A DNA stretch of 59,706 bases from Euzebya sp. (lineage in GTDB: Bacteria > Actinomycetota > Nitriliruptoria > Euzebyales > Euzebyaceae): contig NZ_CAXQBR010000099.1 of NCBI RefSeq assembly GCF_964222135.1, positions 1-59,706 on the forward strand, read 5' to 3'. The notes below the pieces were generated by a model. The model was not told the origin of the DNA. It saw only the letters and a program-made list of their open reading frames with translations, and made no database searches. A program made the translations under genes and the position numbers. Of this stretch, positions 1 to 59,706 are shown piece after piece (position 1 is the stretch's first letter; each line of letters opens with the position of its first letter).

Positions 1-1
1 C

Positions 2-115
2 ACCGTCCTGACCGCCCGCCTCTTCCGGCATCCCGCCTGGACCGACCTGACCCACCACCTACGCCCCGCCAACACCATCGGGTTCGACCTGCGCGTTGCA
101 CAGGTCAACGGTTGA
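2..115 (+). CDS. C-terminal fragment of an unidentified protein, cut by the window edge
   Basis: An open frame enters from before the window and ends at TGA 113-115, giving 37 residues that finish with IGFDLRVAQVNG. I do not recognise the family. Its stop codon overlaps a 10-bp sequence (111-120) that recurs at 1335-1344, on the other side of most of the reverse-transcriptase remnant. It could be the tail of a transposase or an ordinary gene; too little is present to decide. Confidence 0.35.
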   Translation, partial: TVLTARLFRHPAWTDLTHHLRPANTIGFDLRVAQVNG

Positions 116-1158
116 CAACGCTACCGAACCGTCCGAACTCGATCAGCCGAGTCTTGTCCTCTGCCAGCTCCAGACCGAACTTCGCAAGCCGTTGCCGAAG
201 CTCACCCTGGAAGCGTCGTGCGTCACGTTCGCGTTGGAACCCAACAACGACGTCATCGGCATACCGCACGATGATCATGTCGCCGTTCGCATGCTGGTTC
301 CGCCACGCCTTGGCCCACAAGTCGAAGACGTGGTGTAGGTACACGTTGGCGAGCAGCGGCGAAAGTGACGCTCCTTGCGGTGTGCCCTTGCCCTCGTCTG
401 ACCAGTTGCCATCCTCGATGATCCCTGCGTCCAACCACTTGCGGATGAAGCCGCAGGACCCTCTTGTCAGCGATCCGGTGCTCCACGAACCGCAACATCC
501 ACTCCCGATCGATCTCGGTGAAGAAGCTACGGATGTCCGCATCAAGCACCCAGTTCACCTTCGTGCGTGTGAGCCCGACCGCGAGCGCGTCCAACCCGTC
601 ATGGGGGCCGCGCCCAGGCCGAAACCCATAGGAGAAGCCGACGAAATCCGTCTCATAGACCGCGTTGAGCACCTCAACGACCGCACGCTGGACGATCTTG
701 TCCTCCAACGACGCGATACCAAGCGGCCGCAACCGCCCGTCAGACTTGGGTATGTACACCCGCCGAGATGGTGCCGCCCTGAAACTTCCCCGATGCACCC
801 GACCATGGAGATCTTCCAGGTTGGCCTGGAGGTCCTGGCCGTACTGTTGCCATGTGACCTGATCCACCCCGACTGCAGCCCTCGGGTTGATCGCCCGATA
901 GGCCGCCCGCAGACGGGCCACGTCCACATGATGCAACAACGCGGTGAACCGCATCGTCTTGTCACTACGCGCTGCCTGGCGTACGCGATCCAAGCCCTGT
1001 GACACGCCTGTTCCGCCGCTGTGTGCGGGACGTGCTGACCTGTCCACGTTCCCCTCAGGCAGCCCCCTTCCCTCCACCACCTCCGCAACCGGTCGCCCGG
1101 CGTTGTTCGGCAGCTTCGCAGGTACTACGGGGCTGTCAGACTTCCCATGCCCGTTCAT
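105..1158 (-). pseudogene. Group II intron reverse transcriptase, frameshifted and 3'-truncated
   Basis: Group II intron RT/maturase proteins copy the intron and help it splice. The first part starts at 1158 with MNGHGKSDSPVVPAKLPNN and carries RT blocks such as PLGIASLEDKIVQRAVVEVL and GFSYGFRPGRGPHDGLDAL. The frame is lost near 447-450: one extra base turns the expected RLIRKWLDAG into RLHPQVV. The other frame continues through GTPQGASLSPLLANVYLH and the catalytic YADD to GLELAEDKTRLIEFGRF, then stops at 105. The residues that normally follow (RGEGKPETF and the X domain) are missing. Two independent lesions make this a dead gene. Confidence 0.85.
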
Positions 1159-1480
1159 CCTGGACGTACCACCTCAGTGTTCTCCAGACGGCCCACCGCA
1201 ACCTTCGCGACGGGCGGACACGGGATCTCCCGGTTCTCGCACATGGAGGCTCGGTACATGCACAGGATCTCCGACCGCGCCGGGTCCACCCACAGCTCGC
1301 GATAACGCTGTTGGCGATGTGGCCTTCCGCACTCGTTGACAACGTCGGCACCCGAAAGTCGATTTCGCGGCTCAATAGCCCAGCCTGCACCTACCCCTGT
1401 CAACGCTTCGCCAACGCCCTCACAGACGTCCACGCATGACTCGGGGCCACCGCGGGTCGCTACCCCTTCGGTGTAGAGCG
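105..1480 (-). mobile_element. Group II intron remnant (boundaries uncertain)
   Basis: The minus strand holds a damaged group II intron-encoded protein and upstream sequence that resembles the leader of such introns, including a stretch reading GAGAACCGGGAGATCCCGTG just upstream of the protein start. The 3' part (maturase X domain, domains V and VI) is absent, so the element cannot be complete. The 5' end is not fixed: a GTGCG motif, the usual intron start, ends at 1332, but only about 170 nt would then precede the protein, which is short for domain I. I therefore extend the call to about 1480 as an estimate. Confidence 0.5.
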
Positions 1481-1542
1481 TTTCCATCTCCTCCTCCATG
1501 CCGGTTTATCCCGGCGCTCCAACGAAGCCGACAGACCCTCGC
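1345..1542. other. Gene-free stretch between intron remnant and XPB gene
   Basis: No credible coding frame or strong terminator was seen on either strand. Part is probably domain I of the truncated group II intron. It also forms the 3' flank of the minus-strand XPB operon, which stops at 1543. Confidence 0.4.
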
Positions 1543-3213
1543 TCAGAGCTGGGTGACGTCCACGATGTCGTAGGTGTAGCCCTGCTCGGTGAGGAAGCGC
1601 TGGCGGTTGGCGGCGAAGGTGGCGTCGATCGTCTCCCGCGCGACGACGGTGTAGAAGTGCGCCTGCCCGCCGTCCGCCTTGGGGCGGATGATCCGGCCGA
1701 GGCGCTGGGCCTCCTCCTGGCGGGACCCGAACGCGCCGGACAGCTGGATGGCGACGTTGGCCTCGGGCAGGTCGATGGAGAAGTTCGCGATCTTCGACAC
1801 CACCAGCACGTCGAGGTCGCCGTCGCGGAACGCGGCGAACCGCTCCTCCCTGACCGCCTGCGAGGTCTGCCCGGTCACCAGCGGCGCGTCGAGGTGCGCG
1901 GCGACCTGCTTGAGCTGGTCGAGGTACTGCCCGATGACCAGCACCCGGTCGTCGCGGTGGCGGTCCATGATCCGGTCGACCGCCTTGAGCTTCGCCGGGG
2001 CGGTCGACGCCAGCCGGTACCGCCGCTGCTGGGGGGCCGAGGCGTACTGCATCCGGAGGTCCTCGGACAGGTCGACCCGGACCTCGGTGCACACCGCCGG
2101 GGCGATCCAGCCCTGGGCCTCGAGCTCCTTCCACGGCGCGTCGTACCGCTTCGGCCCGATCAGGCTGAACACGTCCTCCTCCCGCCCGTCCTCGCGGACC
2201 AGCGTCGCGGTCAGGCCCAGCCGGCGGATGGCCTGGATCCGGGCCGTCGCGCGGAACACCGGGGCGGGCAGCAGGTGGACCTCGTCGTAGACGATCAGGC
2301 CCCACGGCTCGCGGTCGAGCAGGGACAGGTGGGGGTGGGCGAGCTCCTCGTCGGCGTCCTCCGCCACACCGGGCTGACGCCAGGTGAGGATCTGGTAGGT
2401 CGCCACGGTCAGCGGCTTGGCCTCCTTGCGCTGCCCGGAGTACTCCCCCACGTCATCCGGGGTCAGGTCGGTCTTGTCGAGCGCCTCCGCGATCCACTGC
2501 CGCGCGGCGGACACCGACGTGGCGATCACCAGCGTCCGGGTGCCCGCCTGCACCATCGCCGCCAGCCCGATCACCGTCTTGCCGGCCCCGCAGGGCAGGA
2601 CCAGCACGCCGTTGCCGCCGGCGGCGGACCCGTCGGCCCACCAGGCCTGGACCGCGTCGCCCTGGTAGGGCCGGGGCGTCGCGGTCAGGTCGATCTGCAG
2701 CGCCGCGCCGTCGGCGTACCCCGCCTCGTCAGCCGGCGGCCACCCCAGCCCGACGAGGGTCCGCTTCAACGCCCCCCGGTCACCGATCCGCACGGCGTAG
2801 CGGTTGCCGTCCAGCCGTTCGCCGAGCAGGTCACCCAGCGGCTCGGCCAGGGTGTCGAGCAGCGCCGGCTCGTCCGTCGTCAGCGCCAGCCCGCCGGAGT
2901 CGAAGTCCCGCACCAGCCGGAGCCGGCCGTAGCGGCTGATCTGCTCGCCCACCTCGGCGATCACCGCTGGCGGCGGCGCGAACTTGGCCAGCGACGTGAG
3001 CGTCCGGACCGCCTCGTCCGCGGACAGCCCGGCCGCCGCGGCGTTCCACAGCGTCAGCGGGGTGATCCGGTAGGTGTGGATGTGCTCGGGCGCCCGGACG
3101 AGCTCGGCGAACCGGGACAGCTCGCCGCGGGCGTCGGCCGCCTTCGGCGACGACGTCTCGAGCAGCACGGTCATGTCCGCCTGCACGATCAGGGGGTTCA
3201 GGGGGTCGGTCAC
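1543..3213 (-). CDS. XPB/Ssl2-type DNA repair helicase (SF2)
   Basis: The 556-residue protein is an ATP-dependent 3'-5' DNA helicase of the XPB family, linked to nucleotide excision repair in eukaryotes and archaea and found in many actinobacteria (mycobacterial homologue Rv0861c). Seen motifs are Walker A PCGAGKT (207-213), DEVH (310-313), the XPB-specific RED motif (R340-E341-D342, followed by GRE), and motif VI QRLGRIIR (503-510). The N-terminal ~180 residues match the damage-recognition part of bacterial XPB. It starts at GTG 3213, which overlaps the stop of the upstream gene (GTGA), so the two are translationally coupled. It is a typical full-length bacterial XPB. Confidence 0.93.
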   Translation of the reverse strand: MTDPLNPLIVQADMTVLLETSSPKAADARGELSRFAELVRAPEHIHTYRITPLTLWNAAAAGLSADEAVRTLTSLAKFAPPPAVIAEVGEQISRYGRLRLVRDFDSGGLALTTDEPALLDTLAEPLGDLLGERLDGNRYAVRIGDRGALKRTLVGLGWPPADEAGYADGAALQIDLTATPRPYQGDAVQAWWADGSAAGGNGVLVLPCGAGKTVIGLAAMVQAGTRTLVIATSVSAARQWIAEALDKTDLTPDDVGEYSGQRKEAKPLTVATYQILTWRQPGVAEDADEELAHPHLSLLDREPWGLIVYDEVHLLPAPVFRATARIQAIRRLGLTATLVREDGREEDVFSLIGPKRYDAPWKELEAQGWIAPAVCTEVRVDLSEDLRMQYASAPQQRRYRLASTAPAKLKAVDRIMDRHRDDRVLVIGQYLDQLKQVAAHLDAPLVTGQTSQAVREERFAAFRDGDLDVLVVSKIANFSIDLPEANVAIQLSGAFGSRQEEAQRLGRIIRPKADGGQAHFYTVVARETIDATFAANRQRFLTEQGYTYDIVDVTQL

Positions 3214-5294
3214 GTCCGGCGCAGCCCCTCGGCCTGCAGCTCCTGGGCCAGCTCGAAGGGGTCCGGCGGCACCGCGTCGACCGACTCGGGGATCCCCGTC
3301 CCCTCGAGCGCCTGGCCGACCGACCGCCGCGGCGGCAGCGTCGCGCCGCCGGCGTCCTCGGCCACCGCGAGCAGGCCGCGCCCCCGCAGCGCGGCGATCA
3401 ACGCGTCGCGGCTCAGCGGGCTGACCGCGACCGTCGGGCTGAGCACCCGCAGCTTCGCCCCGGACACCGCCGCAGCTGCCGTGAGGTCCGCCGGGTCATC
3501 CCCGCGCAGGTACGACCCGATCGTGCCCGCGCGCAGCCGACCGTGGCGGGCGGCCACGTCGTCCACGGTGACCAGCACGTTGGCGGGGGGCGGGACCGAG
3601 GAGGCCGAGGTCAGGAAGTCGACGATCTGGTCGCGCGTCCGGCCGTCGGCCATGGCCTCGCCGACCTTCGCCGCGGTGATCCGCCAGATCTGGGCGCCGG
3701 CGTCGGACTCGAGCTCGGCGATCGCGGCGAGCTCCGCGGCGACGCGGGGTGCCAGGCCCGGCGGGGCGATGACGGAGTGGTCGGCCTGGACGACGACCTC
3801 CTCGGCGACCGGGCCCATGACCCGCTCCACCTCGGCCACCCCGCCGCGGCGCAGGGCGCGGGCCATCGCCGTGAGCCCCACCGCCCCGTCGGCCGGCACC
3901 AGGTCGAGCAGGCGCAGCGCCTGGACGATGGCGTCCGCGCCGTCCGGGCCGAGGGACTCGGGGTAGCGCCAGGCGCACAGGTCGGCCAGCGTGCCCGGGT
4001 CGACGCCGGTCCCCTCCTCGAGCGCGGCGAGGACGTCGAGGACCGCGTCGCGGTGCACCTGCGGCGGCGGCCAGACCACGTCGCCGTCCCAGCGGTTCGG
4101 CAGCCCGGCCTTCTCGTCGACGGTCGTGGCGTCCCGCCACGCCGCGACCAGGGCGGCCCACTGGCGGGCCGGCGGGTCAGCCGCGAAGTCGGCGGCAGCC
4201 GGGGTCGGCGCCCAGCGGTCGTCGTCGGTCTCACCCAGCAGGCCGAGGTCGATCGCCAGGTGCGTCAGCAGCCCGACGTCACCCGGGTCGACGCCGAAGC
4301 CCTTGGCCGCCGCGCGGATCCCGCGGACGCCGATGCCGCCCGACGCGAGGGCGGGGACCGGCTCGGTCGCCCAGTGCTCGAGGAGCAGGTGCAGCCGCCG
4401 CACCACGCGGGGGGTACCCGGCCCGGGGTCGTGCAGCGGCGCCGGCTCCACCCGCGGCGGGTGGAGCGGCCAGTCGTCGAAGAGGCGTCCGCGCAGCCCG
4501 ACGCGGAGGTCCAGCCAGCTGAAGGCCCGCTGGGCGTGGAGGTCGACCCCGGCCAGGCCGTGCTGCACCAGGGTGTGCAACGGGCCGCCGCGGCGGTCCC
4601 AGGGGTCGAAGGGCGGCAGGCCGAGGTCGGCGACGCGCTGGCTGCCGTGGTCCACCAGCAGGTCGAGGGTCCGGCGCAGGTCGGGATCGAGCCGCTCGTA
4701 CAGCCCCTCGGCCACCGACGGGCGGCGCAGGAGCGCCCCGACCAGCCGACGTCGGTCCTCGTGGCCGTAGGGGATCTCCTCGGCGCCGAGGCGCTGGAGC
4801 AGCACGTCGAGGTCGGACATCGACAGGTTCGACAGCGCGGAGTAGATCCGCATGCCCGGCAGCGGCACGTGCCGCATGACGCCCGGTCGCAGGACGAGCC
4901 ACTCCCCCTCGTCGTAGGGCTCGTGGACCAGCAGCAGCAGGCCGAGCGCCGACACGGCCTGGTCGAGCTCGCGCGCGTCGCCGGCCTCGGCCACCGCGGC
5001 CTCCCGCGACACCGCCCCGTCGTGGACCGCGGCGAGGACGAGCAGCTGGCGCTCGAGGCGGTTCAGCACGTCCACGGTGGCGCTGATCCCGCTGGAGGAC
5101 GCCATCATGACGCCGAGGTGGGTCAGGGACCGGTCGGTCCGTGCGACCGGCGTGCGGTGGTCGTGCGCGCTCGGTGCCAGCGGGCCGGCCCCGTCGAGGG
5201 ACTGCGCCAGGGCGGGCACCCGCTCGAGGAGCGCCGCCAGATCCGCCACCGGCATCCTGGCGAGCGCCGAGATCCGGTCCGATGAGGCCCGCAT
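3210..5294 (-). CDS. Helicase-associated domain protein, XPB partner (Rv0862c-like)
   Basis: This 694-residue protein is the actinobacterial gene that sits directly upstream of XPB (mycobacterial counterpart Rv0862c). It contains no Walker motifs. Its C-terminal half (from about residue 480, with LVVQADHSVIAPPGL-type sequence) matches the XPB/helicase-associated domain also seen at the N-terminus of XPB proteins, and ends with VDAVPPDPFELAQELQAEG. Its role is unknown; a DNA-binding partner or regulator of XPB is a reasonable inference. It starts at ATG 5294 and overlaps XPB by 4 nt. The PP2C gene is transcribed divergently from 5381, leaving an 86-bp intergenic region. Confidence 0.85.
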   Translation of the reverse strand: MRASSDRISALARMPVADLAALLERVPALAQSLDGAGPLAPSAHDHRTPVARTDRSLTHLGVMMASSSGISATVDVLNRLERQLLVLAAVHDGAVSREAAVAEAGDARELDQAVSALGLLLLVHEPYDEGEWLVLRPGVMRHVPLPGMRIYSALSNLSMSDLDVLLQRLGAEEIPYGHEDRRRLVGALLRRPSVAEGLYERLDPDLRRTLDLLVDHGSQRVADLGLPPFDPWDRRGGPLHTLVQHGLAGVDLHAQRAFSWLDLRVGLRGRLFDDWPLHPPRVEPAPLHDPGPGTPRVVRRLHLLLEHWATEPVPALASGGIGVRGIRAAAKGFGVDPGDVGLLTHLAIDLGLLGETDDDRWAPTPAAADFAADPPARQWAALVAAWRDATTVDEKAGLPNRWDGDVVWPPPQVHRDAVLDVLAALEEGTGVDPGTLADLCAWRYPESLGPDGADAIVQALRLLDLVPADGAVGLTAMARALRRGGVAEVERVMGPVAEEVVVQADHSVIAPPGLAPRVAAELAAIAELESDAGAQIWRITAAKVGEAMADGRTRDQIVDFLTSASSVPPPANVLVTVDDVAARHGRLRAGTIGSYLRGDDPADLTAAAAVSGAKLRVLSPTVAVSPLSRDALIAALRGRGLLAVAEDAGGATLPPRRSVGQALEGTGIPESVDAVPPDPFELAQELQAEGLRRT

Positions 5295-5380
5295 GTGGCG
5301 GCCGGATGCTATCGGCCAAGTCGGTCGGATTCATGACGTGGCTACCTCCCCACGCGGTTTCCGGTAATGATGGTCCCCAC

Positions 5381-6109
5381 GTGAAGATCGAATCCTTTGG
5401 GCGCACGGACGTCGGCAAGGTGCGCGAGCGGAACGAGGACCGTGCCCTGGTGGGTGAACGGCTCTTCGTCGTCGCCGACGGGGTCGGGGGGCACAACGCC
5501 GGGGACGTCGCCTCCTCCATGTTGGTGGCGCGCCTCGACGACCTCGACGTGCAGACCTTCGAGGCGCCCGAGCAGGCCCTCGAGGCGCTGATGGCGGCGA
5601 TCGTCGACGCGAACAGCCGCATCCACCAGCGCGCCGTCCACGAGCCCGAGCGGGAGGGGATGGCGTCGACCGTCACAGCCGCCCTCCTGTGCGACCACAC
5701 GATGGTCTTCGCCCAGGTCGGCGACACGCGGGCGTACCTGAAGCGCGGGGACGAGCCCATGCGCCGGCTGACGCCTGACCACTCCTTCGTGGGCGCGCTC
5801 GTGGACGCCGGCTACATCACGGCGGAGGAGGCGCGGACCCACCCGAAGCGCTCGGTCATCCTGAAGGCGGTCGGCCTCGAGCCGACCCTCCAACCGGAGG
5901 CCGGCGAGACCCTCCCCCTCCAACTCGGCGACGAGGTCGTGATGGTCTCCGACGGGGTCCACGGCGTCATCGACGACGCGACCCTCGAACGCCTGGTCCA
6001 CGACCGGCCCCTCGACATCGCCGTCGACGACGTGATCGTGGCCGCCCGCGAGGCCGGCGGGCCGGACAACATCACGATCGTGGTGGTCCGCGTCGTCGAC
6101 GACGGCTGA
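5381..6109 (+). CDS. PP2C-type serine/threonine protein phosphatase
   Basis: This 242-residue cytosolic metal-dependent phosphatase removes phosphate from Ser/Thr of proteins, opposing Hanks-type kinases (family of PstP and Stp1). Metal-binding motifs are all visible: RERNEDRA near the start, VVADGVGGHNAGD, GDTRAYL, MVSDGVHGVID and GGPDNITIVVVRV at the end. The in-frame start is GTG 5381 (VKIESFGRTD); nearby ATGs are out of frame. It is shorter than PstP because no membrane-anchored C-terminal domain follows. The next gene begins one base after the stop, so they are probably co-transcribed. No kinase gene lies in the window. Confidence 0.93.
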   Translation: MKIESFGRTDVGKVRERNEDRALVGERLFVVADGVGGHNAGDVASSMLVARLDDLDVQTFEAPEQALEALMAAIVDANSRIHQRAVHEPEREGMASTVTAALLCDHTMVFAQVGDTRAYLKRGDEPMRRLTPDHSFVGALVDAGYITAEEARTHPKRSVILKAVGLEPTLQPEAGETLPLQLGDEVVMVSDGVHGVIDDATLERLVHDRPLDIAVDDVIVAAREAGGPDNITIVVVRVVDDG

Positions 6110-6110
6110 C

Positions 6111-6848
6111 GTGGTGGACGCGGGCGGCGTGCGGACGCCGGCGCAGGTCCGGGCACAGCAGGCCCGCGGCGTGCTGCTGGCGTCGGCCGTGGTGACCGCG
6201 GCGCTGTGGCTGATCCCCGGCGGGGAGCTGGTCGGCTACCCCCTGGTGCTCGTGTCGACCTTCGTCCACGAGATGGGCCACGGGCTGGCGGCCCTGCTGG
6301 TCGGCGGCGACTTCGTGCAGCTGCAGGTCTTCGGCGACGCGTCCGGCGTGGCGCTGACCGCGACCGACGGCGACGCGATCGACCGGGCGGTGGTGGCCGG
6401 CGGGGGCCTGGTCGGCCCCGCCGTCGCCGCCGCCATCGGGTTCACCCTCGGGAGGACCGCCCGGGCGGCCCGCCTCGCGCTGCTGATCGGCGGCGTCCTC
6501 GGGCTCGTCGCCTCCGCGCTCTGGGTCCGTTCGCTGGTCGGCTGGCTGGTGGCCCTCGGCCTTGTCGGCGTGTCGCTCGCGGTCGCGCTGGTCCCCCAGG
6601 ACCGCTGGTCGCAGCTGTGGCTCGTCTTCCTGTCCGTCCAGCTCGGCTTGAGCGTGTTCAGCCGCGGCGAGTACCTGTTCGCGTCCGGCGCGGTGACCGG
6701 CGCGGGCGTCGGCCGGTCGGACTCCGCCGCCATCGCCGACGCGCTCTGGTTCCCCCACTGGTTCTGGGGTGGCGTCTGCGGGCTGATCAGCGTCGCGGCG
6801 CTCGGCTACGGCGCCTGGCTCTACCTGCGCGCGGCGGCGGATGCCTGA
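6111..6848 (+). CDS. M50B-like intramembrane zinc metallopeptidase
   Basis: The 245-residue polytopic protein has HEMGH at 53-57, the HExxH zinc site, inside a hydrophobic segment ([20 protein letters not shown]). At least five further hydrophobic stretches follow. This fits the Peptidase_M50B/site-2-protease-like family of small membrane proteins common in actinobacteria. No PDZ domain is present, unlike RseP/Rip1. Substrate is unknown. The start is GTG 6111, one base past the phosphatase stop, and the end overlaps the uracil-DNA glycosylase by 8 nt, so the three genes form a tight operon. A stabilised zinc-site relic without protease activity cannot be excluded. Confidence 0.8.
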
Positions 6849-7512
6849 GTACGCGACGATCGACGAGGTGTCGCGAGCGGTGTCGACGTGTCGGCGCTGC
6901 CCGCGGCTGGTGGCCTGGCGCGAGGAGGTCGGGCGGGTCAAGCGGCGCGCCTACGAGGACTGGGACTACTGGGCGGCCGGGGTGCCCGGGTTCGGGGACC
7001 CGGACGCCGCGCTGGTGATCGTCGGCCTGGCACCGGCCGCGCACGGGGCGAACCGGACCGGGCGGATGTTCACCGGCGACCGCTCGGGCGACTTCCTGTA
7101 CGCCGCCCTCCACCGCGCGGGGCTGGCGAACCAGCCGACGTCGACCCACCGCGGCGACGGGCTCCGCCTGCGCGACGTGTGGATCACCGCGCCGGTCCGC
7201 TGCGCCCCGCCGAAGAACAAGCCGACGGCCGAGGAGCGGCACAACTGCGCGGACTACCTGGCCGCCGAGCTGGATCTGCTCGCGCCCCGCGCGATCCTGT
7301 GCCTCGGCCGGATCGGCTGGGACGCGGTGCTGCGGTTCCTCGACGCCCCGTCACCCAAGCCGACGTTCGGGCACGGCGCGGTGGCGGAGGTCGCGGGGCT
7401 CTCGCTCGTGGCGAGCTACCACGTCAGCCAGCAGAACACGTTCACCGGCCGGCTGACCGAGGCGATGTTCGACGACGCCCTGGGGACCGCGATCGACCTG
7501 GTACGGGACTGA
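6841..7512 (+). CDS. udgB: Family 5 uracil-DNA glycosylase (UdgB)
   Basis: The 223-residue enzyme removes uracil (and for this family also hypoxanthine or other deaminated bases) from DNA. The diagnostic family 5 active-site stretch [19 protein letters not shown] is at 62-80; it lacks the catalytic Asp/Asn of other UDGs, as expected. Four cysteines for a 4Fe-4S cluster are placed as in UDG4/5: C17, C20, C121 and C136. The C-terminal [15 protein letters not shown] matches the family's DNA-intercalation region. The start ATG 6841 lies inside the end of the M50B gene (8-nt overlap), which argues for co-transcription. It fits the general need to repair cytosine deamination in GC-rich DNA. Confidence 0.93.
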
Positions 7513-7518
7513 TCCGAC

Positions 7519-7524
7519 TACGCT
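7519..7524 (+). promoter_or_regulatory. Candidate -10 element of a leaderless promoter
   Basis: TACGCT fits the actinobacterial -10 pattern TANNNT and lies 9 nt before ATG 7534, with no Shine-Dalgarno between. The same layout occurs before 54706, 56045 and 58118 in this window. No convincing -35 is visible. Confidence 0.4.
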
Positions 7525-7533
7525 CGGCAGTCG

Positions 7534-7953
7534 ATGCGTCGACTCCGCCACCGCCTGATCGCGATCGTCCTGCGCACGCCGCTGCACCCGACGATGTCGC
7601 GGCGGTTCATGCTGCTGACCGCCCTCGGCGACGTGCCGGTCGACCCGCCCACGACGCTGCGCTACGCCACCCACGACGGCGCCCACATCGTGCTCGGCGC
7701 CCCGGACGCGACGTGGTGGCGGGGGCTGTCGGCCGACGCGCCGACCCCGGCGACGGTGCGGTTCGCCGGCCGGTCGACGGCGATGACCGCCGTCCTCGCC
7801 CGCGGCGAGGCCCTCGACGAGGCCGTCCTCCGCTACCTGCAGAAGTACCCCGGCGAGTGGACCGAGCTGGGCGTGGACGCCGCCGCCGGCCCCGACGACG
7901 TGCGCGAGGCCGCACACGGCGCCGCGGTGGTGGTCTTCACACCGGTCAGCTGA
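7534..7953 (+). CDS. Small protein resembling deazaflavin/FMN-dependent split-barrel nitroreductases
   Basis: The 139-residue protein looks like the small split-beta-barrel family (DUF385/Ddn-like, F420- or FMN-binding) common in actinobacteria. The supporting pattern is an N-terminal basic helix, a Thr-Leu-Arg-Tyr strand, HDGAHIVLG, and WWRGLSADAPTPATVRFAGR, which corresponds to the family's position for the ligand-side Trp/Asn and barrel strands. The typical GRKSG-like phosphate-binding loop is not obvious, so cofactor binding is uncertain. It starts at ATG 7534 and probably uses a leaderless promoter. Substrate is unknown. Confidence 0.5.
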   Translation: MRRLRHRLIAIVLRTPLHPTMSRRFMLLTALGDVPVDPPTTLRYATHDGAHIVLGAPDATWWRGLSADAPTPATVRFAGRSTAMTAVLARGEALDEAVLRYLQKYPGEWTELGVDAAAGPDDVREAAHGAAVVVFTPVS

Positions 7954-7974
7954 CGGCGTTCAGCTGGAGGTCGG

Positions 7975-10900
7975 TCAGCTGAGGTCGGTCAGCTCGCGGG
8001 TGGCGAGCGCGGCGAGGCGCGTGGTGCCCTGCTCGTCGGCGACCGCGATCGCCCGCTCGAGCCAGGGCTGCCACTCCTCGCCCAGGGACGCCGCGTACCG
8101 GCCGCGGAGGCGGAGGAGCTCGGGCAGGTGCAGCCGCTCACCGGTGATCTCGCTCGTCGCGAGTCCCTCGTCGCACGCGCGCGCCGCCTCGCGGATGCGG
8201 TCGTGGGCTTCGAGCGCCTCGGCGACGTGCCCCTGGTAGGGGACGCGGAGCATGCGCATGCCGACGTCCCACATCCGCTGGACGGCCGTCACCAGGTGGT
8301 CGACCCCGGCGGGATCCCGGTCCATCCGGCCTCGTACCACCCCAGGTACACCTCGATGAGGGCGTCGAGCTGCGGGAACCCGTGGTGGCGGGCGACCTCC
8401 TGCGCGGCCGGGGCGTGCGGTGACAGCGACGCGTCCCAGGTCAGCATCCCCCAGTACGCCATGCCCTGGGTGGCGAAGGTCCGGTCGAACGGGCTCGACC
8501 GCTGGGCCAGGTCGTAGCAGCGATCGAGCCGGGCACGGCCCTCGGGGATCCTGTCGAGCAGGTACAGGTTGACCGCGGAGTGGCACAACGCGGTCTGGAC
8601 CACGTTGGTGAACGGGTAGGTGGTGAGCTCGCGGTCGTCGAGCAGGTCGAGCTGCGCGATCGACTCGTCGAACGCCTCGGCGGCCGCCGGGGTGCGGCCC
8701 TGGTGCCAGCACGTCGTGCCCAGCATCTGCGCACCGGTGGCGATCGAACGGGGATCACCCGCACGCCGGGCGAGGTCCAGGTGCTCCCGCGCGGCATCGA
8801 GCGCGGTGGCGAAGTCGGCGCTCACGCACGCGTCGACCCAGTAGCCCCAGGCGACCGCGTCGGCCTGCGACGCCTCGCCGGTCCGGGCTGCCAGCGCGCG
8901 GACGCGGCGCGTCGACTCGCGGATCCGCTCGCCGGTGTACCCCTCGGTCATGACCTGGAGCATCACCATGCGGGCCCGCACCTCGACCTCGCGGTGCGGG
9001 TCGTCACCGGCCAGCCGGAGCGCCGGGTCCAGGTGCGCCGCGACGTCGGTGAAGGCGTACAGGGCGCCGGCGCGGTCAGCGGCCTCGAGCGCCGCGTCGT
9101 AGGCCCGGTCCGCGTAGCCCAGCACCGCCGCGCGCTCGAAGTGGTGGGCGACCTCGACGACCCGGTCACCGTCGTCCGACAGCACCTCCCCGAAGCGGGC
9201 GTGCAGCCGGGTGCGCCGACCGGGGGGCAGCGACTCGTAGAGGGCATCGCGGACCAGCACGTGGGCGAAGCGGTACCCGAGCACCCCCTCGTCGAGGGAC
9301 ACCAGTCCCGCGCGGGCAGCCGGATCCAACGCGTCGAGGACATCACCGGGCTGCCCCTCGAGGGCACGGGCCACCTCGCCGACGCTGAAGCGACGTCCCA
9401 CGACCGCCGCGGCCTCGAGGACCTGCCGCGTGCGCTCGGGCAGCTCGGCGACGCGCCGTTGGATGATCTCCCGGACCCCGTGGGGCACCTGCGCCGGCAG
9501 GCCCGCGCCGGTCCCGAGGGCGAGCAGCTGGTGGGCGTAGAACGGGTTCCCCTCGCTCCGCGCGTGGAGGACGTCCACCAGGTCGGCGGGTGGCTCCTGA
9601 CCGAGTGCGTCGCGTGCCAGCTCGACGAGCGCACCGCGGTCGAGCGGGTCGAGCGGGACGACGGTGACGCCCCGCTCCCGCACCAGTCCCGCGAGGGTGG
9701 TGGCCAGCGCGTCGCTGCCCTCGGTCGTGGCGTCCCGGTGCGTGCCCACCACCAGGACCGCCGCCGAGGTCACCGTCCCGGCCAGCAGCCGGAGGGCGTC
9801 GAGGGAGGATTCGTCCGCCCAGTGCAGGTCCTCGAGCACCACGAGCGACGGACGGCGCGCGCCGAGCGCGACGACGGTGCGGCTGATGGCGTCCAGGAGG
9901 CGGAACCGGGCGGTGGAGGGGTCTGCCGGCTCGGGCGGCGGCAGGTCGGCCAGCCGCTCCTTCAGCTCCGGGACGACGAGCGCGAGCTCGGGCGCGACGC
10001 CTGCGGTGGCGGTGCGGAGGGCGTCCGCGGGCAGGTCGTCGGCGAGGCTGCGGATGACCTGCACCCAGGGCCACAGGACGGGTGCGCCCTCGGTCTCGAA
10101 GCATCGCCCCCAGCGGACGTCGCCGCCCCCGTCGCGGACCGTCGTGGCCAGGGCCTCGACCAGCCCGGACTTGCCGATCCCGGCGTCGCCGCGGACGAGG
10201 ACCACGCCGCCTCGTCCGCCGGCAGCGCTCGTCCACGCCGTGCGGAGCCTGGCCAGCTCGTCGTCCCTGCCCGCCAGCGCGGTGGGGCGGGCCCCCTCTC
10301 CCGCACGCGGGGCGGCGGAGGACGTCGAGGTGGTCGTGGTGGCGGGGGGCGGTGGGTCCAGGGCCGGGTCCTGGCGGAGCACGAGGTCCTCCAGGCGTCG
10401 CAGCTCCGGACCGGGGTCGAGACCGAGCTCGTCGGCCAGCAGCTCGCGCGCCTCGCGGCAGCGGGCCAGCGCATCGGCCTGACGGCCCGACCGGTACAGC
10501 GCGACGACGAGCAGCTCGCGGAGGCGTTCGCGGAGCGGATCTGCCGCGACCAGCACGTCGAGCTCCGCGACGACCCGGTCGTGGCGCCCCCGGGCGAGCG
10601 CCGCCTCGGCGCGGAGCTCGATCGCCTGGAGCCGGAGCTCGGACAGGTGCGCGACCTCGGCGGCCGCGAACGGCTCGTCGGCCACGTCGGCGAGCGGCGC
10701 GCCGCGCCACAGCGCGAGGGCCTCGTCGACCGCGCGGATGGCGGCCTCGTCGTCCCCAGCGGTCCGTGCAGCCCGTGCCCGGTCGACGAGCCGCGCGAAG
10801 GCCACCGCGTCGATCCGGGAGGGGTCGACGTCGAGCGCGTAGCCGCCGGAGCGACGGACCAGGACGGCGGGTGGCGCGCCGGACGGTCGAGGGGGTTCGA

Positions 10901-11141
10901 GGACCCGCCGGAGGTTCGACACGTAGGCCTGCAGCGACGCCGTCGCCTGCTTCGGCGGCGCCGCGCCCCACAGGTCGTCGACGAGCCGGTCGGCGGGGAC
11001 GGTCTGGCCGGGGCGGATCAGCAGGGCGAGCAGCAGGGCGCGCTGCTTCGGGCCTCCCACGTCGAGCGGATCACCGCCCCGCCGGACCACGAGAGGGCCG
11101 AGGACCTCGAAGGTGGGATCGTCCCACCCACCGCTGTGCAC
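7975..11141 (-). pseudogene. SARP/AfsR-like AAA regulator, frameshifted near its C-terminus
   Basis: These large regulators bind DNA with an OmpR-like winged helix, sense through a BTAD, and hydrolyse ATP in an AAA/STAND module followed by TPRs. All parts are visible: winged helix with LGPLVVRRGGDPLDVGGPKQ, BTAD, Walker A GDAGIGKS (318-325 from the start I use), and a TPR-like tail. The first frame stops at 8289 after EAGWTGIPPGSTTW. Deleting one G near 8318-8322 explains this: restoring it gives WTGDPAGVDHLVTAVQ, which runs on to TRELTDLS at 7975, close to normal length. It is a real frameshift or a sequencing error. I choose GTG 11141 because the upstream frame (from 11198) overlaps a terminator hairpin. 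Confidence 0.8.
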
Positions 11142-11164
11142 CGGCAGAGGATACGCCGCAGCGG

Positions 11165-11199
11165 CGTGGGGGGTCGGCGTTGCCTGCCGACCCCCCACG
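11165..11199 (-). terminator. Strong hairpin terminator after the FAD oxidoreductase gene
   Basis: Two perfect 14-bp arms (11165-11178 and 11186-11199) enclose a 7-nt loop, 7 nt beyond the stop codon of the minus-strand gene ending at 11206. There is no clear T-run. It separates that gene from the regulator downstream. Confidence 0.8.
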
Positions 11200-11205
11200 A
11201 TCGGC

Positions 11206-12621
11206 TCATCCGGTGGCGCACGGAGGGGCCGGGGGGATGTCGAGGGCGTGCTGGAACACCTCGTCCGGGTCGTAGGCGGCCTTGACCCGCCGCAACCGGT
11301 CCCAGGCGTCGTCCGCGAACGCCTGGCGGGTCCGGTCCCGCCGGGCCGCGCCCTCGGTGAAGTTCACGTAGGCGCCGCCGGTCACCCACGGCTCGAGCTG
11401 GGCGCGCAGGCCGCGGAGGTGCGCCTCGACGTGCCGCGCGGCATCGGGCTCTGGGACGGCCGCGAGGACGAACAGCAGCAGCTCGGCATCGCGGTGCCCG
11501 TAGGCGCCGGCGTCCGCAGGCGCCGTGGCCACGACCCCGCCGACGTGTCGGACCTCGCTGAGCACGACCGGTGGGGGTCCGTCCCCGCCGAACGACCCGC
11601 GGACGAGCACGTCCACCACCTCGTCGGACAGTTCGCGGAGCCACTCGGTCGTCGAGGCCGCCGGCGTCGGGTCGAGGGGGTCGTTGCTGATCGCCGCGCT
11701 CTCGGCGAACGGCATCGGGCCGAAGAGGTCCATGGCCGGCTCCGCCCAGGCGCGCCAGGCGTCGATCCACGGCTTCCCCTCGGCCGGGTCGCCGCACCAG
11801 CAGCCGCGGACCATCGCGAAGGACTGCCCGCGGAGGGGCGCGGGGACCTCATCGAAGGGCGGGAAGTTCATCAGCACGACCGAGGTCGTCAGCTCGTCGG
11901 GCAGGTCGGGCACCCACGCCGCCCAGCGGCGGAGCACGTCGTGCGCCATCGCGGCGGGGTAGAGCAGGTTGCCGGCGTAGACCGTCGTGACCTCGACGAG
12001 GTCGATCTCCATCGCGGTGACGATCCCGAAGGCGCCGCCGCCGCCCCGGAGGGCCCAGAACAGATCGGGGTGGCTGGTCGGTGAGGCCTCGACGACCGCC
12101 CCGTCGGCGGTCACCACCTCGAGCCGGCGGACGCGGTCGACGCTGGGGCCGTGCTTGCGGGCCAGCCAGCCGAGGCCGCCGCCGAGGGTGTAGCCGACCG
12201 CGCCGACCCCCGGTGAGGAGCCGAGGAGCGGTGCGAGGCCGTGGCGCTGCGCGGCCTCGAGGACCGGTCCCCACGTGGTGCCGCCGCCGATGGTGGCGGT
12301 GCGGGCCTCGGCGTCCACGGTGACGTCGGTGAGGGGTGACAGGTCCACGAGCAGGCAGTCGTCGGCCGGTCGGGCCACGCCGTGCCCGGTCGCCATGACG
12401 GCGACCTGCAGCTGGTGGTCGCGGGCGGCGACGACGGCGTGGGCGACGTCGCTCGCGGTCGCGGGCCGGACGATCAGCGCGGGGTGCTGGCGGATCGCGG
12501 TGTTCCACGGCTGCGCGGCGGCGGCGAAGGCCTCGGAGCCGGGGAGCAGGACCTCGCCGGCGATGCGTCCTGTGAGGACGTGTGCGGCGGCGACGGCGGG
12601 CTGGTGGGGTGTGGCTGGCAT
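11206..12621 (-). CDS. FAD-linked oxidoreductase, berberine-bridge-enzyme type
   Basis: The 471-residue protein has an N-terminal FAD_binding_4 domain (LIVRPATASDVAHAV, ATGHGVARP with a His at the usual covalent-FAD position, GVGAVGYTLGGGLGWLARK) and a C-terminal BBE domain (YVNFTEGA, then RLRRVKAAYDPDEVF). The family oxidises sugars, alkaloids or polyketide intermediates using O2. The second usual flavin-linking Cys is not evident, so attachment is probably through one residue. The start ATG 12621 is fixed by a strong AGGAGGG Shine-Dalgarno; longer in-frame extensions are not needed. A terminator follows immediately. Substrate is unknown; the nearby AfsR-like regulator is only weak evidence of specialised metabolism. 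Confidence 0.87.
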   Translation of the reverse strand: MPATPHQPAVAAAHVLTGRIAGEVLLPGSEAFAAAAQPWNTAIRQHPALIVRPATASDVAHAVVAARDHQLQVAVMATGHGVARPADDCLLVDLSPLTDVTVDAEARTATIGGGTTWGPVLEAAQRHGLAPLLGSSPGVGAVGYTLGGGLGWLARKHGPSVDRVRRLEVVTADGAVVEASPTSHPDLFWALRGGGGAFGIVTAMEIDLVEVTTVYAGNLLYPAAMAHDVLRRWAAWVPDLPDELTTSVVLMNFPPFDEVPAPLRGQSFAMVRGCWCGDPAEGKPWIDAWRAWAEPAMDLFGPMPFAESAAISNDPLDPTPAASTTEWLRELSDEVVDVLVRGSFGGDGPPPVVLSEVRHVGGVVATAPADAGAYGHRDAELLLFVLAAVPEPDAARHVEAHLRGLRAQLEPWVTGGAYVNFTEGAARRDRTRQAFADDAWDRLRRVKAAYDPDEVFQHALDIPPAPPCATG

Positions 12622-12710
12622 CGGTGTCCCTCCTGGGGCGGGTCGGTGGTGGCGACACCGTGCGACCGGCCGCATGGGAACGGCTTGGCGTCCGCTTGGA
12701 GGGCGCTGGG

Positions 12711-14546
12711 TCAGCGGCGCAGGCGCTCCGGGAGCGCGGACGCGCGGGACACCGGACGAGCGATGGCCTGTGCGAGGGCCTCCTCGGTCGCGACGACGGT
12801 CACCGCGTGCCGGGCGCGGGTGACCGCGGTGTACAGCAGCTCGCGGGTCATCACCGGTGAGCGGTCGCTCGGCAGCACCACGACGACGTGCTCGAACGCG
12901 GACCCCTGGCTCTTGTGCACCGTCATCGCGTGCACGGTCTCGATGCCCGAGATGCGCCGGTGCTCGATCGGCCGGCCCTGCCGCTGGTCGATCGCGATGC
13001 GCAGCCGATCATCACCGCCGCGGACCACGACCCCGATGTCGCCGTTGTAGACCTCGAGCTCGTGGTCGTTCGACGTGACCATCACCGGCCGGCCCGGGTA
13101 CCACTCGGGCCGGCGCCAGGACGGCAGGTCGTGGACCCACCCCTCGATCGCGGCGTTCCACACCCCCACCCCCTCGGGTCCACGGCGGTGGGCGCACAGC
13201 ACCTCGACCTCGAGGGTGGCCGCGAGCGCGGCGCGGACGTCCCCGGCCAGGGCGTGCTCGACGGTCCGGCGGGCCGCCGCGGTCACGACCTGCTGGACGG
13301 GGGCGAGGGGACCGGTCGGGGTCGGCCACTCCCCCGGCCGGTCGGGCACGACCAGGCTGAGCCGGCTGCTGGCGAGGTCCGCGGGGTTCCGGTCCAGCGC
13401 GGCCATGGCACCGTCCACGTCACCGGCGCGGACGGCCTGGGCGAAGCCCGAGATGACCGCGTCGAAGCGGTAGCCCCGGTCCAGCCGGACGACGGCGTCG
13501 GCGAGCCCCCACCCCTCCGACCCGACGATCAGGTCGTCGAGGACGGTGCCGGCCTCCACCGCGGCCAGCTGGTCGGGGTCGCCGACCAGCAGGAGGTTGG
13601 CCGTGGGCGGCACGGCCTCGAGCAGGCGGGCCAGCATCGCGAGGGACACCATCGAGACCTCGTCGACGATGACCAGGTCGTGGGGCAGCGGCGACCGGGC
13701 GTCGTGGCGGAACCGGGTCCGGTTGGGCGTCCAGCCGAGGAGCCGGTGGAGGGTGGTCGGGCGCACCTCGGCCAGCACCTGCGGGTCGACCAGGGCCGGG
13801 TCGAGGGTGGTCGCGGCCTGGTCGAGCGCTTCGCCCAGCCGCGCGGCGGCCTTCCCCGTGGGCGCGGCGATCGCCACCCGCGGGCGGTCGCCGTCGGCGC
13901 GGCGGCCGTGGCTGAGCGCCACCGCGACCAGCGCGGCGACCGTCGCGGTCTTGCCGGTCCCCGGCCCGCCGGAGATCACCGCGAGGCGGCGGGCGAGCGC
14001 CGTGCGGGCGGCGGCGTGCTGACCGGGATCCGATCCCAGCAGGCCCTCGAGCGCACCGACGCCGTCAGGGCCGAGCGCGACCGCCGAGCCGCCGTCGGCC
14101 ACCCGCCGGCGGACCGCGTCGGCGACGGCGTGCTCGTGGCGCCAGTAGCGGTCGAGGTACAGGTGCGTGCCGTCCAGGTGCAGCGGGCTGACCCCCTCGG
14201 GGCCGCCGGTGACCAGCGGCGAGGCACCGACCGCCCGCGTCCACGCGGCGGTGTCGCTCGGCCACGCGTCCGGCGGGAGGTCCACGGCGCGCCCGTCCTC
14301 GTCGGTGACGGTCTCCGCCAGCCGGTCGAGCGCGGCGAAGACGTGGCCGTAGCGCGGCGCCCTGACCGCGAAGGCCGCGGCGAGCAGGGCCGTGGGGTCG
14401 CTCGTGCCGGTCAGCCGGGCGAGCTCGCGCGCGACGTGGATGTCCCCGGCGCTCAGGACGCCGGCGTCGTTGAAGGCCCGCAGGGAGGCGGGGAGCGGAC
14501 CGGCGAACGCGTCGGCGCGGTGCGGGTCCAGCTCGTCCGGTCTCAT
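12711..14546 (-). CDS. recD: Exodeoxyribonuclease V alpha subunit (RecD helicase)
   Basis: This 611-residue SF1B 5'-3' helicase is the third gene of the RecCBD set that resects DNA double-strand ends for RecA loading. Visible motifs include Walker A SGGPGTGKTAT, VIVDEVSMVSLAMLARLL, and the C-terminal TVHKSQGSAFEHVVVVLP with LLYTAVTRAR. The N-terminal ~150 residues (LDRYWRHEHAVADAV) match the RecD N-domain that docks on RecC. The start ATG 14546 overlaps the recB stop (ATGA), so I reject a longer in-frame extension. It is the last gene of the operon; the next minus-strand gene begins about 90 bp later. Confidence 0.95.
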   Translation of the reverse strand: MRPDELDPHRADAFAGPLPASLRAFNDAGVLSAGDIHVARELARLTGTSDPTALLAAAFAVRAPRYGHVFAALDRLAETVTDEDGRAVDLPPDAWPSDTAAWTRAVGASPLVTGGPEGVSPLHLDGTHLYLDRYWRHEHAVADAVRRRVADGGSAVALGPDGVGALEGLLGSDPGQHAAARTALARRLAVISGGPGTGKTATVAALVAVALSHGRRADGDRPRVAIAAPTGKAAARLGEALDQAATTLDPALVDPQVLAEVRPTTLHRLLGWTPNRTRFRHDARSPLPHDLVIVDEVSMVSLAMLARLLEAVPPTANLLLVGDPDQLAAVEAGTVLDDLIVGSEGWGLADAVVRLDRGYRFDAVISGFAQAVRAGDVDGAMAALDRNPADLASSRLSLVVPDRPGEWPTPTGPLAPVQQVVTAAARRTVEHALAGDVRAALAATLEVEVLCAHRRGPEGVGVWNAAIEGWVHDLPSWRRPEWYPGRPVMVTSNDHELEVYNGDIGVVVRGGDDRLRIAIDQRQGRPIEHRRISGIETVHAMTVHKSQGSAFEHVVVVLPSDRSPVMTRELLYTAVTRARHAVTVVATEEALAQAIARPVSRASALPERLRR

Positions 14547-17500
14547 CGGACCCTCCCGCCGGCGGACCGCGCGGCCGGGTCGCGCCCCTCGGCCAGCAGC
14601 CGATCGAGGTCGGTGATCAGCGCAGCGGGTGGTCGCCACCGGAAGACGCCGTGGCGCATGCCGTCGGTGACCGGGGTCTCCGGGCCGACCATGCCCCTGA
14701 CGAAGGCGTAGGCGATCCCGTCGAGGTGCACCGCCGGGTCGTAGCCCGTCAGGCGCCAGCGCAGGTAGCGGTGGAGGGCGACCTGGTAGAGCAGGGCCTG
14801 GAGGGGGTAGTGGTCGGCCTGCATCTCCGCCGCCATGGCCGCCGGGGAGAAGTGCGCCGTGGTCAGCGGGTCGGTGCCGGGCGGGGCGACGCGGTTGGTC
14901 TTGTAGTCACAGACCACGAACGTGGGCGCCGCATCCGGGTCCTGCCGCGGCACGCGGGCGACGAGGTCGACGAAGCCGGCCAGGAAGCCGCGCAGCTCGA
15001 CGTCGCCCATCGCCCGGCGCAGCGCGACGTGGTAGCCGGCCAGCGGGTCACCGGCCGGCAGGTGGTCGGCCAGCAGGTCGGCGATGTCGCCGAGGAGCAG
15101 GCGGTCGACCTGCTCGGCGCGGTCCTCGCCGAGGAGGGGCAGCTCGAAGGCCATCTCGTCGATCCGGTCGCGGCGATCCAGGTCGGCGAGGCACCAGCCG
15201 CCCTCGGCGTCGACGGGGGTGCGGAGGGCCGCGGCCAGGGCCGCCGCCACGACGTCGGCGCCGTCGTCTCCGTCGTCGCCGACGAGGTCGACGGCGTGGA
15301 CGACGGCCTGCTGCGCCACCTCGCGCCGCAGCACCCCGTGGAGGTCGTCGGCGGCGAAGTCGACCCGTTCGAGGACCGCGTGGACCATGCTCCCGACGTC
15401 CGCGCCGCCGCGGAGGTCGCTGAGGGGCACGGGTGCGGCGTCGGCGTGGACGGCGACGACCGCGGCGGGGGCGACGACCTCGTCGGGCTGGTCGTCGGGG
15501 GCGTGCCCTGGCGGCGTGTCGACCTCGCGGACCCCGGCGGCGTCGGCGGCGGCGCTCGCGTCGCCGACGAGCCGGCTGTAGGAGGTCCGCCGCCAGCCGC
15601 GGTCGATGGTCCGGTCGAACCGTCCGAGGACCGGTCGCGACCCGGTCGGCGCGGGCGGTGCCACCGCCGCCACGGGCGTCAGTGCGTCGACCGTCTCGAC
15701 CCCGACGCACCCCGGCGCGGTCGCGGCCAGCGACTCGACCGCGGCGACCGCCTGGTCGGCTGTGGCCACCGCGCCGTCGCGGCCCAGCAGGGCGCCGAGG
15801 GGGCTCTCGGCAGCCCGCTCGGCGGGCGCCCACCAGGTGAGGAGGTGGTGGCGCGCGCGGGTCACCGCGACGTAGGCGAGGCGCCGCTCCTCCTGCTCGG
15901 CCTGCTGGACGTGGATGGCCTTGTGCTGGTGGTAGGCGTCCGAGCGGCTGTCGCCGACGTAGAGGCGCCGGCGACCGGTCGCGTGGTCGTGGTAGCGCAG
16001 CGCCACCGGGTGCTGCCCCACCACGTCCCACAGGAACGGGGCCAGGACGACGCCGAACTCGAGACCCTTCGCGCCGTGGACGGTGGTGATCCGCACAGCC
16101 CCGGAGTCGCGCTCGAGCCGTGTGGCCAGGTGGTCCGGCGGCACCGGGCGGCTGCTGGCGGCGGCCTCGCCCATCCCGGCCTCGAGCCAGGCCACGAGAC
16201 CGGTCGGGCCGCTGCCCTCGTGGGTCGCGTGGGCGTGGAGCAGCTCGCCGACGTGGGTCAGGTCGGTCAGCCGCCGCTCCCCGTCGGGCCGGCCGAGGAG
16301 GCGGGCCCACAGGTCGGTCGCGCCGGCGAGGTGGCGGAACATCGCGGCCACGCCGTCGGTCCGCAGCATCCGCCGCCAGGTGTGCAGGTCGATGTGGAGG
16401 GACTCCCACGCCGCGTCGGTGGCGGTGGCGACCCGGTCCGGCGTCCAGCCGATGAGCGGGCTGAGCGCCGCCAACCGCGCGGCCGCGCCGGAGGACGGCC
16501 GGTCGAGGGCCCGCAGGAGGTGGACCCAGTCGCGCGCGGCCGGCGACGCGAGGACGTCCCCGACGCCGCCGAGCACCGACGTGATGCCCACCCTGGCGAG
16601 GGCGCGCTGGACCAGGACGGCCTGGTGCCGGGTGCGGACCAGCACGGCGATGTCGTCGGGGCCGAGCGGTCGCCGCCCGTCCTCGTCGGCCCCGTCCGCG
16701 CGGGCCGGGTCGACGACGGTGGCGCCGGCGTCGAGCAGCGCCGCGGTCTGGCCTGCGACGTCGGCGGCGACGAAGGCCCGCAGGCTGGTGACCTGCATGG
16801 CCCCCGCGTCGGTCCGTCGGACGGGTGCGTCGTCGCTGACGACGCGGACCAGGACCGGGGGCGCGTCGAGCCCGTCGATGCGGGACGGGTGGGCGGCGGT
16901 GACGGGTGGCAGGGCGATGTCGCGGCCGAGGTCCTGGCCGGCGAAGAGCGCCAGCGCGGCCTCCACGACCGGCGAGTCGGAGCGGTGGTTCACGGCGAGC
17001 GTCTGCGTGGCGTCGGCATCCCCGCGGGCGGTGAGGTAGGCGTTGACGTCGGCGCCGCGGAAGGCGTAGATCGCCTGCTTGGGGTCGCCGACCAGCACCA
17101 GCGCGCGACCGTCGGCGCCGGTCGGGTCGGCGAACAGCGCGGACAGGATCGCCCACTGGGTCGGGTCGGTGTCCTGGAACTCGTCGACCAGGCCGACGCG
17201 GAACCGCGCGCCGGCGCGCTGGGCGGCCGCCGGACCGTCCACGGGGTCGGCCAGCCGGCGGGCGAGGTCGCCGAGCAGGTCGTCGTGGGTGTGGAGCCGC
17301 TGGCGGCGCGTGCGGGCGACGGCCTCGCGGTGGGCCTCTGTCGCCAGCCACGCCCGGACGCCGTCTCGGCTGGTGAGGCCCGGGACGGGGGCCACGTCGA
17401 CGGGGTCCACGGCCATCCCCGCCGCCGCCAGCTGCGGTCCGTTGAGATCGAACCAGGGAAGCAGCCGGCCCGCGGCGGGGTCCTCGGCCACGGCCCGCAG

Positions 17501-17986
17501 GTAGAGGTCGCCGGCGATGTCGGCGGCCAGCTCGGCGGTGTCCTCGAGCAGCTCGCCGGTCGCCGCCGCGCCGATGCGGCCGAGCGCCTCGGCGCCGAAG
17601 GCGTGGATCGTGGTGACGGTGGCGAGGTCGATGTCGGCGACCGCGCGGGCGAGCCGGTCGCGGCGGACGGCCAGCTCCTCGGCGGGGGCGTCGCACACCA
17701 CCCGGTCGACCGGGTCGGCGGCGTCCGGGAGGTCGCCCGCGACCGCTGCGGTCAGCACCTCGAGGGAGCGGTGGAGCCGCGCCAGCAGGCGGGTTCGCAG
17801 CTCACGCGTCGCCGATCGGGCGAACGTGACGACGAGCAGCTCGTCCGCCCGGCACACCCCCTCGGCCAGGTACCGCGCAGCGAGGCCGACGATCGCGTAG
17901 GTCTTGCCCGTGCCCGCGGACGCCTCGAGGGTCACCCGCCCGCGCGGCAGCGGGCCGGCGAGGTCGAAGGGCGTGGGTGCCGCCAC
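14543..17986 (-). CDS. recB: Exodeoxyribonuclease V beta subunit (RecB helicase-nuclease)
   Basis: The 1147-residue protein is the 3'-5' helicase and only nuclease of RecBCD. Helicase motifs are present: LEASAGTGKTYAIVGLAARY at the N-terminus, DEFQDTDPTQW, and TTVHGAKGLEFGVVLAP. The C-terminal nuclease domain keeps its core: GFVDLVARV and VVCDYKTNR, supplying the Asp and Lys of the DYKT site, so nuclease activity is expected. The start is GTG 17986, which shares one base with the recC stop TAG (TAGTG). Length is normal for the family. Confidence 0.96.
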   Translation of the reverse strand: MAAPTPFDLAGPLPRGRVTLEASAGTGKTYAIVGLAARYLAEGVCRADELLVVTFARSATRELRTRLLARLHRSLEVLTAAVAGDLPDAADPVDRVVCDAPAEELAVRRDRLARAVADIDLATVTTIHAFGAEALGRIGAAATGELLEDTAELAADIAGDLYLRAVAEDPAAGRLLPWFDLNGPQLAAAGMAVDPVDVAPVPGLTSRDGVRAWLATEAHREAVARTRRQRLHTHDDLLGDLARRLADPVDGPAAAQRAGARFRVGLVDEFQDTDPTQWAILSALFADPTGADGRALVLVGDPKQAIYAFRGADVNAYLTARGDADATQTLAVNHRSDSPVVEAALALFAGQDLGRDIALPPVTAAHPSRIDGLDAPPVLVRVVSDDAPVRRTDAGAMQVTSLRAFVAADVAGQTAALLDAGATVVDPARADGADEDGRRPLGPDDIAVLVRTRHQAVLVQRALARVGITSVLGGVGDVLASPAARDWVHLLRALDRPSSGAAARLAALSPLIGWTPDRVATATDAAWESLHIDLHTWRRMLRTDGVAAMFRHLAGATDLWARLLGRPDGERRLTDLTHVGELLHAHATHEGSGPTGLVAWLEAGMGEAAASSRPVPPDHLATRLERDSGAVRITTVHGAKGLEFGVVLAPFLWDVVGQHPVALRYHDHATGRRRLYVGDSRSDAYHQHKAIHVQQAEQEERRLAYVAVTRARHHLLTWWAPAERAAESPLGALLGRDGAVATADQAVAAVESLAATAPGCVGVETVDALTPVAAVAPPAPTGSRPVLGRFDRTIDRGWRRTSYSRLVGDASAAADAAGVREVDTPPGHAPDDQPDEVVAPAAVVAVHADAAPVPLSDLRGGADVGSMVHAVLERVDFAADDLHGVLRREVAQQAVVHAVDLVGDDGDDGADVVAAALAAALRTPVDAEGGWCLADLDRRDRIDEMAFELPLLGEDRAEQVDRLLLGDIADLLADHLPAGDPLAGYHVALRRAMGDVELRGFLAGFVDLVARVPRQDPDAAPTFVVCDYKTNRVAPPGTDPLTTAHFSPAAMAAEMQADHYPLQALLYQVALHRYLRWRLTGYDPAVHLDGIAYAFVRGMVGPETPVTDGMRHGVFRWRPPAALITDLDRLLAEGRDPAARSAGGRVR

Positions 17987-20900
17987 TACGGCCGCACCGC
18001 CCGGCAGTGGGTGAGCAGCGGCGACCAGATCCGCAGCGCGAGCGCGCCGAAGCGGTGCGGCTCGGGCTCTCGGCCCGGGGGCACGTCGCCGTCCCGCGGC
18101 GCCTCGCCGCGCAGCGCGTCGTAGGGGATCACGTCGCCGTGGCGGAGGACGTGCGCGGGGTTGGCCGATTCGCAGTCGAAGCTGAAGTCGCGGTGGTCCC
18201 AGCGGGCCGCGGCGGCGTCGTCGGCCTCGGCGGGCGGTCGGCGGCGGATGACGCGGTCGATCGCGTACGCCGCGGCTGTGGCAGCCGGCGCGACGAGCGG
18301 TTCGCGGAGCCCGGCGTCGTGGAGGGCCAGGAGGTCGTCGAGGTGCGCCGTCGCCGCACGCCGCCGCGCTCCCTCGTCCTCACCCAGGGGCGGGAACCGG
18401 ACGGCGTGGGGGCGGTTGCGGTAGGCCTGCTTCTCCCGCTCGTGGCGTCCGACGACCAGGACCTCCCACGGCCGCGAGGGGTCGTCGGCGGTCAGCGCCA
18501 GCAACCGCACCCAGGCGGCGACCATCTGCTTGGCCTTCACCTTGGAGTAGGACCGCATCACGTGGCGGTCCCCGACGACGTCGTCCACCGCACCGGTCAC
18601 CACGCGGTCCCCCACGACCGCCCGGATCTCGCGACGGCCGGCGCCGTCGAGGTGTGCCGGGGCGGGCACGTCGAGCCTGGCGCAGAAGCCGGCGATGTCG
18701 GCCGCGCTGGCCACGGCCTTCTCGATCTTCCGCTCGTCGAGGGGGGTCGGCGGCAGCGTGCCCCGTCCCCGCATGGCCCTGACGATCTGCTCGATGAGGT
18801 CCTCGTCCCCCACCGCGTCGTGGGAGAGGAGCGCCTCGCCGAGCTCCCACTCGGCCAGGCCGCTGACGGTCAGCGGCACCTGGCGCGCGGGGATCTCGGG
18901 GTCCTCGGGCACCCAGGCGCCGACGGTGCGCCGGTAGAAGTGGGCGGCGGGGTCGCGGCAGAACGCGATCAGGCGGTCCAGCTCCACCTCGGCGGGTGGG
19001 GTCACGTCGATCGGCGCCGCCGGCGGGGGCGGGGGGACCGGGCCGGCCGCGACGACGGTCGCTGCGCGGTGCGCCTGGGGGTCGAAGCCGGGTCGCGACG
19101 GGGTGAACGCCCGCGGGTCGTGGGCGTTGAGGGGGTGGGTGGTCGTGACGGCGGCCGCGCCACCGGCGATGCAGCGGTCGAGGACCCGCTCGAGCTCGGC
19201 GACCGGGACGCACGGCGGCCGCGGCTCGCCGGTGCGCTCGTCGACGCCGGAGTAGGTGATGACGACGGCGTCGGTGGCGGCCATGACCGCGTCGAGCAGC
19301 AGCTGGCGGTCCTCGGTGCGCGGGTCGCGGTCGCCGATCCTCGGGTGCCGGGCGAGCAGGTCGTCCGCGGCGGGCCGGGTGCGACGGGGGAACACCTCGT
19401 CGTCCATGCCGAGCAGGCAGACGACGCGGTGCGGGACCGACCGCATCGGCACGAGCGTGCAGACCGTCAGGTCGCCGGTGCGGTGGTTGGCCCAGCTGGG
19501 CTGTCCCTTCAGCCGGTCGGCCAGCAGCGCGCGGATCTCGGCCAGGGTGACGGGCACGTCGACGTCGCCGGCGTCTGCGCCCACCTGTGCGGCCAGCTCG
19601 GTGAGCTGCGCGCGCTGCCACGGCTCGTCGGCGGGTTCGCGCAGCAGGAGGTCGGCCACGTCGACGAGCGTGGCCGCCCAGGCCGACGCCGGCATCGGCG
19701 TCCGCATCCGCGCCAGCAGGTCGGCGAGGCGTCCGCACAGCTCGGCGAACCGGCCGACGAGGACGACGTCGCCACCGTCCACGTCGTCGAGCGGCGTCAC
19801 CGCGCCGACGGTCCGCAGGTCCTCGTCCGCCATCGCGACGCCGAGCAGCATCCGGCTGAGCCCCGCTCGGACGGAGCCGGCCATCTCGACCACGCCGTCG
19901 CGGTGCCGGTCGGCCGCGTCGAGCCCCCAGCGCATCCCGGACCCGAGGACCAGCTCCTCCAGCCGCTCGAGGTCGTCGAGGCCGATGCCGAAGCGGCGGC
20001 GGACCGGCTCGCGGCCGGCCAGGTCCAGCAGGTCGGTCACGGCGACCCGGCCGCAGGCCAGCGCGAGGACGTCGTCGGTGGCCCGCAGCAGCGGGTTGAG
20101 CTGGCGGAGCGACCGGTCGGCCAGGCGGACGCGCAGGTCAGGACGGCCGTCAGGGTCGTCCTCGCCGACGGCGAGGTGGGCGTTGACGAGGGGGGCGAAC
20201 TCCTCGACGTCCGGGCACATCACGATGACGTCGCGAGGCCGGAGGGTGGGGTCCGCGGCGAGGAGCCGCAGCAGCTCGTCACGCAGCACCTGGACCTGGC
20301 GGGTCCGCCCCGGCGCGGCGTGGATCTGCAGCGAGCGGGCGCCGTCGACGGCCACCGCCCCTCCCTCCCCGGGGTCGGCGTCGTCCCGGATCGACTGCTG
20401 CAGGCGGCGGAGCGCCGACGCCGGCCGGTCAGCGGCGAGCGGCGGGACCACGACCTGGGCCGCCCCCGGCGCGGCGGTGGCGACGACGACCTGGACCTCG
20501 GCGGCGTCCCGTCCCCAGGAGGCCAGCAGCGGGTTGCGGGGCGTGTCGGCGGCCAGGTCGGCGCGGAGGGGCAGCACCGGCAACCCGGCGGCGTCGAGGG
20601 TCCCGGTCAGGTCCGCCCACCGGTCCCACAGGGCCGACGAGGGGTGCAGCAGGTACAGGTCCAGGTCGACCAGGCGGGCGGTGGCGGCGAGGATCGCGAG
20701 GTGGGTGGCGGGCAGGGCCGTGAAGCCGAACATCGCGAGGCGCGGTGGCAGCCCCGGCAGCGGTCCGCGTGCGGTGGCCAGCGCGGCGACCGCGCCGGTC
20801 GCGGACTCCGCGAGGGTCGGCTCGTCGACCCGGTCGCGGAGGGCGCGGAGGAGCGCCGGCTGCCAGCGGTCGGCGGCCGGGAGGGGCTGTCCGGCCGCGT

Positions 20901-21408
20901 CGACGTCGTCGCCTGCGAGCCACCGCAGCACGAGGTCGGGACGGTGCACCGCGTAGTGGTCGTAGCGGTCGGCGAGGGTGCGCAGGACGGCGAGCCGCGC
21001 ATCAGGGTCGTCGGCGATCCGGGCCCGCACGTGATCGGTCCACGGGCCCTCGTCGTCCTCCCCGACGGCGACGAGCTGCCACACCAGCCGGTCGGGGTCC
21101 CAGGCGCTGTGGGAGGGGTCGGGGCCGCCCACGGCCCGGACGGCGCGGCGGACGACCTCGGCGGGGAAGGGGAACCGGAGGTTGGCCGCGATGCCGTCGT
21201 CACGGGTGCGCGGACCGGTGGTGCCCGCACCGGTGCCGAGGTGGCGGGACAGGTGCTGGCTGAGCCACCGCTCCATCCCGCGGCTGTGCACCATGATCTC
21301 CTCGGGTGCGAGCGGATCGCCGACCGGCTCGCGCAGCCGGGCCGCCAGGGCGTCGGCGAGGCGGTCGCCGCTGTCCGCGCGGACGACCGTCAGCACCGCT
21401 CGGCGCAC
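17986..21408 (-). CDS. recC: Exodeoxyribonuclease V gamma subunit (RecC)
   Basis: The 1140-residue RecC splits the duplex and scans for Chi; it is a dead helicase fold, and accordingly no intact Walker A is seen. Family signatures include VHSRGMERWLSQHLSRHLG near the N-terminus, LRFPFPAEVVRRAV, and VCLLGMDDEVFPRRTRP. It is first in the recC-recB-recD operon. The open frame starts at GTG 21408, but the Shine-Dalgarno AGGAGG touches that codon. GTG 21396, giving the family-typical MLTVVRADSGDR start with an 11-nt spacer, is at least as likely. Confidence 0.94.
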   Translation of the reverse strand: MRRAVLTVVRADSGDRLADALAARLREPVGDPLAPEEIMVHSRGMERWLSQHLSRHLGTGAGTTGPRTRDDGIAANLRFPFPAEVVRRAVRAVGGPDPSHSAWDPDRLVWQLVAVGEDDEGPWTDHVRARIADDPDARLAVLRTLADRYDHYAVHRPDLVLRWLAGDDVDAAGQPLPAADRWQPALLRALRDRVDEPTLAESATGAVAALATARGPLPGLPPRLAMFGFTALPATHLAILAATARLVDLDLYLLHPSSALWDRWADLTGTLDAAGLPVLPLRADLAADTPRNPLLASWGRDAAEVQVVVATAAPGAAQVVVPPLAADRPASALRRLQQSIRDDADPGEGGAVAVDGARSLQIHAAPGRTRQVQVLRDELLRLLAADPTLRPRDVIVMCPDVEEFAPLVNAHLAVGEDDPDGRPDLRVRLADRSLRQLNPLLRATDDVLALACGRVAVTDLLDLAGREPVRRRFGIGLDDLERLEELVLGSGMRWGLDAADRHRDGVVEMAGSVRAGLSRMLLGVAMADEDLRTVGAVTPLDDVDGGDVVLVGRFAELCGRLADLLARMRTPMPASAWAATLVDVADLLLREPADEPWQRAQLTELAAQVGADAGDVDVPVTLAEIRALLADRLKGQPSWANHRTGDLTVCTLVPMRSVPHRVVCLLGMDDEVFPRRTRPAADDLLARHPRIGDRDPRTEDRQLLLDAVMAATDAVVITYSGVDERTGEPRPPCVPVAELERVLDRCIAGGAAAVTTTHPLNAHDPRAFTPSRPGFDPQAHRAATVVAAGPVPPPPPAAPIDVTPPAEVELDRLIAFCRDPAAHFYRRTVGAWVPEDPEIPARQVPLTVSGLAEWELGEALLSHDAVGDEDLIEQIVRAMRGRGTLPPTPLDERKIEKAVASAADIAGFCARLDVPAPAHLDGAGRREIRAVVGDRVVTGAVDDVVGDRHVMRSYSKVKAKQMVAAWVRLLALTADDPSRPWEVLVVGRHEREKQAYRNRPHAVRFPPLGEDEGARRRAATAHLDDLLALHDAGLREPLVAPAATAAAYAIDRVIRRRPPAEADDAAAARWDHRDFSFDCESANPAHVLRHGDVIPYDALRGEAPRDGDVPPGREPEPHRFGALALRIWSPLLTHCRAVRP

Positions 21409-21538
21409 CTCCTCGGGTCCATGGCTGTGCAGTATGCGAGGGGGTGTGACAGACTGCCGCGGACGTTGGGCGCCGCCGCCGCGCGCTCACCGGTCACGAG
21501 GTGGCCGTGCGGTTGCCGTGAGGTGACGGCTCACAGGG

Positions 21539-21558
21539 TTGTCCACAGCTGTGGACAG
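21539..21558. promoter_or_regulatory. 18-bp palindrome with two inverted DnaA-box-like sequences
   Basis: TGTCCACAGCTGTGGACA (21540-21557) is perfectly palindromic. With flanking bases it contains TTGTCCACA (21539-21547), which matches the high-GC actinobacterial DnaA box, and its inverted near-copy TGTGGACAG (21550-21558). It lies about 130 bp upstream of recC. It could bind DnaA or a dimeric repressor. Confidence 0.5.
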
Positions 21559-21582
21559 TGCCTGTGCGCGCGGTGCGGGTCC

Positions 21583-22467
21583 TCAGCTGCCGGGAGGGGG
21601 CCAGGCGATGGACAGGACGTGACCCGACAGCGGGGCGTCCGCGAGCTGCGCCGCGTCGAGCCCCTCGCTGGCGGTCGTCACGACCAGGCGGCCGGTGACC
21701 GGGTCGACGGCGCAGTTCGTCGGGCGCGGGACGGGTAGGTCGTGGATGGTCGCCACGCGGCCGGCGGGGAGGTCGAGCACCGCGATGCCCCAGCCATCCC
21801 AGAGGGCGAGGAGCGCGGCGTCGCCGGTGCGGCAGCCGCCGTCGGGGGCCGCCCCCGGTCGCAGCCGGGCGTCCACGGGGTGGGGGCTGGCGGTGCCGTC
21901 GGCGGGGTCGACGCGCCACAGCGCGGGGACGTGGGAGTCGGCGACCAGCACGGTCCCGTCGTCGAGGGGGATGAACGCGTTGGGGATCCCGAGGGGCGGG
22001 CCGACCGGTTCGAGGTCGGACGCGCCGGCGGCCAGCCGGTGCAGGCGTCCCGGGTGGGCACCGGGGTCGACGGTCGACATCGTGCCGAGGAGGATCGTCC
22101 CGTCGCCGAGCAGGACGCCGTCGTTGGCCCGCTCGTCGGCGCCGCGCTCGGCGAAGGTGGCGAGGCGGGTGACCCGGCCGTCCGGGTCCACCACCGCCAC
22201 GCCCTCCTCGTCGCCGACGAGGATCCCGTCGTCACGGACCTCGAGGATCACCGAGGGACGGGCGTCGAGGACGTGGGCGAGGGGAGTTCCCCCACGCGGA
22301 CGCCACCACAGGGTGGCCGCCGGGATGTCCACCCACCCGATGCCGGCATCGGTCGCGATGATGCCCTCGCCGAGCGCGGCGCGCTCGGACGAGAGGACCA
22401 CGATGTCCTCGGGCTCGGGGTGTGGGGGTGGCACGGGTGTCTCGGACGGTGGGTTGCGTGAGGCCAC
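21583..22467 (-). CDS. SMP-30/gluconolactonase-like beta-propeller protein
   Basis: The 294-residue protein matches the SMP-30/LRE family of calcium-dependent lactonases. Metal-site motifs are in the expected order: GEG with the metal Glu (LGEGIIATD), RANDGVLLGDG, PNAFIPLDDGTVLVADS, and a late Asn region PRPTNCAVDP. Such enzymes usually open sugar lactones; the substrate here is not known. It starts at GTG 22467 and is divergent from the HxlR regulator, with a repeat-rich 164-bp region between. Regulation by that HxlR protein is likely but inferred. Confidence 0.8.
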   Translation of the reverse strand: MASRNPPSETPVPPPHPEPEDIVVLSSERAALGEGIIATDAGIGWVDIPAATLWWRPRGGTPLAHVLDARPSVILEVRDDGILVGDEEGVAVVDPDGRVTRLATFAERGADERANDGVLLGDGTILLGTMSTVDPGAHPGRLHRLAAGASDLEPVGPPLGIPNAFIPLDDGTVLVADSHVPALWRVDPADGTASPHPVDARLRPGAAPDGGCRTGDAALLALWDGWGIAVLDLPAGRVATIHDLPVPRPTNCAVDPVTGRLVVTTASEGLDAAQLADAPLSGHVLSIAWPPPGS

Positions 22468-22547
22468 TCTGGCGTTGCGTCATGAGACCCACGGAGGGTT
22501 GCGTCAACGGACTGACGAGGTCATCGAGGCGTCTTATGATGCAACCC
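22453..22547. promoter_or_regulatory. Repeated GTTGCGTCA operator-like array between divergent genes
   Basis: GTTGCGTGA (22453-22461), GTTGCGTCA (22474-22482) and GTTGCGTCA (22498-22506) are direct copies spaced 21 and 24 bp apart, and TGATGCAAC (22537-22545) is an inverted near-copy. The widest pair, 22496-22506 against 22537-22547, matches at 10 of 11 positions. Helical-turn spacing suggests repeated binding of a dimeric regulator, most simply the adjacent HxlR protein. Confidence 0.5.
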
Positions 22548-22631
22548 AGCCGTGCAGGTCATCCACCACCTGCAGTCTCGCCCAGGTCGTGGCCGAGGTC
22601 ACGCACCCCGACGCAGCCGCTGGAGGTCCGC

Positions 22632-23120
22632 GTGGTCACCCGTCGACGACTCGACGACATCCCGTGCTCGATCGCGCGCGCGCTCGACGTGCTCGGCGAG
22701 TGGTGGACCCCGCTGATCCTGCGGGACGTCGTCTACGGCCTGACCCGGTTCGACCAGATCGCCGACGACCTGCCGATCGCGCGGAACGTCCTGTCCACGC
22801 GCCTCTCCTCGCTCGTGGAGCACGGCGTCCTCGAGCGCCACCGGTACGCCACCGGCCCCGACCGGTACGAGTACCACCTCACCGAGAAGGGTCGGGACGC
22901 GTTCGGCATCCTGATGGCGCTCATGGCCTGGGGGGACCGCTGGGAGGACCTGGGAGGACCAGCGCCGGTCTCGGTGCTGTGCCGCAGCTGCGACACCGAG
23001 ACCACCCCGATGGTGGCCTGCTCGGCGTGCGGTGAGGCGCTCCGCCCCGACCGCGTCGGCGTGCGGCCGAACCTGGGCCAGGAGACACCCCGGCCGCGCC
23101 TGGTCCTCGAGCGCGGCTGA
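22632..23120 (+). CDS. HxlR-family winged-helix regulator with zinc-ribbon-like tail
   Basis: The 162-residue protein has the HxlR signature: CSIARALDVLGEWWTPLILRD, then FDQIADDLPIARNVLSTRL and LVEHGVLERHRY. HxlR proteins are dimeric repressors or activators, often redox- or aldehyde-responsive. The tail carries four cysteines as C-x2-C then C-x2-C (LCRSCDTETTPMVACSACG), likely a zinc ribbon. The start GTG 22632 is set by GGAGG five bases upstream; the frame is open further upstream but without an RBS. It probably controls the divergent SMP-30 gene and itself. Confidence 0.88.
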   Translation: MVTRRRLDDIPCSIARALDVLGEWWTPLILRDVVYGLTRFDQIADDLPIARNVLSTRLSSLVEHGVLERHRYATGPDRYEYHLTEKGRDAFGILMALMAWGDRWEDLGGPAPVSVLCRSCDTETTPMVACSACGEALRPDRVGVRPNLGQETPRPRLVLERG

Positions 23121-23226
23121 CGTAGGTGTGCCGTCGACCTCTGGTCGAGGTCGAGGTGGCGGACGGTCTGGGAGTTCTTCCCATGTCGTGGTCGTTGCAC
23201 GTCGCTGTCTAGCCTGCGGAGCTGAC

Positions 23227-24597
23227 ATGAGCGCCACCGGGTGGATCGCCGCGCACAGCCCTGACACGGCCGAGGCCGGCCAGGCCGTCCTGCGGGCGGG
23301 CGGCAGCGCCGCCGACGCGGCGGCGGCCATGACCCTCGCGGCGTGCGTGGCCGAGCCGCTCGTCGTCTCGCTCCTCTCCGGGATGCACGCCATCCACGCC
23401 ACGCCCGAGGGCCGGGTCAGCGCCGTGGACGGGTTCGTCGACGTGCCGGCCGTGACCGACGGCGGGCGGACGGCGGAGACCGAGGTCGTGTTCGCCGACG
23501 AGCGGGTGCCCTACACGATCGGTGGGGCGACCTTCGGCGTGCCCGGCCTGGTCGCGGGCTGCGCCGCCCTGCACGCGGACCACGGACGGCTGCCGTGGGC
23601 CGACGTCGTCGCCCCGGCGCGGCGGCTGGCGGACTCCGGCGTCGAGCTGAGCGCCCAGGACGAGGCGCTGCTGGTGATGCTGGAGCCCGTCATGACCATC
23701 GGCGTGGGCGGCACGGTGTTCCGCCACGCCGACGGGCGCCTGAAGGGGACGGGCGACCGGGTCGTGCTCCCCGGCATCGGCCCGGTGCTCGACGAGCTGG
23801 CCGATGACGGGCCGTCGGTGCTCTACTCCGGCCGCCTGGGGCGCGCGCGCGCGGGCGGCTGCGCCGCCGCGGGGGCCCGGGTCGACGTCGCCGACCTCGC
23901 CGCGATGCGGCCGGTGCGCCACACCCCGCCGGCGGTCGACGTCCGGGGGCACGTCGTGCGCAGCCGCCGCGGGCTGTCCCCGCTGACCGACTGGCTGGAC
24001 GCGCTGGCGCGCCGCCCGCTGGACGAGCACCCCCTCCTCTCCGTCGTCGCGGTCCAGGGCCCCCTCCCCCAGCACGTCCTCGGCACGACGTCCCTGGCCG
24101 TGGTGGACGGCGACGGCGGGGCGTGCGCGGTCACCGCCAGCCTGGGGCTCGGGACCGGCGACTGGTTCCACGGCTCGCAGCTGAACTCGATGCTGGGCGA
24201 GGTCGATCTGCAGCGCGGCCCGCTGCGGCCCCGGGCGCGGATGGGCTCGATGATGGCGCCGATCGTCATCGAGGGTCCCGACGGCGTGGTGGCAGCCCTG
24301 GGTGCGGCCGGGGGCAGCCGGATCCCGAGCGCCGTCCTGCGCGTGGCCGAGGGCATCCTGCGCGGGCTCGACCCGGTGGCGGCGGTCGAGCTCCCCCGTG
24401 CCCACCGCATCGGCCACCTCGTCCACGTCGAGCCGCACCTGCCCGACGAGGACGTCGACCGGCTCACCGCCGTGGGCTACGAGGTCGTCCGCTGGCAGAC
24501 CCGCAACCACTTCTTCGGCGGCGTGTCGGTGGCGACGCCCGACGGGGCCGAGGGCGACCCCCGGCGCGGGGGCGCCGCGGGCCCGGCACATCCATGA
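23227..24597 (+). CDS. Divergent gamma-glutamyltransferase homologue (Ntn hydrolase)
   Basis: The 456-residue protein belongs to the gamma-glutamyltranspeptidase family, whose members self-cleave before a catalytic Thr. The N-terminal AHSPDTAEAGQAVLRAGGSAADAAAAM region and the C-terminal GAAGGSRIPSAVLRV match. The expected nucleophile region reads HVLGTTSLAVVDGDG, with TTS where classic enzymes have TTH, and the GGGGF loop near the N-terminus is absent. At 456 residues it is about 100 shorter than usual and has no signal peptide, so it is probably cytosolic. Activity is unproven. The next gene overlaps its stop (ATGA). Confidence 0.75.
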   Translation: MSATGWIAAHSPDTAEAGQAVLRAGGSAADAAAAMTLAACVAEPLVVSLLSGMHAIHATPEGRVSAVDGFVDVPAVTDGGRTAETEVVFADERVPYTIGGATFGVPGLVAGCAALHADHGRLPWADVVAPARRLADSGVELSAQDEALLVMLEPVMTIGVGGTVFRHADGRLKGTGDRVVLPGIGPVLDELADDGPSVLYSGRLGRARAGGCAAAGARVDVADLAAMRPVRHTPPAVDVRGHVVRSRRGLSPLTDWLDALARRPLDEHPLLSVVAVQGPLPQHVLGTTSLAVVDGDGGACAVTASLGLGTGDWFHGSQLNSMLGEVDLQRGPLRPRARMGSMMAPIVIEGPDGVVAALGAAGGSRIPSAVLRVAEGILRGLDPVAAVELPRAHRIGHLVHVEPHLPDEDVDRLTAVGYEVVRWQTRNHFFGGVSVATPDGAEGDPRRGGAAGPAHP

Positions 24598-24908
24598 CGG
24601 GTGCGCCCGAGGGGCGGGCCGGGGTCATCGCCGGTGCGCGCGAGATGTGGGCCGGCGGTCGACCCTCGGCCCGCCGCGCGGTGGTGGTCTGCGCGCTGGC
24701 GCTCGCGCTGACCGGGCTGCCGGTCGTGGGGCTCGTCGTGGCGGTCGCGGGGATCGTCCTGGCGGTGCGGGCGCGACGTGAGGACGTGGCGGTGGCAGGG
24801 GATCCGTCCCGCCTCGCCACCCTCGCCCTGCTGGGTGGCATGCTTGCGGCGGCGCTGGCCACGGCGTTCACCGCCGCCCTCGCGCTCCTCTGGATCGCGG
24901 CCCGCTAG
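24594..24908 (+). CDS. Small membrane protein of unknown function
   Basis: This 104-residue protein has two long hydrophobic stretches: VVVCALALALTGLPVVGLVV running into AVAGIVLAV, and LATLALLGGMLAAALATAFT running into AALALLWIA. A basic loop (RARRED) lies between them. No domain is recognised beyond general similarity to DUF4190-like two-helix proteins. Its ATG overlaps the stop of the gamma-glutamyltransferase homologue, so it is translationally coupled to it. Confidence 0.65.
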   Translation: MTGAPEGRAGVIAGAREMWAGGRPSARRAVVVCALALALTGLPVVGLVVAVAGIVLAVRARREDVAVAGDPSRLATLALLGGMLAAALATAFTAALALLWIAAR

Positions 24909-24960
24909 GCGGTGGAGCCACTCGTATGAATTCCGACTATTGAACGGATAGGGTGGGTCC

Positions 24961-25446
24961 ATGCAGGCCACCGAGAAGGACGTCACGTGGCTCTCCGAGG
25001 AGGAGCAGCGGCACTGGCGCGCGCTCGTGACGGCCATCACGCTCCTGAACCGCCGCCTGAACGCGGACATGCTGGCCGCCCACGACCTCTCGGTGGACGA
25101 CTACGCGATCCTCGCGATGCTGTCCGAGGCGCCGGACGACCGCCTGCGCTTCGGTGAGCTGGCCGGGGTCCTCCGGGTCCCGAAGGCCCACGTGACCTAC
25201 CGGTTCCGCCGGCTGGAGAGCCGCGGCCTGGTCCAGCGCGAGGCGTGCGAGACCGACGCCCGCGGCGCCTACGCCGTGCTGACCCCCGAGGGCCGCCGCC
25301 GCATCGAGGAGGCGGCGCCGAGCCACGTCGAGTCCGTCCGCGCCCTCGTCCTCGACCACCTCACGCCCGAGCAGCTCCGCTGCGTGGGCGAGGCCATGCG
25401 CGCCATCGTCGACGCCGACTGCGCGGAGACCCCGGACCGGTACTGA
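24961..25446 (+). CDS. MarR-family transcriptional regulator
   Basis: The 161-residue protein has the MarR winged-helix layout: dimerisation helix (NRRLNADMLAAHDLSVDDYAILAML), recognition helix region (GELAGVLRVPKAHVTYRFRRLE), and wing (GLVQREACETDARGAYAVLTPEG). MarR proteins are usually repressors released by small phenolic or lipophilic ligands. It starts at ATG 24961 after a locally AT-richer 50-bp stretch (TATGAATTCCGACTATTGAA) that probably holds the promoter. No clear palindrome was found there. Target genes are not obvious. Confidence 0.9.
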   Translation: MQATEKDVTWLSEEEQRHWRALVTAITLLNRRLNADMLAAHDLSVDDYAILAMLSEAPDDRLRFGELAGVLRVPKAHVTYRFRRLESRGLVQREACETDARGAYAVLTPEGRRRIEEAAPSHVESVRALVLDHLTPEQLRCVGEAMRAIVDADCAETPDRY

Positions 25447-25754
25447 TCGGCCCGGTCGGTCTGGGTCGCGGGCGTGACCTGCACCATGTCGGGTCCGAAC
25501 CGGGCGCGGCTGCACGGCGTCGGGTGACGCGGACCCACCTCCTGCACGCCACCGCGGACCCTCAGGGCCTTCGCGCAGTCGCCCACGCAGCTCGACCGGA
25601 CGACGCGCAGTCCACTCGACCGTGGACGGGACGACGTGCCCGGGCCTCCTCTCCCCTGGGATCCACCGAGTTGACGCGTCCGTCCCCGGGGGGGTCATCG
25701 GCAGGGCAGCGCCCGGCCGCCCACCAGATGGCCCGGCGTGGCAGCATCTCACGC
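25447..25754. other. 308-bp stretch with no identified gene
   Basis: Frames that cross this stretch look like shadows without start signals or recognisable families. No hairpin or repeat of note was seen. It may hold the MarR terminator and the promoter of the SRPBCC gene. Confidence 0.4.
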
Positions 25755-26231
25755 GTGTTCGCAGTCGAGGAGCGCTCGGTGCTGGCGGCCGGTGCGGCCG
25801 AGGTCTGGCGGGCGGCGACGACGTGGGAGGGGATCGAGGGCGAGCTCCGCCCCCTCCTCCGCATGACCACGCCTCGCGGGGGTCCACTCGACCTTGCCGC
25901 GGTCGAGCCGCCCGCGCGGCTGGGCCGCTCGTGGCTGCTGCTCTTCGGTGTGCTGCCGATCGACGCCGACGACATCGGCATCCTGTCGATCGATGACAGC
26001 GGGCCCGCGGCCGGGGTCCGCGAGCGCGCGCAGATGCGGGCGCTGCGGCGGTGGCACCTCGACCGCGAGGTGTCCCCCGCGGGTGAGGGGCGGTGCACCG
26101 TCATCGACCGGGTGGCCTTCGAGCCGCGGGTGCCCGGCACCGGTGCGGTGCTGCTGGCCGTCGTCCGCGCGCTGTTCCGCCACCGCCACCGCCGTCTGCG
26201 GCGCCGGTGGGGCGCGTTGCAGGGGCGATGA
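25755..26231 (+). CDS. SRPBCC-fold protein (START/Bet v1-like)
   Basis: The 158-residue protein begins VFAVEERSVLAAGAAEVWRAAT, the typical first strand and helix of the SRPBCC ligand-binding fold, and ends with a basic helix (RALFRHRHRRLRRRW) that is common in actinobacterial members. It is presumably a small-molecule-binding or polyketide-cyclase-like protein; the ligand is unknown. The start is uncertain: GTG 25755 gives a family-like N-terminus, while ATG 25728 would add nine residues; neither has a clear RBS. Confidence 0.65.
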   Translation: MFAVEERSVLAAGAAEVWRAATTWEGIEGELRPLLRMTTPRGGPLDLAAVEPPARLGRSWLLLFGVLPIDADDIGILSIDDSGPAAGVRERAQMRALRRWHLDREVSPAGEGRCTVIDRVAFEPRVPGTGAVLLAVVRALFRHRHRRLRRRWGALQGR

Positions 26232-26298
26232 GATCCGCCCGCGGCTCCCGTCGGACAGTCGACGACCCGCCACCCCACCACGCTCGGAGGAGACCCAC

Positions 26299-26856
26299 GT
26301 GGCCAAGCTCATCTACGGGATGATCACCTCACTCGACGGCTACGCCATCGCGGCCGAGGGCGACCTCGGCTTCGGCGCCGAGGACGAGGAGGTGCACACC
26401 TACATCGGCGACGCCTTCCGCCACGTCGGCACGTACCTCTACGGCCGGCGGATGTACGAGACGATGGTCTTCTGGGAGACGGCCCACGAGGATCCCGACG
26501 CGCCACCGCACATCGTGCAGTACGCCCGGGACTGGCAGGCCGCCGCCAAGGTCGTGTTCTCCACGACCCTCGACTCGGTCTCGAGCGCGAGGACCCGGAT
26601 CGAGCGGACCTTCGACCCCGACGCGGTCCGCGCGCTGAAGGAGTCATCCGACCACGACCTCACGATCGACGGCCCGACCCTCGCCGCGCAGGCGATCGCC
26701 GCCGGCCTGGTGGACGAGTTCCACCTGTTCACGACCACCACCGCGGTCGGCGGTGGCACGCCGTTCTTCCCCGACGGCGTGCGCCTCGACCTCGCCCTCG
26801 TCGAGCACCGCGCCTTCGACAGCGGTCTCGTCCACACCCGCTACCGGACCCGCTGA
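26299..26856 (+). CDS. Dihydrofolate reductase-like (RibD C-terminal domain) protein
   Basis: This 185-residue protein matches the RibD_C/DHFR-like family found in many actinobacteria. Signatures are KLIYGMITSLDGYAI at the start, GRRMYETM, DLTIDGPTLAAQAI and GLVDEFHLFTTTTAVGGGTPFF. The family binds NADPH and reduces pterin- or flavin-like substrates; true folate reduction is unlikely because the Asp/Glu of DhfR is not evident. The start is GTG 26299 with GGAGGA nine bases upstream; an upstream open frame belongs to no gene. Confidence 0.88.
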   Translation: MAKLIYGMITSLDGYAIAAEGDLGFGAEDEEVHTYIGDAFRHVGTYLYGRRMYETMVFWETAHEDPDAPPHIVQYARDWQAAAKVVFSTTLDSVSSARTRIERTFDPDAVRALKESSDHDLTIDGPTLAAQAIAAGLVDEFHLFTTTTAVGGGTPFFPDGVRLDLALVEHRAFDSGLVHTRYRTR

Positions 26857-26901
26857 CGGGCCACGCGGGCGGCGGCGGGCGGAGTCTGTCACGATGCGCG
26901 G

Positions 26902-27270
26902 ATGCCCCGGATCGCCACCATGCGCTCGATCGTCCTCGACTGCCCGGACCCCCAGGCCCTCGCCGCGTTCTACCGCGAGCTGGTCGGCGGGGAGATCACC
27001 TACGCCGACGAGGAGTGGGTCAACCTCCGCGACGGCGACACCGTGATCCTCAGCTTCCAGCTGGCCGAGGACCACCGGCCACCGACGTGGCCCGAGCCGG
27101 ATGTCCCGCAGCAGTACCACCTCGACGTGACGGTGGAGGAGTCGGCGCTCGAGGACGCCGAGCAGGCCGTGCTCGCCCTCGGCGCGCGGAAGCACGACGT
27201 GCAGCCGGGCGACAACTGGCGGGTGTTCACCGACCCCGCCGGTCACCTGTTCTGCCTCTGCTGGGACTGA
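26902..27270 (+). CDS. VOC-superfamily (glyoxalase-like) protein
   Basis: The 122-residue protein has the vicinal-oxygen-chelate fold pattern: MRSIVLDCPDPQALAAFYREL opening a beta-alpha-beta-beta-beta module and HLDVTVEESALEDAEQAVLAL opening the second, ending GDNWRVFTDPAGHLFCLCW. It belongs to the Glyoxalase_6-like group abundant in actinobacteria. Possible metal ligands are the His in YHLDV and the late acidic/His positions. The substrate is unknown; drug or toxin binding and dioxygenase activity are both possible. Confidence 0.85.
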   Translation: MPRIATMRSIVLDCPDPQALAAFYRELVGGEITYADEEWVNLRDGDTVILSFQLAEDHRPPTWPEPDVPQQYHLDVTVEESALEDAEQAVLALGARKHDVQPGDNWRVFTDPAGHLFCLCWD

Positions 27271-27283
27271 GGCCGCCCGGGTC

Positions 27284-27799
27284 GTGATCCTGCCGGAGGT
27301 CCGGGACCCCCGCCTCATCACGATCCGCCGTGGTGGGACGCTGACCGATGCCGACCACCACCTCCTGGCCCTGTGGGCGGCCACGTGCGCCGAGCACGTG
27401 CTGCACCTGTTCGAGGAGGCGCGACCCGACGACCCCCGACCCCGCGAGGCGATCGAGCACGCTCGCCGCTGGACCCGCGGAGAGGTCACCATGATGCGGT
27501 CACGCGCCGCCGGCGGCCACGCGATGGGCGCCGCACGACCGCTGCGCGGGGCACCCCGGTTCGCCGCCTACGCCGCCGGGCAGGCCGCCTGCGTCCCCCA
27601 CGTCGCCGAGCACGACCTCGGCGCGGCCGCGTACGCGATCAAGGCGGTCCAAGCTGCCGCGGGTGAGGGGGAGGGGGCGGCGGCCGGTCGACGGGAGTGC
27701 CGCTGGCAGCGCGAGCAGCTCCCCGACGCGGTCCGCGAGCTCGTCCTCGACGACCAGCGGGCGCGGAACGACATCTGCTGGTCGGTGTTCGAGGTCTAG
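27284..27799 (+). CDS. Imm-5-like putative immunity protein
   Basis: This 171-residue helical protein resembles the Imm-5-like family. Supporting sequence is ALWAATCAEHVLHLFEEARPDDPRPREAIEHAR, a run of Ala-rich helices (AAYAAGQAACVPHVAEHDLGAAAYAIKAV), and WQREQLPDAVRELV at the end. Family members were predicted as immunity proteins in polymorphic toxin loci, but many occur alone. No toxin gene lies beside it here, so an immunity role is not supported by context. The start GTG 27284 follows the VOC gene by 13 bp, and the two may be co-transcribed. Confidence 0.65.
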   Translation: MILPEVRDPRLITIRRGGTLTDADHHLLALWAATCAEHVLHLFEEARPDDPRPREAIEHARRWTRGEVTMMRSRAAGGHAMGAARPLRGAPRFAAYAAGQAACVPHVAEHDLGAAAYAIKAVQAAAGEGEGAAAGRRECRWQREQLPDAVRELVLDDQRARNDICWSVFEV

Positions 27800-27816
27800 A
27801 GCGGCCACTTCCTCAC

Positions 27817-27856
27817 TGTTACTCTCCATGCCGTAGCGATGGCATCGGAAGTAACA
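27817..27856 (+). promoter_or_regulatory. Inverted repeat (16-bp arms) before the HTH gene
   Basis: Arms TGTTACTCTCCATGCC (27817-27832) and GGCATCGGAAGTAACA (27841-27856) match at 13 of 16 positions around an 8-bp spacer. The repeat ends 12 bp before ATG 27869. Its position and length suit an operator bound by the protein encoded just downstream. Confidence 0.6.
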
Positions 27857-27868
27857 ATAGGGAACACG

Positions 27869-28309
27869 ATGACGGATCCGGAGCGGTTCCACTCGCCGGA
27901 GGACGTGGCCGAGCTGCTCGGGCTCCACGTCCGGACGGTCCGCCGCTACATCCGCGAGGGGAAGCTCGACGCCGTCCGGATCGGCAACCGGTACCGGATC
28001 GCGCCGGAGGACCTCGAGGCGTTTGCCGGCCGGCCGGCCGACGGGCCGGGCAGCACGACGCCGAACGGGCCGCCGCGCACGGACGTCACCTGCGTCATCG
28101 ACATCCAGCCCATCGACCGCGACGGCGCGGACCGGATCACGACCCTGCTCACGGCGAGCGCGATGGGACGTGAGCGCGGCGCCGGGACCAGGCTCCGCCT
28201 CGATGCCATCCAGGAGCCCGACCACCACCGGCTGAAGGTCGTGGTCGTCGGCCCGCCCGCCGACACCGCCGCCGTGCTCGCCCTCCTCGCCGCCTACCAG
28301 GACCGCTGA
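27869..28309 (+). CDS. Excisionase-family helix-turn-helix protein
   Basis: This 146-residue protein has an N-terminal MerR/excisionase-type HTH_17 domain: FHSPEDVAELLGLHVRTVRR, then YIREGKLDAVRIGNRYRIAP. The C-terminal ~75 residues (from TDVTCVIDIQPIDRDGADRI to VLALLAAYQDR) alternate strands and helices and match nothing I know. Such HTHs act in excisionases but also in ordinary regulators; no integrase is nearby, so regulation is more likely. I use ATG 27869 rather than ATG 27839, because the latter lies in the inverted repeat and lacks an RBS. The HEAT/EF-Ts gene begins two bases after its stop, so the pair is an operon. Confidence 0.82.
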   Translation: MTDPERFHSPEDVAELLGLHVRTVRRYIREGKLDAVRIGNRYRIAPEDLEAFAGRPADGPGSTTPNGPPRTDVTCVIDIQPIDRDGADRITTLLTASAMGRERGAGTRLRLDAIQEPDHHRLKVVVVGPPADTAAVLALLAAYQDR

Positions 28310-28311
28310 CC

Positions 28312-29511
28312 GTGGACATCGCATCACCGACCACCCGCACGGCGATCGCCCTCCTCGGCGACCCCGACCCCGACGTCCGGCTGCGGATGGCCCTCGAGCT
28401 GGGCGAGAGCCGGCACGCCGAGGCCGCCCCCGCCCTGGTCGCCCGGTTCGGCGTCGAGCGGGACTTCTCGATCCGCGAGACGCTGACCTGGGCCGTGCTG
28501 CGCATGGCCGACGCGGCGATGCCGCTGGTCCGCGAGGCGCTCGCCAGCCCGCGCTGGCTCGCGCGGCTGCAAGCCACGCACACGGTCAGCAAGCTCGGCG
28601 CGCGCGAGGACGGCGCGCGCCTGGTACCGCTCATGGCGGACCCCATCGACGTCGTCGCTTCCCGCGCCTACTGGGCCGCCGCGCAGTGCGGCGACCCCGC
28701 CGTGGTCCCCGCCCTCGTCGCCGAGCTGTCGCGCGGGTCGTCGGCGCACCGCAACAGCCTGACCGTCGCCCTCACCGACTTCGGCGACGTGGCCGTGTCA
28801 CCGCTCGTCAGCGCGCTGCGAGCCGGGGCCACGGCCGCGGTGCGCCAGCACGCCGCCGACACCCTCGGCTACATCGGATCGCCCACGGCGGACGCCGCGG
28901 CGCCGGCACTGATCGCGGCGGCGCAGGATCCTGACGAGGGGGTCCGCCTGGCCGCCCTGAACGCGCTCGGCCAGCTGGTGGTCCCCGCCGCGTGGGACGT
29001 GATCGAGGGGGCTCGGGGGGCGGGCGGTCGGCTCGGGGTGCTCGCCGCCCGGCTCGCCGAGCGCCGTCCGAGCGACCGCGCGCTCCGCATGGCGGCCCTC
29101 CGCGGCAGCCGGTCCTCCCCGCTCGACGTGGGCGGCGTCGACGCGCCACCGGCGAGGTCCTGGCCCGCGCCGGATCCCGGGCTGGTCACCCTCGAGGGCG
29201 GCCCGTGGGCGGCGGAGCTGATCGCCCCGCTAGCCCTGCAGGTGGCGGTGTGCCGGCCGCGGTGGCTGTCGCGGGCCGAGGTGCCCGCCGACGTCCTGGC
29301 AGAGGTGCACGCCGCCGCGCTCGCCGACGCCCTGGCCGAGGGGACACCGGACCCGGACGCGATCGCCGAGCGGGTGGCCGCCGGTCGGGTCGAGCAGTTC
29401 GTCCACGAGCACGTGCTGCTCGAGCAGGTCAGCGTCGCCGACCCCGGGGTGATCGTCGCGGACCTGCTCCGCGGGACCGAGGTCCGGGTCGTCGACCTCG
29501 TCCGGCGCTGA
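28312..29511 (+). CDS. HEAT-repeat protein fused to the C-terminal half of elongation factor Ts
   Basis: The 399-residue protein has two parts. Residues 1 to about 230 are HEAT-like helical pairs (LLGDPDPDVRLRMALELGES, QHAADTLGYIGSP, DPDEGVRLAALNALGQLV). Residues ~297-399 read like the C-terminal half of EF-Ts: ALQVAVCRPRWLSRAEVPAD corresponds to the EF-Ts segment ALQIAAxNPxYLSREEVPAE, then EGTPDPDAIAERVAAGRVEQ, HVLLEQVSVADP and VADLLR. The EF-Ts N-terminal UBA domain and TDFV motif are missing, so it is not a housekeeping EF-Ts. A factor that touches EF-Tu or competes with EF-Ts is the obvious inference, untested. It starts at GTG 28312. Confidence 0.8.
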   Translation: MDIASPTTRTAIALLGDPDPDVRLRMALELGESRHAEAAPALVARFGVERDFSIRETLTWAVLRMADAAMPLVREALASPRWLARLQATHTVSKLGAREDGARLVPLMADPIDVVASRAYWAAAQCGDPAVVPALVAELSRGSSAHRNSLTVALTDFGDVAVSPLVSALRAGATAAVRQHAADTLGYIGSPTADAAAPALIAAAQDPDEGVRLAALNALGQLVVPAAWDVIEGARGAGGRLGVLAARLAERRPSDRALRMAALRGSRSSPLDVGGVDAPPARSWPAPDPGLVTLEGGPWAAELIAPLALQVAVCRPRWLSRAEVPADVLAEVHAAALADALAEGTPDPDAIAERVAAGRVEQFVHEHVLLEQVSVADPGVIVADLLRGTEVRVVDLVRR

Positions 29512-29602
29512 GGCCCGCGCGCCGGCGGCTCAGCGCCCCTGCCCCTCCCCCGCCACGGGCGCCAGGGCCGAACGACCCGGTGCCGGTCCGACCACCGCAC
29601 GG

Positions 29603-29643
29603 TGTGTCGGTCCACCCGCCGACCTGGCGGGCGTACCGACACA
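29603..29643 (+). terminator. Two-stem hairpin after the HEAT/EF-Ts gene
   Basis: Outer arms TGTGTCGGT (29603-29611) and ACCGACACA (29635-29643) enclose an inner stem CCCGCC/GGCGGG (29615-29620, 29626-29631) with a 5-nt loop. It starts 92 nt after the stop codon. No T-run follows, which is usual in GC-rich actinobacteria. Confidence 0.55.
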
Positions 29644-29684
29644 GTGGCCACGGGGCGCACATGCGATGCGGGCCGCACAGGCGA

Positions 29685-29714
29685 GACGGGCCCCGGCGAT
29701 CGCCGGGGCCCGTC
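29685..29714. terminator. Perfect 30-bp palindrome, bidirectional terminator
   Basis: Arms 29685-29699 and 29700-29714 are exact reverse complements (GACGGGCCCCGGCGA and its complement). The palindrome lies 24 bp past the stop of the minus-strand nucleotidase gene and between two convergent genes, so it probably ends transcription from both sides. Confidence 0.8.
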
Positions 29715-29737
29715 GTGCTCTGGATCGGTGGGGCTGC

Positions 29738-32578
29738 CTACTCCGCGGGAGCCTCGCCGGTGATGGTGATGCGGCCCTCGCCGCCCTCGGGGTACGCCTC
29801 AGCGCTCACGAGGTTGCCCAGTCCACCGTCCTCGACGGGGGTCTGGATGTACTCGGCGATCGACTGCTGGTAGGAGACGCCGACGGGGGTGAACTCCCCC
29901 TCCTCCAGGTTGAAGGGGTAGGCGTCGCCGTTGCGGATGCTGAAGTCGATCGACGCGAGCGTGACCGCGGGAGCACCGTCGACGACCTCGCCGTCGGCGA
30001 CCAGCGGGGTGCCGTCGGCGAGCGTGACCGACCGGACCCGCTCACCCGGGGTGGTGATGGTCACGGTGCCCTCGTCGTCGGTCTCGACCTCCTGGGCGGT
30101 CTGGGACAGGTCGACCTCGATGACCAGGTTGGAGACGTGGGCGAAGGCGCCGTTGGCGTTCTCCACGTCGGAGTAGGCGCGCTCGAGCACGTCCTTCAGC
30201 TGCTGGGCGCTGAAGTCCGGCACCGCCGCGATGAAGTTCGCGAACGGCAGCACGTCGTAGGTCGTCAGCTCGCTGATGTCCCCGGCGGGGATCACCGAGT
30301 TGTTCCGGATGCCGCCGCCGTTCTGCAGGCCGACGATCGGCTGGCTGGTGTCGATGCCGAATTCGCCGCCGTAGGTGCCGACGATGAAGCGGTGGGCGTC
30401 GGCGACCAGGTTGCCGAGGTTGGTCTCGGTCTGGCGGATGTTCGGACGGGCGCCGTCGAGGGCGACCTCGGACATCGCGATCACGTTCTCGGCCAGGTCG
30501 GCCACGAACTCGCGCACCGGCGCCTCGACGTCCGCCACGACCGACTCGTCGCGGGCGACGCCACCGGGGAGGGACTCGTCGGCGATGCGCAGCATCCGGG
30601 AGGTGCCGTCGTCGTACGGGGTGTCGGCGAGCAGCTCGCCGTCCTCGCCGAAGTACAGGGTCAGTCGACCGAGGTACTTGTAGTCGCCGGCCGTGGTCAC
30701 GGTCGGGACGACCTCGCCGTCGGCGTCGGTCAGCTCGACCGGGTAGGAGTCGGCGACGCTGAAGGTGTCCCCGGGGACCAGCGGGTCGGCGGGGTCGGCC
30801 AGGACCTCGTCACCGCCACCAGCGACGACCGCGTCCAGGCCGGACAGCTGCGGGATCAGGTCGAAGTCCTCGCCCAGGCCCTGCAGGTGGCTGATCAGGA
30901 CGATGTGCTCGACGCCCTCGGCGGTGAGCTCGTCGATCTCGCCCTGGACGATCTCGACGATGTTCTGCAGCACGACGACGTCGCGCGGCGAGGAGATCGA
31001 CCGCAGGCCCGGGGTGACCAGACCGATGATGCCGACCGGGGTGCCGCCGGCGTCGACGGTGACCCGCGGGGCGATCCGCCCCTCGTCGACCAGCGCCTGG
31101 AGCGCCGGCTCCTCGGAGAAGTCGAGGTTCGCCGACAGGAACGGCGGGGCGTCCTCGCCCTCGAAGGAGGTGATGAAGCGGGCCGCGAAGTCCGGTCCGA
31201 AGTCGAAGTCGTGGTTGCCCAGGGCCAGCGCGTCGTAGCCGACCTCGGACAGGCCGATCGCGTCCAGGATCTGACCCTCCTCGGCGAGGGGGTCGGACGC
31301 GCTCAGCTCGGGACCGGCGAGGAAGTTGTCGCCGGAGGTGACGGTCACGGCAGCGCAGCCGGCTTCCTCGGCCGCGGCCTGCTCGGCGTTCGCCAGGGTC
31401 ACCAGGCGTGCGAGCGAGCCGAAGGACTCGTCGGCGCCGGTGCCCAGCAGTTGGGACTCGCCGTCGTTGTGGTGCAGCAGGGTCAGGCAGACGTCGGCGT
31501 CGACCTCCGCCGGGGTGGCGGCTGCGCCGATGGCGTCGGCCACCGACTCGCTGATCGCGTCGGCGTCGCCGACCAGGACGTGGCTGTCGACGGTGTCGAG
31601 CGCGGAGCCGAGCAGCTCGATGGTCTGCGGGGACCCCGCCGGGTCGACCGAGTCGACCATGACGGTCGGGTGGCCCTGGGCACCGGCGACCGCGCCGGCG
31701 GCGAGACCCTCGACGAACGAGCCGCCGGGGATCACGTAGCGGACCGACGGGTCCATCAGGGCCTCGGAGACCGCGTAGCTGTAGACCGCGGCGGAGGTGC
31801 CGAAGCGGGAGTCGCCGGCCAGTCGGGCGAGCGGGTCCTCGGCCTCGCCCTGCAGCGCGGTGGCGACGTCCTCGCCGACGGCGGCGGTGCCGCCGACGAT
31901 GATGCCGGTGGCGCCCTCTGCGGCCCAGGCGTCCCAGGCGCCCTGGATGACCTCGGGCACGAACTCGGCGTTCACCGGCAGGATCGGCTGGCCGGTGGCG
32001 GCGGCGACGGCGGCGATGTTGATCGCGTCGGGCCAGCCGCGGGTCGCGTCGGCGTTCTCGCCCTCGACGAAGAAGACGGTGGAGGGGATCTGCTCGCCGA
32101 TCAGCTCGCCGGCGACCTGCAGGGCGGTCTGGAAGCGGGTGTCGCCGGCGACGCGGCGGACGCTCAGCCCGGCGCCGGTCAGCTCGTCCTCGACGTCCTG
32201 GCTGACGGCGGCGACGCCGCCGAGGATGACGACCTCGCCGGCGCCGAGGCGCTGGACGGCGGGCAGGAGGCCCTCGGAGAGCGACGCGGAGTCGGTGAAC
32301 AGGATGGGGGCGTTCGCGGCGGCGGCCAGCGTCGACCCGGTCAGCGCGTCGGCGTAGTCGTCGGCGCGGGCCAGGAAGACGGTCTCTGCGGACTCGTACG
32401 CCGTCTCGGCCAGCGCGATGGCCGTGCCGATGGCGTCGTCGCCGGCGACGCGGGTGCTCTCGACCTGGCTGAAGTCATTCGCGGCGTCTGCGGGCTCGAC
32501 CAGTGGGGCGGCGGCCAGCAGCGCCGCGACGAGCGACACCAGTGCCGCCAGCGCCAGTGGGCGCGTTCGTGCAGTCAT
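29738..32578 (-). CDS. Secreted 5'-nucleotidase-like phosphatase with N-terminal CWB2 cell-wall anchor
   Basis: The 946-residue protein starts with a signal peptide (ARTRPLALAALVSLVAALLA, cut near ADA-AN). About three CWB2 repeats follow, each opening with a motif like RVAGDTRFQTALQVA or RLAGDSRFGTSAAVY, and bind wall polymers. From about residue 365 comes a UshA-like calcineurin phosphatase (SGDNFLAGPE, LALGNHDFDFG, VLISHLQGLG) and then the nucleotidase C-domain (ETNLGNLVADA, NGGGIRNN). The first metal motif reads HHNDGES rather than the usual HTNDxHG. It should release phosphate from nucleotides at the cell wall. Shine-Dalgarno GAGG precedes ATG 32578. Confidence 0.9.
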   Translation of the reverse strand: MTARTRPLALAALVSLVAALLAAAPLVEPADAANDFSQVESTRVAGDDAIGTAIALAETAYESAETVFLARADDYADALTGSTLAAAANAPILFTDSASLSEGLLPAVQRLGAGEVVILGGVAAVSQDVEDELTGAGLSVRRVAGDTRFQTALQVAGELIGEQIPSTVFFVEGENADATRGWPDAINIAAVAAATGQPILPVNAEFVPEVIQGAWDAWAAEGATGIIVGGTAAVGEDVATALQGEAEDPLARLAGDSRFGTSAAVYSYAVSEALMDPSVRYVIPGGSFVEGLAAGAVAGAQGHPTVMVDSVDPAGSPQTIELLGSALDTVDSHVLVGDADAISESVADAIGAAATPAEVDADVCLTLLHHNDGESQLLGTGADESFGSLARLVTLANAEQAAAEEAGCAAVTVTSGDNFLAGPELSASDPLAEEGQILDAIGLSEVGYDALALGNHDFDFGPDFAARFITSFEGEDAPPFLSANLDFSEEPALQALVDEGRIAPRVTVDAGGTPVGIIGLVTPGLRSISSPRDVVVLQNIVEIVQGEIDELTAEGVEHIVLISHLQGLGEDFDLIPQLSGLDAVVAGGGDEVLADPADPLVPGDTFSVADSYPVELTDADGEVVPTVTTAGDYKYLGRLTLYFGEDGELLADTPYDDGTSRMLRIADESLPGGVARDESVVADVEAPVREFVADLAENVIAMSEVALDGARPNIRQTETNLGNLVADAHRFIVGTYGGEFGIDTSQPIVGLQNGGGIRNNSVIPAGDISELTTYDVLPFANFIAAVPDFSAQQLKDVLERAYSDVENANGAFAHVSNLVIEVDLSQTAQEVETDDEGTVTITTPGERVRSVTLADGTPLVADGEVVDGAPAVTLASIDFSIRNGDAYPFNLEEGEFTPVGVSYQQSIAEYIQTPVEDGGLGNLVSAEAYPEGGEGRITITGEAPAE

Positions 32579-32743
32579 GCGTATTGCCTCGTTCGATCGG
32601 GGGTGTTGCGGGACGGCTGGAAGCTAGGGCGTCGGGGTGCTCCTTGGAAACCCCCGGGGTGAACGGGAGGTGAACGGACCCGGTCGATCGACGGTTCCCG
32701 CGGTGGATCTGCCGGGTGGGGACCCAGGGCGCAGACTGGCGCC

Positions 32744-34513
<1,770 letters not shown>

Positions 34514-34548
34514 CCGGTCCGGGGGCGTGCGCCCCTCACCCTCCCCTG

Positions 34549-34731
34549 GGGCACGGATCGACTCCGTGATCCCACAGATCGACTCCGCGTCGCGTCAGGG
34601 AACGCGCCTGACCTGGGGTTCCTCCCACGGATGTGCATCGACCACCTCCAGGCCGGCCTGCTGCGGAGTCGATCCGTGCCCGGGGGTCATCCGGAAGCCT
34701 TGGGGCGGGCTGACGTCGGAGTCGATCCGTG
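34549..34731. repeat. Four copies of a GGATCGACTCCG element in inverted pairs
   Basis: Between two convergent genes lie forward copies at 34549-34566 (GGGCACGGATCGACTCCG) and 34577-34587 (GATCGACTCCG), and reverse copies at 34664-34681 and 34717-34731 (CGGAGTCGATCCGTG). The first and third are exact reverse complements over 18 bp. They may fold into a long hairpin that serves as a terminator, or bind a protein. No other copy was noticed in the window. Confidence 0.65.
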
Positions 34732-34747
34732 GGTCCGGGGCGGGCCC

Positions 34748-36046
34748 TCAGCCCTCGGGGTGGAGGAGGGGGTGGCGCCGGATCCGCCAGGCCTGGTCGT
34801 CGGTCAGGGCGGTCCCCCCGACGGCCCAGAACATGAGGTTGTCCGCGTCCAGGCCGGTGCACTCAGCTCGGGTGACCTCGAGGTCGCCGTCGGCGTCATG
34901 GGGATCGAGGGGGCACTCAGGGGTGTCGGCGAGCCGGTCGAAGTCCCGACCGGTCCGCTCGGTGGTGTGGCGGGTGATGCCGGCCTGGTGCAGCACCTCG
35001 TGGAGGGCGACCAGGCCGACCGCGGTCGGGTCGTCGCCGGCGCTGACCGCGACGCAGGCGTGGCTGGCCGGACCGGTGACCGGGGTGCCGGGGGTGGCGA
35101 CGGCGTACCCCTCGATGTCGCCGTCCGGGGCTCGGTAGGCAACCCCGCCGGGGCCGGCGCCGGCCGCCGCCGTCAGCACCCCCTCCCCGATCCGCTCGCT
35201 GAGGACGACCACGGCGGTCCGGGGGTCGGCGCCGGTCGCCTCGGCCGCCGCGTCGCAGGCCGCGTGGACCGGTGCGGCGAGCCCGTCGACGCCGAGGGTC
35301 CGGAACGGGCCAGCGGCCCCCTCCGGCGCCGGCACGACCTCGAGGCGGCCGATCGCCATCCCGTGCGGGCCCAGCACCCCGTCGGCCGCCGCCCGCCAGG
35401 CAGCGGCCAGCGCGGCGGGCTCAGGCACCTCCGCGGTGGCCCAGACGACGACGTCCAGGCGTTGCGGCGCGGCGTCGACGTCCGCGGCGGAGCGGACCAC
35501 CACCCGCGACGTCGGGGTGCCGGCGTTCGCGACCACGTCGACGGTCCAGGTGCCGGCGGCGAGCGGAGCGCCCGGCTCGGAGGTGACGTACAACCCGACC
35601 GCCCCGGCGTCCGCGAGCACGCGCGGGTGCAGCTCGTCGACGAGCAGCAGCTCGTTGCGGAGGTCGGCGAGGTAGCGGACCTCACCGGCCGGGTCCACCA
35701 CCCGCCGGATGCCGACCAGCTCGTCGGCCGTGGGGGCGATCACGCCGATGCTCCACGACACGTCCTCTGGGCCGACCTCGACGGTGACGGGCTCGGTGCC
35801 GATCACCTCGGTGACGCGCAGGTCGTCGCCCGGCGCCGTCGCGGGGGCGTCCACGCTCGGCTCGGGGGCAGGGCGAGCGGTCGCGGTCGCCCAGCGCGGC
35901 AGCTCCTCCTCTGCAGCGGTGCAGCCCGTCGCGATCGCCGCGACCACGACGAGCACCGCCAGCGCACGCGGGATCGCCGAGCGCCGGAGTTGGCGACGCC
36001 CCCCGCCACAGGCGGGGGGCGTCGAGGTCATGGGGGGAGTGTGCAC
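34748..36046 (-). CDS. Lipoprotein with a metzincin-like HExxH metalloprotease domain
   Basis: This 432-residue protein has a lipobox (LVVVAAIATGC), then a Pro/Ala-rich linker and domains without known match. Near the C-terminus, HEVLHQAG at 349-356 is an HExxH zinc site with the downstream Gly of metzincins, and DNLMFW 35 or more residues later resembles the Met-turn. The usual third His at HExxHxxGxxH is displaced by one (H360), so the third ligand is uncertain. It probably sits on the outer face of the membrane. The start is GTG 36046 or ATG 36031; neither has a clear Shine-Dalgarno. A hairpin overlaps the N-terminal codons. Confidence 0.65.
   Translation of the reverse strand: MHTPPMTSTPPACGGGRRQLRRSAIPRALAVLVVVAAIATGCTAAEEELPRWATATARPAPEPSVDAPATAPGDDLRVTEVIGTEPVTVEVGPEDVSWSIGVIAPTADELVGIRRVVDPAGEVRYLADLRNELLLVDELHPRVLADAGAVGLYVTSEPGAPLAAGTWTVDVVANAGTPTSRVVVRSAADVDAAPQRLDVVVWATAEVPEPAALAAAWRAAADGVLGPHGMAIGRLEVVPAPEGAAGPFRTLGVDGLAAPVHAACDAAAEATGADPRTAVVVLSERIGEGVLTAAAGAGPGGVAYRAPDGDIEGYAVATPGTPVTGPASHACVAVSAGDDPTAVGLVALHEVLHQAGITRHTTERTGRDFDRLADTPECPLDPHDADGDLEVTRAECTGLDADNLMFWAVGGTALTDDQAWRIRRHPLLHPEG
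35994..36024 (-). terminator. Strong hairpin downstream of the DM13 gene, inside the next gene's leader codons
   Basis: Fourteen-bp arms (35994-36007 and 36011-36024) enclose a 3-nt loop. The hairpin lies 85 nt past the stop of the minus-strand DM13 gene, where a terminator is expected, but also within the first codons of the metalloprotease-like lipoprotein. It could end one transcript and limit expression of the other. Confidence 0.6.
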
Positions 36047-36108
36047 CCGCGCGACGGCGAGGTGTGGGAGGTGGTGCCGAGCAGACGGCGTTGGTCGGGC
36101 GGCGGGGG

Positions 36109-36750
36109 TCAGGCGGCGAGGGGTGCCGTCGCGAAGGTCACGCTGAAGGGCTGGCAGTAGATGACGACGCCCAGGGGCTGGCTCAGGTCGACGTCGGCGG
36201 GGATGTCGTAGTTCTGGTTGCCGATGTTGCCCTTGAGCCGTCCGAGCTCGACGGCCCCCTCCCCGACGTGGGGCTGGCCATCGGCGTCGAGCGGGGCCAG
36301 GTAGACCCGCAGGTCCGGGCCGTTGGTGACCTCGAAGTCCTCGAAGCGGAGCACGTGGCTGCCGTCGGCCAGCGCGTAGATCGTCGCGGTGCCGGCGCCG
36401 GAGTGGGCGCTGTCAGCCCCGCCGAAGCTGCCGGTCGAGAGGACGGTCGGCTCCCCCTCCGGCATGTCCTCGACCTCCTCGACGTCCGGTGCCGCCGCGG
36501 CGGCCTCCATCTCCGCCTCGACCTCCTCCTGGGTCATGTCGTCGGGGACCTCGGCGCCCGCCGACAGGGGGAAGGCCTCGTCCTCGCCTGCGGTGCCGCC
36601 GGCGGCGTCGCCGTCCTCGGTCGCGCTCGAGGAGACGGGGAACTCCTCGTCGACGACGGTGTCGACGAACAGCGGTCGGATCAGCCAGAAGGCGACCGCC
36701 AGCACGACGACGGCTGCGACGGCGATGAGGGACTTGGCTGTGGTGCTCAT
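36109..36750 (-). CDS. Membrane-anchored DM13 domain protein
   Basis: The 213-residue protein has one N-terminal membrane helix (LIAVAAVVVLAVAFWLI), a long acidic Glu/Asp/Ala-rich linker, and a C-terminal DM13 domain (TGSFGGADSAHSGAGTATIY, HVLRFEDFEVTNGPDLRVYL, QNYDIPADVDLS, VIYCQPFSVTF). DM13 domains are proposed to carry electrons through a conserved Cys, here in IYCQPF. It is exposed outside the cell membrane. ATG 36750 is chosen so that the helix is properly N-terminal; a 27-residue upstream extension is not convincing. Confidence 0.88.
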   Translation of the reverse strand: MSTTAKSLIAVAAVVVLAVAFWLIRPLFVDTVVDEEFPVSSSATEDGDAAGGTAGEDEAFPLSAGAEVPDDMTQEEVEAEMEAAAAAPDVEEVEDMPEGEPTVLSTGSFGGADSAHSGAGTATIYALADGSHVLRFEDFEVTNGPDLRVYLAPLDADGQPHVGEGAVELGRLKGNIGNQNYDIPADVDLSQPLGVVIYCQPFSVTFATAPLAA

Positions 36751-36858
36751 GTGCGGGGACCGCCTCGGTAGGTGTGGTGTGGCCGGCTCAACCGCGCCGC
36801 GGTCCGTAGCCTTTCGCGACGCCGCTAGCATCTGGCTCCCGTAAGGAGTTCGTCACCA

Positions 36859-37506
36859 ATGGACCAGATCAGACAGCTGTTCACGACGTTCAACGTCGTG
36901 CGCGCCAACGACCGCTCGCTCGTGCCGACGTTGGCGGGCGCGGTGGGCCTCACCCTCGTGGCCTTCGTGCTGCTCGGGGTGCTCCTCGGGCCCATGTGGC
37001 TGTGGATCCCGATCGGTGTGCTGTTCGCGATCCTGACCGCGCTGATCGTCCTCGGGCGGAAGGCGCAGCGCTACCAGCTGTCCTCGATCGAGGGGCAGCC
37101 GGGTGCGGCCGCGGCGGTGCTGCAGAACATGCGCGGTGCGTGGCAGGTCACCCCGGCCGTGGCCTTCAACCGCCGCCAGGACATGATCCACCTGGTCGTC
37201 GGCCGTCCCGGCGTGGTGCTGGTCGCGGAGGGGGACTCCCCGGCCCGGCTGCGCCAGCTGATGGCCAAGGAGCGGCGCCGCTTCGAGCGGGCGGCCGGCG
37301 AGGTCGAGGTGCAGGCGGTGTTCGTGGGGACCGCTGACGACCAGGTGTCCCTGCAGCGCCTGGCGATGCACATGGCGCGGTTGCCGAACCAGCTGAAGGC
37401 GAAGGAGGTCGGGCCGCTGCACCGCAAGCTGGATGCGCTCCGCGCCTCCGACGCGCCGATGCCGAAGGGCCCGCAGATGCGCCGCGTGCCCAAGCGGTAC
37501 CGCTAA
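36859..37506 (+). CDS. DUF4191 membrane protein
   Basis: This 215-residue protein has two membrane helices near the N-terminus (LAGAVGLTLVAFVLLGVLLG and LWIPIGVLFAILTALIVL) followed by a cytosolic domain with GAAAAVLQNMRGAWQVTPAVAF and VVGRPGVVLVAEGD. That arrangement is DUF4191, conserved across actinobacteria and of unknown function. An AAGGAG Shine-Dalgarno lies about 11 nt before ATG 36859, and TAGCAT at 36826-36831 could be the -10 element. It is divergent from the DM13 gene. Confidence 0.9.
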   Translation: MDQIRQLFTTFNVVRANDRSLVPTLAGAVGLTLVAFVLLGVLLGPMWLWIPIGVLFAILTALIVLGRKAQRYQLSSIEGQPGAAAAVLQNMRGAWQVTPAVAFNRRQDMIHLVVGRPGVVLVAEGDSPARLRQLMAKERRRFERAAGEVEVQAVFVGTADDQVSLQRLAMHMARLPNQLKAKEVGPLHRKLDALRASDAPMPKGPQMRRVPKRYR

Positions 37507-37523
37507 GCCGCAGGTGGCGGCCG

Positions 37524-38141
37524 TCAGGTGGCTGGGAGGGTCGCGATGCCCGGCACCCGTTCGATCGGGTCGTAGGCGATCGTGGACCCCATCGCCTCGA
37601 GCTGGGCGCTGATGGCCTGCTCGGTGTAGACCCGGGCGGTCGGCATGTTGTAGCCCCAGCCGGCGACCTGGACGAGGAAGGGCCCGTCGACGTAGGCCAC
37701 CTCGTAGGTGTGGTTGATCGCCCCGTCGCCGAGCGGGCCGGTCCGCGGTCGGAGCAGCGCGCCGGGGATCAGGTCGTAGGGCCGTCCCGGACCTGCGGGT
37801 GACGCCGCGTCCAAGGCCGCGTGCAGCCGCTCGGGGTCGGCTGCCGCGATGACGACGACGTCCAGGCCGCCGAGCTTCTCCGCGTACCACGACCGCGACT
37901 CGCGACGCATGAAGCCGGCGTCGCGCAGGGCCGCCTCGGTCTCGTCGTCGATCCACATGGCCAGGCGGTCGATGTCGTCGTCGATCCGGTCGTCGGTCAT
38001 GACCATGCCGTCCGGGGTCGGGCCGAACCCCCACCCCTCGGTGGGCACGTCCGGCGCCGACGCCCCCAGCACCGCGATCACCGCCACCACGACCGCGACC
38101 GCCACCGCCCGTCCCGACACCGCCCGTCCCGACACCGCCAT
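37524..38141 (-). CDS. Secreted or anchored protein of unknown function
   Basis: The 205-residue protein has a signal-like N-terminus (SGRAVAVAVVVAVIAVLGAS). I do not recognise the rest. It contains acidic segments (MTDDRIDDDIDRLAMWIDDE), a stretch GLDVVVIAAADPERLHAALD, and an ordered-looking C-terminal part (AYVDGPFLVQVAGWGYNM). The N-terminal codons include a 15-bp sequence repeated twice in tandem, giving the repeated AVSGR. ATG 38141 is chosen because it starts a plausible signal sequence; the frame is open further upstream. Confidence 0.6.
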   Translation of the reverse strand: MAVSGRAVSGRAVAVAVVVAVIAVLGASAPDVPTEGWGFGPTPDGMVMTDDRIDDDIDRLAMWIDDETEAALRDAGFMRRESRSWYAEKLGGLDVVVIAAADPERLHAALDAASPAGPGRPYDLIPGALLRPRTGPLGDGAINHTYEVAYVDGPFLVQVAGWGYNMPTARVYTEQAISAQLEAMGSTIAYDPIERVPGIATLPAT

Positions 38142-38268
38142 GCTGGCCTCCGGATCCACCTCATCCACGCGGTCGTCCGCGTCCGTCAGCCGAGAGCATG
38201 CCACCACGTCGAGGCTGTGGACGGCCGGTTGGTGGTGTCCGGGGCGGCTGGCATCCTGGCGTGCCTCC

Positions 38269-39882
38269 GTGCCCGCACTCCTCCTCCGCCCTTGGCAGCA
38301 GCGCGCCCTGATCGCGCTGTCCGCCCACCCGCACCCGGACTTCCTGGCCGTGGCCACCCCCGGCGCGGGGAAGACGACCTTCGCGCTGGCGGCGCTGGCC
38401 GCGGAGCTGTCCGACCGCCCCGGTCCCGCGGTCGTGGTCGCCCCCACGGCGCACCTGAAGGTCCAGTGGGCGGGGGCGGCGGCGCGCCTCGGCCTCCACC
38501 TCGATCCGGAGTGGGTCCCGGGCACCGCCTTCGGGGCGGACATGCACGGGATCGTGACGACCTACCAGCAGGTGGCGAGCGCCGCGGCGGACCTGGCGAC
38601 ACGGGTGGCCGACGGCGTCGTCGTGCTCGACGAGATCCACCACGCGGGCGACGAGCGCGCGTGGGGGGACGGGACCGCGCTCGCCTTCGCCGGGGCGCGG
38701 CGGCGCATCTCGCTGTCCGGGACGCCGTTCAGGTCCGACACCCAGGCGATCCCGTTCGTCCGCTACGAGATGGACGAGGCCGTCCCGGATGTCGAGTACG
38801 GCTACGACACCGCGCTGGCCGACGGGGTGGTGCGGCCGGTCTACTTCCCCCGCGTGGACGGGGACATGGAGTGGGTGGCGCCGGACGGCTCGCACCACCA
38901 GGCCACGTTCGCCGACCAGCTCGACCGGACGCTCACCGCCCAGCGCCTCCGGACCGCCCTCAGCGTCGAGGGTGACTGGCTGCCGACGGTGCTGACCCGC
39001 GCCAACCAGGCGCTCATGCGGGTGCGGCGGACCCACCCCTCCGCCGGCGGGCTCGCGATCACGATGGACACCGAGCACGCCCGCGGCGTCGCCCGCCTGC
39101 TGCGCGAGCGGTGCGGCGTCGACGCCGTGGTCGCCACCTCCGAGGACCCGGCGGCGTCGGCGAAGATCGCCGCGTTCGCCGAGTCCTCCCGGCCCTGGAT
39201 CGTGGCGGTGCGGATGGTGTCGGAGGGCGTGGACATCCCCCGCCTGCGGGTCGGCGTGTACGCCACGACGACCGCGACCGAGCTGTTCTTCCGCCAGGCC
39301 GTCGGCCGGCTGGTGCGGGTGACGACCGACACGCGGGGCCAGCGGTCGGTCATGTTCCTGCCCGACGACCCCCGCCTGCGCGCCCACGCGCTCGGGATCG
39401 CCGAGGCCCGGCGGCACCTCCTCAAGCGCCGGGAGGAGGACGCGGAGGAGGGCGACGGCGTCGAGGATCCGCTCGCCGCGATGCTCGCCGACGACGCCGA
39501 GCAGATGTCGCTGTTCCAGGCGGTCGCCTCCACGGCGACGACGGACACCGCCGAGCCGGAGTGGTTCGACACCAACCCGTTCCCCCAGGCCGACGTCGAG
39601 GGGGTGCCCCTGGAGCTGCTCCCGCCGCCGACGATGTCGGGGGCGGTGCCACCGGACCCGGTCGACGGCGCGGGGCGACCCGCCCGCCACGTCACCAAGG
39701 CGCAGATGCGCCAGCGCAACGCCGACCTGGCGCGGGTGCTGGCCCGACGCGCGAACCTGGACCACCGCGCGGTCAACGCCGAGCTGAACAAGAAGGCCGG
39801 CATCCGGCGGATCGCCGACGCGACGGTCGAGGACCTCGAACGGCGCCTGCGGGTCGGGGAGCGCTGGCTGGCCGGCCTCTGA
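38269..39882 (+). CDS. DEAD/DEAH-box superfamily 2 helicase
   Basis: The 537-residue protein has SF2 motifs: LRPWQQRAL (Q-like motif), Walker A PGAGKTT at 31-37, motif Ia APTAHLKVQW, DEIH at 121-124, SLSGTPFRSD (motif III), VSEGVDIPRLRVGVYAT and QAVGRLVR (motif VI). This is the ResIII/UvrB-like class seen in type I/III restriction subunits and in stand-alone actinobacterial helicases. The last ~130 residues hold no known nuclease; they are acidic then basic. No methylase or restriction gene is nearby, so general nucleic-acid remodelling is more likely than restriction. Start GTG 38269 is the first plausible codon before the Q-motif. Confidence 0.88.
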   Translation: MPALLLRPWQQRALIALSAHPHPDFLAVATPGAGKTTFALAALAAELSDRPGPAVVVAPTAHLKVQWAGAAARLGLHLDPEWVPGTAFGADMHGIVTTYQQVASAAADLATRVADGVVVLDEIHHAGDERAWGDGTALAFAGARRRISLSGTPFRSDTQAIPFVRYEMDEAVPDVEYGYDTALADGVVRPVYFPRVDGDMEWVAPDGSHHQATFADQLDRTLTAQRLRTALSVEGDWLPTVLTRANQALMRVRRTHPSAGGLAITMDTEHARGVARLLRERCGVDAVVATSEDPAASAKIAAFAESSRPWIVAVRMVSEGVDIPRLRVGVYATTTATELFFRQAVGRLVRVTTDTRGQRSVMFLPDDPRLRAHALGIAEARRHLLKRREEDAEEGDGVEDPLAAMLADDAEQMSLFQAVASTATTDTAEPEWFDTNPFPQADVEGVPLELLPPPTMSGAVPPDPVDGAGRPARHVTKAQMRQRNADLARVLARRANLDHRAVNAELNKKAGIRRIADATVEDLERRLRVGERWLAGL

Positions 39883-39918
39883 TCGTCCCCGGACGCCCGC
39901 CACACCCCGGACACGCCA

Positions 39919-39945
39919 CGACCCGGCGTGCAGGACGCCGGGTCG
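39919..39945. terminator. Hairpin terminator between convergent genes
   Basis: Eleven-bp arms CGACCCGGCGT (39919-39929) and ACGCCGGGTCG (39935-39945) enclose a 5-nt loop, 37 bp after the helicase stop and 31 bp after the stop of the CWB2 gene on the other strand. It probably serves both. Confidence 0.75.
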
Positions 39946-39975
39946 CGGGTGGGGGCGAGGTCGTGGGCGGGGTGA

Positions 39976-41580
39976 TCAGCCGCCGCCCAGGCCTCCGAGC
40001 AGTCCGTCGACGATGTCGGCCGGGGAGTCCCCGGACTCGGCGCCGCCGAGCACGTCACCCAGGCCGCCGACCCCGTCGATGATGTCGCCGACGACGTCTT
40101 CGACGCCAGATCCGCCGTCGCCGCCGGGCAGCGATCCGACCAGCCCGCTGACGAGCCCCTCGATCTCGGTGCCCGAGGAGGCCAGCGCCTCGACGAGGGC
40201 CTCGAGGTCGCCGGCGGCGACGCCGGAGATGACCCCGTCGACGACGCCGTCCGCGGCGTCCAGCACCGCGGCCAGGTCACCCAGGCCGAGGGAGTCGAGC
40301 AGCTCCTCGAGGTTGGCCAGGTCGGTCAGGTCGAGCCCCAGGATGTCGAGGGCGTCGGTGAGGTTGCCGAGCAGCAGCAGGCCGGCGGCCTGGCAGGCCA
40401 GCGGGTTCACGAAGCTGGCGCAGAGCGCCGCGGGACCGCCGTCGAGCAGGTTGTCCGCGATGCCGTCGGTGATGAACTGCATCGTCTCGGCCGGCAGGGT
40501 CGCGTCGTTCGTCAACAGGATCGGCGCGTCGTGGCGGGCGCCGTGCGCGGCCGCCGCGAAGCCGGGGGCCCAGATGTCGTCGCGGACGCTCGCCCCCTCG
40601 GCGAGGATCAGCCGGTCGGCGTCGGAGGAGTCGGCGAACCCACGCTCGGCCGCGATGGCCGTGGCAGTGCCGAAGCGCGTCTCGCCGGCGACCCGCCGGA
40701 CGGTCAGGCCCATCCCCTCGAGCTCGGCGACGACGTCGTCGGCGATCGCCGCGGCACCGCCGATGACGATGATCTCCTCGAGCGCGGACTCGGCGATCGC
40801 GTCGCGGGTGCTCCCGGTCAGGACGTCGCTCTGGCTGAGCAGGACCGGCCAGCCGTTCTGGGCAGCCCAGGGGCTCACGGCCAGCAGGTCGGCGTAGGCC
40901 TGGGCGTCATCGCCGTCGGTGGAGTAGGCGCGGGTCAGGACCGCGGTGGTCGCCTCCGGCGCGGCCTGCAGCGCGGCGTCCGCGGCGGTCTCGATGCGGG
41001 TCGGTCCACCGACGCGGCCGACCTCGATCCCGGCGATGTCGAGCTTCTGGCGGACGAGGGGGCTGATCGCGTCCTCCCCGCCGACGATGACCAAGCGCTC
41101 GACGCCGAGGCGGACGAGCTCCTCGGCGGTCCGCGGGTCGAGGTCGCCGGAGGCGGTGAGCAGCAGCGGCGCGTCGAAGATGCCCTGGAGCGCCCCGGTC
41201 GTCAGCGCGTCGGCGAACAGGTCGTCGCGGGCGATCAGGGCGGTGCCGCTCGACTCGTAGGTGGCCTGGCTGAAGGCGACGGCGGCGTCGATGGCGTCCT
41301 CGCCCTGCAGCGCCAGGAGGTTGACCAGCGGCGTCTCGGCCAGCACGTCGTCGATCACGGCGACCAGCTCGTCGATGATCCCGGTCACCGGGTCGAGGAT
41401 CGGGTCCAGCGGATCGAGCCCGGGGATGTCGATGAGGTCGCCCAGCTCGGTGATCTCCCCCACGCCGGGGATCTCGATGGGGAGGCCGCCGTCGTCCTGG
41501 GCGCTCGCCGGCACGGCCGCCAGGACCAGGACGGCGGCCAGGACCAGCGCGACGACGGATCGGGACACAGCTCTCTTCAT
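39976..41580 (-). CDS. Secreted cell-wall-binding repeat 2 (CWB2) protein
   Basis: The 534-residue protein has a signal peptide (VVALVLAAVLVLAAVPASAQ) and about three CWB2 repeats in the middle, recognised by VGGPTRIETAADAALQ, VIGGAAAIADDVVAELEGMG and RRVAGETRFGTATAIA. The flanks are low-complexity Gly/Leu/Asp segments (LGDLIDIPGLDPLDPILDPV; C-terminal GLLGGLGGG). No enzyme domain is present, so it is a structural or adhesion-type wall protein, or an anchor. ATG 41580 is preferred over GTG 41589 because a GGAAGG Shine-Dalgarno fits it. A long hairpin lies upstream in its leader. Confidence 0.85.
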   Translation of the reverse strand: MKRAVSRSVVALVLAAVLVLAAVPASAQDDGGLPIEIPGVGEITELGDLIDIPGLDPLDPILDPVTGIIDELVAVIDDVLAETPLVNLLALQGEDAIDAAVAFSQATYESSGTALIARDDLFADALTTGALQGIFDAPLLLTASGDLDPRTAEELVRLGVERLVIVGGEDAISPLVRQKLDIAGIEVGRVGGPTRIETAADAALQAAPEATTAVLTRAYSTDGDDAQAYADLLAVSPWAAQNGWPVLLSQSDVLTGSTRDAIAESALEEIIVIGGAAAIADDVVAELEGMGLTVRRVAGETRFGTATAIAAERGFADSSDADRLILAEGASVRDDIWAPGFAAAAHGARHDAPILLTNDATLPAETMQFITDGIADNLLDGGPAALCASFVNPLACQAAGLLLLGNLTDALDILGLDLTDLANLEELLDSLGLGDLAAVLDAADGVVDGVISGVAAGDLEALVEALASSGTEIEGLVSGLVGSLPGGDGGSGVEDVVGDIIDGVGGLGDVLGGAESGDSPADIVDGLLGGLGGG

Positions 41581-41647
41581 TCTCCGCACACCTTCCGGGA
41601 GGCTCGACAGGGCACCGGGCCGGTGGCGTGTGACTGCGCGTCTTCCC

Positions 41648-41703
41648 GCGTACGCCCCGACCAGCAGGTGGTGCTACGCAGGTTGCGCGGTCGAGGCGTA
41701 CGC
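41648..41703 (-). promoter_or_regulatory. Stem-loop in the 5' leader of the CWB2 gene
   Basis: On the minus strand GCGTACGCCTCGACC pairs with GGTCGGGGCGTACGC (14 of 15, the exception being a possible G-U-type change) across a 26-nt loop that itself contains AGCA/TGCT. It lies 68-123 nt before the start codon at 41580. It could be a leader regulatory structure or an operator. Confidence 0.5.
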
Positions 41704-41835
41704 CGCCATGGCCGGAACAGACCATATTCGATAGCCACTTGTGACTAGTACCCCTTCTTCCGCGTCGAGGTTGTCCGCGCCAGGCACCGTCGGGCAGACT
41801 GCGGTGTTACCAGCAGTCGCAGGGAGCCGCCGCAC

Positions 41836-42675
41836 ATGACCGACATCCGCTCGAGCACCGTCGTGATCACCGGGGGGGCCTCCGGCATCGGCCGGCTGAT
41901 GGCCCTCGGCTTCGCCGCGCGCGGCGCGACCGTCGCGATCCTGGATGTGAACCTCGAGGGGGCGCGGATCGTGGCGAAGGAGATGCAGGCCGCGACGGGT
42001 CGCGAGCACGCCGCCTTCGAGGTCGACATCACCGACCGGTACGCCGTCGCCGCGGTGGCCGACCAGGTCCGCGAGGCGGTCGGCGACCCCGACGTCGTCG
42101 TGAACAACGCCGGGATCATCAGCGGCGGCGCGCCGCTGCTCGAGACGCCGGACGAGCTGATCGAGCTGACGATGGGCGTCAACGTCCTCGCCCTGTTCTG
42201 GGTCACGAAGGCGTTCCTGCCCGCGATGGTCGCGCGGGACCGGGGCCACGTCGTGACGATCGCCTCCGCCTCGGGGATGGTCGGGGTGTCCCGCCTGGTC
42301 GAGTACTCGGCGTCGAAGCACGCCGCGATCGGCTTCGACGAGTCGCTGCGGATGGAGCTGGCCGAGCTCGCGCCGGGCGTCCGCACGACCATCGTCAACC
42401 CGTTCTACATCGACACCGGGATGTTCGACGGGGTCGCGACGAAGGTGCCCTGGCTGCTGCCGATCCTCGACGCACAGCACGTGGCGGACCGGGTCATCGA
42501 CGCGGTGGCCACCGATCGGCGGCGGGTGACGCTGCCCCGCGCGGTGAACCTCCTGTACCCGGCCCACTTCCTGCCGGTGCGGGTCTTCGACCGGATCGTC
42601 AACGCCCTCGGCGTCAACGACACGATGCGCGAGTTCAAGGGCCGCGTCCCACCGGAGTCGCAGGTCCCCTCCTGA
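41836..42675 (+). CDS. Short-chain dehydrogenase/reductase (SDR)
   Basis: The 279-residue enzyme has the classical SDR features: TGGASGIGRLMALGFA for NAD(P) binding near residue 14, DxNLEGA after strand 2 suggesting NAD preference, NNAGIISGG, the catalytic Ser region ASASGMVGVS, and YSASK with the catalytic Tyr and Lys. The sequence order and C-terminal PFYIDTGMF segment resemble retinol/17-beta-HSD-like SDRs, which often act on lipids or steroids. The exact substrate is unknown. AGGGAG precedes ATG 41836. Confidence 0.93.
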   Translation: MTDIRSSTVVITGGASGIGRLMALGFAARGATVAILDVNLEGARIVAKEMQAATGREHAAFEVDITDRYAVAAVADQVREAVGDPDVVVNNAGIISGGAPLLETPDELIELTMGVNVLALFWVTKAFLPAMVARDRGHVVTIASASGMVGVSRLVEYSASKHAAIGFDESLRMELAELAPGVRTTIVNPFYIDTGMFDGVATKVPWLLPILDAQHVADRVIDAVATDRRRVTLPRAVNLLYPAHFLPVRVFDRIVNALGVNDTMREFKGRVPPESQVPS

Positions 42676-42691
42676 ACGCCGTCCCGACGCG

Positions 42692-42722
42692 CACGAGGCC
42701 CGCGCGGTGCGCGGGCATCGTG
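42692..42722. terminator. Hairpin terminator between convergent genes
   Basis: CACGA-G-GCCCGCGC pairs with GCGCGGGC-A-TCGTG (42692-42705 with 42709-42722) around a 3-nt loop, with one internal mismatch. It lies 17 bp after the SDR stop and 20 bp after the stop of the opposing PspC gene. Confidence 0.75.
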
Positions 42723-42741
42723 GGGGGAGGGACGGAGACGA

Positions 42742-43062
42742 TCAGGCGGTGTGGGGCGGCGTCGGCATCGGGGGGACCGGCTCGACGGGCGGGGCCGGTG
42801 GGGCCTCGGCGGTGTCGTAGGAGGAGTCGTACCGGAACGAGTCCCAGCCGTAGACCTCCCGATCGGTCGGCATGACGAGCCAGGCGACGAGGTAGGCGAG
42901 CGCCTGGGGCCCGGGGAGGAGGATCGAGAGGGCGGCGACGAGCCGGACGGCGGTCACGTCCCACCCCATCGCCTCGGCGATGCCGCCGCAGACGCCGGCG
43001 ACCTTCTTGTCGCGGGTCGAGCGGTACAGGCGGCGCGCGGTCGGTGCGGCGGTGGCGGTCAT
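42742..43062 (-). CDS. PspC domain membrane protein
   Basis: This 106-residue protein begins with the PspC domain: RRLYRSTRDKKVAGVCGGIA, then AEAMGWDVTAVRLVAALSIL and a membrane helix (PQALAYLVAWLVMP). The tail is Pro-rich and acidic. PspC-domain proteins respond to envelope stress; stand-alone short versions are common in actinobacteria. ATG 43062 is preferred because GGAGA lies 8 nt upstream; ATG 43077 lacks an RBS. Confidence 0.88.
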   Translation of the reverse strand: MTATAAPTARRLYRSTRDKKVAGVCGGIAEAMGWDVTAVRLVAALSILLPGPQALAYLVAWLVMPTDREVYGWDSFRYDSSYDTAEAPPAPPVEPVPPMPTPPHTA

Positions 43063-43235
43063 GGCAGGGGTCTCCATCGTGTGACTCGGGTGGGGTGGAG
43101 CCGTCCGATCGGGACGGCCTCCGTGACACCCAAGACGGTACGGAACGGCCACCTCGGTGTCTGTCGGGGGCCTCCCGCACATGTCCCCGTCAGGGTTGCC
43201 CCTGAGGTGCGGCGGAGGGTGGCCGACGGTGAGAC

Positions 43236-45908
43236 CTACGGCTTGACGAGGGTGCCGAAGTCGCCGTCGACGCGGACCTCCGACCCGAAGCGGAGGCGCA
43301 GGAGGGACCCGTGGGCGGTGCGGACCAGCGCGCCGTCGTCGGTGACGGACTCGATCGTCCCCTCCAAGCCGCCGGAGGCCTTGACGACCAGCCCCTCCGC
43401 CGCGCGGAACCGGGTCGCCGCCGGTGGGGTCTTGGCACGACTCGACCGGGCCGGACGCGGTCCCCTGGCGGGAGGCGTCGCCGTGCGCGGGGGTGTCGGG
43501 CGCCCGGCGGTGGGGCGGGGGGCGGCGGTCGTGCCGACGAGCGTCGGCTCGCCGAGGACCTCGGCGACGAACCGGCTGGTCCCGGTCCGGGGGGCGACGA
43601 CGGTCAGCTGCTGGCTGGCGCGGGTGATCGCCACGTGGAACACGCGTCGCTCCTCCTCGAGCGCGGGTGCGTTCGTGGCCAGCCGGTGGGGGCTGACCCC
43701 CTCGACCGTGCCGACGACCACCACGTGGGGCCACTCGAGGCCCTTGACGCTGTGGATCGTGGAGAGCGTCACGGCGGGACCGTCGACGGGGGGTTGGCGC
43801 ACGACGCCGGTCAGGAACGGCCCGAACGCCGCCGGGTCGGGGCAGTGGTCGGCGACCTGGATGAGGGCGTCGAGGTCGTCGAGGTGGCTGGCCGCGATCT
43901 GGTCGCCGGCGGAGTGGTCGAGGGACGCCGCCGCCTCGCCCAGCCCGATCACGTCGGCGATGTAGCGCAGCACCTCGGTGGTGGGCTGACGGCGGGCGCG
44001 GGCGCGCAGGGAGTCGAGGTCCCGGGCGAGGTCGGCGAACGCCCGTCGCGCACGGCCGTCGAGCGTCTGGTCAGCCAGCCGGCGGAGCGCGTCCGGCGTC
44101 CACGTCCGGGGCCGCAGGGTGTCGCGGATCCTGCCGGCGATCGGGCGGAGCGGGCGGTGGAGGACCTCGGCGAGGTCCTCCCCGGACATCCGCTCGTCGG
44201 TCGCGAGGCGCAGGTAGGCGAGCGCAGCGCGGACGCCGGTGCGCTCGAGCAACCAGTCGCCGATCGGACTGCGGCAGGCGATGCCGCGGTTTGCGAGGTC
44301 CGCCTGGGTCCCGAGCAGGGCCACGCGGATGCGGGCCAGGACCGCCACGTCGTCGGGTTCCGCGCCCTGGGCGAGCGCTGCCGCGACCGCGGCCCCCGCG
44401 GCCGTCGCCTGCTCGGTCGTGTGGACGCGCTCGACGGCGATGGGGGTGTCAGCCGCGCCGGGTCCGGGGCGGATCTGCTTGGGCAGGCGGACCGCGTTGT
44501 GGTCGAGGAGCCGGACGGCGGCTGCCACCACCTCCGCGGGGCAGCGGTAGTTGACCGTCAGCGGGTGGTCCTCCGCGCCGGGGAAGAGCTGGTCGAAGTC
44601 GACCAGGTAGCGGGGGGTCGCACCGGCGTGGCCGTAGATCACCTGGTCGTCGTCGCCGACGCCGAAGCACTGCAGCTGCGGGCTCGCGAGCGTGCGGATG
44701 AACAGCAGGTAGGCCGGCGTCAGGTCCTGGAACTCGTCCACGAGCACCTGGCCGACCCGGGTCTGCTCGGCGTCGCGGACCCCCGGGTCGGCGAGCAGCA
44801 GCTCGATCGCGCGGTACACCATCTCGGGGAAGTCCACCGCCCCGCGGCGGCGCAGGTGCTCGCGGTACGCGCCGAACACGCGGGGCAGGTCGGCGACGTC
44901 GTCGCGCTCCTCCTCGACCACCTCGGGGGCCACCAGGGCGGTGCGGATCCGCTCGAGGGCGTCGATGTAGGGCTGCAGCGGGTCGACGTTCGCCCGCCGC
45001 GGGGGGTCGACGAGGCGGGACAGGATGGTGCGGACGTCGCGCTCCTCCAGCACCACCACGTCGCCGACGTGCCGGCGGAGCACCGCCAGGGCGTGGGAGT
45101 GCACCGTCGCCGCGCCAGCCCGTCCCGTGCCGCTGCGCCGGCGGAGCTCAGCAGCGGCCTTGGTGTTGTAGGCGAGCGCCAGGACGGCGTCGGGGGGGAC
45201 GCCGCGGCCGACGACGAGCTCCCGGAGCCTGGCGGTCAGCACCCGCGTCTTCCCCGATCCCGCGGGCGCGGCGACCCGGACGGCACCGAGCGAGGCGTTC
45301 ACGGCGGCGGCCTGGTCGGGGGCGAGCCCCTCGACCTCGGTGGCGGGGCGGCGACGGCGCTGGGGCGCCGCCCGTCCGCGTTCGGTGTCGTCGCGGTGGA
45401 CGACGGCGAGCTCGGTGTCGACGGGCTCCCGCGGACCCCCGTCGACCCACGCGGGGGTGCCGTCGGCGAGGCGCACGTCGGCCGGGCCGCCGAGGCTCAG
45501 CCGCGGGTCGGCGCGGACCGCCTTGACCGCGTGCCACCAGGTCGGCCGGTCGCGCCAGTCGACGGTGTTGGCCCAGACCAGGTGGCGGAGCCGCTCGCGG
45601 GGGAACGCGAACGTGGCGGGGTGGGTGTGCACCGGCTCGGTCGACCGCTCCGGCGCCGTCAGCGCGGTGGGGTCGACGGCGAGCTCGACGACCACCGGCG
45701 TGCGGGCCACCCAGTGGCGGTGCAGGACGTCGATGGTCGCCTCTGGGGCCGCCAGGACCTGCGGGTCGACCGTCACCCGTGGCGCGGCAGCCAGTCGGTC
45801 GGGCGCCGGCTGCCCCGGGCGGACGACCGCACCCCGTCCGAGCGCCCGAGGACCCAGCCGGTCCGCAGACGACGCGTCGTCGGCGGCCCCCGTGGGCCGG
45901 GGGGTCAC
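43236..45908 (-). CDS. UvrD/PcrA-like SF1A helicase with N- and C-terminal extensions
   Basis: The 890-residue protein is a 3'-5' DNA helicase. Walker A APAGSGKT ends at residue 221, then DEFQDLTPAYLLFIR, GDDDQVIYG, VNYRCPAEV and STIHSVKGLEWPHVVVV. About 190 residues precede the Q-motif (VDPQVLAAPEATIDVLHRHW), an extension I do not recognise. A Pro/Thr-rich linker leads to a C-terminal ~50-residue SH3-like segment (VKASGGLEGTIESVTDDGAL). Start GTG 45908 overlaps the nurA stop (GTGA), so it is translated from the sbcD-sbcC-nurA-uvrD message. It could feed unwound DNA to NurA. Confidence 0.9.
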   Translation of the reverse strand: MTPRPTGAADDASSADRLGPRALGRGAVVRPGQPAPDRLAAAPRVTVDPQVLAAPEATIDVLHRHWVARTPVVVELAVDPTALTAPERSTEPVHTHPATFAFPRERLRHLVWANTVDWRDRPTWWHAVKAVRADPRLSLGGPADVRLADGTPAWVDGGPREPVDTELAVVHRDDTERGRAAPQRRRRPATEVEGLAPDQAAAVNASLGAVRVAAPAGSGKTRVLTARLRELVVGRGVPPDAVLALAYNTKAAAELRRRSGTGRAGAATVHSHALAVLRRHVGDVVVLEERDVRTILSRLVDPPRRANVDPLQPYIDALERIRTALVAPEVVEEERDDVADLPRVFGAYREHLRRRGAVDFPEMVYRAIELLLADPGVRDAEQTRVGQVLVDEFQDLTPAYLLFIRTLASPQLQCFGVGDDDQVIYGHAGATPRYLVDFDQLFPGAEDHPLTVNYRCPAEVVAAAVRLLDHNAVRLPKQIRPGPGAADTPIAVERVHTTEQATAAGAAVAAALAQGAEPDDVAVLARIRVALLGTQADLANRGIACRSPIGDWLLERTGVRAALAYLRLATDERMSGEDLAEVLHRPLRPIAGRIRDTLRPRTWTPDALRRLADQTLDGRARRAFADLARDLDSLRARARRQPTTEVLRYIADVIGLGEAAASLDHSAGDQIAASHLDDLDALIQVADHCPDPAAFGPFLTGVVRQPPVDGPAVTLSTIHSVKGLEWPHVVVVGTVEGVSPHRLATNAPALEEERRVFHVAITRASQQLTVVAPRTGTSRFVAEVLGEPTLVGTTAAPRPTAGRPTPPRTATPPARGPRPARSSRAKTPPAATRFRAAEGLVVKASGGLEGTIESVTDDGALVRTAHGSLLRLRFGSEVRVDGDFGTLVKP

Positions 45909-46954
45909 CCCGCGGCGACGCGCTGGCTGATGCCCGGTCGGGTGCTCCCGGGTTGGCTGATCGCGGCCTCGGACGCGAGGAGCGGCCGGATGATGGACGG
46001 GGCGCCCAGCAGGCGCCGGAGCTCGGCCTCGAGGCTGCGGATCGGCATCAGGTTCTGCGGCGCGCGCGGGTCGACGTGCGGTTCGGACGCATACGCCGGA
46101 AGGGTAGCCGCGACCCGGTCCGCGAAGGCGGTCGCCGCACCGATCGTCGTGCGGGGGCCGAGGGACAGCTCGATCCGGGCCACGCACGAGCCGGGGTCGG
46201 CGACGGCGGGCGGCAGCGGGTCGGAGAGGGCCAGGTAGAACGACACTTTCCGCCGCTGGGCGTCGGTGCCGAACAACGGCGTCCGCTCGCCGCGCCGCAG
46301 GGTGCGCTGCAGCGGACGGAGCGGCTCGGGCAGGTAGATCCGGTGTGCCCGCTTGGCCAGCCCGACGGCGGTGAGCGGCCGCGCCGAGGCGTGCAGCAGC
46401 CCGTCGTGGACCACCAGGGAGTCGGACTCGTCCTCGGCGATCTGGCCGACCGCGGCCTCCAGCCGGCGCCGGGCGAGGCCCAGCCGCTCCCGCAGCACCG
46501 CGGGGTCGCCGTCGCCGATCGACGGCAGGGGGGCATGCCCCTCGACGACGGTGTCGGGGGTCCGCGGCCGCCAGGTGAGGTTGCCGGCGATGATCGGCCC
46601 GAGGCTGCGGGCGTCGGAGAAGACCCCGCGCTCGATCACGATGCGCTCGAGCTCCGCCCCCCCGGGACGGGACGTGATGACCCCCGCGCCCCAGCTGGCC
46701 ACGAGGCCGGGGAGGGGGTGGGGGCGGTCGGGATCGTCGATCCAGATGACCGCGTCCGAGCACTGCACCCCGTCGACGAAGCGCACCACCTCGAAGGGTG
46801 GGGTGTCGGGGTGGGGGCGGATGGCGGCCCAGTCGTGGGCGGGCGCCTCGATGGTCACGTCGACGGCGTCGACGTCCGGCTCGTCGGGGTCCGGTTCGCG
46901 CAGGTCGTACGGGAAGGCGTAGTCCGAGCGCCAGCTGTCCAATCGGAACCTCAC
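45905..46954 (-). CDS. nurA: NurA-domain 5'-3' nuclease
   Basis: NurA is a manganese-dependent nuclease that in archaea works with HerA and Mre11-Rad50 to resect DNA breaks. This 349-residue protein keeps the family landmarks: RFVDGVQCSDAV with the catalytic Asp at 61, VVHDGLLHA with the second acidic site, GLAKRAHRIYLPEP, and the C-terminal DPRAPQNLMPIRSLEAELRR. The start GTG 46954 is set by GAGGGGG six bases upstream. It lies 10 bp after sbcC and overlaps the UvrD-like gene. No HerA is present; the UvrD-like helicase may take that place (inference). Confidence 0.8.
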   Translation of the reverse strand: MRFRLDSWRSDYAFPYDLREPDPDEPDVDAVDVTIEAPAHDWAAIRPHPDTPPFEVVRFVDGVQCSDAVIWIDDPDRPHPLPGLVASWGAGVITSRPGGAELERIVIERGVFSDARSLGPIIAGNLTWRPRTPDTVVEGHAPLPSIGDGDPAVLRERLGLARRRLEAAVGQIAEDESDSLVVHDGLLHASARPLTAVGLAKRAHRIYLPEPLRPLQRTLRRGERTPLFGTDAQRRKVSFYLALSDPLPPAVADPGSCVARIELSLGPRTTIGAATAFADRVAATLPAYASEPHVDPRAPQNLMPIRSLEAELRRLLGAPSIIRPLLASEAAISQPGSTRPGISQRVAAG

Positions 46955-46964
46955 CGCAGCCCCC

Positions 46965-49376
46965 TCATGCCTCGACCCGCTCGACGCGGCTGCCCGCCGC
47001 GGTCCGGCTGACCACGTAGCGGATGGGCATCCGGTCGGCCATGTCGGCGACGTGGGTGATGACCCCGACCGTCCGCTCGCCGGCGCCGAGCGTCTCGATC
47101 GCACCGGTCGCGATGTCGAGGGTCTCTGCGTCCAGCGCCCCGAAGCCCTCGTCGATGAACAGCGACTCGAGGGCCACCGGGCCGGTCGCCGCGGTCGCGA
47201 TCTGCTCGGCCAGGCTGAGGGCCAGGGCCAGGGAGGCGAGGAACGTCTCGCCCCCGGAGAGGGTGCGGACGCTGCGCGTGGCGCCGGCGCTGGCCAGGTC
47301 GACCACCTGGATCGACCCGCGTCCGTCGAGGGACAGCTCGTAGCGACCGGACGACAGCGTCTGCAGCTGCGCGGAGGCGCCGAGGACCAGCGTCCGGGTC
47401 GCCTCGTCGAGCAGCCACTTCTGGAACTGGTCGGCGCGGAGCAGCTTCGCGAGCTCGCCCCCGACCGCGGCCTGCTCGCGTGCGTCCTCCTCCTCGGTGC
47501 GGAGGCCGGCGACCATCTCGGCGACCTGCCGCAGCCGGGTCACCTCGGCGTTCGCGTCGGCCCGGGCCTGGACGGCGCGGTCGCGCGGGTCGCCGCCGCC
47601 GGTGGGGACGTCGGCGGCGGCGCAGGCCTGCTCCATCCGGCTGCGCAGCTCGGTGCCCTCCGCCTGGACGGCGGTGACGGCCGCCGCCGCCTCCTCGGCA
47701 CCGCGACGGGCTGCCGGGAGCGCCTCGGCCGCCCAGCCGTGGAGCCGCTCCCAGTCCGCGACCACCTCGCCGGACAGCGCCGGCGGGTCGAGCTCGGCCA
47801 CGGCCAGGCGCATCCGGTCGAGCCGCTGGGACTGCCCGCCGGCCTGCTCGGTCAGCCGCTGTCTGGCCCTGGTGGCCTGCTGGAGGTCGTCGCGCGCCTG
47901 CCGGGCCTCGCGTCGCAGGCCGGCCAGCCGCTGGGTGTGCTGGCGGGCGGCGTGGAGCTCCGCCTCGGCCTCGGGCTTCCCGGGCTGGCCGGCGAGGGCC
48001 TCGAGGTGGGCGCTGTGGCGCTCGACGGCCCGGTCGCGGGTGGCGGTGGCGTCGGCCAGGTCGGTGCGGGCCCGCTCGAGGCGCGTCCGGGTCGCGGCCA
48101 CGGCCTGGACGGCCTCGGTCACCGCCCGACCAGCCTGCTCGACGGCGGTGCGCCCCGCCTCGGCGTCGGTGGCGAAGGCCGGCGCGTCATCGGTCAGCGC
48201 GGTCGCGCACACGGGGCAGTCGTCGCCGGGGGCCAGCCCGTCGACGGCCTGCACGGCGGCGTGCTCGCGGTGCACACGTCCCTGCGCGGCGGTCGCCTCC
48301 GCCACACGCCCCTCCGCCTCGGCGAGCGCGGCGGCCAGCGACTCGATCTGGGTCCGCAGGGCGGGCAGCGCCGCCTCTGCCTGCTCCCGCGCCGCGGTCA
48401 GCTCGGCGGTGCGGTCGTGCGCGGCGATGGTCCGGCTCAGCTGGTCGAGGCGCTCGGGATCGGGGGCGCCGTCCTCGGCCTCAGCCAGCTGGGCGTCGGC
48501 GTCGGCGACCGCGCCCTGGGCCTTCTCGAGCACGCGGTCGGCCTCGGCCAGTTGGTCGGCGAGCGCGACGACCTCGGCCGGAGGGGCCTCGATCGCGGAC
48601 AGCCGGGCGACGCGGTCGGCGGCCGCCGACGCGGCGGCGGAGGCCTCGCGGGAGCGATCGCGGATCTCGGCGAGCTGCTCGGTGTCCACCGTGAGGCGCT
48701 CGAGCAGCGTGTCGAGCGCGGCCGTCCGCTCGGCGAGGGCGGTGATCCGCTCGGCGCTGACGTCGCCGAGCTGAGCGATCTGGTGCGCGGTCTGCTGGGC
48801 CCGCTCGGACGCCGCGCGGGCGTGGGCGCCGGCCCGCTGCTTCACCCGGTCGTAGATGCCAGTGCCGAGCAGGCGGGCGAGCAGGCTCTGCCGGTCGCCC
48901 GGCTTGGCCTTCAGCACCTTCGCGAACTCGCCCTGGGGGAGGACGACGGCGCGGGTGAACTCGTCGAAGGAGAGGCCGAGCAGCGCCTCGACCTCGAGCG
49001 TCACGTCGTCGGCGGTGCCGGCCAGCGTGGTCAGGACGCGGCCGTCGTCGTCGAGGCGCTCGAGGGCGGCCTCGAGCGTCGACGCCCCGGTCTTGGTGCG
49101 GCGGATCGTGCGCACCGCGCGGTAGGGCTGGCGGCGGACGGTGAAGGTCAGGCCGACGGTGCACTCCGACGCCGTCGTGGAGATGGCCGGCGCGATCTCG
49201 TTGGCGTGCAGGCGGGGGATCCGACCGTAGAGCGCCAGGGTCAGCGCGTCGACGATGGAGGACTTCCCGGCCCCGGTGGGACCGACGAGCGCGAACAGCG
49301 ATGCGTCGGTGAAGTCGACCACCACCCGGTCGGTGAACGACGTCAGGCCGCTGACGGTCAGCTCACGCGGACGCAT
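46965..49376 (-). CDS. sbcC: SbcC/Rad50-like ATPase, exonuclease subunit C
   Basis: The 803-residue SMC-like ATPase pairs with SbcD to cut hairpins and DNA ends. Walker A GPTGAGKS is at 32-39; VVLPQGEFAKVLKAKPGDRQ is the SbcC-typical segment; long Ala/Glu/Arg coiled coils flank the zinc hook CPVC (387-390); and the C-terminal lobe has RTLSGGETFLASLALALSLA with LFIDEGFGALD. It is shorter than E. coli SbcC (1048) because the coiled coil is shorter, as in other actinobacteria. ATG 49376 lies within the end of sbcD (14-nt overlap). Confidence 0.95.
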   Translation of the reverse strand: MRPRELTVSGLTSFTDRVVVDFTDASLFALVGPTGAGKSSIVDALTLALYGRIPRLHANEIAPAISTTASECTVGLTFTVRRQPYRAVRTIRRTKTGASTLEAALERLDDDGRVLTTLAGTADDVTLEVEALLGLSFDEFTRAVVLPQGEFAKVLKAKPGDRQSLLARLLGTGIYDRVKQRAGAHARAASERAQQTAHQIAQLGDVSAERITALAERTAALDTLLERLTVDTEQLAEIRDRSREASAAASAAADRVARLSAIEAPPAEVVALADQLAEADRVLEKAQGAVADADAQLAEAEDGAPDPERLDQLSRTIAAHDRTAELTAAREQAEAALPALRTQIESLAAALAEAEGRVAEATAAQGRVHREHAAVQAVDGLAPGDDCPVCATALTDDAPAFATDAEAGRTAVEQAGRAVTEAVQAVAATRTRLERARTDLADATATRDRAVERHSAHLEALAGQPGKPEAEAELHAARQHTQRLAGLRREARQARDDLQQATRARQRLTEQAGGQSQRLDRMRLAVAELDPPALSGEVVADWERLHGWAAEALPAARRGAEEAAAAVTAVQAEGTELRSRMEQACAAADVPTGGGDPRDRAVQARADANAEVTRLRQVAEMVAGLRTEEEDAREQAAVGGELAKLLRADQFQKWLLDEATRTLVLGASAQLQTLSSGRYELSLDGRGSIQVVDLASAGATRSVRTLSGGETFLASLALALSLAEQIATAATGPVALESLFIDEGFGALDAETLDIATGAIETLGAGERTVGVITHVADMADRMPIRYVVSRTAAGSRVERVEA

Positions 49377-50550
49377 CGACGACCTCCTCGACCCCGCCCT
49401 CGGCGGCGAGCTCCTCCTCGAGCAGGTCGGCGAAGAGGGTGCCGATCCGCTGGTCGGTGATCTGCCGCTCGGCGAGGAACGTGGCGAACAGCTCCTGCGG
49501 GGGCCGGCCGACCCGGTCGCCGACCGGCTGGCCGGTGGCGGTGTCGCGGTCGTCCAGGCGGACGTCGACGACCCCCTCCCCCAGGTGGTCGCGGACGGTG
49601 TCGGCGACCCCGGCGGGGACCGTGCCGGTCAGGAGGATGCGCAGCCACGGGTCGTCAGCGGGGGTCTCGAGCGCCATGACCTGGTCGAGGGACCCGCGGA
49701 GGGTGCGGAGCGGGCGGCCGGCGTCGAGTCCGACGGTGTCGACGACGGCGGGGCGGCCGGGCCGGAGCTCGACGATCGTGGCGCTGCAGGGCTTGTCGCT
49801 CTCGCCGAAGTCCATCATCAGCGGCGCGCCGGAGTAGTGGACCGGCGGGGCGCTGCCGACCTGCTGGGCGACGTGGAGGTGCCCGAGCGCGACGTAGTCG
49901 AGCTGCTGGGGGAACGCCCGCCCGTCGACGCAGTAGCGCTCGATCGTGTGGGCCTCCCGCTCCCCTCCTCCGCGGGTGCCCCCGAAGCACGTCACGTGGC
50001 CGACGAGGACGTTGAGCTCGTCCGGCGGCATGGCCTTGGTCAGGGCGGCGGCGAAGCGGGCGTAGAGGCCCGCGTAGGCAGCGCCGTACTCGGCGTCGCC
50101 GGAGTCGGGGTCGAGCAGGTCGACCGCCCGTACCGCCGAGCGGTGGTGGACGAACGGCAGCAGGCCGATGTTCGCGGGCGTGCCGTCCGCGGCCTCGATC
50201 CGCACCACCCCACCGTCCTCGGGACGGCGGACCTGCCCGACGGCGTGGATCGCGTTGGCGCTCAGCAGACCGCGGACCGCCTCGAGCCGCCGGCCGTTGT
50301 CGTGGTTGCCGGCCACGGTGACGACGGGGGCGACCTCGGCGAGGTCCGTGAGCGCCTGCCAGACGATCTGCTCGGCCTCCGGCGAGGGGGCCTGAACGTC
50401 GAACTGGTCGCCGGCGACGACGACGAGGTCCACGTCGGCGTCCCGCGCGACGGCGACGAGCTGCGCCAGGACCGCGCGGTGCTCGTCGGCACGGGACCGC
50501 CCGCGGATGGTGCGGCCGACGTGCCAGTCGGCGGTGTGCAGGACCTTCAT
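49363..50550 (-). CDS. sbcD: SbcD/Mre11-like nuclease, exonuclease subunit D
   Basis: This 395-residue metallophosphoesterase is the nuclease of SbcCD. It starts MKVLHTADWHVGRTIRGRSR with the first metal motif (D, H), then VVVAGDQFDVQ, VAGNHDNGRRLEAV, and the downstream VGHVTCFGG and ALGHLHVAQQV His motifs. The C-terminal capping region that binds SbcC follows. ATG 50550 is chosen since six upstream codons are not conserved; no Shine-Dalgarno is clear, so translation may be leaderless. It is first in the sbcD-sbcC-nurA-uvrD operon and divergent from a cupin gene. Confidence 0.95.
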   Translation of the reverse strand: MKVLHTADWHVGRTIRGRSRADEHRAVLAQLVAVARDADVDLVVVAGDQFDVQAPSPEAEQIVWQALTDLAEVAPVVTVAGNHDNGRRLEAVRGLLSANAIHAVGQVRRPEDGGVVRIEAADGTPANIGLLPFVHHRSAVRAVDLLDPDSGDAEYGAAYAGLYARFAAALTKAMPPDELNVLVGHVTCFGGTRGGGEREAHTIERYCVDGRAFPQQLDYVALGHLHVAQQVGSAPPVHYSGAPLMMDFGESDKPCSATIVELRPGRPAVVDTVGLDAGRPLRTLRGSLDQVMALETPADDPWLRILLTGTVPAGVADTVRDHLGEGVVDVRLDDRDTATGQPVGDRVGRPPQELFATFLAERQITDQRIGTLFADLLEEELAAEGGVEEVVDASA

Positions 50551-50596
50551 GGGACACACGGTAGACACCGGGTGTGACAGACCGGAGGATCTGCCG

Positions 50597-51076
50597 ATGA
50601 GCTACCCCGATCCCGTGTACACCGGCGACGGCGGCGAGGTCTCCGCCACCATCCGCCGGGCCGACGCCGAACCCGACCTCACCTACCCGACCGGCGTGCG
50701 CGTCCACTACCTGCGGACCGGCGCCTCCACGAACGGGTTGTTCGGCCTGTACCGCTGGGAGATGGGCCCGGAGTCCGGCGGGCCGGGACCCCACTTCCAC
50801 CGGACGATCACCGAGTCGTTCTACGTCCTCGAGGGATCGGTGGAGATCTTCGACGGGGCTGACTGGGTGCCCGCTGGGCCGGGTGACTTCGCCCACGTAC
50901 CCGAAGGTGGGATCCACGGCTTCCGGAACAGCTCGGGCGCGGCGGCGAGCATGTTGCTGCACTTCGCCCCGGGGGCCGGTCGCGAGGCCTACTTCGAGGG
51001 CATCGCGCGCCTGGCGGACATGGGCCACGACGAGATCCAGGCCTTCTTCGCCGCGCACGACAACCACTGGCTCTGA
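50597..51076 (+). CDS. Cupin-domain protein
   Basis: The 159-residue protein contains a single cupin barrel: GPHFHRTITESFYVLEG (metal His pair and Glu, motif 1), PAGPGDFAHVPEGGIHGFRN (motif 2), and LLHFAPGAGREAYFEG after it. Single cupins serve as isomerases, dioxygenases or sensors; the substrate is unknown. GGAGG lies 8 nt before ATG 50597. The DUF1206 gene starts four bases after its stop, so the two are probably co-transcribed. Confidence 0.88.
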   Translation: MSYPDPVYTGDGGEVSATIRRADAEPDLTYPTGVRVHYLRTGASTNGLFGLYRWEMGPESGGPGPHFHRTITESFYVLEGSVEIFDGADWVPAGPGDFAHVPEGGIHGFRNSSGAAASMLLHFAPGAGREAYFEGIARLADMGHDEIQAFFAAHDNHWL

Positions 51077-51079
51077 GGG

Positions 51080-51901
51080 GTGGCTGACGTCGACGACCGG
51101 CTGCCCGACGGGGTGCGGCCGCGGTGGCTCGAGGGGCTCGGCAGGTTCGGGAACGCGAGCCGCGGGATCCTGTTCCTGGTCATGGCCGGCCTGGTGCTCG
51201 GCGTCGCCCGAGGGGGCGGCGGGCAGGACGCCGGTGCCACGGGTGCCCTCCAGGAGGTCGCGGAGGCGCCCCTCGGCACGGTCGCGCTGCTCGTCGTCGC
51301 GCTCGGCTTCGCGGCCTACGCGGTCATCCGTGCGGTGCACGTGGTCGTTGTGGACGACGAGGCCGAGGGGCTGGCCCTGGTCGGCCGACGACTCGTCTTC
51401 GCGACGCACGCGGTCGCGTACGGGCTGCTGGCGGTGTACGCCGTCATGATCGCCCTGGGCATCGGCGGTGCGTCGTCGGGAGGGTCCGGGCAGACGACCT
51501 CGCGGGTGCTGTCATGGCCGGCGGGGACCTGGCTCGTCGGGGCGGTCGGCGTCGGCGTGCTGGCGACCGGGGTCGCGCTGGCCGTCGCCGGCGGACGTCG
51601 GGAGTTCGCCGGGGTGCTGCGCGACGACCTCACCGATCGGGTCAGACGCCCCCTGGTGGTCCTGGGCGCGGTCGGGCACGTCCTGCGGGGCGTGGCGTTC
51701 GCCCTTGTCGGGTGGTTCCTCCTGGTGACCGCGGTGACCCACGACCCGGACCAGGGCGGTGGGTTGGACCAGGCCCTGCGCGAGGTCGCCGAGGAACCCT
51801 TCGGCACCGCCGTGCTGATCGGGATCGCGGTGGGGTTCGCCGCCTACGGGCTGTTCTTCGTGGCCGTGCTCTGGGCGGGGCGGACCAGGGAGCCGGAGTA
51901 G
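51080..51901 (+). CDS. DUF1206 membrane protein
   Basis: The 273-residue protein carries repeated two-helix units typical of DUF1206: GRFGNASRGILFLVMAGLVL, FATHAVAYGLLAVYAVMIAL and LGAVGHVLRGVAFALVGWFL, each followed by a QDAG..GALQEVAE or GGGLDQALREVAEEPFGTAV linker and a hydrophobic helix. Six helices are visible. Function is unknown; the three internal repeats suggest a symmetric bundle. It starts at GTG 51080. Confidence 0.9.
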   Translation: MADVDDRLPDGVRPRWLEGLGRFGNASRGILFLVMAGLVLGVARGGGGQDAGATGALQEVAEAPLGTVALLVVALGFAAYAVIRAVHVVVVDDEAEGLALVGRRLVFATHAVAYGLLAVYAVMIALGIGGASSGGSGQTTSRVLSWPAGTWLVGAVGVGVLATGVALAVAGGRREFAGVLRDDLTDRVRRPLVVLGAVGHVLRGVAFALVGWFLLVTAVTHDPDQGGGLDQALREVAEEPFGTAVLIGIAVGFAAYGLFFVAVLWAGRTREPE

Positions 51902-51930
51902 GCTCCCGGCAGAGAGCACCAGGGGGAGCC

Positions 51931-52476
51931 ATGGCAACGGTCGTCGTCGACGCACGGGACTTCGCGGACGGGGCGCTGCCGGCGGTGTGCGTCGTCACCG
52001 GCAGGCCGGCGGACACGTCGATGGAGCTCAGGGCCCGGCGGCCGAGCCCGCTGGGGGTGCTGCTGCTCGGCGGGCTGTTCGCGTTCCTGCTGGCCGGCGG
52101 CGCGCAGTCCCACGTGGACGGGGAGGTGCCGGTGCTCGACGCGGTCTACGAGGACCTGATCCGGCGCCTGCGCCGCGGGCGCACCGCGCTCGTCGGTGCG
52201 GGCTCGTGCGCGGTCGTCGCGGTGGTCGCCGTCCGCGTCGGGACGGGTGGCGGGGCGAGCAGCCTCGCGCAGGTCCTCGGGCTGGCCGGCGCGGTGCTGG
52301 CCGGCGGCGCCGCGGTCTGGCTCGTGTCGGTCGGCCTGCCGCGCTGGTGGCGCGGGCGGCGCCTGCTGGTCACCGCGGTGCTCCGGCGGGACGCGACCTG
52401 GATCGACCTCCGCGGGGTCCACCCCGCGTTCGCGCGCGCCGTCGACGCCGCTGACGCCGTCGATCAGCGCAGGTAG
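51931..52476 (+). CDS. Small protein with two to three membrane helices
   Basis: The 181-residue protein starts with a CVVTGRPAD segment resembling the zinc/ligand head of several actinobacterial membrane proteins. Hydrophobic stretches follow (LGVLLLGGLFAFLLAGG, ALVGAGSCAVVAVVAV and LAGAVLAGGAAVWLVSVGL), then a basic cytosolic tail. I do not recognise the family. AGGGGGA precedes ATG 51931, and TAGGCT at 51899-51904 could be a -10 element. The end overlaps the opposite-strand gene by 13 nt. Confidence 0.65.
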   Translation: MATVVVDARDFADGALPAVCVVTGRPADTSMELRARRPSPLGVLLLGGLFAFLLAGGAQSHVDGEVPVLDAVYEDLIRRLRRGRTALVGAGSCAVVAVVAVRVGTGGGASSLAQVLGLAGAVLAGGAAVWLVSVGLPRWWRGRRLLVTAVLRRDATWIDLRGVHPAFARAVDAADAVDQRR

Positions 52477-52805
52477 GCGATGAGCTCCCACACGAACAGG
52501 ACGGCCAGCAGCCCGCCCGCGGTCAGCACCGCCGCCCAGGCGAGCGTCGAGGACTCGGGACCACCGGCGGGGTCCTCCCCGTCGGGCTCGGGCACGTCGT
52601 CACCCCCGAGGAGGACCCACGCGTCGGCCGCCTCCGACGACGGCACCTGCACCTCGGCACCGGGTGCGCCCAGCCCCGTCGCGATGCCCGCCGCGTCCTC
52701 GGACACGACCCGGCAGCGGATGTCGGCACCGCGCAGCACCGAGGCGCCGACCTCGGCCATCGCCCGGTTGGCGTAGGTCCCCACCGTCGTCCACCGCTCG
52801 ACCAC
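52464..52805 (-). CDS. DUF2007-like protein with C-terminal membrane helix
   Basis: This 113-residue protein begins WTTVGTYANRAMAEVGASVL and continues GADIRCRVVSED and EVQVPSSEAADAWVLLGG, the pattern of DUF2007 (putative signal-transducing) domains. A C-terminal helix (AAVLTAGGLLAVLFVWELIA) anchors it. Start GTG 52805 has AGGGGGA 5 nt upstream. Function is unknown. Confidence 0.75.
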   Translation of the reverse strand: MVERWTTVGTYANRAMAEVGASVLRGADIRCRVVSEDAAGIATGLGAPGAEVQVPSSEAADAWVLLGGDDVPEPDGEDPAGGPESSTLAWAAVLTAGGLLAVLFVWELIAYLR

Positions 52806-52907
52806 CGCGTCCCCCTTTATCCGGGTGCGAGGACGGACCCTAACCCCCAGGGGTGCGTCGGGTCCACGGCGCGCTCGTGGCCGTGGGGGTGACGGGTGTG
52901 GCAGGGA

Positions 52908-54002
52908 TCAGGACGCACCCAGCCGCGCCTCCGGTCGGAGGTCGTCCGCCAACCCCTCCCCCGCAACCGCATCGGCCAGGGCCCGGCCGAGCCCGGGTGC
53001 CTGCTTGAAGAGGTTGTGGCCGGCCGGGACGAGGACGCCGTCGGCCTGCCACACGGCCAGCCCGTCGTCGCCCCAGGGCAGCCGGGTCACCCAGCAGTGC
53101 CGGACGTCGATCGGGTCGGGGTCCAGACCGGGCAGCGCCCGCCCGACGTAGCGAGCGGCGCGGTCGGCCAGGTCGGCGAGCTCGTCGGGGGCGAGCAGGC
53201 TCGCGTCGTCGCGGACCCCGGTGGTCTGGCTCAGGCCGACCGCGTAGGCACCGTGGCCGGGTACCGCCGCGGCGTAGACGCCGGTCTCGCCGAATGCCCC
53301 GCTCGAGTCCTGCAGGGTGGCCAGGACCGGCGGGGGCTCACCCTCGACGGCGAACGTCAGGCGCACGTGAGCGGCCTGCTCGACCGGCAGGGTCAGGCCC
53401 AGGTCGCGTACCAGCCGCGGGGTGTCCCGGCCGGCGCACACGACGACGTGCGGGTAGCGGTCGGTCCGGCCGCCGCTGCGCACCTCCACCTCCCCGTCGA
53501 CGTGCCGCACCGAGAGGACCTCGTCGGCGACGAGCCGGTCGCCCAGGGACTCCGCGAGGGCCGTGATGACCGCGGTGGTGCGGATGGAGCCGCCGCGCTC
53601 GTCGAGCATCGCCGGCCCGTCGTAGCCGGCCAGCAGGGGGATGCGCGCCGCCAGCTCCCGCGCGTCGATCCGGCGGGCGTCGATCCCGGCGTCCTCGAGG
53701 AGCGGGAGGCGTTCCTCGACCGACGGGCCGATCGCCACCGCGCCGTCGTCGGACACCGCCTCGATCCCGAGCTGCGCGGCCCACTCGTCGTACACCTGCC
53801 GGCTGCGGGCGGCCGCGGCGACCATCCGGGGATCGTCGTGGGCGTGCCGGAAGATCCGCGACTGCCCGCCGGACTGCCCGTTCCCCGGCACCCCCTGCTC
53901 GTAGACCCGGACCTCGATGCCGCGCTCCCGCAGGGCGTGGGCGGTGGACAGGCCGACGATGCCCGCGCCGATGACGGCCACGGGAGGTTCGGGGGTGCGC
54001 AT
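52908..54002 (-). CDS. FAD-dependent amino-acid/sarcosine oxidase-like protein (DAO family)
   Basis: The 364-residue protein has an N-terminal FAD fold (VAVIGAGIVGLSTAHALRER), then SGGQSRIFRHAHDDPRMV, which corresponds to the flavin-attachment and substrate region of sarcosine oxidase and N-methyltryptophan oxidase, and GHNLFKQAPGLGRALADAVAG at the C-terminus as in SoxA/MTOX-type enzymes. The FAD-linking Cys of MTOX is not present at the expected place (HNLFKQAPG), so FAD may be non-covalent. It oxidises an N-methyl or amino acid substrate, not identifiable here. ATG 54002 is the natural start before the Rossmann strand. Confidence 0.85.
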   Translation of the reverse strand: MRTPEPPVAVIGAGIVGLSTAHALRERGIEVRVYEQGVPGNGQSGGQSRIFRHAHDDPRMVAAAARSRQVYDEWAAQLGIEAVSDDGAVAIGPSVEERLPLLEDAGIDARRIDARELAARIPLLAGYDGPAMLDERGGSIRTTAVITALAESLGDRLVADEVLSVRHVDGEVEVRSGGRTDRYPHVVVCAGRDTPRLVRDLGLTLPVEQAAHVRLTFAVEGEPPPVLATLQDSSGAFGETGVYAAAVPGHGAYAVGLSQTTGVRDDASLLAPDELADLADRAARYVGRALPGLDPDPIDVRHCWVTRLPWGDDGLAVWQADGVLVPAGHNLFKQAPGLGRALADAVAGEGLADDLRPEARLGAS

Positions 54003-54111
54003 CCCCCGGTCCTGCCCACCGCGCACCTGCACCGAACCGCGCCGATGATCGGGGGGTGGTGGGATCGTCAGGACGGGTGCACGCTCGTGATCAGGCGCAG
54101 GAGGAGACGCG

Positions 54112-54417
54112 ATGGGCAGCACCGACCCCACGTCAACGGGTCCCGGCCCCCTCGACCGGCGGTTCACCGCCACGTTGGAGAGGAGCACCGCGCCGGGGGG
54201 CTGGACCTACGTCATCATGGAGGGCTCCGCGGAGTACTTCGGCACCCGCGGTCTCGTGAAGGTCAGCGGGACGGTGGACGGGACGCCGTTCGAGTCGTCG
54301 TTCATGGCCCTCGGCGACGGCCGGCACAAGCTGCCCGTCAAGGCCGAGGTTCGTCGCACGATCGGCAAGGACGCCGGCGAGACCGTGGACATCCACCTGA
54401 CCGAACGGCGGAGCTGA
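54112..54417 (+). CDS. DUF1905 small barrel protein
   Basis: This 101-residue protein matches DUF1905: [40 protein letters not shown], and [20 protein letters not shown] ending in TVDIHLTER. The family is a small beta-barrel of unknown function, often fused to YdeI-like domains in other bacteria; here it is alone. AGGAGA lies 5-6 nt before ATG 54112. Confidence 0.9.
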
Positions 54418-54502
54418 CCGGAGGGGCTGACCGGAGGGGCTGACCGGGCCAGCGGACCGGGGCCGCGGACCGGGGCCGCGAACCGGGGCCGCGAACCGGG
54501 GG
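54418..54502 (+). repeat. Short tandem repeats after the DUF1905 gene
   Basis: Near-duplicate GACCGGAGGGGCT units lie at about 54418-54443, followed by a 13-bp unit GGACCGGGGCCGC (with GA for GG in later copies) repeated 3.8 times at 54454-54502. Each unit can pair with its neighbours, so the array may act as a terminator or be a slippage product. Confidence 0.65.
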
Positions 54503-54578
54503 TCTGTCTCAAACGTTCTCGACAGCGGAACGGACCTGACAGACCTCGGTCGTGACGGGCCGTCCCGGCCACAGGTCC

Positions 54579-54613
54579 GTCGCCTTCGTTGCGCCCGTCG
54601 GAACGAAGGTGAC
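54579..54613. terminator. Hairpin in the 54.4-54.7 kb intergenic region
   Basis: Arms GTCGCCTTCGTT (54579-54590) and AACGAAGGTGAC (54602-54613) pair at 11 of 12 positions with an 11-nt loop. It lies 162 nt after the DUF1905 stop and 93 nt before the lipoprotein start. Its orientation and role are uncertain; terminator or protein site. Confidence 0.45.
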
Positions 54614-54691
54614 AGCCCTCCATGTGCGGCTGGGCGTCGCACACTCATGACCCTCCGGCGATCGACGCCGTCAAGGGCCCTCCCCGACGGC

Positions 54692-54697
54692 GTACGC
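54692..54697 (+). promoter_or_regulatory. Candidate -10 element of a leaderless promoter
   Basis: TACGCT lies 8 nt before ATG 54706. A GTCAAG sequence 17 bp upstream could be the -35 element. Confidence 0.45.
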
Positions 54698-54705
54698 TCG
54701 ACCGC

Positions 54706-55500
54706 ATGGGTGGAGGGGGTGCGCGCGGCAGGGGTGGGGCGTGGCTGGTCCTCGTCCTCGTCGCCGCGGCGTGCGCGGGCGGGACCGACCGGACCGCCGT
54801 GGGTCCGTCGATCGCCGCCACCGAGGACTGCGCCGCGGCCGCACGTCAGCAGGTCGACGACGTGCTCGCGGCCTTCGAGGACCGGGACCCCGGGACCCTC
54901 GAGCAGCTGTCGGCGCTGACCGCCGTCGAGGACTGCCCGGCCTTCGACGCCGAGGCGGCTGCCGCCGCGCTGGACGCCGAGGCGAGGCAGCTGCTCCCCG
55001 GCATCGAGGCCGAGGACGGATCGATCCACCCGGACGTCTACGTCCGCCTCACCGCCCTGGCGATGGTGGCGTCGGCGCTCCGCCCGTCCCCGCGCTACGA
55101 CGTCCCCGACGGCTTCCCACCCGAGCTCCCCGTCGCCGAGGGGGCCGAGCTGGTCGAGGTGACCCGCGACGTCGGCGGGATGTCGGCCCGCTGGGAGGTC
55201 GCGGCCGACCGCGGCTACGAGGCGGTGGCGGACGTCTACGCCGACGGCCTCCAGCAGGGGGTGCCCGGTCGCTGGTCGGTCAGCGGGTCGTCCGGGGGCG
55301 TCATGGCGGATGGTGGCACCGCCGTCTCCGGCGACCAGGCCTGGGAGGTGACGGGGTACGGGTACGCGGGGACCGTGCGCGTGCGCATGGCCGAGGGCGC
55401 CGACGTCATCACGGTCGAGGCGACCCTGGCGCCGGCGCCGGACCCGGCGGCAGAGCCCGGGGCCCCGTCCGCTACTCCGGCGGCCCCTCGACGTGGGTGA
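54706..55500 (+). CDS. Putative lipoprotein of unknown function
   Basis: The 264-residue protein has a Gly/Arg-rich n-region, a hydrophobic stretch AWLVLVLVAAACAGG with a weak lipobox (AAAC), then mature sequence with no match I know. An early helical segment (CAAAARQQVDDVLAAFEDRD) is followed by a beta-rich part with repeated aromatic Gly patterns (VSGSSGGVMADGGTAVSGDQ). It ends in an Ala/Pro-rich tail. A leaderless -10 precedes the start. It overlaps the opposite-strand USP-like gene by 29 nt. Confidence 0.6.
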   Translation: MGGGGARGRGGAWLVLVLVAAACAGGTDRTAVGPSIAATEDCAAAARQQVDDVLAAFEDRDPGTLEQLSALTAVEDCPAFDAEAAAAALDAEARQLLPGIEAEDGSIHPDVYVRLTALAMVASALRPSPRYDVPDGFPPELPVAEGAELVEVTRDVGGMSARWEVAADRGYEAVADVYADGLQQGVPGRWSVSGSSGGVMADGGTAVSGDQAWEVTGYGYAGTVRVRMAEGADVITVEATLAPAPDPAAEPGAPSATPAAPRRG

Positions 55501-55897
55501 GCGGGATCGCGTGGGCGCGCGCCACGCGACGGGGCAGGTCCATCGCCAACCAGCGGGACGGGCCGGCCGGAAGGGTCGACAGGATGATCTCGTCGAAGGG
55601 GTCGTCCGCCTGCTCGCGGAGCACGTCGCCGATCACGTCGACGGGGCGGGCCGGACGGGTCTCCCCCGTCACCTCCTCCGCACCGAGCTCCTCCACCCTC
55701 GCCATGGCCTTCTCGAGCCGCTCCCGGGCGGCGGCGGTGTCGGTGTCCTCGTCGTGGGCGCCCCACCCGGTGACCGGTGGCGTCGCGGGGACGAGGAGGT
55801 GGAAGCGCGCCGAACCGGCGGCCACGCGCTGCTCGAGGACCTCCCTGAGCGCCTGCCCGCCGAGGGTCAGGTTGGCGACGACGAGGTGTCTGGGCAT
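55472..55897 (-). CDS. UspA-like (universal-stress-type) small protein
   Basis: This 141-residue protein has a UspA-like alpha/beta pattern. PRHLVVANLTLGGQALREVL resembles the actinobacterial GABA-permease-tail/USP family, and FDEIILSTLPAGPSRWLAMD with LPRRVARAHAIPLTHV resembles the common DEIVISTLPAGVSRWLHMDL ending. It has no membrane segment. Whether it binds ATP is not clear, as the G-x2-G-x9-G loop is not evident. Start ATG 55897 has GGGAGG 5 nt upstream. Confidence 0.7.
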   Translation of the reverse strand: MPRHLVVANLTLGGQALREVLEQRVAAGSARFHLLVPATPPVTGWGAHDEDTDTAAARERLEKAMARVEELGAEEVTGETRPARPVDVIGDVLREQADDPFDEIILSTLPAGPSRWLAMDLPRRVARAHAIPLTHVEGPPE

Positions 55898-56032
55898 CGG
55901 GACCTCCCGGGCTCGCGCGACGGCGGCCGAGCGGCGCCCGGCCACCTGCGGCTCACCCTACGCCCCCGCCCGGCCCACGTCGATGCGCGCGATCCCGCGC
56001 ACGATCACTCACACGAGGTGGCAGACGAGCAG

Positions 56033-56038
56033 TAGCCT
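56033..56038 (+). promoter_or_regulatory. Candidate -10 element of a leaderless promoter
   Basis: TAGCCT ends 6 nt before ATG 56045, with no Shine-Dalgarno between. It fits the TANNNT pattern seen before other genes in the window. Confidence 0.45.
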
Positions 56039-56044
56039 GCCGCG

Positions 56045-56590
56045 ATGCGGCGCGGCGGACGGTCAGGGGTGGGGTGGATCCTGGTGTGCGTCGCGGTGGC
56101 CGGCTGCCAGATCGGCACGATCAGCCCGGCCCGACTCGACGCGATCGTGCACGAGCGCGGCGGGGGCTTCGACCAGAGCGTCGTGGCCCTGGCCGTCGAC
56201 CTGGCCGTTGACGACCCCGCCACCCTCGTCCACCGCGTCGTGGCCGACCCCGCAGCAGGCAGGGTCGAGGTGGTCGTCCGGGACCCCGAGGACCCCAGGG
56301 TGCTCCGGACCACCCTGGTGCGGGACGGGGCGGTCGAGTCGTCCACCACCGCCGCGGGCGCCGGTCCCGCCGTCCGCCCAGCCGCGCTGCCCCTCGACCG
56401 GCTCGACGCGATGGTCGACCTCGCCCTCGACCGCGTCCCGGCCGGAACCGCCGCCGTGGCCCGTGTGGCGGTCATCGCGGGGGAGGGGTCGTCGACGGCG
56501 GTGGAGGTGCGGCTGGACGGGACCCCGTCCGACGCGGTGGCGCGCTTCGACGGTGACGGCGCGCTGCTGGCCTTCGAGGACCTCCCGTGA
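56045..56590 (+). CDS. Small lipoprotein of unknown function
   Basis: The 181-residue protein has a lipoprotein signal (GVGWILVCVAVAGC, lipobox VAGC). The mature part (TISPARLDAIVHERGGGFDQ, then long Asp/Val-rich strands) matches nothing I know. The next gene overlaps its stop by four bases (GTGA), so they are coupled. Confidence 0.65.
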   Translation: MRRGGRSGVGWILVCVAVAGCQIGTISPARLDAIVHERGGGFDQSVVALAVDLAVDDPATLVHRVVADPAAGRVEVVVRDPEDPRVLRTTLVRDGAVESSTTAAGAGPAVRPAALPLDRLDAMVDLALDRVPAGTAAVARVAVIAGEGSSTAVEVRLDGTPSDAVARFDGDGALLAFEDLP

Positions 56591-57021
56591 CGGCGCCCGG
56601 GGTCCCGGGACCAGGTCCCGTCGTCCGGTCCAACCCGCTTGTGCTGGTCGCGATCCTGCTGTTCGCGTCGGTCCTCCTCACCGGCTCGCTCACGTGGAAC
56701 CTGTGGCCTGGCGAGGCGCGGCTGACCGCCCCGCTGCTGTGCCCCGACGACCGGCCCGACGCCCTGGTGGTCGCCCGCCACGAGCGGGTGGTCAGCGCCA
56801 CCGCGACCGATCTGACGATGGTGTGCGTCGGCCCGCGGGGGCAGGTGACCGATGTGGGGTTCCTGCTGCCGACGCTGGTCCTGTGGGTCGCCCACGCGGT
56901 GGCGATGGGCGCGGTCCTGCTCCTCGGCATCGGTGCGCTCGTGCTCCGGTCGCGGGTGGCGCGACGCCGCCGGCGAGATCGGCTGGGACCGCCCGCCACG
57001 GCGCCCCCTCCCCCGGCCTGA
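56587..57021 (+). CDS. Two-helix membrane protein of unknown function
   Basis: The 144-residue protein has an N-terminal helix (NPLVLVAILLFASVLLTGSL), an external loop with two cysteines (LLCPDD and MVCVG) that could form a disulfide, and a second helix (LPTLVLWVAHAVAMGAVLLL) ending in an Arg-rich cytosolic tail. It is coupled to the lipoprotein gene upstream. No family is recognised. Confidence 0.65.
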   Translation: MTAPGVPGPGPVVRSNPLVLVAILLFASVLLTGSLTWNLWPGEARLTAPLLCPDDRPDALVVARHERVVSATATDLTMVCVGPRGQVTDVGFLLPTLVLWVAHAVAMGAVLLLGIGALVLRSRVARRRRRDRLGPPATAPPPPA

Positions 57022-57044
57022 CGCACGGTCAGCTTCACGCCGGG

Positions 57045-57386
57045 TCAGTCGCCGGCGATCTCCTCCATGCGCCGCTGGACCAGCGTCGTCACCGCGTCGA
57101 GGGGCACGGGGCGGTCCGGGGTGAACCGGAGCGTGCCCTTGGACAGCCGGAAGCCCTCCAGCTGCGGGCGGACGGCGTCGACGGCCGCCGGGCTGAACGG
57201 GTACAACGACAGGTGCGTCGCCGTGGCGTTGAACCCGAGCAGCGGCTTGTCGTGCCAGATGAAGGCGGCCAGGCCGTAGCTCCGGCCCTCCTCGGCCTCG
57301 GGCACCAGCGCGGCCACGTGGTCGATGATCATCGCGACCGCGCGGGAGGAGTCCGCGTCCAGGTCGCCAAGGAACTCCTCGAACAC
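57045..57386 (-). CDS. DUF1801/YdhG-like small protein
   Basis: The 113-residue protein matches the YdhG/DUF1801 fold: VAALVPEAEEGRSYGLAAFI, HLSLYPFSPAAVDAV and GTLRFTPDRPVPLDAVTTLV. These small proteins have a frataxin-like shape; their role is unsettled. Start GTG 57386 has GAGGAGG four bases upstream. Confidence 0.88.
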   Translation of the reverse strand: MFEEFLGDLDADSSRAVAMIIDHVAALVPEAEEGRSYGLAAFIWHDKPLLGFNATATHLSLYPFSPAAVDAVRPQLEGFRLSKGTLRFTPDRPVPLDAVTTLVQRRMEEIAGD

Positions 57387-57524
57387 CGTGCCTCCTCGTC
57401 GGTGGCTCCAGCGCGGCGCCGGCCGTGCGGCGCTGACGTCAGGAGGATACGCGCGGGATCGACGCGAGGACGGCCGCCAGGTCCGCCGACGTCGAGGGTC
57501 CCCCGCCCGCGCGCGACCCCTCGG

Positions 57525-58067
57525 TCAGGTCCGGTGTGCTCCGGGCTCGAAGCGGGAGAGGACCTCGGCCTCGCCGCCGAACCCCCCGATCGAGTGCGGC
57601 TCGCTGGTGGCGAACTGCGCGGTCTGGCCGGGCTCGACGACGAGGCGCCGCTCGCCGACCCGCAACCGGACGCGACCGCGGAGGACGTGGAACCACTCGG
57701 TGCCGGGGTGGACCGACGTGTGGGTCGACTCACCGCGGGGCGGCACCGTGATGCGCATCAGGGCACGCCCGTCGTCCTCGACGCGGAGGACGATCCCGGT
57801 CATGCCGTCGGACAGCTCGACCTGGGGGGTCGGCATCAGGATCCGGTCCTCGCGCGCCGCGTCGGCGAGGACCGCTGCCGGGGTGGTGCCGAGCGCCTCG
57901 CTGATCCGCTCGAGCGCGTCGACGGTGAGCCGTCGATCTCCCCCCTCGATGCGGCTGAGCGTCGACGCGGAGATCCCCGTCTCCGCGGACAGCTCCGACA
58001 GCGACTTGCCGGCGGACTGCCGGGCGCGGGCGAGCGCCAGGCGGGTGCGATCCTCGAGCTTTGCCAT
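57525..58067 (-). CDS. XRE-family regulator with C-terminal cupin sensor
   Basis: The 180-residue protein has an XRE helix-turn-helix (SLSELSAETGISASTLSRIE, DALERISEALGTTPAAVL) and a C-terminal cupin domain (HPGTEWFHVLRGRVRLRVGE). Such HTH-cupin proteins (PuuR/SinR-like) sense small molecules. It is divergent from the reductase/methyltransferase gene, and a 15-bp palindrome overlaps its start codon, so it very likely regulates both itself and that gene. Confidence 0.93.
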   Translation of the reverse strand: MAKLEDRTRLALARARQSAGKSLSELSAETGISASTLSRIEGGDRRLTVDALERISEALGTTPAAVLADAAREDRILMPTPQVELSDGMTGIVLRVEDDGRALMRITVPPRGESTHTSVHPGTEWFHVLRGRVRLRVGERRLVVEPGQTAQFATSEPHSIGGFGGEAEVLSRFEPGAHRT

Positions 58068-58075
58068 AGTGGCAA
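58061..58075. promoter_or_regulatory. Palindromic operator over the regulator's start codon
   Basis: TTGCCA-TAG-TGGCAA is a perfect palindrome. Its left arm includes the complement of the regulator's ATG (58067-58065). The position suits autorepression by the XRE/cupin protein. Confidence 0.65.
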
Positions 58076-58104
58076 CGATGATGCCGCAAGGGCGACGCGA
58101 TCGC

Positions 58105-58110
58105 TACCGT
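58105..58110 (+). promoter_or_regulatory. Candidate -10 element before the reductase/methyltransferase gene
   Basis: TACCGT ends 7 nt before ATG 58118. A weak TGCCGC 17 bp upstream may be the -35 element. The operator lies just upstream. Confidence 0.45.
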
Positions 58111-58117
58111 CGTCGCC

Positions 58118-59671
58118 ATGGACGTCGCAGGAGAGGAGCCAGGGGTGCAGCAGGATGAGGAGTTCGAGGTGGTGGTCGTGGGCGCCGGCTTCGCGGGGTT
58201 GGCCGCCGCGCAGGTCCTGGGGCGGGCGCAGCGCCGGGTGCTGCTGATCGGCAGCGGCCCGACCCGCAACGCCGAGGCCGCGCACGCCCACAACGTGCTG
58301 ACGCGCGACGGCACCCCGCCGGCGGAGCTGCTGGCGCTGGGCCGCGCGGAGGTCGAGTCGCTCCCGCGGGTCGCCACCGCCGACCTGCACGTGGACGCGG
58401 TCGCCCGCGGCCACGACGGGCGGTGGGTCGTCCGGGCTGGGGACCGCGTGGTCCACGCCGAGGTCGTGGTGATCGCGACCGGTGCGCGCGACACCCTCCC
58501 CGAGGTCGAGGGGCTGTCCGCGATCTGGGGCCGGCGGGCGCACACCTGCCCGTTCTGCGACGGCGCGGACTACGCCGGGCGGCGGCTGCTCGTGATCGCG
58601 GAGGGCGAGGGGGCGGTGCACAAGCGCGCCATGCTGTCGGGGTGGACCGAGGACCTGGTGATCGCCGCGCCGGGTGACGTGCGGTCGCTCATGGAGCGCG
58701 GCGGCGACGTCGTCGCCCGCCTGGCCGACGGGACCGAGGTCGCCGTCGACGGCGTGGTCGGCGGCGCCGTGCCGGTCCCGCGCCTCGCCGCCGTGCCCGG
58801 GCGCGGGCGCGCGCACCGCGGGCCGTGCCGCGCCGTCGACGGCGCGGGGCGGACCAGCGAGCCCGACCTCTGGGCGGTGGGCGACTGCGCGTGGCGCGAC
58901 GGCGCGGCCGGGCCGGGCGGCCAGGTGGTCGTGGCCATGGCCGCCGGCGTGCGGGCTGCCGCCGCGATCACCTTGGAGCGCCTGGGCGTCGACGTACCCC
59001 CACCGCCGGCCGTGACCCGCCCCGAGTCGACGCCGGCGGACGACCTGCGGGACTTCTGGGAGCGCCGTTACTGCGAGCGCGAGCGGATCTGGAGCGCGAA
59101 GCCGAACCAGCGGCTCGTCGACGAGGTCGCCGACCTGACGCCCGGGACCGCGCTCGAGCTGGGCTGCGGGGAGGGCGCCGACGCGATCTGGCTGGCCGAG
59201 CGTGGCTGGCAGGTGACCGCGGTGGACGTGTCCGCGACGGCCCTCGCCCGGGCGGAGGCGGCCGCGTCCGAACGCGGGGTGGCCGACCGCATCGACGTCA
59301 TCCGGGCGGACCTCGGCACCGGCCTCCCGGAGGGCGCATACGACCTGGTCACCGCGTCCTACCTGCTCTCGCCCGTCACGATCCCGCGGAGGGAGATCAT
59401 GCGGGCGGCCGCGCGGGCGGTCCGGCCGGGCGGGTCGCTCGTCGTGCTCAGCCACCTCGGCTTCCCCCCGGGTCACACCCCGCCGGCCGCGCACGAGCCC
59501 GGCCACGACGTGGTCTTCCTGACCGCCGAGGAGGAGCTCGCCGAGCTGGACCTCGACCCGGAGGGGTGGGACGTCGTGGTCGCCGAGCCCTTCGACCGAC
59601 CGTTCTCCTGGCCCGACGGCACCTCGGGCATGCGGACCGACACGGTCGTGCACGTCCGCCGGCGCCGCTGA
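58118..59671 (+). CDS. Bifunctional thioredoxin-reductase-like FAD enzyme and class I methyltransferase
   Basis: The 517-residue protein is a fusion. Residues ~16-290 form a thioredoxin-reductase-like FAD/NAD(P) module: VVVVGAGFAGLAAAQ, ATGARDTLPEVEGL, the redox pair CPFC at 144-147, and LWAVGDCAW near the end. Residues ~305-517 form a SAM-dependent methyltransferase with ALELGCGEGADAIWLAERGW (347-355 core) and the TehB-like DFWERRYCE start. NCBI knows this fusion in actinobacteria, with unknown substrates. Detoxification of a metalloid or reactive compound is plausible. It is under the control of the divergent XRE/cupin regulator. Confidence 0.93.
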   Translation: MDVAGEEPGVQQDEEFEVVVVGAGFAGLAAAQVLGRAQRRVLLIGSGPTRNAEAAHAHNVLTRDGTPPAELLALGRAEVESLPRVATADLHVDAVARGHDGRWVVRAGDRVVHAEVVVIATGARDTLPEVEGLSAIWGRRAHTCPFCDGADYAGRRLLVIAEGEGAVHKRAMLSGWTEDLVIAAPGDVRSLMERGGDVVARLADGTEVAVDGVVGGAVPVPRLAAVPGRGRAHRGPCRAVDGAGRTSEPDLWAVGDCAWRDGAAGPGGQVVVAMAAGVRAAAAITLERLGVDVPPPPAVTRPESTPADDLRDFWERRYCERERIWSAKPNQRLVDEVADLTPGTALELGCGEGADAIWLAERGWQVTAVDVSATALARAEAAASERGVADRIDVIRADLGTGLPEGAYDLVTASYLLSPVTIPRREIMRAAARAVRPGGSLVVLSHLGFPPGHTPPAAHEPGHDVVFLTAEEELAELDLDPEGWDVVVAEPFDRPFSWPDGTSGMRTDTVVHVRRRR

Positions 59672-59691
59672 CGGTGTGTCGGGGGGGCGGG

Positions 59692-59706
59692 CGGGGGGGG
59701 GGGGGG
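59692..59706 (+). other. Terminal G-run, likely sequencing artefact
   Basis: The last 15 bases are all G, preceded by other G-rich bases. This is the pattern of a poly-G read end at a contig edge rather than a genomic feature. Confidence 0.75.

Follow-up and report, generated by a model that had tools for sequence, protein, structure and literature searches.

The window, a stretch of 59,706 nucleotides of DNA from Euzebya sp., encodes a protein in which a HEAT-repeat solenoid is fused to the C-terminal part of the elongation factor EF-Ts, and in which residues that EF-Ts uses to contact EF-Tu are lost or changed. Our preferred reading, to which we give a probability of roughly 0.55, is that this is a HEAT protein that would bind a ligand or partner and whose EF-Ts-derived tail would mediate dimerisation or docking but not nucleotide exchange.

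Architecture of the HEAT-EF-Ts protein

The fusion gene (28312..29511, forward strand) was delimited from the list of open reading frames and its translation, and encodes 399 residues from a GTG start that is consistent with the homologue alignment. Residues 6-250 (28327..29061, +) form eight HEAT repeats. The HEAT_2 profile (PF13646) matched the protein with an E-value of 2.7e-21 in a Pfam search, and AlphaFold modelled 16 helices with a pLDDT of about 90; HEAT-repeat membership thus rests on both the profile match and the paired-helix solenoid of the model. A proline-rich linker of low model confidence follows (residues 251-288, 29062..29175, +), delimited from the homologue alignment and the AlphaFold model, at the position where homologues with a full EF-Ts core carry the N-subdomain. 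Residues 289-398 (29176..29505, +) correspond to the C-subdomain of EF-Ts without its first strand and include the helical hairpin of this fold at about residues 326-363. This assignment draws on the profile match, on matches to solved structures and on purifying selection in relatives.

The sequence-only reading had described the protein as HEAT-like repeats standing in place of the EF-Ts N-terminal domain and followed by the C-terminal half of EF-Ts, and this description is accurate. The EF_TS profile (PF00889), which it had named as the check, matched residues 301-398 over positions 104-199 of 204 with an E-value of 9.3e-15 and 55.2 bits, above the curated cut-off of 27 bits. The three EF-Ts motifs that had been quoted follow one another correctly and begin at residues 308, 343 and 367. 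The protein has neither the N-terminal domain nor the N-subdomain with its TDFV motif, and its C-subdomain lacks the first strand. Searched alone against solved EF-Ts structures, the tail matched 1tfe, 1aip and 7vmx at 3e-11 to 3e-10, and the closest of these was 1tfe, the Thermus dimerisation-domain structure. The NCBIfam model for tsf, TIGR00116, gave 42.7 bits over positions 173-269 of 293, below its equivalog cut-off of 104 bits. The window protein is therefore an EF-Ts relative by PF00889 and not by TIGR00116, the N-terminal domain, TDFV or the EF-Tu contact histidine.

The EF-Ts tail was modelled with low confidence in two AlphaFold runs, on the window protein and on the homologue L033, because each prediction was limited to two sequences. 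When the L033 model was searched against the PDB, the best 50 matches were nearly all HEAT or armadillo solenoids and none was an EF-Ts. In the part of the literature covered by our searches, no publication was found on EF-Ts joined with HEAT repeats in a bacterial protein, in agreement with the earlier remark that no such system was known.

Distribution and origin of the family

Other genomes yielded seven more homologues, which span the whole window protein at 51-63% identity. They occur in two further species of the window's genus (G001 and G003), in one other genome of its class (G035), in an Actinomycetales MAG (L033 of genome G423), and in G438, G502 and G752; the homologue search found no fusion in G002, also of the window's genus. 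In genome samples that overlap, and in the large ones of which the best few candidates per genome were scored, the fusion was present in 4 of 66 genomes of the window's class, at least 3 of 396 phylum-wide, at least 3 of 297 in the order of G423 and at least 1 of 395 in the class of G423. The family is rare and scattered in Actinomycetota. Since seven other genomes carry homologues, the gene is not an assembly accident, and the profile E-values together with its occurrence in eight genomes rule out chance or assembly error. Plasmids and phages gave matches to the HEAT part only, and no relative was found on viral contigs.

PF00889 matched the EF-Ts part of all eight fusions (seven scanned together, plus L005 of G003), with 39-128 bits in those outside the window. 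Two forms were apparent. In L033, G438 and G502 the whole EF-Ts core lies behind the HEAT repeats (profile positions 1-203 of 204, 99-128 bits), and L033 matches M. tuberculosis EF-Ts with an E-value of 1e-38. The window protein and its homologues in G001, G003, G035 and G752 have the C-subdomain only, without its first strand. Every fusion-bearing genome also has its own separate, normal tsf; that of the window's genome lies on contig C97, and the fusion is distinct from it. A short, Thermus-like, one-subdomain form with TDFV is the canonical EF-Ts of the window's class (L001, L007-L032, L039-L042), with the exception of L008 (G004, same family), which appears to have two subdomains.

Trees of the EF-Ts C-subdomain and of the HEAT domain each placed the eight fusions in one clade (100/99 in both). 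The truncated fusions were nested among the full-core forms in the EF-Ts tree (99/89). There the fusion clade adjoins actinomycete tsf and is distant from the one-subdomain tsf native to the host group, and its finer placement is unsure because the tree comprises 107 columns only. The host's own tsf is ruled out by this tree as the source of the EF-Ts domain. Recovery of one fusion clade in both trees shows, on phylogenetic grounds, a single origin, in which a HEAT protein was fused with an actinomycete-type EF-Ts core that had both subdomains; the phylogeny also shows that the N-subdomain was lost later, in the window's branch. The simplest history would comprise a single fusion event and a single loss of the N-subdomain, with patchy inheritance or with transfer in a direction that we infer.

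EF-Tu contacts and selection on the tail

In EF-Ts, the TDFV motif acts on the Mg2+ site of EF-Tu, and the C-subdomain contacts EF-Tu domain III. The eight fusions were aligned with 18 two-subdomain EF-Ts and with the M. tuberculosis and E. coli proteins, and were read at the contact positions named in two earlier studies (PMC9529903, PMC3747624). M. tuberculosis R13, K24, D77, F78, H149 and D154 and E. coli A174 are reported there as essential or as direct EF-Tu contacts. None of the fusions has the N-terminal domain that carries R13 and K24. TDFV is deleted in five of them, including the window protein, and is replaced by SEFT, TTVV and SEVI in the three full-core homologues, so that D77 is altered or deleted throughout and F78 is retained in L033 alone. 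The contact histidine (E. coli H147, M. tuberculosis H149) is present in 18 of 18 canonical EF-Ts and in none of the eight fusions; D154 is likewise lost in all fusions, and seven of the eight have V, F or T in place of E. coli A174. M. tuberculosis N82 and E. coli K166 and M170 are variable among fusions and canonical EF-Ts alike and hence uninformative. The core positions P156, L162, A177, G225 and Q239 (M. tuberculosis numbering) are retained, as is the type of residue at V234, a hydrophobic position facing EF-Tu domain III that is V or I in the fusions.

The sequence-only reading was borne out in that HEAT repeats are joined to a genuine EF-Ts C-subdomain; its proposal that the protein docks on EF-Tu through the EF-Ts fold fared less well, given that R13, K24, D77, H149, D154, A174 and, except in L033, F78 are gone or changed. 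Loss or change of these contacts makes nucleotide exchange in the known manner very unlikely and canonical docking on EF-Tu unlikely, and EF-Tu docking by the fusions is doubtful as judged from the alignment. A residual or non-canonical contact is possible, because the V234 position stays V or I.

The tail has nevertheless been kept under constraint. In the closest pair of fusions (L004-L005), the dN/dS ratio by the Nei-Gojobori method was about 0.13 for the EF-Ts part and about 0.11 for the HEAT part. At three positions every fusion has replaced the K, K and V of canonical EF-Ts with H, G and L (H365, G379 and L385 of the window protein). New invariant residues and a low dN/dS indicate that the EF-Ts-derived domain is repurposed and not decaying.

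Gene neighbourhood and proposed function

Upstream of the fusion, separated from it by 2 bp, lies a gene for a 156-residue, excisionase-type HTH_17 protein (27839..28309, +; PF12728, E-value 2.6e-15), which is probably co-transcribed with it. The suggestion that such an HTH gene is a constant partner is ruled out: eight other genomes, of which seven have the fusion, gave no homologue at E<=1e-6, and two loci carry a MerR-HEAT gene instead. Also upstream on this strand is an Imm5-like gene (27284..27799, +; PF21805, E-value 1.1e-38), which we regard simply as a neighbour. Convergent with the fusion, the opposite strand (29738-32578, -) encodes a large protein with CWB2 cell-wall-binding repeats and a 5'-nucleotidase C-terminal domain. 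No fixed gene neighbourhood was found across the fusion loci. By names given by eye from translations, the neighbours are dcd and a UPF0016-like membrane gene in G001 and G003, a DnaB-like gene and an oxygenase-like gene in G035, and a HAD-like gene and a peptidase-like gene in G423. In G752 (L066:228-1361) the truncated fusion is followed after 48 bp, on the same strand, by rsgA, a ribosome-assembly GTPase gene. The fusions of G438 and G502 lie tail-to-tail with a MerR-HEAT gene; none was found in the other six fusion genomes, the window locus included.

Homologue searches and the HEAT tree related the HEAT domain of the fusions to that of HEAT/MerR-HEAT gene pairs, for which no study was found in the part of the literature covered. 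On actinobacterial plasmids, HEAT relatives lay beside MerR-HEAT matches in eight records as judged by position, two of which were checked by annotation and Pfam. The recurrent arrangement on these plasmids is a short HEAT gene followed directly by the MerR-HEAT gene (L095:3989-5621, L096:3980-5656 and others). Two Deinococcus plasmids (L094:4284-5816, L093:4278-5822) encode a MerR part, a TipAS-like antibiotic-recognition stretch (E-values 3e-9 and 3e-5) and a HEAT part in one protein. A related HEAT domain is fused to an amidohydrolase in G724 (L067:1525-3624), and in G680 (L056:7370-9459) a HEAT-only relative lies directly upstream of an AAA_21 ATPase gene, with a slight overlap. Given its linkage to MerR-HEAT, MerR-TipAS-like and amidohydrolase partners, this HEAT domain is a mobile module that often accompanies a MerR sensor.

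On our preferred reading, the HEAT solenoid of the fusions would bind a ligand or a protein partner, a role that is also probable for its relatives joined to MerR regulators or encoded next to them. By homology, the EF-Ts-derived tail would be a dimerisation or docking module, a putative pseudo-exchange-factor domain without nucleotide-exchange activity. The Thermus dimer is imitated by an internal repeat in two-subdomain EF-Ts (PMC9529903), and loss of the N-subdomain may therefore expose a dimer face; the short form would then dimerise through the face that the N-subdomain formerly covered, as Thermus EF-Ts does.

A regulator that docks on EF-Tu would instead bind domain III through its tail and use the HEAT part to bring in a partner or to block exchange, in competition with EF-Ts. 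The C-subdomain fold that makes the domain III contact in EF-Ts is retained, the V234 position is kept, and one truncated homologue lies just upstream of rsgA, all of which would suit such a role. We regard it as unlikely, however, since H149 and D154 are lost in every fusion and A174 is changed in seven of eight, TDFV is lost or altered, the N-terminal domain is absent, and in M. tuberculosis single mutations of R13, N82 or H149 disrupt the EF-Tu complex (PMC9529903). The fusions might also represent a new class of exchange-dead adaptor, with the HEAT part as sensor and an EF-Ts-derived tail that has acquired a novel mode of docking, on EF-Tu or a different translation GTPase, and so couple ligand sensing to elongation; we consider this improbable.

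The MerR relatives raise a further scheme, in which a MerR-HEAT protein would sense a compound, the HEAT protein would bind it, and the tail would provide a link to an EF-Tu-directed compound. In TipA proteins a MerR regulator carries a domain that binds antibiotics (PMC7762955), and the MerR-HEAT gene adjoining the fusion in G502 and G438, the plasmid gene pairs and the Deinococcus proteins all point in this direction. The missing MerR-HEAT gene in six of eight fusion genomes, and an EF-Ts tail without a link to any drug, leave a drug response of this kind improbable too. Finally, the stepwise loss of EF-Ts parts within the fusion clade could reflect a functionless remnant that hitchhikes on a HEAT protein and degenerates; constraint on the tail about equal to that on the HEAT part in the closest pair, and invariant residues specific to the fusions across eight genomes, make this very improbable.

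The family can be set beside several known proteins. It shares with bacterial EF-Ts a homologous C-subdomain with its helical hairpin, but it lacks the N-terminal domain and the contact histidine, has TDFV lost or altered, carries HEAT repeats in front and is additional to a normal tsf. Thermus EF-Ts (1tfe, 1aip), like the truncated forms, has a single core subdomain; unlike them, it retains both TDFV and the N-terminal domain and is a nucleotide-exchange factor (PMC9529903). In chloroplast PETs and EMB2726 an EF-Ts domain is also fused behind another domain, which is S1 rather than HEAT; the PETs-derived EF-Ts is reported to be an EF-Tu exchange factor, and EMB2726 to be the only plastid EF-Ts (PMC8343077). 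Caulobacter phage Colossus gp247 is another truncated EF-Ts paralogue of unclear function, but at 98 residues and without HEAT repeats it keeps the opposite half, the N-subdomain with F81 (PMC3556154). The actinobacterial HEAT/MerR-HEAT pairs share a related HEAT domain, and their MerR-HEAT type of gene adjoins two fusions, whereas their HEAT member has no EF-Ts part.

EF-Ts is regarded as a single-purpose housekeeping factor. The fusions form a conserved family of EF-Ts paralogues from which the exchange machinery has been removed stepwise, with the remainder under selection and attached to a sensor-like solenoid. Full-core and truncated homologues together provide a natural series in which to ask what other uses the EF-Ts fold may have and whether any contact with EF-Tu is left. 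In the fusion, a housekeeping factor seems to have been taken over for a new job.
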